Source: a virus. Taken from it: 21,079 nt of DNA. The stretch's first letter is position 1, and every line of letters begins with the position of its first letter. The translations under genes were made by a program, and so were the position numbers. The notes under the pieces are model-generated. The model did not search any database, was not told where the DNA came from, and was given only the letters and a program-made list of their open reading frames with translations. The stretch lies in the IMG/VR virus record IMGVR_UViG_3300046517_001833, positions 1 through 21,079 of that record. One strand, given 5' to 3'. Of the stretch, positions 1 to 21,079 are shown piece after piece.

Positions 1-158
1 TTGATTTTAATACGTCGATTCAATTGTTCCTCCATTACCTTAATGATTTCAACTATCATTTCAGGTTTATTACGATCACAATCATTAAGACTATAAGCGA
101 TATGACAATCAAACTCAGGACAATATACTCTAATTTCTATATCTATTTTATGATCCAT
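1..158 (-). CDS. Partial unknown gene downstream of scaffold (cut by window edge)
   Basis: An open frame begins at an ATG overlapping the scaffold stop codon (TAATG arrangement) and stays open for 52 codons to the left edge. The N-terminus starts MDHKIDIEIRVYCPEF and continues with a mixed acidic and basic stretch ending near NRRIKI. Stop/start overlap with the scaffold gene suggests translational coupling. In P22-type phages the major capsid gene follows the scaffold, but this N-terminus does not look like a coat protein to me, so it is probably a small accessory gene inserted before it. Function unknown. Confidence 0.6.
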   Translation of the reverse strand, partial: MDHKIDIEIRVYCPEFDCHIAYSLNDCDRNKPEMIVEIIKVMEEQLNRRIKI

Positions 159-1060
159 TATCTACCTCTTTTTTGGTTTAATTGTTGTTTACGTTTTGCA
201 TCAGACCTTGCTATCAAATCCTCAATTGTTGGTTCATTTTTCTTGCCTTTAATAGGCAATCCAGCATCATCACGGCTTTTGCTAATAGGTTTAGGGGCTT
301 TGCTGCTTGGAGCTGCTTTTCTCATACGTTCTTCAAGTCTTCCCATTTCCATTATTTGTGCCGCTGGGTCTTGAATTTGTGAGATACGTGACAATTCTTG
401 TGGATGGCGTTTACTTGCTGCATAAATAAATGCTGCGGGGTCTGGAAGTCCTCTAAGAGCATAAGTCATAGGGTCCGTAACAGGCTGAGAACCTACAACA
501 TCTCTAAAATCACTAAAACGATTCATTCCACGGCTAAACTTGTCCTCAAATTCAGCTTGTACTTGTTCATCTCGTGCCTGTTGTTGTTGTTGTTCTTGCT
601 TTTTGCTTATCTTTGAGAAAGTTCGCTCAACAAATTTCTCTAACTGTCCCTCCCAAGATTCATCCGACTCAGGGTTGTACTCGAAACCTTGAGCTTGCTG
701 CGCCATTTGTTGTTGTGTTGGCTGTTGATTCTTATTATCACCGCGAGCAAGTCTTTCACGAACTGCTTTATTAATACGCTCGTTAACTTCTTCCTCAGTA
801 TAGGTTTTCGGAGGCGTCTTTGTGTTTCCATAATCGTCATAATCTTGCTCGATCTCTTTAGAATCGTCATTTTCAGAATCTTCTGATTCCTCTTTAGGTG
901 ACTCTAATTCTCTAGCGTCTTCTGGAGGTGACTCAATATCTCCATATGCAGTATCAAGCGTTTCTTCTTGCTCTTCATATCTGCTTTCTGGTGTCGTCGG
1001 AATTGAGGGCGAGTTCCCACCTATCAATAAATCATCAATATTGCTAACTTCTGTAGCCAT
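158..1060 (-). CDS. Scaffolding protein, P22-type capsid assembly
   Basis: This 300-aa protein would direct procapsid assembly from inside the shell and then leave. The N-terminal third is strongly acidic and low in complexity (runs of E, D, S and P at residues 20-90). A Gln-rich segment lies near 110-125 and another near 155-165. A more ordered region follows around residues 190-250 containing VTDPMTYALRGLPDPAAFI, a type of segment I associate with podovirus scaffolds. The C-terminus is Lys/Arg-rich, as expected for a scaffold that contacts coat protein. It lies directly downstream of the portal, the usual position. AGGGAG precedes the ATG. Assignment rests on composition, length and gene order, not on a catalytic motif. 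Confidence 0.75.
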   Translation of the reverse strand: MATEVSNIDDLLIGGNSPSIPTTPESRYEEQEETLDTAYGDIESPPEDARELESPKEESEDSENDDSKEIEQDYDDYGNTKTPPKTYTEEEVNERINKAVRERLARGDNKNQQPTQQQMAQQAQGFEYNPESDESWEGQLEKFVERTFSKISKKQEQQQQQARDEQVQAEFEDKFSRGMNRFSDFRDVVGSQPVTDPMTYALRGLPDPAAFIYAASKRHPQELSRISQIQDPAAQIMEMGRLEERMRKAAPSSKAPKPISKSRDDAGLPIKGKKNEPTIEDLIARSDAKRKQQLNQKRGR

Positions 1061-1098
1061 AATATCTCCCTGTCATTTGTCTACTTTTTATCTATTTG

Positions 1099-3414
1099 TT
1101 ATTGAACCTTATGTGTCAAAATCCTCACTAAATTGTCAGCGTGAGCGATTGACTCATCACTTTGTGTTCGTTGCGTTTCTGCGAGATAACGTAGCTCCTG
1201 CTCTTGTATCGCGCCTGCAACTTCCAGTTTTTCTGTCTCAAGTTTTTGAAGTGCTACTTGAGCATCCATCAATATTTTTTGTTGTTTAAGTCGTATTTCC
1301 TCCTCTTTAAGTTGAATTTCTTTTTGTTGCATTTGCATTTGTTGCTGCTGCATTTGCATTTGTTGCTGCATCATCATTTGTTCAGGTGTTGGCTGTCCTG
1401 ATTCGTGTGGCATCTTGCCAGTTTTTCCGGCTTCTATTATTTCAGGTGGAACAATCGTTTTTAATCGGTTCTTGATTTCGAGATTGTTTGAGAGTGGCAA
1501 GTTGTCTGCGTAGAGATCGGCCACAAGTTTAAATGTTTCAGGATCGGCTTGTAGAACTTCACGTAGTGACTGTAATGCTTGCTCTTTCTGTCCTTCAAAA
1601 CTTGGCCCTGCTTTGAGTCTTACTTCATAGGTGCCTTTTCGAATGTCGTTTTCGATAAGTTCGCCGTAATCATCAACTTGTTTGTTAACAGTGATATTCT
1701 TCATTCCTTCATCGGGCATCATAAGAGTGATTACCCGCTCGGAGTCATAAACTCTTGGTATCATCTCATTAACGATTGAACCCCCAGTAGTTATCGCTCT
1801 ATTTACTGAATTGAAAAAGCAATAAGTAGAATATGAGCCTTGGCGTGTTCTTGCATCTATTGCACTGCCTGATATTTCGTTTCCTTGTTGTCCTAATTGA
1901 GTAGGATATAACCCAGTAGCGAGATACAAATCTTGTATTGCTACTTCGTATTGTTGCAGCAATGAAGCTGAAAGTTCAGGAGGCCTTAATTGCTCAGGTT
2001 TAGCCCCACTGGGGCTTTCGTCATAAGTAAGTAAGCCTTGTATTGCATTGGGATCGCGCCAGTTTCTTTGGGTATCCAATCCCTGTACGTTCTTTTTACT
2101 TCCTATGAATTGGTCATAGCGTGATACTTTGAGAATGAATGCTGATTGTGTGCGAATATAATTAATGTATCGCTGCGTATCTCGACAATCACCAAAAAAA
2201 CTGCGACATATTTGTTTGCCATTTTTATCATAGAAACTATTTTGATCCATAAATACGACTGGTAGTTGTTCGGCGGGGAACTCGCCATCTTCTAAAATAT
2301 AATCACCTGCTATTTTGTAATGCCATATTTTATATGACTTAAATTTGCGCTTGTCTTCAATGCGTACAGGTTCACCGTCATCCCAAATAGTCATCATGTC
2401 GTAATCATTTCCTATGGGAATTTCTTGTACTTCCTCGGCATTAGAATCACCCATACTTGCTATTCCTTGGGCTTCCTTCTCCTCATTGGACATCATTTGG
2501 TTTTGAGCCCCCATGTCTGGCATTAAATCCATACCTGGCATTTCTTGTCCAATTGCAGCAGTTAAATCTAAATCATCTCGATTTTCTTCAAGCTGTGCAT
2601 TCATCTCTTTAGATTTTTCTATTAATTCGTCAAGCTCTTCTTGATTATAAGTTTTACCATTTGATAGCTTATAAAGCATATCATTTTCAAATTTGCGTTT
2701 AAAATGATCTATTATAGTAATAGCTTCATTGTCTGCCCATGTAAATGGGTCTTCACCTTCAGAAGGTTGCACTGCCAGCGCTATATCTTCTTTGCTTTGC
2801 GTAGGACTCATGGTCTTTGATATTTTTTCTTCTAAGTCTTTTCCGTATATCTCGCGGAACTTCTCGCGGCTCATACGTGAAATGTACCCACAGTACATGC
2901 CGTCCGTTTTGTTTGGAGTTTCTGCGCTAATGTCGAAGTATGTGCGGGTTGCGTCTTTAAAATGACCGTAGCAAATATCAAGATCAAATGAACGTTGATG
3001 TATGTAATCAGTTCCTAGAAAGAATGCGCTATAGCCTCCGATTGCTGCTTGTCCAGCGGCTACTTGATAAGCAATTGTTGCATCCGTTGAAAACATAACA
3101 TCTTTGACAATCAGTTCTCGCAAATGAGCTGTATTTTCGTCACAATTAGTCATGGGGACTACTTGAAGCTGTGGGGTATTTTGTTGCTGTTCCCCAAGCA
3201 AAGAGTTCGCCATAGCACCTAGTTTATTAGCAACCATCGGCACTTTACGAAATGTCTTAATCATGTCGTCCTCTTCTTCGTCCGTCCATTGCTGGCCTAG
3301 TAAAAAGGTATGCATTTCATGATATTGGTCAATATTAAACTTGAAATATTCGCCGCGCCACTTTTCGCAAGCCAAACGCGCTTCATGCGCGATTTTTTCC
3401 GCTTTCTTAGCCAT
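1099..3414 (-). CDS. Portal protein, P22-type
   Basis: This 771-aa protein is predicted to form the dodecameric DNA-entry ring at one capsid vertex. Its length and N-terminal style (helical start with KWRGEYFKF, then QQWTDEEEDDM and a VANKLGAMANSLLGEQ stretch) fit the P22 portal family, whose members are about 700-750 aa. The C-terminal tail from about residue 675 is a Met/Gln-rich coiled coil (MMMQQQMQMQQQQMQMQQ region, then charged heptads to about 750), matching the long helical barrel of P22-like portals. A low-complexity Met/Asp/Gly stretch lies near residues 290-320. It sits between terL and the scaffold. AAAGGA precedes the ATG. The Gln-codon repeats at 1320-1380 form a short simple-sequence tract. 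Confidence 0.88.
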   Translation of the reverse strand: MAKKAEKIAHEARLACEKWRGEYFKFNIDQYHEMHTFLLGQQWTDEEEDDMIKTFRKVPMVANKLGAMANSLLGEQQQNTPQLQVVPMTNCDENTAHLRELIVKDVMFSTDATIAYQVAAGQAAIGGYSAFFLGTDYIHQRSFDLDICYGHFKDATRTYFDISAETPNKTDGMYCGYISRMSREKFREIYGKDLEEKISKTMSPTQSKEDIALAVQPSEGEDPFTWADNEAITIIDHFKRKFENDMLYKLSNGKTYNQEELDELIEKSKEMNAQLEENRDDLDLTAAIGQEMPGMDLMPDMGAQNQMMSNEEKEAQGIASMGDSNAEEVQEIPIGNDYDMMTIWDDGEPVRIEDKRKFKSYKIWHYKIAGDYILEDGEFPAEQLPVVFMDQNSFYDKNGKQICRSFFGDCRDTQRYINYIRTQSAFILKVSRYDQFIGSKKNVQGLDTQRNWRDPNAIQGLLTYDESPSGAKPEQLRPPELSASLLQQYEVAIQDLYLATGLYPTQLGQQGNEISGSAIDARTRQGSYSTYCFFNSVNRAITTGGSIVNEMIPRVYDSERVITLMMPDEGMKNITVNKQVDDYGELIENDIRKGTYEVRLKAGPSFEGQKEQALQSLREVLQADPETFKLVADLYADNLPLSNNLEIKNRLKTIVPPEIIEAGKTGKMPHESGQPTPEQMMMQQQMQMQQQQMQMQQKEIQLKEEEIRLKQQKILMDAQVALQKLETEKLEVAGAIQEQELRYLAETQRTQSDESIAHADNLVRILTHKVQ

Positions 3415-3457
3415 ACTAAATCCTTTTAGTTGGTTTTAAATTTATCTAATTGTTCTT

Positions 3458-4960
3458 TTAAATCAATCGTCCCGCTGTATGCTCCGGTATAAAGTTAGGT
3501 TGATATGAAGTTGTACCCGCATGCTGTCCGTAAGCAAATGTAATCATTAGCGCATCGGCTTTATCTGGGCTGTTCATTCCTCGTCTTCTTGCGTCTTTCT
3601 TACTTTCGATTACTAACCGTCCTGAGCTGTTATACTCGTACCCTAATCCGCATAGCTCTTTTTGTAGTTCGGGATCATCTGGTATTTGCACTGGCATATC
3701 CTGATTAAACCATGCACGCATTTCGCTCCATAGCTCTGCACGCAAGTTCAAGAAGTGATCGGGATTGTTAGCAGACCTCGCAACGTTAACTCCCACAATA
3801 CTTTCGTAACCCATTTCGTTTAGTCTATCTACTACGCCCGCACCTATGCCGATGCAATCTATAAATACTTTATGCGGTCGTTCGGTATCGATAATGTGTT
3901 TTATCTTGCCTACTAACTGCATTGTGTCCAATCCTTGAAAAGTTTCGGCTTTGTATGCTAAACGTCCTTTACGTCTAATTATTGCACTTTTATCATTGCC
4001 GCCTCGAGCCGGGTCTACTCCAAGCAACAAAGATGACTCTGATTCCACTTGAGCTTTTCTAGCTCTTTGTACTGGTTCAACGGTGATGAAGGTATCGGTT
4101 ATTGAATTTAAGAACGCCTCCTCATCCGTAAATGGGTATTCTTGGCTAAATCCTTTGCACTTTTGCCCATAGTCACCGTCAAAGTCAGATAACTTGTTAC
4201 GTCTCCATGCTAAGTGACGCGCTGTAAGTCCATCATGCCGGTATAGCATCATCCAGTCTTTTTCATCGTCAGTTAATTGTATACCTTCGGCATTGCGCGT
4301 ATATTCATCTTGCCAGTACCAGGGCACAAAAATATTTATATAATCGTTTTTACCTTCTTTTGCATTTTGCCAGTCCAGATAAAAAGCATTTGCAATCCCG
4401 TTGGCTGTTGATTCTTTTATTTTTTCTGTGCCCGCAATGTCTGCAACGGTTTGCTCAATGCCGCGTTTAATCTCTACATGATTATCATAAAATGCATATT
4501 CTGATAAATGCATGAGCTGATTAGTCATTGAGCGGCCTATCTCTTTGCTTCCTGCTGTTCCTACACGATATCCAGAATTAAGTTTGTTAAATAATAACTG
4601 GTTTTCGTTGTCCTTCTCAGGGTTTGGCGCAAGTCCTGAAGGCAAATTAAGATTATATCTTTTTGTCATTGCAAACAGCGTGCGTGTAGCATCGCCCATA
4701 TGCGTTAAAATAAACGCTTGAGTACCTGGGATTGTAAGTATTTTGTGGAAGTATCGACCACTTATATATGTACTAATTCCCTGCTGACGTCCTTTTAATA
4801 TATTTGCTCTTACATAACCAAGCTCTTTTAGTTGTGCTTCGAGCTTTGCATGCACATATTTTTGTGCACGATTAAATTCAAAAGCAGTAAGTTGTCCAGA
4901 TTTATCAGCAATCTTAAAAAAAGCTGGCGCAAATGCTGTTAAGTCATAGACATTAATCAT
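3458..4960 (-). CDS. terL: Terminase large subunit (packaging ATPase and nuclease)
   Basis: This 500-aa protein is the DNA-packaging motor. The N-terminal ATPase has a Walker-A-like KGRQQGIST at residues 56-64, with the RQ-G-S/T form typical of terminases. A Walker-B-like segment MHLSEYAF lies near 150-157. The C-terminal RNase H-fold nuclease begins at LLLGVDPARGGNDKSAI (Asp316). Its second acid is in KVFIDCIGIG (Asp368) and the third in SPDKADALMI (Asp467/Asp469). These three acids are the usual metal-binding set. The start codon overlaps the stop of the upstream 41-aa gene (ATGATTAA), so translation is probably coupled. Length is normal for the family. Confidence 0.93.
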   Translation of the reverse strand: MINVYDLTAFAPAFFKIADKSGQLTAFEFNRAQKYVHAKLEAQLKELGYVRANILKGRQQGISTYISGRYFHKILTIPGTQAFILTHMGDATRTLFAMTKRYNLNLPSGLAPNPEKDNENQLLFNKLNSGYRVGTAGSKEIGRSMTNQLMHLSEYAFYDNHVEIKRGIEQTVADIAGTEKIKESTANGIANAFYLDWQNAKEGKNDYINIFVPWYWQDEYTRNAEGIQLTDDEKDWMMLYRHDGLTARHLAWRRNKLSDFDGDYGQKCKGFSQEYPFTDEEAFLNSITDTFITVEPVQRARKAQVESESSLLLGVDPARGGNDKSAIIRRKGRLAYKAETFQGLDTMQLVGKIKHIIDTERPHKVFIDCIGIGAGVVDRLNEMGYESIVGVNVARSANNPDHFLNLRAELWSEMRAWFNQDMPVQIPDDPELQKELCGLGYEYNSSGRLVIESKKDARRRGMNSPDKADALMITFAYGQHAGTTSYQPNFIPEHTAGRLI

Positions 4961-5078
4961 TGCTAACCTTTTTATGTTTAACTTTACGATTATATAATTT
5001 ATGTTGAGTAATATATATGCAATAATCGCATAAGCAATTTAATTTTCGTCTTAATTTACTTATGTTTTTAGTTATCAT
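4953..5078 (-). CDS. 41-aa Cys-containing micro-protein between terS and terL
   Basis: A short frame exactly fills the interval between the terminase genes. Its ATG lies inside the end of terS (ATGATAACTAA) and its stop lies inside the start of terL (ATGATTAATG). The product is very basic, beginning MITKNISKLRRKLN, with CLCDYC (C-x-C-x2-C) near residues 15-20, a His near 26 and a Lys/Arg/His-rich tail ending KVSND. This looks like a small metal-binding or nucleic-acid-binding protein. Without it, terS and terL would be separated by 107 bases, unusual in this tightly packed operon. The spacing makes it likely to be expressed, but the function is unknown. The nearest possible ribosome site is weak, so it may depend on coupling to terS. 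Confidence 0.65.
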   Translation of the reverse strand: MITKNISKLRRKLNCLCDYCIYITQHKLYNRKVKHKKVSND

Positions 5079-5445
5079 TTTTGACTTTTATATCACCTGT
5101 GATAATCTTTTCAAGCACTGAGATAGCATTATCTTGCTTTTCGTCTTTTTCTTCTTTGTAATCATTTCTGAAACGATTTTTCATTGTGAAAATCCAAGGG
5201 GCAGAATTAAACTTTTCGTAATTGCCTTTTATGCCGTCTTGGCCTATTTGTTCCCACAGCCGTTGGGCTTTTTGCAAGCCACATTCTATTGCTTGCTTGA
5301 ACTCAGGATGTGTGTCGCGCCACTCGTATAGCGTTGTGCGTGTTATCCCAAGCTCAGCACAAATAGCCGCGAGGCTCTCGCCGTTCGCAAGAACCTTCTC
5401 AGCTATAATACCCATCTCTTTTTTGTATTTAGTGTGCGCTACCAT
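5068..5445 (-). CDS. terS: Terminase small subunit (DNA-recognition subunit)
   Basis: This 125-aa protein would recognise the packaging site and hand DNA to TerL. A helix-turn-helix lies near residues 24-44 (SLAAICAELGITRTTLYEWR). It is followed by the segment QIGQDGIKGNYEKFNSAPWI, then FTMKNRF near 86-92, a signature I associate with small terminase and terminase-like HTH proteins. A charged tail completes the protein. Position immediately upstream of terL, with only the micro-gene between, supports the call. Length is typical for HTH-type small subunits. Confidence 0.85.
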   Translation of the reverse strand: MVAHTKYKKEMGIIAEKVLANGESLAAICAELGITRTTLYEWRDTHPEFKQAIECGLQKAQRLWEQIGQDGIKGNYEKFNSAPWIFTMKNRFRNDYKEEKDEKQDNAISVLEKIITGDIKVKNDN

Positions 5446-5474
5446 ACAAAACCTCTTTTTAGTGTAAGATTTGT

Positions 5475-5651
5475 CTACGGGCCAGCTTGCTCGTTGCGTT
5501 TCTCGCCGCGAATTCCGCCGCCAGCTTCCCCGGGCTCACAATATTTTGGCTGTTCTTTTTGTTGTCCATTTACGATTTTTCCATACATTGAGGGCACCCC
5601 ATTATAATGGTTATCCTCATGTTCCTCTGAATAGTCTTTAACTTCGCTCAT
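5475..5651 (-). CDS. 58-aa protein with GC-rich, Gly-rich C-terminal tail
   Basis: The ATG is preceded by AAGGAG at good spacing. The product begins MSEVKDYSEEHEDNHYNGVP and ends with a Gly/Glu/Arg-rich tail (PGEAGGGIRGEKRNEQAGP). It is the first gene of the minus-strand late block, directly upstream of terS. The N-terminal part has the AT-rich composition of its neighbours, whereas the last 19-20 codons (about 5475-5536) are abruptly GC-rich and contain two copies of GCCAGCTT. This suggests that the tail arose by insertion or fusion. No family recognised. Confidence 0.55.
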   Translation of the reverse strand: MSEVKDYSEEHEDNHYNGVPSMYGKIVNGQQKEQPKYCEPGEAGGGIRGEKRNEQAGP

Positions 5652-5673
5652 TTTAAGCGCTCCTTGTCAGGTC

Positions 5674-5687
5674 ATTAATCGATTAAT
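5674..5687. promoter_or_regulatory. 14-bp perfect palindrome upstream of the late block
   Basis: ATTAATC-GATTAAT is a perfect palindrome just upstream of the ribosome site of the first late-block gene. It is a candidate operator or activator site. It differs from the TGTCG-type operators of the early promoters. It could also be chance in AT-rich DNA. Confidence 0.3.
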
Positions 5688-5738
5688 AACAGCGAGCAAA
5701 TCCTATGCACGCTAGATAATAAGATAACACAAACTTAG

Positions 5739-5761
5739 TTATCCACAAAATCGGTGGATAA
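5739..5761. promoter_or_regulatory. DnaA-box inverted repeat in divergent control region
   Basis: A perfect DnaA box TTATCCACA (5739-5747) is followed by its near mirror GTGGATAA (5754-5761), giving 8-bp inverted arms around a 7-bp centre. It lies between the divergent late (minus) and dnaJ (plus) units, about 45 bp upstream of the dnaJ -35. It could be a DnaA-dependent control site or part of a second origin. Confidence 0.5.
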
Positions 5762-5803
5762 GTTTGAGGATAAAAACAAATAGATAAATATTAATGTTTA
5801 TTC

Positions 5804-5832
5804 TTGACATGTCGATCACCGACATATATCAT
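5804..5832 (+). promoter_or_regulatory. Promoter and operator of the dnaJ operon
   Basis: TTGACA (5804-5809), a 17-bp spacer and TATCAT (5827-5832) make a near-consensus sigma70-type promoter. Inside the spacer lies the palindrome ATGTCG-ATCAC-CGACAT (5809-5825), placed to block RNA polymerase when bound. The same half-site occurs at the exonuclease promoter near 10123, so both are probably controlled by one repressor. Confidence 0.75.
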
Positions 5833-5861
5833 TCACATATCAACAACAAAGAGGATAAAAA

Positions 5862-6350
5862 ATGCATATAAATGATGCTTTAAAAATTTTAGGTGTAACT
5901 GGTGAATACGATCCAGAGATTATCAAGACTGCATACAGGAAAGCATGCTCACTTTATCATCCTGATAGAAACCCAGCAGGATTAGAAATGATGAAAATGG
6001 TTAATCAAGCTTATGATGCTCTTAAAAACGAAACAGGCGAAACTAAAATAGAGGGTGATTATTCATCATACGGGGAAGACCTAAATAATGCTTTAAACGC
6101 TGTTATGGGTTTTGGATTTGACATAGAAATATGCGGTGCTTGGATATGGTTGCATGGAGATACACGACCACACAAAGAAAAACTCAAGGAATCTGGTTTC
6201 AACTGGGCACCTAAAAAGAAACTCTGGTATTTCAGACCCGCCGATTATAAATCAAAAGGAAGAGGACAGTTTTCCATGGATGATATAAGGGCCTCCCACG
6301 GAAGCGAAAAGATAACAGAAAAAGAACGCAATAAACTGAGGGCGGCATAA
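5862..6350 (+). CDS. DnaJ-domain protein (J-domain co-chaperone-like)
   Basis: This 162-aa protein has an N-terminal J-domain (residues 1-55): IIKTAYRKACSLYHPDRNP contains the invariant HPD at 33-35 that stimulates Hsp70 ATPase. There is no Gly/Phe or zinc-finger region, so it is not a full DnaJ. The C-terminal part (about 85-130) has Trp-rich segments GAWIWLHGDT and FNWAPKKKLWYFRP, an arrangement seen in phage and mobile-element J-domain proteins. It probably recruits host DnaK for replication or virion assembly. It is the first gene of a plus-strand unit and has GAGGA before its ATG. The next gene starts in its stop codon (TAATG). Confidence 0.88.
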   Translation: MHINDALKILGVTGEYDPEIIKTAYRKACSLYHPDRNPAGLEMMKMVNQAYDALKNETGETKIEGDYSSYGEDLNNALNAVMGFGFDIEICGAWIWLHGDTRPHKEKLKESGFNWAPKKKLWYFRPADYKSKGRGQFSMDDIRASHGSEKITEKERNKLRAA

Positions 6351-6529
6351 TGTACACTTATATTCTAGTTAAAAAATATCCTGATTATAACTTATGGGCA
6401 GTTGGATTTTATCAAGTAGATGGCCAATTTTTCACAGAAAGCCATCACATATACGAAGATGATGCTATCAAAAGAACAGCATATATTAATGAACAAAAAC
6501 TAGTCAGTTATGACCCAGATGAGGAATGA
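6350..6529 (+). CDS. 59-aa hypothetical protein
   Basis: The ATG overlaps the dnaJ stop (TAATG), indicating translational coupling. The product begins MYTYILVKKYPDYNLWAVGF and has an alternating hydrophobic/charged pattern suggesting a small beta-alpha fold, ending with an acidic DPDEE. It lies in a run of small genes that fit end to end. No family recognised. Confidence 0.65.
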   Translation: MYTYILVKKYPDYNLWAVGFYQVDGQFFTESHHIYEDDAIKRTAYINEQKLVSYDPDEE

Positions 6530-6531
6530 TT

Positions 6532-6705
6532 ATGAAATACCAAATAATCGATAGTGTGCGCGTCAAACGTACGAAGTTTGAATTGCTAACGGACGGATTT
6601 ATTTATCACGTAGCAAAAATAGTGGGTGAGCGTGTTACTTTTTTATATAGCAGTAGCAAACACACCTTAGCGCTTAAATTTTATGAACGAACAATAGGGG
6701 CTTGA
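6532..6705 (+). CDS. 57-aa basic hypothetical protein
   Basis: It starts two bases after the preceding stop and ends three bases before the next ATG. The product begins MKYQIIDSVRVKRTKFELLT and is basic (many Lys/Arg, predicted pI high). Segments such as FIYHVAKIVG and VTFLYSSSKH look like short beta strands. Possibly a small nucleic-acid-binding or host-takeover protein. No family recognised. The support is tight packing between neighbours on the same strand. Confidence 0.6.
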   Translation: MKYQIIDSVRVKRTKFELLTDGFIYHVAKIVGERVTFLYSSSKHTLALKFYERTIGA

Positions 6706-6708
6706 AAA

Positions 6709-6993
6709 ATGACAATCTCTTGCAGAATTTCCGACGAACAAGTATACAATCCCTGGGAGAGTGAGAACAATTCACTCCCCAAACGAACGCTGGAAAACTT
6801 AACAATAGCCGAATTAATGGGTGAGGACCATGCAGTTTGGCTAGGTAAAAACAAACAGTTCGGTTTCATCCTTGAAATTGAGAACGATGAGGGGCAAACA
6901 ATCTTAGAAAAATGTATACACCCATACGCGATTGAGAGTTTAGCATCTTTTTGCCGCAGATTTATAAACTCATATGAAAAAATACAAGATTAA
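6709..6993 (+). CDS. 94-aa hypothetical protein
   Basis: A soluble acidic 94-aa protein beginning MTISCRISDEQVYNPWESEN. The region LTIAELMGEDHAVWLGKNKQFGFILEIENDEG suggests a compact alpha/beta fold. The end, ESLASFCRRFINSYEKIQ, is a probable amphipathic helix. It follows the 57-aa gene by three bases and belongs to the dnaJ-led unit. No recognised domain. Confidence 0.65.
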   Translation: MTISCRISDEQVYNPWESENNSLPKRTLENLTIAELMGEDHAVWLGKNKQFGFILEIENDEGQTILEKCIHPYAIESLASFCRRFINSYEKIQD

Positions 6994-7003
6994 GGAAAGT
7001 AAA

Positions 7004-7393
7004 ATGTCAGTAGAATTTACAAACGAACAAATAGATCACATTTGTTATCAAATCGGTGAGTGGTATTTGGATTGGGAACGCAAAATGTGGGTGGATGGCA
7101 AGCCCAATCAACATTGGCTAGGTGTTGCAAAAGAACAACTTAAAGAAATGATTTGTGGTAATGAATATACCGATAACAGCGATATACTAAAAAATGAGCT
7201 ATTTAATCAAAAAGAAATAGCCAAGATTTTAGTAAACGTTATGATGCTTTTAGGCATTATCCATGGGAACATAACGGCAATTCTCGCAAGTCCTGAGCAT
7301 GAAATGAAAAGCAAGCTCGATAAATTATGGCATAAATTAGCAAAAGAAATTGGCTTAATTTTCTGCAAAGAGCCGGCTACTTCAACACCTTAA
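7004..7393 (+). CDS. 129-aa hypothetical helical protein
   Basis: I place the start at 7004 ([12 protein letters not shown]) because AAGGAAAG lies just upstream. An in-frame ATG at 6974 lacks such a site and would overlap the previous gene. The protein is mainly helical and Trp-rich at its N-terminal half ([20 protein letters not shown]). A hydrophobic helix [20 protein letters not shown] lies around residues 74-93 and could be buried or membrane-associated. The last 17 bases overlap the convergent cold-shock gene. It is the last gene of the dnaJ-led unit. No family recognised. Confidence 0.65.
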
Positions 7394-7577
7394 CTTCTTT
7401 TGCGCAAGGGCCTTTGGGTGACGTTCCGGCCGTGAATTGCACCTTTTGGCCTTCTCTTAAACATTTAAATCCATCCTCTTGAATTTCCTTGAAATACACA
7501 AAATAATCTTTGTTCTCACTCTCAATAAAACCAAATCCTTTATCCTTATTAAACCACTTTACTATTCCAGTTTGCAT
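7377..7577 (-). CDS. Cold-shock domain protein (CspA-like)
   Basis: This 66-aa protein is one OB-fold cold-shock domain of the usual length. It begins [18 protein letters not shown], with RNP1 (KGFGFI) at residues 13-18. RNP2 is unusual: YFVYF at 25-29 replaces the typical VFVHF, so the conserved RNA-stacking His is Tyr. The C-terminus [13 protein letters not shown] follows the family pattern. Such proteins bind single-stranded RNA or DNA and melt RNA structures. It is the last gene of the replication-initiator unit and converges on the dnaJ-led unit. A GGAT element lies before the start. Confidence 0.93.
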
Positions 7578-7609
7578 TTTATCATCCGCTAGTTAATAAA
7601 AATCAAATC

Positions 7610-7921
7610 CTACCGCTTAAATCTCTTGTATTTTGAACGTTCGGCGTCTTGGTGGTACATAGACATCACTTTTTGCTCCGGAGGCTTGTAGGGGTCTGTA
7701 TGGCCGTTTGCGTAATCCGGCATTCTTGACTTCATCCAACACTTAACTGCCGTCATTAGTGATTCAACTGTTACAAGTCCGCTTAACATATCTTGTTTAT
7801 CTTCTTTGCTCAATAGTCTTGTACTGATTAATTCAGCTTTTACACACAAAGCTTTACTTATCATTCTCAACAAATCTTTGCACTGCTCTACCGATTGCGG
7901 TATCTGTTGGTATTCTTCCAT
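7610..7921 (-). CDS. 103-aa hypothetical protein in replication unit
   Basis: The N-terminal half is helical (beginning MEEYQQIPQSVEQCKDLLRM). The middle, LLSKEDKQDMLSGLVTVESL, also looks helical. The tail is very basic and Tyr-rich, ending AERSKYKRFKR. AGGAC lies about 10 bases before the chosen ATG. That start gives a 68-base overlap with the upstream 61-aa gene. An internal ATG at 7864, overlapping the upstream stop region (ATGATAAGTAA), is an alternative and would reduce the overlap. Position after the initiator suggests a replication helper, for example a loader-like adaptor, but nothing in the sequence proves it. Confidence 0.6.
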   Translation of the reverse strand: MEEYQQIPQSVEQCKDLLRMISKALCVKAELISTRLLSKEDKQDMLSGLVTVESLMTAVKCWMKSRMPDYANGHTDPYKPPEQKVMSMYHQDAERSKYKRFKR

Positions 7922-8039
7922 ATTCGCTTAGTCCTAGCAATTTCCGTATTACTGGCATATTTTCTGCCATCCCTTTTAAGTGAGCATATTGCAGTAATAT
8001 TCCTGACTTTGGGGGATAATCCTTATTTTCCTTGTCCAT
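7854..8039 (-). CDS. 61-aa hypothetical protein in replication unit
   Basis: The frame starts nine bases after the initiator stop with a weak GGATAAG site. The product begins MDKENKDYPPKSGILLQYAH, continues LKGMAENMPVIRKLLGLSEYGRIP, and ends RAVQRFVENDK. Its amino-acid composition looks genuinely coding. It overlaps the next gene by up to 68 bases, which is why only one of the two may begin where annotated. Function unknown. Confidence 0.5.
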   Translation of the reverse strand: MDKENKDYPPKSGILLQYAHLKGMAENMPVIRKLLGLSEYGRIPTDTAIGRAVQRFVENDK

Positions 8040-8048
8040 TGAATATTC

Positions 8049-8057
8049 TTATCCACA
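8049..8057 (+). promoter_or_regulatory. DnaA box at end of initiator gene
   Basis: A perfect TTATCCACA overlaps the initiator stop codon on the opposite strand. It lies about 500 bp from the iteron cluster. Probably a DnaA-binding site. Confidence 0.5.
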
Positions 8058-8960
8058 TTGTTTTTGTCTCCACGCACCTACCCAATCGTATCCGTTAACG
8101 CATTTTTTCCAGTTTTGAAAATCTTCTTGTGTAGGTATCCTGCTTTCTTTTACTTCTTTTTCAACTTCTTTTTCAAATCCTTTGGAATTAAAAGGCTCCC
8201 TATTTTCATAAACTTTAGTAAGAATATGTTTTAACCCACTAAAGCGCTGATATTTACTATGTTCATTAACTTGTTTCTCTACATGGTTGTTGCAATGAGC
8301 TAAAAACAATTCGTCACTGCGTTTATCCGTTGGAAGTTTGTAAGTAAGCAGTTCTTTTGTTTGTTCTTTAGAAAAAAAACTACTACTACTTTGTTGTGGT
8401 TCGATACTACTGCCCTCCACTGCACTAGCGATTAATTCTTCACCATTTTTGTTCTCTATTGTACAGGTGTCTATAATTTGAGCTTTGTTATCCACAACAG
8501 TAGTAGTAGTTTTTATTTCTTTATTTAACTTCTTATTATTATAGTCCGCTGGAGCGGACGTTGTACGTCCGGCCGAGCGGACGTTTACATCCGATTTACC
8601 GGACGTTTGAGCAATAATTATACTAACGTCCGGTGCAGCGGACATTGGTACAATATCAATGCAATCTGTTTCAATTATTTTCTGTGGTCTGATTAGATAT
8701 CTTTTGGCTCCTTTGCGTACCCTTTTGACTTCTCCATGACGTTCAAAGAAGCGTAAAGCTTCATATATCTGGCTGCGTTTAAGCGTTGTACGAGTGCATA
8801 AGGACTTTTCAGATAAGAAGCAAGCTTTGTTATGATTCCAAAATTGAAAGATAGCTTCATATACTTTTAAATAACCAAGAGATATATCTGGTAAATCAAG
8901 TATGTAAGAGGGAACAATGAAAAAAGCTGAGGTGTAGGTGTTGTGAATATGATCAGACAT
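8049..8960 (-). CDS. Replication initiator, lambda-O-like, with internal origin
   Basis: I start at 8960 (MSDHIHNTYTSAFF) because GAGG lies 10 bases upstream; the longer frame from 8987 has no ribosome site. The product is about 303 aa. An N-terminal winged-helix region (about residues 10-95) includes YILDLPDISLGYLKVYEAIF, then KACFLSEKSLCTRTTLKRSQ and YEALRFFERHGEVKRVRKGA. A low-complexity linker (about 105-200, rich in S, A, T and N) is encoded by the iteron-bearing DNA. A helical C-terminal part ends WVGAWRQKQCG and could recruit a helicase loader. This layout matches lambda O: DNA-binding N-terminus, origin inside the gene, partner-binding C-terminus. The family assignment is inferred from architecture. 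Confidence 0.7.
   Translation of the reverse strand: MSDHIHNTYTSAFFIVPSYILDLPDISLGYLKVYEAIFQFWNHNKACFLSEKSLCTRTTLKRSQIYEALRFFERHGEVKRVRKGAKRYLIRPQKIIETDCIDIVPMSAAPDVSIIIAQTSGKSDVNVRSAGRTTSAPADYNNKKLNKEIKTTTTVVDNKAQIIDTCTIENKNGEELIASAVEGSSIEPQQSSSSFFSKEQTKELLTYKLPTDKRSDELFLAHCNNHVEKQVNEHSKYQRFSGLKHILTKVYENREPFNSKGFEKEVEKEVKESRIPTQEDFQNWKKCVNGYDWVGAWRQKQCG
8488..8496 (+). promoter_or_regulatory. DnaA box next to iterons
   Basis: A perfect TTATCCACA lies about 48 bp from the first iteron, with an AT-rich tract (about 8508-8543) between them. DnaA box, AT-rich unwinding region and iterons together are the normal parts of a theta origin. Confidence 0.6.
8508..8646. other. Candidate replication origin: iterons plus AT-rich tract
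   Basis: About eight copies of a CGGACGTT/AACGTCCG-type half-site occur in 8544-8646. Clear ones are at 8553-8562 (AGCGGACGTT), 8565-8572 (ACGTCCGG), 8576-8585, 8599-8608 (CCGGACGTTT), 8625-8634 (AACGTCCGGT) and 8637-8646 (AGCGGACATT). GTCCGCT-GG-AGCGGAC at 8544-8559 is a perfect palindrome, and 8625-8646 is a near-palindrome. The cluster is GC-richer than its surroundings and is bordered at 8508-8543 by almost pure A/T. It lies inside the initiator gene, as lambda ori lies inside O. Confidence 0.7.
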
Positions 8961-9002
8961 GGTATAATTGCCTCGTTGTGTTCTCATGGTAAAGAACGTT
9001 TT

Positions 9003-9057
9003 AGGGATGTACCCCTAATCAATTTGAACTTGATTATGGGCTAGGGCTGGATGCCCA
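9003..9057 (-). ncRNA. Three tandem hairpins in the initiator 5' leader
   Basis: Three inverted repeats lie in a row: AGGG/CCCT (9003-9016), TAATCAA/TTGATTA with a 7-base loop (9016-9036), and GGGC/GCCC (9044-9056). The last can re-pair with a second GGGC at 9038-9041. They sit 45-100 bases upstream of the initiator ATG, so a leader RNA could fold and switch. A control role is inference. Confidence 0.4.
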
Positions 9058-9127
9058 AAACTAAATATTATTTTTTATAACCATTATAAATCCTCGTTAA
9101 ATCTTGTTTTATAAGCATTTTCATATA

Positions 9128-9156
9128 AGTATACACCCCAAGCTCTTTAAGGTCAG
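9128..9156 (-). promoter_or_regulatory. Candidate initiator promoter
   Basis: On the minus strand, CTGACC (9156-9151), a 17-bp spacer and TATACT (9133-9128) resemble a sigma70 promoter with a weak -35. Transcription would start near 9121 and give a leader of about 160 bases before the initiator. Confidence 0.4.
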
Positions 9157-9166
9157 TAATCGAATA

Positions 9167-9194
9167 TTGCCAATATTATTTTTCATGTTATAAT
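9167..9194 (+). promoter_or_regulatory. Promoter-like sequence facing the terminator
   Basis: TTGCCA (9167-9172), a 16-bp spacer and a perfect TATAAT (9189-9194). It points rightward, opposite to the local genes, towards the hairpin at 9248-9281, and could give an RNA of about 80 bases. AT-rich DNA makes chance matches common. Confidence 0.3.
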
Positions 9195-9247
9195 CACCAA
9201 GTTGTTATTTTTCATAATAAATTCCTCTTGGTAGGTTGTAGATACAA

Positions 9248-9281
9248 AAAAGCCCGTTAGCGTTTCCACTTTCGGGCTTTT
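9248..9281 (-). terminator. Rho-independent terminator after the Cro-led unit
   Basis: AAAAGCCCG (9248-9256) and CGGGCTTTT (9273-9281) form a stem that, read on the minus strand, ends in a run of T. It touches the stop codon of the 54-aa gene, so it ends that unit. The four Ts on the plus side may allow some bidirectional activity. Confidence 0.8.
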
Positions 9282-9445
9282 CACTTCTCTAATTCTTTAA
9301 GTAATTCTTTAATCCAATTCTCCACTATATGTATTTCATTTAAACTAAAAGTAAATAAGGTAGGATTTTTAGGCTCGCGGTCGTGAATCGAATTTGCAAC
9401 GCGTTCTAAAAGTTGAACAGATTTAGCATAAATGTCTATAGTCAT
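9281..9445 (-). CDS. 54-aa hypothetical protein
   Basis: The ATG is preceded by a strong AAAGGAG. The product begins MTIDIYAKSVQLLERVANSI and ends HIVENWIKELLKELEK. It is mostly two amphipathic helices with a short loop rich in Asp, Arg, Pro and Asn between them. The stop codon is at the base of the terminator hairpin, so this is the last gene of the Cro-led unit. Two-helix small proteins like this often bind a partner protein. No family recognised. Confidence 0.65.
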   Translation of the reverse strand: MTIDIYAKSVQLLERVANSIHDREPKNPTLFTFSLNEIHIVENWIKELLKELEK

Positions 9446-9458
9446 TAAAGCTCCTTTA

Positions 9459-9575
9459 TTATTTACTACTCCATAAAAGTCCCATGGAAAACATTAATAA
9501 TATTAATAATCCAATTGTTTTATTATGATTTTTTAAAATATTTTTTGCTGCTTTAATATTACTACTATTATTCAT
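9459..9575 (-). CDS. 38-aa single-pass membrane peptide
   Basis: AAAGGA lies upstream of the ATG. The product begins MNNSSNIKAAKNILKNHNKT, a basic Asn-rich segment, followed by a hydrophobic helix IGLLILLMFSMGLLW (residues 21-35) and a short SSK tail. Basic residues before the helix predict an N-in orientation. It is flanked by same-strand genes at short spacing. It could be a superinfection-exclusion or inhibitor peptide; it is very short for a holin. Confidence 0.55.
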   Translation of the reverse strand: MNNSSNIKAAKNILKNHNKTIGLLILLMFSMGLLWSSK

Positions 9576-9586
9576 TTAATAATCCT

Positions 9587-9823
9587 TTATCTTTTTAAAA
9601 ATGGTGTATCTAATAGGTTTTCATTTGTTAAATCAATTTCTGAATAATCTTGCTGATATCTAAAATTTGTTAATCTATCGAGCATTCTTTGCTGATTTTC
9701 AATGCGCGTATTTTGATATCTAATCTCTCTAAGCTCTTTTTGAACTCTATATAATACTACTGCAAGAGTAATTATTGAGATCCCGTTTAAGCAAATACTA
9801 ATCGAATCTAAAATTTCTTTCAT
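9587..9823 (-). CDS. 78-aa membrane-anchored coiled-coil protein
   Basis: The chosen start at 9823 overlaps the Cro-like stop (ATGA) and has GGAAG just upstream. A longer frame from 9847 would intrude into the Cro-like gene. The product begins MKEILDSISICLNGISIITL and has one transmembrane helix near residues 6-26. A charged coiled-coil region follows (RVQKELREIRYQNTRIENQQ) and then an acidic tail. This is an Rz- or immunity-like topology, but the position next to the repressor favours a superinfection or host-modulation role. No family recognised. Confidence 0.7.
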   Translation of the reverse strand: MKEILDSISICLNGISIITLAVVLYRVQKELREIRYQNTRIENQQRMLDRLTNFRYQQDYSEIDLTNENLLDTPFLKR

Positions 9824-10011
9824 CCTGCTTCCTTCTCTTCTGTCCATTCAGTTTTTAATTCACCGTTTGTCAAACGCTCGAGCTTATATTGAGAATTTTC
9901 CGGCACATAACCTAATTTAAGCCACAGCCCCAACGAAGTATGAGACATACCAGTTTGCTTATGAAATTGATATTGACTACCGTATTTTTTTAAAACGTCC
10001 TCTGGTTTCAT
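9820..10011 (-). CDS. Cro-like transcriptional regulator
   Basis: This 63-aa protein has a helix-turn-helix in QYQFHKQTGMSHTSLGLWLK (residues 13-32) followed by the YKLERLTNGELK segment (residues 42-53) typical of Cro-family and related YdaS-type regulators. The small size and lack of a peptidase domain argue against a CI repressor. GAGG precedes the ATG. The gene is divergent from the exonuclease operon, and TGTCG/CGACA operators lie in between. It most likely binds those operators and sets the lysis/lysogeny or early/late balance. Its partner repressor is not in the window. Confidence 0.85.
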   Translation of the reverse strand: MKPEDVLKKYGSQYQFHKQTGMSHTSLGLWLKLGYVPENSQYKLERLTNGELKTEWTEEKEAG

Positions 10012-10070
10012 TTTTTACCTCATAATTATTTGTCACTAATATACTAATATTTTTGTGCATGTTATCATTC

Positions 10071-10085
10071 GACATACCCTATGTC
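10071..10085. promoter_or_regulatory. Operator palindrome GACATA-CCC-TATGTC
   Basis: Perfect 6-bp arms around CCC. It lies in the divergent region between the Cro-like gene and the exonuclease operon, and contains the same GACAT/ATGTC core as the sites in the promoters. A likely repressor-binding site on the Cro-gene side. Confidence 0.6.
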
Positions 10086-10113
10086 TGCACTTTTAGATAA
10101 AAATATTAATATC

Positions 10114-10151
10114 TGTCGAGTATTGACATATGTCGACAATCATCATAGAAT
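10114..10151 (+). promoter_or_regulatory. Promoter and operators of the recombination operon
   Basis: TTGACA (10123-10128), a 17-bp spacer and TAGAAT (10146-10151) form a strong sigma70-type promoter. Overlapping operators are TGTCG-AGTAT-TGACA (10114-10128) and the perfect palindrome TGTCGACA (10131-10138), one covering the -35 and one in the spacer. Transcription would begin near 10158, which also rules out the ATG at 10081 as the exonuclease start. Confidence 0.75.
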
Positions 10152-10179
10152 GGATGCTTCACTAACAAATAAAGGAAAC

Positions 10180-11016
10180 ATGATGACTACAATATATAAA
10201 GATGGCGTTTACGATATAACTAATGAGCAGTACCACGCAGCAACAGCTATATCTAGGAGTAAATTAATATTACTAGATAAAAGTCCCTATCATTTTTGGT
10301 ATGACACAATGTCTGGGCTTGCTGAAAAACAGGAAGCAACACCTGCAATGAACATCGGATCTGCTTTTCACACTATGTTATTAGAGCCAGCAAAATTTCA
10401 AATGGAATTTGCAGTTGCTCCTAAAGTAGATAGAAGAACAAAACAAGGCAAAGAAGACTGGGAAATTTTTACAGAAGAGAGCCAAGGAAAGATACTTTTA
10501 AGTGATGACCAATTTGCTAAGGTAAGTAAAATGGTTGAATTAGTAAGTAAACATGAGATTGTTACTACACTTTTAGATGAAGCAGTTTATGAGCAATCAA
10601 TATTCTGGACTGACAAAGAAACTGGTTTACAGTTTAAAACACGACCCGATATCTGGTCATCAAAAATGGTGGTAGATTTAAAAACTACAAATAACGCAAG
10701 TGCTTATAGTTTTATGAGAAGTGCTTTAGAATATGGATATTACTTACAAGCGGGTATGTCATTTGAAGCATGCAAAGCTTTAGACAAACCATTTGAAATG
10801 TTCGTGATTTTGGCTTGTGAAAAAGACGCTCCACATGTTCCAGCAATATACATTATGAAAGATGAGGCTTTGCAATTTGGAATAAACCAATTTACAACAT
10901 ACAAACGAAAATTGAAAAAATGTCTAGATGCAAACAAATGGGAAGGATATTTAGTACAAGAACTTAATGTCCCAACTTTTGCACTAAACTCTTTAGAAGA
11001 AGAAAAAGCAGCGTGA
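10180..11016 (+). CDS. Exonuclease VIII-type PD-(D/E)XK nuclease (RecE C-terminal-like)
   Basis: The start is at 10180, with AAAGGAAAC just upstream; the frame extends further left but that part precedes the promoter. The 278-aa product would degrade one strand of duplex DNA ends to expose 3' tails for the RecT-like annealase two genes downstream. Motifs visible are IGSAFHTMLLEP (His64), KTRPDIWSS (Asp157), VVDLKTT (Asp166-x-Lys168, the D-x-K of the active site) and YGYYLQAGMS (Gln190). The length matches the stand-alone exonuclease domain (DUF3799 type) rather than full-length RecE. It is the first gene of the recombination operon. Confidence 0.88.
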   Translation: MMTTIYKDGVYDITNEQYHAATAISRSKLILLDKSPYHFWYDTMSGLAEKQEATPAMNIGSAFHTMLLEPAKFQMEFAVAPKVDRRTKQGKEDWEIFTEESQGKILLSDDQFAKVSKMVELVSKHEIVTTLLDEAVYEQSIFWTDKETGLQFKTRPDIWSSKMVVDLKTTNNASAYSFMRSALEYGYYLQAGMSFEACKALDKPFEMFVILACEKDAPHVPAIYIMKDEALQFGINQFTTYKRKLKKCLDANKWEGYLVQELNVPTFALNSLEEEKAA

Positions 11017-11087
11017 TATGAATTATGGAGTACATAAATTCATGACAAGGATGTTTTAATTTTAATGTCATGAGAGGAGAAAGCAGT

Positions 11088-11240
11088 ATGAATCACGAAC
11101 AATATATAGATCACGAAATAAGAATAAGAATGCTTGAGCATGTTAATAAAGAAATCAGAAAGGCATTGTATTCATTAATCGGTATTGGAATAACATCTAT
11201 TATTTTGCCCATGATTTTCCATCATTATAATCTTATTTAA
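11088..11240 (+). CDS. 50-aa single-pass membrane protein
   Basis: GAGAGGAG lies just before the ATG. The product begins MNHEQYIDHEIRIRMLEHVN, a charged helix, then has a transmembrane segment LYSLIGIGITSIILPMIF (residues 27-44) and a short HHYNLI end. It is lodged between the exonuclease and recT genes with short gaps. Phage recombination operons often carry such host-interaction peptides. No family recognised. Confidence 0.65.
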   Translation: MNHEQYIDHEIRIRMLEHVNKEIRKALYSLIGIGITSIILPMIFHHYNLI

Positions 11241-11254
11241 TTGGAGAAAGTAGA

Positions 11255-12298
11255 ATGAATATGAGTCTTATTGAACAAAAAAACTTAAAGATAACGAATC
11301 AAAATTCAGTCATGAAATTATTAGAACAAATGAAAGGGGAGATTGCTCGTTGCTTACCCAAACATTTAACTCCTGAACGAATGACACGGATTGCACTGAC
11401 TGAGCTTAGAAAAACTCCTAAGCTTCAAGAATGCGATCCTTTAAGTTTTATTGCTGCAATTATGCAAGCATCACAATTAGGGTTAGAGCCTGGTATTTTA
11501 GGTTCATGTTATTTGATTCCTTTTAATAATAATTCCACTGGCAAAGTAGAATGTACATTTATGCCTGGCTATCGGGGATTTTTGGACTTAGCTCGAAGAT
11601 CAGGTCAAATTGTGTCTTTAGTAGCAAGAGCGGTTTATGCAAACGATAAGTTTAGTTATGAGTTTGGATTAAAAGAAGACTTAACACATAAGCCAGCCAT
11701 GACTGAGCGCGGCGAATTAGTTGCAGTATATGCTGTAGCTATTCTTAAAGATGGAGGTCATCAATTTGATGTAATGAGCAAAAAGGACGTAGATTTGATT
11801 AAGAATCAATCCAAATCTAAAAATAATGGCCCTTGGATTACTCATTATGAAGAGATGGCTAAAAAGACTGTACTAAGAAAACTGTTTAAATGGTTACCCT
11901 GTAGTGTTGAAATGCAAAAAGCCGTATCATTGGATGAATTACAAGAGGCAGGGATACAAAACATTAAAGCAGCTGCAAGCGAAGAATTTGATATAGATTT
12001 TATTGACCATGAAACAGGTGAAATTCCTAATACAAAACCATCTCGCAAACATGATACATTAATGAATAAATTAAAATCAGCTAAAGGCAAAACGATAGAC
12101 GATGCAGTAATTGAAACGGGAGAAGTGGCAAATCCTGAGCAATTAAAAGAGATTCATGCCCTGCTATCAGTTAAAGATTTTGCACCACCTCGATTTACAG
12201 ACGATCTTAAGCATTATGAGGTAGAAGCAATTGGAGAACTGACAAGTGTCCAGGCTAATGATTTCATAGCACGATTAAACAAAGAGGCCGATAAATAA
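11255..12298 (+). CDS. recT: RecT-family single-strand annealing protein
   Basis: This 347-aa protein would bind the 3' tails made by the exonuclease and anneal them to complementary DNA. Family features are LTPERMTRIALTELRKTPKL, the segment PLSFIAAIMQASQLGLEPG, the loop GSCYLIPFNNN, and MPGYRGFLDLARRSGQI. Further on, VYAVAILKDGG and the conserved MAKKTVLRKLFKWLPC appear. The region after about residue 240 is a variable tail rich in Lys, Glu and Asp. GGAGAAAG precedes the ATG. The pairing with an exonuclease VIII gene is the classic RecE/RecT arrangement. The next gene begins in its stop (TAATG). Confidence 0.95.
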   Translation: MNMSLIEQKNLKITNQNSVMKLLEQMKGEIARCLPKHLTPERMTRIALTELRKTPKLQECDPLSFIAAIMQASQLGLEPGILGSCYLIPFNNNSTGKVECTFMPGYRGFLDLARRSGQIVSLVARAVYANDKFSYEFGLKEDLTHKPAMTERGELVAVYAVAILKDGGHQFDVMSKKDVDLIKNQSKSKNNGPWITHYEEMAKKTVLRKLFKWLPCSVEMQKAVSLDELQEAGIQNIKAAASEEFDIDFIDHETGEIPNTKPSRKHDTLMNKLKSAKGKTIDDAVIETGEVANPEQLKEIHALLSVKDFAPPRFTDDLKHYEVEAIGELTSVQANDFIARLNKEADK

Positions 12299-12582
12299 TG
12301 ACTTATTGTATATGTGAAAATCATAAGGATGAGCTTAAAGCCTTGTCCTTGAGGCAATTAGGTTTAAAAATAAGAGCAAATATTAATCTATTAGATAGTA
12401 TGTATAAAACATGGAAAACAACAAAGGCTCCAGACGATTTAAAAAAGGATTATATAAAAAATTGGCCTCTAGAACTAGAACATGAGATTTTTGAAAATCT
12501 TAAGAAATTTATCGAAGATCAGATTTGCAAACAGCGAAAAATAATCGATTTTTTAATTGAAGAATTGGAGAACAGAGAATGA
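12298..12582 (+). CDS. 94-aa hypothetical helical protein
   Basis: The ATG overlaps the recT stop, so translation is coupled. The product begins MTYCICENHKDELKALSLRQ and is mainly helical and charged, with a Cys pair at residues 4 and 6. The C-terminal half (LEHEIFENLKKFIEDQICKQ) suggests a coiled coil. The next gene overlaps its end by four bases (ATGA). Probably an accessory recombination or host-modulation protein; no family recognised. Confidence 0.7.
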   Translation: MTYCICENHKDELKALSLRQLGLKIRANINLLDSMYKTWKTTKAPDDLKKDYIKNWPLELEHEIFENLKKFIEDQICKQRKIIDFLIEELENRE

Positions 12583-12842
12583 ACATAGAATTAGAGAAAT
12601 CAGAAAATTATCTTGAAAAAATAACAGAAATATATGCTTTCGTCTCTGTAGATGCAGGAGGAGAAGGAATTATAGGTCAGAGTATGAATCTACATGGTCA
12701 AAATATATTTATGCCTTTTGTTTGCGCAGATAAGGATAGAATGGAATCTTTAAAACCAATAGCAGTAAAATTAGCACTAGATCAAGGAATAAAAATCAAA
12801 TTGATTCGATTATCTGTAAGAAAAGAACTTGAGGAATACTAA
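12579..12842 (+). CDS. 87-aa hypothetical protein
   Basis: The start overlaps the preceding stop (ATGA). After a charged N-terminus the core EIYAFVSVDAGGEGIIGQSM is beta-rich, followed by NIFMPFVCADKDRMESLKPI and ALDQGIKIKLIRLSVRKELE. The alternating strand/helix pattern looks like a compact alpha/beta fold. I have the impression of similar small proteins in other phage early regions, but cannot name a family. Coupled position suggests co-expression with recT. Confidence 0.7.
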   Translation: MNIELEKSENYLEKITEIYAFVSVDAGGEGIIGQSMNLHGQNIFMPFVCADKDRMESLKPIAVKLALDQGIKIKLIRLSVRKELEEY

Positions 12843-12844
12843 AA

Positions 12845-13168
12845 ATGAATGAATTATCAAATGAACAAAAGGAAACAGATAAACCTGATTTAATAGGACC
12901 AAAAAACGCTCTAGATGTGCACGAATTTCTTATGAAATTCTTTGATAAGTTTCACATTGCAAAAAGAGGAGGAATTTACGACTATATGGAACTGTTTATT
13001 TTCCAGATGATTAATTTAGCAATTAGTAATATTAATAAATATTTTCTTGAAGAACATAAAGAGGTTAACATAAACGAGATTATGTTCATCGTGGTTGACT
13101 CTTTTCAAACAGTTTTGGATAAACTCAACCGTAATTTAGAAAAAGTGAGGAAGGTGAATTTAAGATGA
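12845..13168 (+). CDS. 107-aa hypothetical helical protein
   Basis: It begins two bases after the previous stop. The N-terminus MNELSNEQKETDKPDLIGPK is polar. The rest is helical, including FLMKFFDKFHIAKRGGIYDY, LFIFQMINLAISNINKYFLE and DSFQTVLDKLNRNLEKVRKV. The hydrophobic helices are interrupted by charged residues, so it is probably a soluble helical bundle. The next gene overlaps its stop (ATGA). No family recognised. Confidence 0.68.
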   Translation: MNELSNEQKETDKPDLIGPKNALDVHEFLMKFFDKFHIAKRGGIYDYMELFIFQMINLAISNINKYFLEEHKEVNINEIMFIVVDSFQTVLDKLNRNLEKVRKVNLR

Positions 13169-13410
13169 AATTTGAAGAAATATTACCCCTTTTGCGGGAA
13201 GGGAAAAAAGCCAGACATGGGAGAATGAAAGAAGGTGAATATTGGATATCCGGCTTTGCGAGTATGCAAGGAATAGATAAATGGCCTACTCTAATAAAAG
13301 TTTTTGACAACCCATTTGAAAATGAACGCATGGCCGATGTAAACAGTTGGGCATGGGGTATAGAACGCTGGGCTATTATGTGCGATACCTGGGAAATAAT
13401 TAATGACTAA
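13165..13410 (+). CDS. Tad2/DUF2829-like small protein, possible anti-Thoeris factor
   Basis: This 81-aa protein has the end signatures of the DUF2829 family. The N-terminus MKFEEILPLLREGKKARHGR resembles the family's F-x-E-A-L-x-x-L-K-x-G-K-x-V-x-R start. The C-terminus SWAWGIERWAIMCDTWEIIN resembles the family end W-x-x-S-x-x-D-M/I-L-A-x-D-W-x-x-V. The family includes Tad2, which sequesters the cyclic ADP-ribose-type signal of Thoeris defence. The usual R-K-x-W-x-G segment near residue 20 is altered here (RHGRMKEGEYW), so ligand binding is uncertain. It sits in an early operon, as defence inhibitors often do. Confidence 0.55.
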   Translation: MKFEEILPLLREGKKARHGRMKEGEYWISGFASMQGIDKWPTLIKVFDNPFENERMADVNSWAWGIERWAIMCDTWEIIND

Positions 13411-13573
13411 AGAAGAGTTTGCAAAGCTATACCCTCCTTATGTGGAAAATGACGATCCAATAGTTTTTGAATCGCCCATATTAATACAAAAACCCTTAGT
13501 AGACAGGATGTCGCATGAAGGAATTACGAAATTATCAGAAACAAGCAGTTCAGGAATGCTGGAACGTCCTTAA
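13403..13573 (+). CDS. 56-aa possible protein overlapping the helicase start
   Basis: The ATG lies within the end of the Tad2-like gene (AATGACTAA) and the frame runs into the helicase gene, overlapping it by 59 bases. The product begins MTKEEFAKLYPPYVENDDPI, which looks coding, while the last 20 codons are in a frame shared with the helicase and end SSGMLERP. It fills the 104-base interval that would otherwise be empty. It may be a real small gene or the remnant of one truncated by the helicase gene. Confidence 0.45.
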   Translation: MTKEEFAKLYPPYVENDDPIVFESPILIQKPLVDRMSHEGITKLSETSSSGMLERP

Positions 13574-15218
13574 AGAAACCGATGATCCGGTTTTATTAAT
13601 GGCGAGTGTGGGAGCTGGAAAAAGCCTAATGCTCGCTGATATTCTCTTAAGAATGCAAACCATAGGAAAACGAGCTTTATGTCTCGTAAATAATGCTGAA
13701 CTTGTAAGAAATAATTGTGCTACATTTAAAGAACAAGGAGGTAACGCTTCAATTTATTGTGCTGCTCTGAAAGAGAAAAATGAAAGTGCACCAATAGTTT
13801 TTGGTACCCCACAATCAATTTTAAACGGAATTAATAAAAATGAAAGAATATCTCAAATCAAATTTAATATCATTATTGTCGATGAAGCACATGGCATTAA
13901 TTATCTTGATGATCGTAGTATCTTTATGCGCATACTTCGCCATTACAAGCAAGAATATCCACAAATGCGATTGCTTGGAGCAACAGGAACAAACTTCAGA
14001 TTTAAAGGAACAGAAATTGTTGGAAATAATTGCCTCTTTAATCGACAAGTCGGAAACATTACCACCGAACAATTAATTAATGATAAATATTTAATAGATC
14101 CTATCTTCAAAATTGACCCTAAATTAGTTATAGACTTCTCAAAAGTTAAAATAAAATCAAATGGAAAGTTCGATTCTAAAGATTTAGATTTAGTAATTAG
14201 TGAGAATGCTCGTTTAACAGAACTTATCTGCAAACAAATAATTCATATTATGGAATCCCAAAGTAGATTTGGTGTGTTTATTTTTGCTACTACAAAAAAG
14301 CATGCCGATGAAATAATGACCCATTTGCCAGAAGAACAAAGCGCATTAATATTAGGTGAAACTCCACAGGATGAACGAACGAGGATTTTAAATGAAGCCC
14401 GTGAAGGAAAAATCAAATATCTGGTTAATATTGCTATTATTAGCGTGGGTGTTGATGTTCCCGCTTTTGATACTATTGCATACTTACGTCCAACAGAAAG
14501 TTTGGTTTTACTCGTGCAAACTATGGGACGTGTGCTCAGATTGTCCCCCCGCACTAATAAAACAGAAGCATTAGTATTAGACTTTGCAGGAAATATTGAG
14601 CGTCATAGTCATTGGGATAATCCAGTCTTGCTAAAAGCAGTCAGAATGACTTTAGATGAAGATAAACCTAGAGTACTTAAATGTCCAGCTTGTATGGAAC
14701 TAAATACAGAAACAGCTCGTCGTTGTATTGGAAGCATAAATAATAAACGTTGCGAATATTTTTTTGAGTGTAAGAAGTGTCCAAACGAAGAATGCGAAGC
14801 CCAGAACGATATTGCTAGTCGCCATTGTCGAGTATGTCAGCATGAATTGATAGACCCAAATGACAAATTAACTTTACCCTCAGCAACACCAGAATTAAAA
14901 GAACTTGAAGTTATTGATGCAAAATATGTAATCTCTGATTCTAGAACAGGATTTAGAATAAACTGCATGTATCGGTGTCGGGATGATAAAGGACGTACTG
15001 CGTCATTTTATGAGAGCTATACGCCCATAAGTGACAAGGCACGTCACGTCTTTTATGGACAGTTCGTTAAAAAACACTGCGAGAAGCCAAGAGATTGGTA
15101 TATACATCTTGATAAGCGAGAGAAAATGCAAGAAATGCTTCAAAATGTTAACACTCCTACATACATAATGCTTCATCAAGATGATAATGGGTATAGGATA
15201 AAAAGAAAAATTTTTTAA
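13515..15218 (+). CDS. SF2 DEAH-box helicase with C-terminal Cys cluster
   Basis: This 567-aa protein is an ATP-dependent helicase or translocase of the ResIII/UvsW-like superfamily 2 group. Motif Q/I: LRNYQKQAVQE and Walker A SVGAGKS (residues 31-37). Motif II: IIIVDEAH (DEAH 123-126). Motif III: LLGATGT (153-159). Motif IV area: FIFATTKKHADEI (254-266). Motifs V/VI: IISVGVDVPAFDT and VQTMGRVLR (333-341). A zinc-ribbon-like region near 389-440 has nine Cys, including CPAC, CKKC and CRVC. It ends the recombination operon and probably acts in branch migration or repair. AGGA precedes the ATG. Confidence 0.9.
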   Translation: MKELRNYQKQAVQECWNVLKETDDPVLLMASVGAGKSLMLADILLRMQTIGKRALCLVNNAELVRNNCATFKEQGGNASIYCAALKEKNESAPIVFGTPQSILNGINKNERISQIKFNIIIVDEAHGINYLDDRSIFMRILRHYKQEYPQMRLLGATGTNFRFKGTEIVGNNCLFNRQVGNITTEQLINDKYLIDPIFKIDPKLVIDFSKVKIKSNGKFDSKDLDLVISENARLTELICKQIIHIMESQSRFGVFIFATTKKHADEIMTHLPEEQSALILGETPQDERTRILNEAREGKIKYLVNIAIISVGVDVPAFDTIAYLRPTESLVLLVQTMGRVLRLSPRTNKTEALVLDFAGNIERHSHWDNPVLLKAVRMTLDEDKPRVLKCPACMELNTETARRCIGSINNKRCEYFFECKKCPNEECEAQNDIASRHCRVCQHELIDPNDKLTLPSATPELKELEVIDAKYVISDSRTGFRINCMYRCRDDKGRTASFYESYTPISDKARHVFYGQFVKKHCEKPRDWYIHLDKREKMQEMLQNVNTPTYIMLHQDDNGYRIKRKIF

Positions 15219-15299
15219 TCAATCCAGGAAGTATTGGTCAATATAAAAGTAAATGCGAAAGATGCATTTCAAATGAATAATTAATATAATAATATAGCT

Positions 15300-15830
15300 G
15301 ATTACCCATGAAGGTGAAACAGTATTCGGATTCGTTATGACGTTCCCAGCGATATTTTTCCGGTGCGCTGGTCATTTAAACCAGATAGGAATCTTGCAAT
15401 GAGTGTCACCAGTAAATTGCAGGGCGGAGCTTCCCCGTTAATCAGGGCTAAACGATTCTAGTCCGGCAGGAAAGATAAATCGTGACAGCGTGGAGAGACA
15501 CGCTCTTTTTTAGGGCTTACCGCATGAAATGATTGGGGAATCCTAGTTATTTTTATTCGTGAGGCGAAGCGGTAAGCCACCAGTCGACGAGCAATCGAAG
15601 AACGGCAAATCCATGAAAGCGTAAACTCGCTCAGGTATGGTGAGGCTATGAGATTGTGCCGGTAACAGGCTGTAGTGGTGTAAATCCCCACATTCGCCAA
15701 TAATATAAACAATTAGATTTAAATAATATGGCTCCGGCAGCGTCTTGCGCATATGATCATCAACGATGACCCTCTTGGAGCCGTCATAAATGAGATATTG
15801 AGTATTTTTACTCATGAATATGATTAAATT
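15300..15830 (+). ncRNA. Candidate large structured non-coding RNA
   Basis: The tract is GC-richer than the surrounding DNA and contains a chain of hairpins: CTGGT/ACCAG (15368-15384), TGCAAT/ATTGCA (15395-15421), AGCGTG/CACGCT (15487-15504), a perfect 10-bp stem GGCTTACCGC/GCGGTAAGCC (15514-15578) with inner hairpins, AGCG/CGCT (15618-15631), GCC/GGC (15658-15670), GTGG/CCAC (15675-15691), GGCTCC/GGAGCC (15730-15782) enclosing TCATC-AAC-GATGA, and TGAGTA/TACTCA (15799-15814). Phages are known to carry large ornate RNAs such as GOLLD and ROOL, but I cannot match this to a named family. Strand is assumed from the helicase direction; ends are approximate. Confidence 0.5.
15487..15511 (+). terminator. 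Terminator-like hairpin within the structured tract
   Basis: AGCGTG-GAGAGA-CACGCT followed after one C by six Ts (15506-15511) has the form of an intrinsic terminator on the plus strand. It may end the recombination operon. If so, the structured tract would be two shorter RNAs; alternatively it is an internal stem. Confidence 0.5.
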
Positions 15831-15841
15831 TCTGAATATAT

Positions 15842-15874
15842 AATGTAGGCTAATCAATACTATCAGCCTACATT
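15842..15874. terminator. Hairpin after the 230-aa gene, probable terminator
   Basis: AATGTAGGCT and AGCCTACATT are perfect 10-bp arms with a 13-base loop, starting 10 bases beyond the stop of the minus-strand gene. The T-tract is poor on both sides, so termination may be weak or bidirectional. Confidence 0.55.
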
Positions 15875-15883
15875 GTTAAAATA

Positions 15884-16576
15884 CTACCCAGGGACATTTT
15901 TAGTAAAAGGATCTGGAGAACCATTGTTTCTAACATTTTCTTCATATAATTCAAGACGGCCCGCAATCTGTTCTTTAAAGAAATTAAATCTATTGTGTTT
16001 ATATAATTCCACATTAAAGACAGGTGCTTCTTCTATCCCTTGTTCAAAACGACTTAATGAACTGGACTTGCCCCATAATACAGGGTAACTATAATCTTTT
16101 TTACCATCAGCAAATAATAATGAAAATAATAAAGAAAATGGCCCACGAGCCATATTTAATAATTCTTTTATATTATATTTTTCTATAAAACGTGGATTTA
16201 TATATTCTACTGCCCCGTTCTCTTTAATAACAAAGTCTCTTTTAAATATACGCACTTTATAGTTTATCAAATCATTTAAAGTGGTTAATTTTTTATCAGA
16301 TAAATCTATTAAATCAATATCATCATCATCTGGATTAATAGCCAAATGAATGTAGTCCTCTATATTATCTTTCATAATCACAACACATAGCAATCTATGA
16401 ATCTGCTCTCTAAGAAGTAATATTTTATATTGAGTAATATAATCATTCGTATCATCTAGGGCTATTATTTCTATTTGAACGCGTTTTTCTAGTTCTAAAT
16501 ACAAACGTTGCAAATGAGTGTTCCATCGCAATTGATGATCTTCATACATGCTAGGTTGTTCTGTTTTTTTTACCAT
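15884..16576 (-). CDS. 230-aa hypothetical accessory protein
   Basis: A soluble charged protein with AAGGAAAG directly before the ATG. The N-terminal half is helical (beginning MVKKTEQPSMYEDHQLRWNT, then LQRLYLELEKRVQIEIIALD). An acidic stretch INPDDDDIDLIDLSDKK lies near residue 80-96. The segment MARGPFSLLFSLLFADGKKD near residue 143-162 is the only hydrophobic part. No catalytic motif or family recognised. It is a lone gene with its own intergenic regions, oriented against the recombination operon and divergent from a membrane protein gene. That is the setting of a phage accessory gene (moron); a lysogenic-conversion role is possible but unproven. Confidence 0.75.
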   Translation of the reverse strand: MVKKTEQPSMYEDHQLRWNTHLQRLYLELEKRVQIEIIALDDTNDYITQYKILLLREQIHRLLCVVIMKDNIEDYIHLAINPDDDDIDLIDLSDKKLTTLNDLINYKVRIFKRDFVIKENGAVEYINPRFIEKYNIKELLNMARGPFSLLFSLLFADGKKDYSYPVLWGKSSSLSRFEQGIEEAPVFNVELYKHNRFNFFKEQIAGRLELYEENVRNNGSPDPFTKNVPG

Positions 16577-16695
16577 TTCTTTCCTTTTTTTAATTAAATC
16601 TCAGAATAATAAGACAATGACGATCATAACCCCATTGTGTTACAAAAAAAAGCACGCTATTATTTTAATCCATTTAAAAGAATAAAGTTTAATTT

Positions 16696-17349
16696 ATGGA
16701 AATATGTTCAGATTCGGAGCTTTTTACGCATTATAAGCTTGATGAATATCGTCTGAGACTCATCAATATCAATAAAGCACTTAATGACTATTTATTCAGC
16801 AGATTAAAGGATTCAGAAGATTTAAATAGATATGAGCGAAATTTAAAATATGAAAAATATAAAATATATAACAATATTGGCTATGCATTAGGAATGCTAA
16901 CAGGGTTCGCATTAACACTTTTAATTTCCTCGATATTTATTATAGCTTTAATAAACTCTATCCTTTTATTGATATTGACTATCATTAATTTTGTAATTGA
17001 CAGAGATATCGAAATATATAAGCATAAAGATCTTGATAAAGATGCTGATATTAGACGAGATGTTTTTTTGTCTATACTGGCACCAGTATTTATAGTTATC
17101 TTATCCAGCTTGGTATTTTTTCCATTAGAAATAACATTATTCGCATTATGCGCATATACTGCTTTGTATGTTGCTGCAGAATCGATTATTGATGAAGTAC
17201 TTGAAGACAAACTCAAGGACAAAGAATCTAATAATTATAAATATAGTTCCGATAAAAAATTGTCTTTCTTTTCAAAACAAAATATCGGTAAAAACAATTA
17301 CATTGATGATGAACATATAGAGTCTGGTTATCGCAATAATCAGACCTAA
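16696..17349 (+). CDS. 217-aa protein with two transmembrane hairpins
   Basis: The N-terminal 60 residues are soluble and helical (beginning MEICSDSELFTHYKLDEYRL). Two transmembrane hairpins follow: residues about 61-101 (ALGMLTGFALTLLISSIFII onward) and about 123-161 (FLSILAPVFIVILSSLVFFP onward), separated by a charged loop DRDIEIYKHKDLDKDADIRR. The C-terminal 50 residues are hydrophilic and acidic/basic mixed. No signal peptide. The ribosome site is weak. The protein resembles no phage structural family. Two hairpins with cytosolic ends are common among exclusion proteins and also bacterial effectors; neither can be proved here. Divergent from the 230-aa gene. Confidence 0.75.
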   Translation: MEICSDSELFTHYKLDEYRLRLININKALNDYLFSRLKDSEDLNRYERNLKYEKYKIYNNIGYALGMLTGFALTLLISSIFIIALINSILLLILTIINFVIDRDIEIYKHKDLDKDADIRRDVFLSILAPVFIVILSSLVFFPLEITLFALCAYTALYVAAESIIDEVLEDKLKDKESNNYKYSSDKKLSFFSKQNIGKNNYIDDEHIESGYRNNQT

Positions 17350-17533
17350 GATGATTTTAGTATTTTATTAATACTAATTGTCCATGACAAACTCTGACAG
17401 AGCTTGACAGAACCAGTTCAAAATTCGCTCAACAATATGGTTAGCTTTTATGCTGCATTTTTAGAGCATAATATTGCCGAATATTGCCAAAACAATACAA
17501 ATAGAGCATTTATTATGGCAAAGGATATGAATA

Positions 17534-17563
17534 TTGAAATATTATAAATATTTGTTGTATACT
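17534..17563 (+). promoter_or_regulatory. Promoter for the tandem hairpin RNA
   Basis: TTGAAA (17534-17539), an 18-bp spacer and TATACT (17558-17563). Transcription would begin near 17570, about 15 bases before the first hairpin element. Confidence 0.5.
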
Positions 17564-17585
17564 ATTCTTAGATGTAATTACGACC

Positions 17586-17740
17586 TTAAAGCACTCCGTA
17601 GATCAGCTTAGATATCAATTACTTTTCCGGGTTAGAGATATCTAAGCTGCGTGAATAACCACTTTAAAGCACTCTGTAGATCGACTAAGACGTTTTCAAA
17701 CTTTCGCCGGTTAAATACGTCTTAGTCGAGTGAGTCGCTG
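17586..17740 (+). ncRNA. Tandem pair of related hairpin elements with covarying stems
   Basis: Two copies about 78 bases apart share the leader TTAAAGCACTCYGTAGATC (17586-17604 and 17664-17682; one difference). Each is followed by a perfect 12-bp stem whose sequence differs between copies: AGCTTAGATATC/GATATCTAAGCT (17605-17648) and CGACTAAGACGT/ACGTCTTAGTCG (17682-17728). The loops share ACTTT and CCGG-TTA motifs. The CACTC of the leader can pair with GCGTG or GAGTG just after the stem, making an outer helix and leaving GTAGATC as a conserved bulge. Stem pairing kept while sequence changes is strong evidence of a functional fold. Function unknown: tandem sRNA, leader of the next gene, or a DNA hairpin site. 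Confidence 0.65.
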
Positions 17741-17758
17741 TCTTTACCGGATAATTAA

Positions 17759-17962
17759 ATGCACGATTTCACAAAAGAAGAGCTAAAAGAATTACTTTAT
17801 GGATTATGGTGTCATGCAAAATTCACAGGGAAAATAAACAATCAAAAATTATATAACAAAATAAAATCCATGATGGATAACTATTGCGATCATGAATGGA
17901 TTTCATATCCAAATGATTATGCTGCAATGCCTTATTGTAAAAAATGCCGCATGGCAGGATAA
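17759..17962 (+). CDS. 67-aa protein with C-x-H ... C-x-x-C motif
   Basis: The N-terminal half is helical and charged (beginning MHDFTKEELKELLYGLWCHA). The C-terminal half carries CDHEWI and YCKKC near residues 42-62, a four-ligand arrangement that fits a small zinc knuckle. Small phage proteins ending in this kind of C-x-H-x-W ... C-x-x-C motif are common but without assigned function. It lies 18 bases after the tandem hairpin elements and on the same strand, with no terminator between, so those elements may form its leader. The ribosome site CCGGATAA is weak, which would suit control by leader structure. Confidence 0.65.
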   Translation: MHDFTKEELKELLYGLWCHAKFTGKINNQKLYNKIKSMMDNYCDHEWISYPNDYAAMPYCKKCRMAG

Positions 17963-17969
17963 AGCCTGG

Positions 17970-17978
17970 TTATACACA
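17970..17978 (+). promoter_or_regulatory. DnaA-box-like sequence
   Basis: TTATACACA matches the DnaA consensus TTATNCACA. It lies just after the 67-aa gene in a convergent intergenic region. No other origin feature is nearby, so it may be chance. Confidence 0.3.
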
Positions 17979-18025
17979 GAATCAGAACTAATATGTCTTT
18001 ATGTCAAGATGTTTTGAAATAAAGA

Positions 18026-18047
18026 AGGGAGCGCTTAACGTCTCCCT
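18026..18047. terminator. Terminator between convergent genes
   Basis: AGGGAG (18026-18031) and CTCCCT (18042-18047) with a 10-base loop. On the minus strand it is followed by TCTTTATTTC, so it probably ends the minus-strand unit whose last gene stops at 18078. It could also stop plus-strand transcription less efficiently. Confidence 0.55.
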
Positions 18048-18077
18048 CAACTGTCTCCTTCATGGATGGATCAGATT

Positions 18078-18623
18078 CTATTCTTCTTCATCATCACCAA
18101 AATTATCACTTTGCTCACACATTCCATCATATTCCAAATTTTTTTTGACTTTTTTCTCTTTTTTAGCCTTGGTTTTTTTGAAAGAATTTTTGTATGTTTT
18201 CTTATCTTCCTCAGTGATAAATATGCATTCTGCAATATGATCAATACCATTGAATAAACTATCTATCCTATTTTCAAGTCGTTTAAACTCTTTATAAATC
18301 TTGCTTTGATTATCAAGCGAAATACCTTCAACAGGATCATATTTATCTTTTTTAATTGCAACTAGGGTCTCAGCATTAATACCAAAAGCTTTCATAATAT
18401 CCGAATCAGAGGCTTTTTTCTTAAGATACATACGTATTTTCTTAAGCTCATCTATCCCTGGTTCTTGATTAAAGTTCGTTCCTATTGCCTCTTGTCGCCA
18501 ATTAGAAGCTATAATTTTAGGCTCATACTTCGTAGGTTTCCAATTATCTAATGTTACTTCTTCTTTATCACTCCCATCAATACTGCATGGATCAAATTCA
18601 TAACTTGTCTCTGTTTTGCTCAT
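18078..18623 (-). CDS. 181-aa hypothetical protein, acidic and basic tails
   Basis: A GGGAGCG site precedes the ATG. The product begins MSKTETSYEFDPCSIDGSDK. The middle, LKKIRMYLKKKASDSDIMKAFGINAETLVAIKKDK (residues about 60-94), resembles a helix-turn-helix. A long helix follows (IYKEFKRLENRIDSLFNGID). Then a Lys-rich run (KKTKAKKEKKVKKN) and an acidic end GDDEEE. It is the last gene of the minus-strand unit containing endolysin. Role unknown; it could be a small virion or packaging accessory protein. Confidence 0.7.
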   Translation of the reverse strand: MSKTETSYEFDPCSIDGSDKEEVTLDNWKPTKYEPKIIASNWRQEAIGTNFNQEPGIDELKKIRMYLKKKASDSDIMKAFGINAETLVAIKKDKYDPVEGISLDNQSKIYKEFKRLENRIDSLFNGIDHIAECIFITEEDKKTYKNSFKKTKAKKEKKVKKNLEYDGMCEQSDNFGDDEEE

Positions 18624-18638
18624 CTTAACGCTCCCTGT

Positions 18639-18848
18639 TTATGAATTATTCAAAGCCCTTAACTTTTCGAATTGCTTAGGTGTTATGCCGTCCTCAACCC
18701 ATTGTCTAAATTCTCCTGCATCCATTCGTTTATATTTTTCTCCTATTTTTGAATCTTTTTTTAAATGCATTAAAAAATTTTCTAAATCTAATATTACGAA
18801 AGAATCATAATCATTATCTCTTAAGACAGTAACTCGTAGGCTTTCCAT
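18639..18848 (-). CDS. 69-aa hypothetical protein
   Basis: I choose the ATG at 18848 (MESLRVTVLRDNDY) because AGGGG lies about 10 bases upstream; the frame could also begin at a GTG three codons earlier. The product starts with a beta-like segment (RVTVLRDNDYDSFVILDLEN), then helices and RQWVEDGITPKQFEKLRALN near the end. The start overlaps the VRR-NUC gene by 35 bases. It is in the unit with endolysin. No family recognised. Confidence 0.65.
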   Translation of the reverse strand: MESLRVTVLRDNDYDSFVILDLENFLMHLKKDSKIGEKYKRMDAGEFRQWVEDGITPKQFEKLRALNNS

Positions 18849-19230
18849 ATTCAACACCCCTGTTTAAATAGGTCAGAATAACTGATTTTGCAGCTTCTTC
18901 TCCCCACACAGCTAATGCTTCATAGCCACGTGATATTTTACGTTCTATAAATGTAATTTGTTCCGGTGAAAGTTTTCCTTCTTCTACTTTTAATTCCACC
19001 CATAAACCAGCTTTGTCATTCATTGGTACTGCTAGGAAAAAGTCTGAAATGCCCTTTATTATTCCCATTTTTGATAAAGTTTTAGCATGGTGCCAAAGTC
19101 CTGGGTAATTTCTAACATCAATAAAACGCTCATTAGCAAAATGGTGAAAATCATCTGCAAATTCAGGGAAGTCATGCTTAAACCAATTCACTATATTGAT
19201 ATGCGCAATTTGTTCGGGTTTTAAACTCAT
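18814..19230 (-). CDS. VRR-NUC-type nuclease
   Basis: This 138-aa protein has the conserved PD-(D/E)XK pattern of VRR-NUC nucleases: HFANER near 31-36, KGISDFFLAVP with Asp63, GLWVELKVEEGKLSPEQ with Glu79-x-Lys81, and Gln91. These residues should bind metal and cut DNA, probably branched DNA or Holliday junctions made during recombination and packaging. It is a stand-alone domain, as usual in phages. The start overlaps the endolysin stop (ATGA), so the two are translated together. Confidence 0.85.
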   Translation of the reverse strand: MSLKPEQIAHINIVNWFKHDFPEFADDFHHFANERFIDVRNYPGLWHHAKTLSKMGIIKGISDFFLAVPMNDKAGLWVELKVEEGKLSPEQITFIERKISRGYEALAVWGEEAAKSVILTYLNRGVEYGKPTSYCLKR

Positions 19231-19628
19231 TTTCCTTCACTAATCATTAATGCTACATCAGTAGCTCTTTGATGTACTTGTTTCGCCCAAACACTATCAA
19301 GAACGGCTTTTGCGGCTGATGTATAATCTTTTTTCTCAAGAGCTGTAATCATGTCCTTAAATTCAAGTAATTTGGTAATTCCTAAATTAAAATTCATGTT
19401 GATTAATGCGTTGCGTACACCAGGAGGAAGATAGAAAAACCAAGTATGTTGATGAAGTTCACTAACTGTCTGTGCTAAATCATTCTTGAACATCAACTCA
19501 GCTTCATCTAATCTAATACCATTTTCGAGATTCCTTCCCCATCCAACAGTAATATGTCCATTTGTATCAACATAGGTATGTAAATCTAAACCCTCACAAT
19601 TTTTAATCCAGTCCTTTAAATCTTGCAT
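19227..19628 (-). CDS. Endolysin, T4-type lysozyme (glycoside hydrolase 24)
   Basis: The start is the ATG at 19628 with AAGGAG about 10 bases upstream; the frame extends to an in-frame TTG at 19649, which is before that site. The 133-aa product cleaves the MurNAc-GlcNAc bond of peptidoglycan at lysis. The catalytic triad of T4 lysozyme is present: Glu12 in NCEGL, Asp21 in YVDTNGH and Thr27 in ITVGWG. There is no signal sequence, so release needs a holin, which I cannot identify nearby. At 133 aa it is shorter than T4 lysozyme (164 aa). The last codons overlap the VRR-NUC start. Confidence 0.92.
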   Translation of the reverse strand: MQDLKDWIKNCEGLDLHTYVDTNGHITVGWGRNLENGIRLDEAELMFKNDLAQTVSELHQHTWFFYLPPGVRNALINMNFNLGITKLLEFKDMITALEKKDYTSAAKAVLDSVWAKQVHQRATDVALMISEGK

Positions 19629-19687
19629 AACAAAAGCTCTCCTTTTCAATGAACAAGTGATTTGATTAGAATTTTTTGGAATTTTAC

Positions 19688-19735
19688 AAAAAAGAATACC
19701 TGTGAAGATATGTTCATCCTGAACGTCTCCACAGG
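19688..19735 (-). terminator. Rho-independent terminator after the repeat protein
   Basis: On the minus strand an imperfect long hairpin (CCTGTG...CACAGG, 19735-19699, with GTTC/GAAC inside) is followed by TATTCTTTTTT. It lies about 50 bases past the stop of the repeat protein and before the endolysin, so endolysin may need read-through or its own promoter. Confidence 0.7.
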
Positions 19736-19781
19736 CACCAAATTAAAGCCATCCTTAGCTTGTTCATTTACTACTACCTTT

Positions 19782-20816
19782 TTATGCAGCAGCGCGAATC
19801 AATTGATAATTGATAATTGTATCGTTACCTGGATCAGCACTAAAAGTAACTGTTAAAGTATCATTCGTCACAACAGCTTGTAATACAGTAACATTATTTG
19901 TTCCATTATCAACTACTTGTACAAATGCGCGGTCACTTGCAGCCAATGCGCCTGTTACCACAAATGCCTCAGCAGCACCACCACCACCAACAGTGGTAAC
20001 CTGAGAATTAAACTTAATTATCGCACTTGGAGTAATACCAGCCGCCAATTTAGCTAATGTAACGTTAGCATCTAGAATCTTAGCAGTAGTAATCGCATTT
20101 GAAGCTATAGTTAATGCACCTGATGCAACAATAGTGGCATCACCCGACATCGCAACCGCAGTTGGTACAGTTCCAGCAGAACCTACCAAAATAAATCCAC
20201 TAGTCATGGCTGCTAATTTACTAAAAGCAATTGCAGCAGCAGCGTTGATATCAGCATCTACAATAACACCCGCAGAGATTGCAGTTACACCAGCATTGGA
20301 AATAACTACATCACCAGTCATTGCGACTGAAGTTGCTACGTTTCCCGCAGAACCCACAAGCACATTACCAGAGGCAAGAGCTGCCAATTTACTAAAAGAA
20401 ATTGCAGCGGCAGCGTTGATATCAGCGTTGACAATTACTCCAGGAGCTATGGCAAATACACCAGTATTACTAATAGTCCCGTCTCCAGACATAGCCACGC
20501 CAGTAGCAACGTTTGAAGCATTACCAACGAATATATCACCAGAAGATAATGTATTAGATAAGCCACCATTGACGGTTAATGATACAAATGAATCCGTAAT
20601 AGCATCATAAGTGAACCAGCCGATTTGAGCAGTAGCATAATAAATTAAAACAATGTCTTCTATTTCCCATTCCCAAACGCCATTGTTTAGTGCTTCGACA
20701 ACATCAACTTGAGAACTGAAATAATCAGCGGTTGTTATAGTAGTTAAATCATCGGTAGTAACAATACCAACGATATTAGGGAAAAGATTAAACTCCCTTT
20801 TTATAGATGTAATCAT
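19782..20816 (-). CDS. Repeat-rich virion surface or tail-associated protein
   Basis: A 344-aa Ala/Val/Thr/Ser-rich, low-charge protein. The N-terminal about 85 residues form a distinct domain (MITSIKREFNLFPNIVGIVT onward). Then come three tandem repeats: residues 90-146, 147-203 and 204-259, the first two 57 aa and the third 56 aa with a diverged second half. Each has SG-x-x-x-VG-x-A, VAMSGD and a SKLAA end. A C-terminal domain (about 260-344) is beta-rich. Such repeats are frequent in phage tail-fibre or surface proteins. AAGGAG precedes the ATG, and a terminator follows. The exact location on the virion cannot be told. Confidence 0.7.
   Translation of the reverse strand: MITSIKREFNLFPNIVGIVTTDDLTTITTADYFSSQVDVVEALNNGVWEWEIEDIVLIYYATAQIGWFTYDAITDSFVSLTVNGGLSNTLSSGDIFVGNASNVATGVAMSGDGTISNTGVFAIAPGVIVNADINAAAAISFSKLAALASGNVLVGSAGNVATSVAMTGDVVISNAGVTAISAGVIVDADINAAAAIAFSKLAAMTSGFILVGSAGTVPTAVAMSGDATIVASGALTIASNAITTAKILDANVTLAKLAAGITPSAIIKFNSQVTTVGGGGAAEAFVVTGALAASDRAFVQVVDNGTNNVTVLQAVVTNDTLTVTFSADPGNDTIINYQLIRAAA
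20040..20549 (-). repeat. Three in-gene tandem repeats of 168-171 bp
   Basis: DNA repeats encoding the 57-residue units of the surface protein. The first two copies are near-identical in the part encoding INAAAAI-x-FSKLAA. Repeats of this kind can expand or contract by recombination. Confidence 0.7.
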
Positions 20817-20839
20817 TTAATTATCTCCTTATAATTAAG

Positions 20840-21049
20840 TTATCTGGTTTGATGCTTAAGTCTATCTCTTCTTATTCTATCAAGGTCATCAATCCCGAGA
20901 TATCCATCACCTTCCGCGAAAGCATCCGTCCTTACGCAATAATCATCTGCTTTCGTTGCAGCTTCAATTTCTTTATCTTTACTTTCATGCTGAGTTACAC
21001 GCTCGCCATCTTTATCAGCACGATTAATAGGCTTTTCGTAATATCTCAT
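20840..21049 (-). CDS. 69-aa charged hypothetical protein
   Basis: A strong AGGAGG lies before the ATG. The product begins MRYYEKPINRADKDGERVTQ, is strongly charged and probably disordered in the first half, and ends DDLDRIRRDRLKHQTR. It lies directly upstream of the repeat protein gene (23 bases between). A stop codon at 21059-21061 in the same direction hints at another gene ending just beyond the window edge. No family recognised. Confidence 0.68.
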   Translation of the reverse strand: MRYYEKPINRADKDGERVTQHESKDKEIEAATKADDYCVRTDAFAEGDGYLGIDDLDRIRRDRLKHQTR

Positions 21050-21079
21050 GATTACCTCCTAGTAACCGCAATCCTTTTT

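Follow-up and report, generated by a model that had tools for sequence, protein, structure and literature searches.

Where does replication begin in an uncultivated phage, and what in its genome specifies the site? The question arises for a 21,079-bp IMG/VR virus record (the window, meaning the whole stretch of DNA analyzed), which encodes a portal protein, a terminase, RecT, a PDDEXK nuclease, and a helicase, and in which a replication initiator gene carries an array of repeats. The nearest annotated matches of the portal gene are P22-like, with ~28% identity to Vibrio phage VvAW1. We conclude, at a probability of roughly 90%, that the array serves as a theta origin of the lambda type, placed inside the gene for its own initiator, and that DNA-binding domain and iterons turn over together. 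The two would change together because they lie in one gene and are inherited or exchanged as one.

The initiator gene encodes an N-terminal winged-helix domain. It occupies 8049-8960 on the minus strand and specifies 303 amino acids from an ATG at 8960, the likely start, where relatives align (the mechanical ORF list puts the start at 8987). The protein matches the PHROGs for a DnaD-like helicase loader (1.8e-6) and a replication initiation protein (2e-5), as well as an O-like PHROG (E 0.0057); O-like PHROGs also match some relatives. Its Pfam HTH_36 match is weak, and HTH_36 is found in all 23 alignment members, the window among them. AlphaFold2 models residues 9-91 (8688-8936, minus) as a winged helix, with a mean pLDDT of 86 and helix 62-74 (8739-8777, minus) at the recognition position. 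The model of the whole protein has a mean pLDDT of 52.8 and is confident only for this domain; a C-terminal helical part, residues 198-302 (8055-8369, minus), is modeled at low confidence and is of varying type among relatives. Beside the gene, no helicase or loader was identified on this contig, itself a fragment, and the two adjoining small ORFs have no loader match.

The array within this gene consists of dyads. Set in register, it forms four imperfect 22-bp units, AACGTCCG-N6-CGGACGTT, spanning 8541-8646. In gene order these strandless units lie at 8625-8646 (core 8628-8643), 8586-8607 (core 8589-8604, one arm degenerate), 8564-8585 (core 8567-8582), and 8541-8562 (core 8544-8559), with starts 39, 22, and 23 bp apart. 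With 5-bp arms, three of the four cores are perfect and that of the second has one mismatch. CGGACGT occurs five times in the window, always inside 8555-8632, against 0.32 copies expected, and no shuffle out of 100 reaches five. An earlier note on this DNA had described six clear and about two degenerate iterons, some of them palindromic; the repeats are real, but their unit is the dyad. Since half-site plus spacer measures 11 bp, close-packed half-sites follow one another at roughly one per helical turn, their orientation alternating. The array overlies the part of the gene encoding a linker, as that note had also held, and residues 95-213 are predicted to be disordered (pLDDT under 50).

We found the same arrangement in 23 related phages. 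Scans of viral contigs returned 23 loci with a related N-terminal domain, or 22 without L019, which is near-identical to L018; L046 was added through another part of the domain, giving 24 phages with the window. L019, L029/L030, and L040 were dropped before counting, as were duplicate loci of the same contigs (L002-L005, L031-L039, L041-L045, and L047-L050). L029 and L030, from Saprospiraceae MAGs, were the sole returns of a genome scan, each a weak 50-residue match, and were set aside. Neither tblastn of cultured phages with the window protein and the N-termini of L009 and L017, nor tblastn of plasmids with the N-terminus of L020, gave a match. Stray array copies were removed from L017, L021, and L028, and registers were set by hand for L024 and L027, the latter differing slightly between the divergence-tracking and residue-base tests described below. 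Arrays are irregular in L018 and L025 and weakly dyadic in L027. Tests on regular arrays omit these three and are given alongside results for all 24; both the register of the arrays and the choice of which to call regular were made after the data were seen.

Array geometry is conserved while the dyad sequences mostly differ. In all 24 phages the array follows the winged-helix domain at the same place in the gene, with the best dyad-pair score at gene position 291-416, and the final two dyads start 23 bp apart in 20 phages and 22 bp apart in 4. Half-sites read GTCCG in six phages and GTCTA, TTCCG, GGCCG, TCTCG, TATCG, TACCG, GGGCG, CGCCG, CCTCG, and more in the others. Dinucleotide shuffling places 22 of the 24 arrays above all 60 shuffles (L024 is reached by 2/60 and L025 by 3/60). 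The linker peptide is unconserved among these relatives, and array geometry and AT-rich element are kept; the 23 relatives are thus the reverse of what the earlier note had named as refuting, homologs that keep the linker and lose the iterons.

This pattern bears on whether the repeats might arise as a side effect of selection on the protein, for a linker peptide that is repetitive and of low complexity. The linker is indeed predicted to be disordered and holds many small and polar residues. Intervals of 22 and 23 bp, however, are not multiples of 3, so adjacent dyads are read in different frames (displayed for four genes), and the peptides vary among relatives. Moreover, when codons were shuffled synonymously, preserving the protein, none of 60 shuffles reached the array score in 21 of the 24 genes, and one in 60 did so in each of L008, L024, and L027. 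We consider a peptide-level origin of the repeats hardly credible. Conservation acts on the DNA and not on the peptide.

An AT-rich element adjoins the last dyad and also bears a signature of selection on DNA. This putative unwinding element (8497-8543, minus; conserved core 8517-8543, TATAATAATAAGAAGTTAAATAAAGAA on the coding strand) is 83% A+T, a value equaled or exceeded by 1.7% of 47-mers in the window, in agreement with the earlier note's AT-rich tract. It opens with C/TATAATA directly after the last dyad core in 18 of 24 phages, and repeats AAGAA 13 nt apart in 15 of 24. We counted codons in the 19 genes with an ordinary element, omitting five. In 18 of the 19, the element has Lys-AAG as codon 4, compared with 105 of 469 Lys codons (22%) elsewhere in the same genes, and its Ile codons are ATA in 11 of 12 cases, compared with 124 of 346 elsewhere; codon 8 is AAG in none of 15 genes. 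The bias at codon 4 points to a DNA-level constraint.

Dyads bound by winged-helix dimers are typical of operators, and the DNA-binding domain here is HTH_36-like. The protein might accordingly repress or block its own transcription at these sites, with the origin elsewhere. Against this, all 24 genes have these sites ~300-400 bp into the gene and not at a promoter. The exact consensus dyad, present inside the array in 17 of 21 scanned loci, occurs outside it in none of the 21 (17 informative). An element conserved at the DNA level adjoins the dyads, and the iterons of the lambda O gene, which have the same layout, are an origin. An operator is thus an improbable reading, and we continue to favor an internal origin.

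DnaA boxes are an accessory feature of these arrays. An exact box, TTATCCACA, lies beyond the AT-rich element at 8488-8496 (plus), where the earlier note had placed a perfect DnaA box alongside the iterons. By itself it is weak evidence, since the window holds 10 matches with at most one mismatch against 6.95 expected, and at least 10 turn up in 18 of 100 shuffles. Close to the arrays of the family, at distances up to 130 bp, TTATNCACA occurs in 7 copies against 0.98 expected from the flanks (P 7e-5), at constant strand relative to the gene and varying place. Although enriched, a box near the array in just 7 of 24 phages indicates an optional component; the box itself stands, but its role as a general part of the origin does not.

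Repeats also flank this box. The arms of a 19-bp inverted repeat, (ACT)n/(AGT)n, lie at 8372-8390 and 8499-8517, one of them adjoining the box, and L006, L010, L014, and L022 carry similar ACT or TAG runs after the AT-rich element. DnaA-trios are defined, in PMC6669920, as 3'-GAT-5' trios that come after a DnaA box on the strand running away from that box. We rejected a trio reading of the TAG repeats beside the box, as their polarity is opposite to that definition and just 1 of 24 phages combines a box with an ACT/TAG repeat.

Two further exact boxes lie in the window, at 5739 and 8049. The copy at 8049-8057 overlaps the stop codon of the initiator gene. The other begins a cluster of one exact and two near boxes within 35 bp (5739-5773), in the intergenic region before a gene for a DnaJ-domain protein (5862-6350; Pfam E 2.6e-11) that is kept in 13 related contigs. 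A cold-shock domain protein is encoded farther along (7377-7577; Pfam E 3.7e-21). Could the true origin be this cluster, together with its A+T-rich stretch (5739-5800)? Of 13 relatives with the DnaJ gene, 5 have an exact box before it, including one that is near-identical to the window, but the other 8 have none there, and the site is without initiator-specific iterons. With its TTGACA and an ATGTCG-N5-CGACAT that resembles an operator, it also looks like a promoter, so that regulation by DnaA would explain it more simply. We therefore regard an origin at this cluster as marginally less probable even than an operator function for the dyads. GC skew, one of the checks proposed in the earlier note, does not mark the array: the cumulative minimum falls near 10 kb, not 8.5 kb. 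Skew follows gene strand in this window and is thus uninformative about the origin.

For the internal origin that we favor, the predicted sequence of events is as follows. Dimers of the winged-helix domain would bind each N6-spaced dyad via the recognition helix, and three or four dyads with half-sites ~11 bp apart would assemble a nucleoprotein complex. This complex would open the adjoining A+T-rich tract, the C-terminal domain would recruit helicase-loading functions, and replication would start at the array. In some phages, a DnaA box might assist.

Half-site sequence covaries with the predicted recognition helix. Allowing for the rest of the domain, residues 62-69 track half-site divergence better than any other 8-residue window of the domain (partial r 0.65, 0/2000 permutations, n=24), and do so after thinning (partial r 0.59, 1/2000 permutations, n=17). 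Among the 21 phages whose arrays are regular, the identity of residue 66 predicts half-site base 2 without exception (mutual information 1.75 bits): Tyr or Cys occurs with T (11), Lys with G (4), Ile or Gln with A (3), and Asn or Ser with C (3). Permutation maxima reached the observed value in 0/1500 cases for these 21 phages and in 3/1500 for all 24, although such permutations leave shared ancestry in place. The phages that break the rule are two of the three with irregular arrays: L018 (Q66 with T) and L025 (K66 with A). Residue 69 is associated with base 1 equally strongly (0/1500 in both sets), so the association is not confined to one residue. When the helix is left out of tree building, base 2 requires 8 changes and residue 66 requires 11, and just 1 of 21 inner branches is well supported. 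Independent co-changes are thus poorly countable, and a paired test on supported branches was left with a single pair for each contrast, which does not suffice for a sign test. The apparent residue-base association is probably new; searches of open-access literature, from which subscription journals are mostly absent, listed no paper on it or on the N-terminal family, a result that does not establish either as unpublished.

These phages may amount to a natural collection of initiators and origins that are specific for each other, with a readable code in which residue 66 would set base 2 and residue 63 would influence bases 4-5. Iteron specificity might then turn over fast, by point change and by swapping of DNA-binding domain/origin cassettes, perhaps to escape origin-based interference such as origin decoys, incompatibility, satellites, or origin-directed nucleases. 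We offer this extension tentatively and hold it to be somewhat doubtful. Origin decoys are able to stop lambda (PMC4488673), and a nuclease can mimic the specificity of an initiator (PMC8263062); these precedents make interference plausible, and no more, as a cause of fast turnover. About a dozen distinct matched protein-DNA pairs on one scaffold would make joint change of specificity in initiator and origin, without a non-functional intermediate, a testable process, and matched pairs could serve as orthogonal replicons.

The closest precedent in layout is lambda, as the earlier note had recognized. The lambda ori also places dyad iterons mid-gene in its initiator, gene O, their annotated starts being spaced by 20, 24, and 23 bp; a purine-skewed tract rich in A+T lies on their 3' side (layout as given in PMC4488673 and PMC7466680). 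That tract is 76% A+T and 69% purine in lambda, compared with means of 82% and 68% in 19 genes of the family. The amino-terminal half of O binds the lambda iterons, according to PMC4488673. The family differs from lambda in an iteron sequence that is unrelated, as previously stated, in its N6 center, in arrays of mostly three or four dyads, and in the DnaA box of 7 of 24 phages. Its N-terminal domain is weakly like Phage_rep_O (Pfam, 4 of 23 members, best E 0.0092), and its C-terminal parts span eight blastp groups. Cultured O-like initiators (PAJU2, Sulfitobacter pCB2047-A, Vibrio 1.167.O, and others) likewise carry in-gene repeats, near gene position 300-400. With lambda counted in, six of the eight cultured initiator genes beat all 40 shuffles (Erysipelothrix SE-1 was reached by 1/40 and Xanthomonas SAC by 5/40). 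In tblastn comparisons with the family, their C-terminal part was matched only in the L024 and L011 searches, and the N-terminal part never. Our results add an uncultivated phage family, in all likelihood, to those with a lambda-style internal origin. Older work exists on the type specificity of lambdoid origins and on RepA_N evolution.

Plasmid initiators provide the closest fold. The nearest solved structures to the window domain are plasmid Rep N-terminal domains, one of them in a Rep-DNA complex, and the similarity is by fold only (14% identity, E 8e-4). In the RepA_N plasmid pSK41, four Rep boxes lie inside rep and are bound by a winged-helix N-terminal domain, with a dispensable linker, and the pPR9 Rep is a chimera of a phage-like PF13730 N-terminal domain and a pSK41-type C-terminal domain (PMC5703833). 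pSK41 thus shares with the window both its N-terminal fold and boxes over the linker; these Rep systems, however, belong to staphylococcal plasmids and this family to phages, and RepA_N (pfam06970 in PMC5703833) has no Pfam match among 23 family members. In the PLE satellite, the DNA-binding domain of RepA covaries with semi-palindromic iterons and the C-terminal domain is kept, per PMC8263062. DNA-binding domain and iterons change together there as here, but the PLE origin is intergenic and is described with two specificity groups (same source). Given a lambda-ori layout and a RepA-type fold, we class the locus as an internal origin, neither RepA_N nor a proven homolog of lambda O. This kind of origin is already known from lambda O and pSK41 Rep; the N-terminal family was new in these searches.

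Different initiator types, each with its own array, occupy one locus. By blastp (E 1e-4), N-terminal domains of the family form one group and C-terminal parts eight. The 13 contigs carrying the window's DnaJ-domain gene had no match to the initiator N-terminal profile (positive control 4/4). One of these contigs, L059, is near-identical to the window but fragmentary, and further fragments may likewise stop short of the locus. We read the locus in four of the 13 (L072, L073, L074, and L075), which encode initiators of three other N-terminal types, those of L073 and L075 being 45% identical to each other. Their backbone is related to that of the window: DnaJ is 75-78% identical in all four, RecT 83-85% in the two holding it, and ORF103, next after the initiator, is kept in all; the small terminase of L075 differs (28%). 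Repeats are arrayed inside each of the four initiator genes at a level unmatched in 100 shuffles, and in L074 TGTGGATAA lies next to the array. L072 combines a window-type C-terminal part (36% over 89 residues) with another N-terminal domain and other repeats. In all four stretches the initiator is the most repeat-dense ORF (in L072 tied with an overlapping opposite-strand ORF).

In the window, the initiator ranks second of 19 ORFs in repeat density, behind the Gln-rich portal gene (1099-3414), which has a repetitive, Gln/Met-rich C-terminal stretch. One of the loci set aside, L040 (8355-9080), encodes an initiator whose N-terminal domain and in-gene repeats both differ from those of the family, and these repeats are followed by nearly the same AT-rich element. 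This arrangement suggests that the AT-rich element may be common to several initiator types.

Follow-up and report, generated by a model that had tools for sequence, protein, structure and literature searches.

What is encoded by the roughly 500 bases that lie between the helicase gene and the convergent gene of this viral DNA: one large structured RNA, as the earlier note had suggested, or something else? The window, i.e., the whole stretch of 21,079 nt that was analyzed, is a 21-kb IMG/VR virus record with a P22-type portal. In a comparison of the helicase, vibriophages came closest among cultured phages, with 37-38% amino-acid identity. The position of the interval between an operon end, at the helicase gene, and a convergent gene was verified (Table 1). 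Relatives were gathered from IMG/VR contigs by a helicase search, by short conserved DNA words, and by a lineage-specific protein. Across these relatives the helicase gene is the constant left neighbor of the region, often with one small ORF in between, and the A2 gene forms the right border of the variable region. No DNA match was found in cultured phages and plasmids, and no relative of the helicase was found in the bacterial genomes searched. The sole match in bacterial genomes to the core of M7, one of the modules described below, turned out to be a chance 20-mer within a large ORF (L042). Elsewhere in the window, an ORF at 7377-7577 (-) resembles a small cold-shock-domain protein, and a phage ORF at 5862-6350 (+) has a DnaJ domain at its N-terminus (Pfam E 2.6e-11).

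The region was confirmed to be non-coding and strongly structured on the plus strand. The array (15296-15786) has a GC content of 46%, compared to 36% for the window, and the higher GC content that had been noticed before was also seen locally, with values of 0.47-0.485 over 15300-15699 and of 0.25-0.40 in most of the flanking 200-bp windows. The minus strand has two ORFs (15458-15712, 84 aa; 15543-15857, 104 aa); both are interrupted by stop codons and frameshifts in relatives, and the modules differ among relatives by indels of 1, 2, and 3 nt. Therefore, the two ORFs are not genes, protein coding on the minus strand was rejected, and the claim that the interval holds no credible protein gene was upheld. 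The plus-strand fold of the whole region reached -150.3 kcal/mol (z -2.2; 4 of 100 shuffles were equally good), whereas the minus-strand fold was weaker in comparison with its shuffles (z -1.4). Two stems that had been drawn by the earlier note were present, the perfect 10-bp helix between GGCTTACCGC (15514-15523) and GCGGTAAGCC (15569-15578), and the GGCTCC/GGAGCC stem, which closes 15730-15782.

An Rfam scan of the region gave nothing at gathering score, and at E<=10 with permissive filters only chance matches were obtained (snoR124, NBR2, caiA, and similar ones, all far under the cut-off). The covariance models of GOLLD (RF02032) and ROOL, the RNAs of which the region had been reminiscent, did not match at gathering score or at E<=10, and the proposed check for a group I intron was also negative at E<=10. 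No match to the Rfam models of group I/II introns, known ribozymes, and riboswitches was found in the region. A similarity of M1 to a hammerhead ribozyme (CTGAT..GAAAC) was rejected, because the core is not conserved and because the CTG/CAG stem shows covariation, changing to CTT/AAG.

The modules of the window are listed in Table 1. M1 consists of hairpin H1, with a CTG..CAG stem plus an inner stem, and hairpin H2 with a CGTTA loop. M2 has an apical hairpin, an 8-bp helix, a further hairpin, and a 3' hairpin, and a loop pseudoknot (ACGATT/AATCGT) is possible in the further hairpin, both strands being invariant in the alignment. The last hairpin of M2 carries a T-run in the window; most M2 copies have none. 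M4 is closed by the perfect 10-bp stem mentioned above, which is followed by ACCA, i.e., a tRNA-type end, and its stability when folded alone was reached by 0 of 200 shuffles. M5 comprises a 5' hairpin with a GCAA tetraloop, a central four-helix domain, and a 3' hairpin (15675-15691) with the 7-nt T-loop TGTAAAT. M7 has a closing stem of 8-9 bp (GGCTCCGG/TTGGAGCC) and two small hairpins; its tail is GTCA in the window and TCCA or ACCA in relatives. When folded alone, neither M5 (z -0.7) nor M7 was more stable than shuffles.

Table 1. Positions of the array modules and bordering features in the window.
Feature	Position	Strand	Evidence or remark
DEAD/ResIII-type helicase gene	13515-15218	+	Pfam ResIII and Helicase_C, PHROG 16
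M1, 55-nt two-hairpin leader element	15296-15350	+	covariation; model R1, 75 bits
M2, ~153-nt structured RNA	15351-15503	+	covariation; model R3, 182 bits
M4, ~70-nt three-way junction	15513-15582	+	z -5.3; homologue in L006
M5, ~118-nt RNA	15583-15700	+	5 pairs changed on both sides, 3 sequences
M7, ~58-nt RNA	15729-15786	+	covariation; model R2, 87 bits
Convergent gene, family not assigned	15884-16576	-	right of the array
Inverted M1-type element	18024-18076	-	helicase-side M1 model
Lineage-specific gene (alignment A2)	18078-18623	-	homologues in 18 loci

Covariation is the decisive evidence for a selected RNA structure, and the proposed test on aligned homologous intervals was positive for M1, M2, M5, and M7. 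The strongest result was obtained for M2 (seven sequences), in which 97.6% of the cells were paired and 14 of 38 pairs had changed on both sides, including all eight pairs of the 8-bp helix. Six slid alignments contained 0-1 such pairs, and the value was reached by no shuffle. For M1 (nine sequences) 7 of 14 pairs had changed on both sides, compared to 0-2 in the slid controls and with 0 of 500 shuffles reaching this value. The signal was weaker for M7 (3 of 18 pairs in six sequences, 0-1 in the slid controls), because this module is so conserved. The respective pairs of M5, for which only three sequences were aligned, include the stem of the GCAA hairpin and the T-arm. Over M1, M2, and M7 a wobble asymmetry of 40 G-U versus 2 A-C cells was observed, which points to the plus strand as the RNA.

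The relatives contain further units, M3 (~85 nt), M4p (~61 nt), M6 (~100 nt), and M8 (~80 nt). The order of the modules is constant (M1-M2-M3/M4-M5-..-M7), and their presence varies between phages. The window has M1-M2-M4-M5-M7, L004 has M1-M2-M4p-M5-tRNA-Tyr-M7, L006 has M1-M3-M4-M5-M6-M7, and L038 has M1'-M2-M4p-tRNA-like-M7. Shorter arrays are M1-M2 (L005, L041), M1-M2-M3 (L021), M2-X-M3 (L023, a contig that begins within M2), M8-M3 (L024), and M1-M7 (L018), while L032 has M1 plus other sequence and L037 has only M1, followed by an ORF. An ORF directly after the modules was also seen in L005 and L041. The tRNA-Tyr of L004, the sole canonical tRNA in the arrays, occupies a slot equivalent to that of the unit in L038, a degenerate tRNA that contains a long insert and scored 29.0 bits, exactly at the Rfam cut-off.

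The identity of the modules was compared with that of the adjoining helicase DNA. The window and L005 are 77% identical in the helicase and 99% in M2, and for the window and L004 the values are 84% and 76%. L021 and L041 share 61% in the helicase and 92% in M2, and L004 and L006 share 86% in the helicase and 98% in M5. Module identity therefore does not track that of the adjoining helicase, which fits cassette recombination together with a strong constraint on the modules. As far as sequence comparison can tell, the region was shown to be an array of separately evolving, exchangeable modules and probably not one large RNA.

Several further elements were seen in and around the hotspot. The unit X is a near-perfect hairpin of ~75 nt, which is present in the array of L023 (133-210) and, with 95% identity, at a different genome position in L006 (11278-11352, -), where it adjoins a gene for an HNH homing-type endonuclease; in L032 a related hairpin lies before M1. 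An int-alpA RNA (RF02996, 42.5 bits) was found at L006:11399-11465 (+) upstream of an HNH endonuclease ORF, and no match to a tyrosine integrase (PF00589) was found in the L006 record. Genes for ParA-type partition ATPases are located in the hotspot of L005 (8840-9472, -) and L006 (9030-9671, -), and PF00589 integrases were found in 0 of 12 records. The phages with ParA genes in the hotspot and no PF00589 integrase may be phage-plasmids.

Most modules after M2 have tRNA-like ends, i.e., TTAT followed by a GG start, a closing stem followed by NCCA, and a short AT-rich spacer. A closing stem from +1 together with a 3' NCCA was found for M4 in the window and for M3, M4p, M6, M7, and M8 in relatives. 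Exceptions are M2, which has no NCCA end, and M5, the NCCA end of which is doubtful; in addition, a proper CCA is missing from M4 in L006 and from M7 in L038, L018, and the window. A scan for GG, a stem of at least 6 bp, and NCCA at tRNA-like distances gave seven sites in 3.3 kb of arrays (2.1/kb; among them the true tRNA-Tyr and three homologous M3 copies) versus 10 sites in 240 kb elsewhere (0.042/kb), a ratio of about 50 that is descriptive because the pattern was picked after the modules had been seen. M3 forms a four-way junction, its loops being 7 nt long and its tail being CCCA, and some hairpins of M3 and M5 are capped by heptaloops that resemble T-loops (TGNAANT). In the window no tRNA was called by ARAGORN or by Rfam RF00005. 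The tRNA-like ends make it likely that the modules are cut out by RNase P.

The variable region is flanked by M1-type elements, as inverted copies recur where the convergent operon ends. They were detected with a model that had been built from helicase-side copies only. In the window the inverted M1 follows directly after the stop codon of the convergent operon's final gene, and it has an intrinsic-terminator-like H2 and a T-run. It recurs at the identical position in about ten contigs, the single scores being weak (13-21 bits). The right-hand copies resemble intrinsic terminators, whereas the left-hand copies do not and have no T-run. A weak M1 match in L044 (18 bits) lies at an unrelated place and was rejected. 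Between the stop codon of A2 and the inverted M1 another structured element was observed, a long stem of varying sequence with the conserved loop GTCGCCGNATGGTGTGC (L035 ~7516-7557, L032 ~5376-5425, L023 ~625-680, strand of the A2 gene). Judged by eye, its stem is retained through compensatory changes.

The best explanation, to which we give a probability of about 0.6, is an array of non-coding RNA cassettes, located in an accessory hotspot that two convergent operons of the phage enclose, and the RNAs would be released from the array by tRNA-type processing. We infer that the transcript of the helicase operon would read through M1 into small, independently folded RNAs, in the window M2, M4, M5, and M7. 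Host tRNA-processing enzymes would free the modules, RNase P at the 5' end and trimming to CCA at the 3' end, a proposal made because the ends of most modules after M2 resemble those of tRNA transcripts (5' TAT|GG, closing stem, NCCA). The released modules would be stable RNAs, comparable to the products of a tRNA operon in a phage. The modules are gained, lost, and swapped between phages in the manner of accessory genes.

Three other explanations were considered. One large multi-domain RNA, similar to GOLLD or ROOL, in which M1-M7 co-fold as an RNA-only complex with optional peripheral domains, would account for the constant module order and for the MFE fold of the whole region, where M1 is paired to the 3' end; ROOL and GOLLD, too, are found near phage tRNA islands (PMC12286853). 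It is nevertheless unlikely, as M1-M2 alone, M1-M7 alone, and M8-M3 exist, the modules differ in relatedness and have their own closing stems and NCCA ends, and no Rfam match was obtained. Of the likeness to these two RNAs that the earlier note had seen, the structured plus-strand phage RNA and the similar setting, with tRNA genes in relatives, stood the analysis, and the single large RNA is improbable.

About equally improbable is a role in cis, in which the hotspot would be insulated by M1 and its inverted partner, acting as terminators or antiterminator/RNA-protein sites, and the modules would be attenuators for downstream cargo genes. In the window no plus-strand gene lies between the array and the convergent gene, the left M1 copies and most M2 copies have no T-run, and M3-M7 need no gene after them; these points were set against the opposite orientation of M1 at the two borders, the terminator-like T-runs of its right-hand copies, the T-run at the last hairpin of M2 in the window, and the ORFs directly after the modules in three relatives. 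The lowest probability was given to a remnant cluster, in which M3-M7 would be decayed, functionless tRNA genes, although it would explain the CCA-like ends and the tRNA-Tyr and degenerate tRNA in equivalent slots. Long invariant stretches and compensatory changes are seen in M1, M2, M5, and M7 across phages with helicases that are 61-86% identical at the DNA level, and decay is disfavored because it would not keep invariant stretches and covariation.

For the cassette array, counter-defense is the most economical functional reading, because of associations with an abiF RNA and with tRNA-Tyr and because of the high module turnover in an accessory hotspot. In a distant phage (record G010; L039/L043) M1 (65.8 bits) lies directly after an abiF RNA (RF03085, 41 bits, above the cut-off; L043:2415-2459 (-), equal to G010:C1:25914-25958). 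In the same record no Abi_2 protein (PF07751) was found, and two further stem-closed units, one of them with a GCCA end, come after M1. Another orphan abiF RNA, which scored slightly below the cut-off (36.4 bits), is located at L045:2011-2059 (+) in the record of L040 (G011), and no Abi_2 gene was evident near it; the record of the window has no RF03085 match. The abiF RNA is an antitoxin that neutralizes AbiF in trans (PMC12373285). Like the array, abiF RNA and the type III RNA antitoxins are small structured phage RNAs, and the orphan adjoins M1 in L043, whereas M2-M7 have no repeats and no similarity to them. The abiF link is one locus plus one orphan elsewhere, and it proves nothing about M2-M7. 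A tRNA-Tyr lets T5 and T6 survive PtuAB (retron-Eco7) and Septu (PMC11555353, PMC13096335). With PADLOC no defense gene was found among the tested hotspot proteins, and none was convincing in the cargo.

It is a tentative proposal, built on these associations, that the modules blunt nuclease-type defenses of the host during infection, be it as RNA decoys, as antitoxin mimics, or as substitute tRNAs. Somewhat more doubtful still is the wider idea of an RNA counter-defense island, in which interchangeable RNAs (tRNA substitutes or mimics, antitoxin mimics) would each be directed against a different nuclease-type defense and would be tRNA-processed from one transcript. To our knowledge, the catalogue of phage counter-defense consists almost wholly of proteins, and the RNA examples known so far, i.e., tRNAs, RNA-antitoxin mimics, and RNA anti-CRISPRs, were each found singly. 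If the idea is true, a locus that swaps many unfamiliar RNA families would be a hunting ground for RNA inhibitors, just as protein anti-defense islands were for anti-CRISPRs. Even without a function in counter-defense, several structured RNA families that are absent from Rfam 15 are added, and M1 is a portable marker for finding more such arrays.

In the literature searched, i.e., open-license papers, no description of such an array was found. The array resembles ROOL and GOLLD in being phage-borne, non-coding, and highly structured, in its total length of ~500 nt, and in the adjoining tRNA genes of relatives. However, each of these is one RNA with one architecture, whereas the array has separable modules in varying combinations and no Rfam similarity. 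T4 encodes stable RNAs of unknown function among its tRNAs, and these, likened by description only, are also non-tRNA RNAs in a phage tRNA cluster; we know of no shuffling of them between phages. Phage tRNA arrays, of which the tRNA-rich region of T5 is an example, share with the array the units that start with G and end with NCCA, the short spacers, and, in L004, a tRNA-Tyr in the same slot. In contrast to them, most array units have no anticodon arm and odd junctions, and are not tRNAs. Taken together, the individual RNA families appear to be new, and the array appears to be a variant of the phage tRNA/ncRNA cluster.
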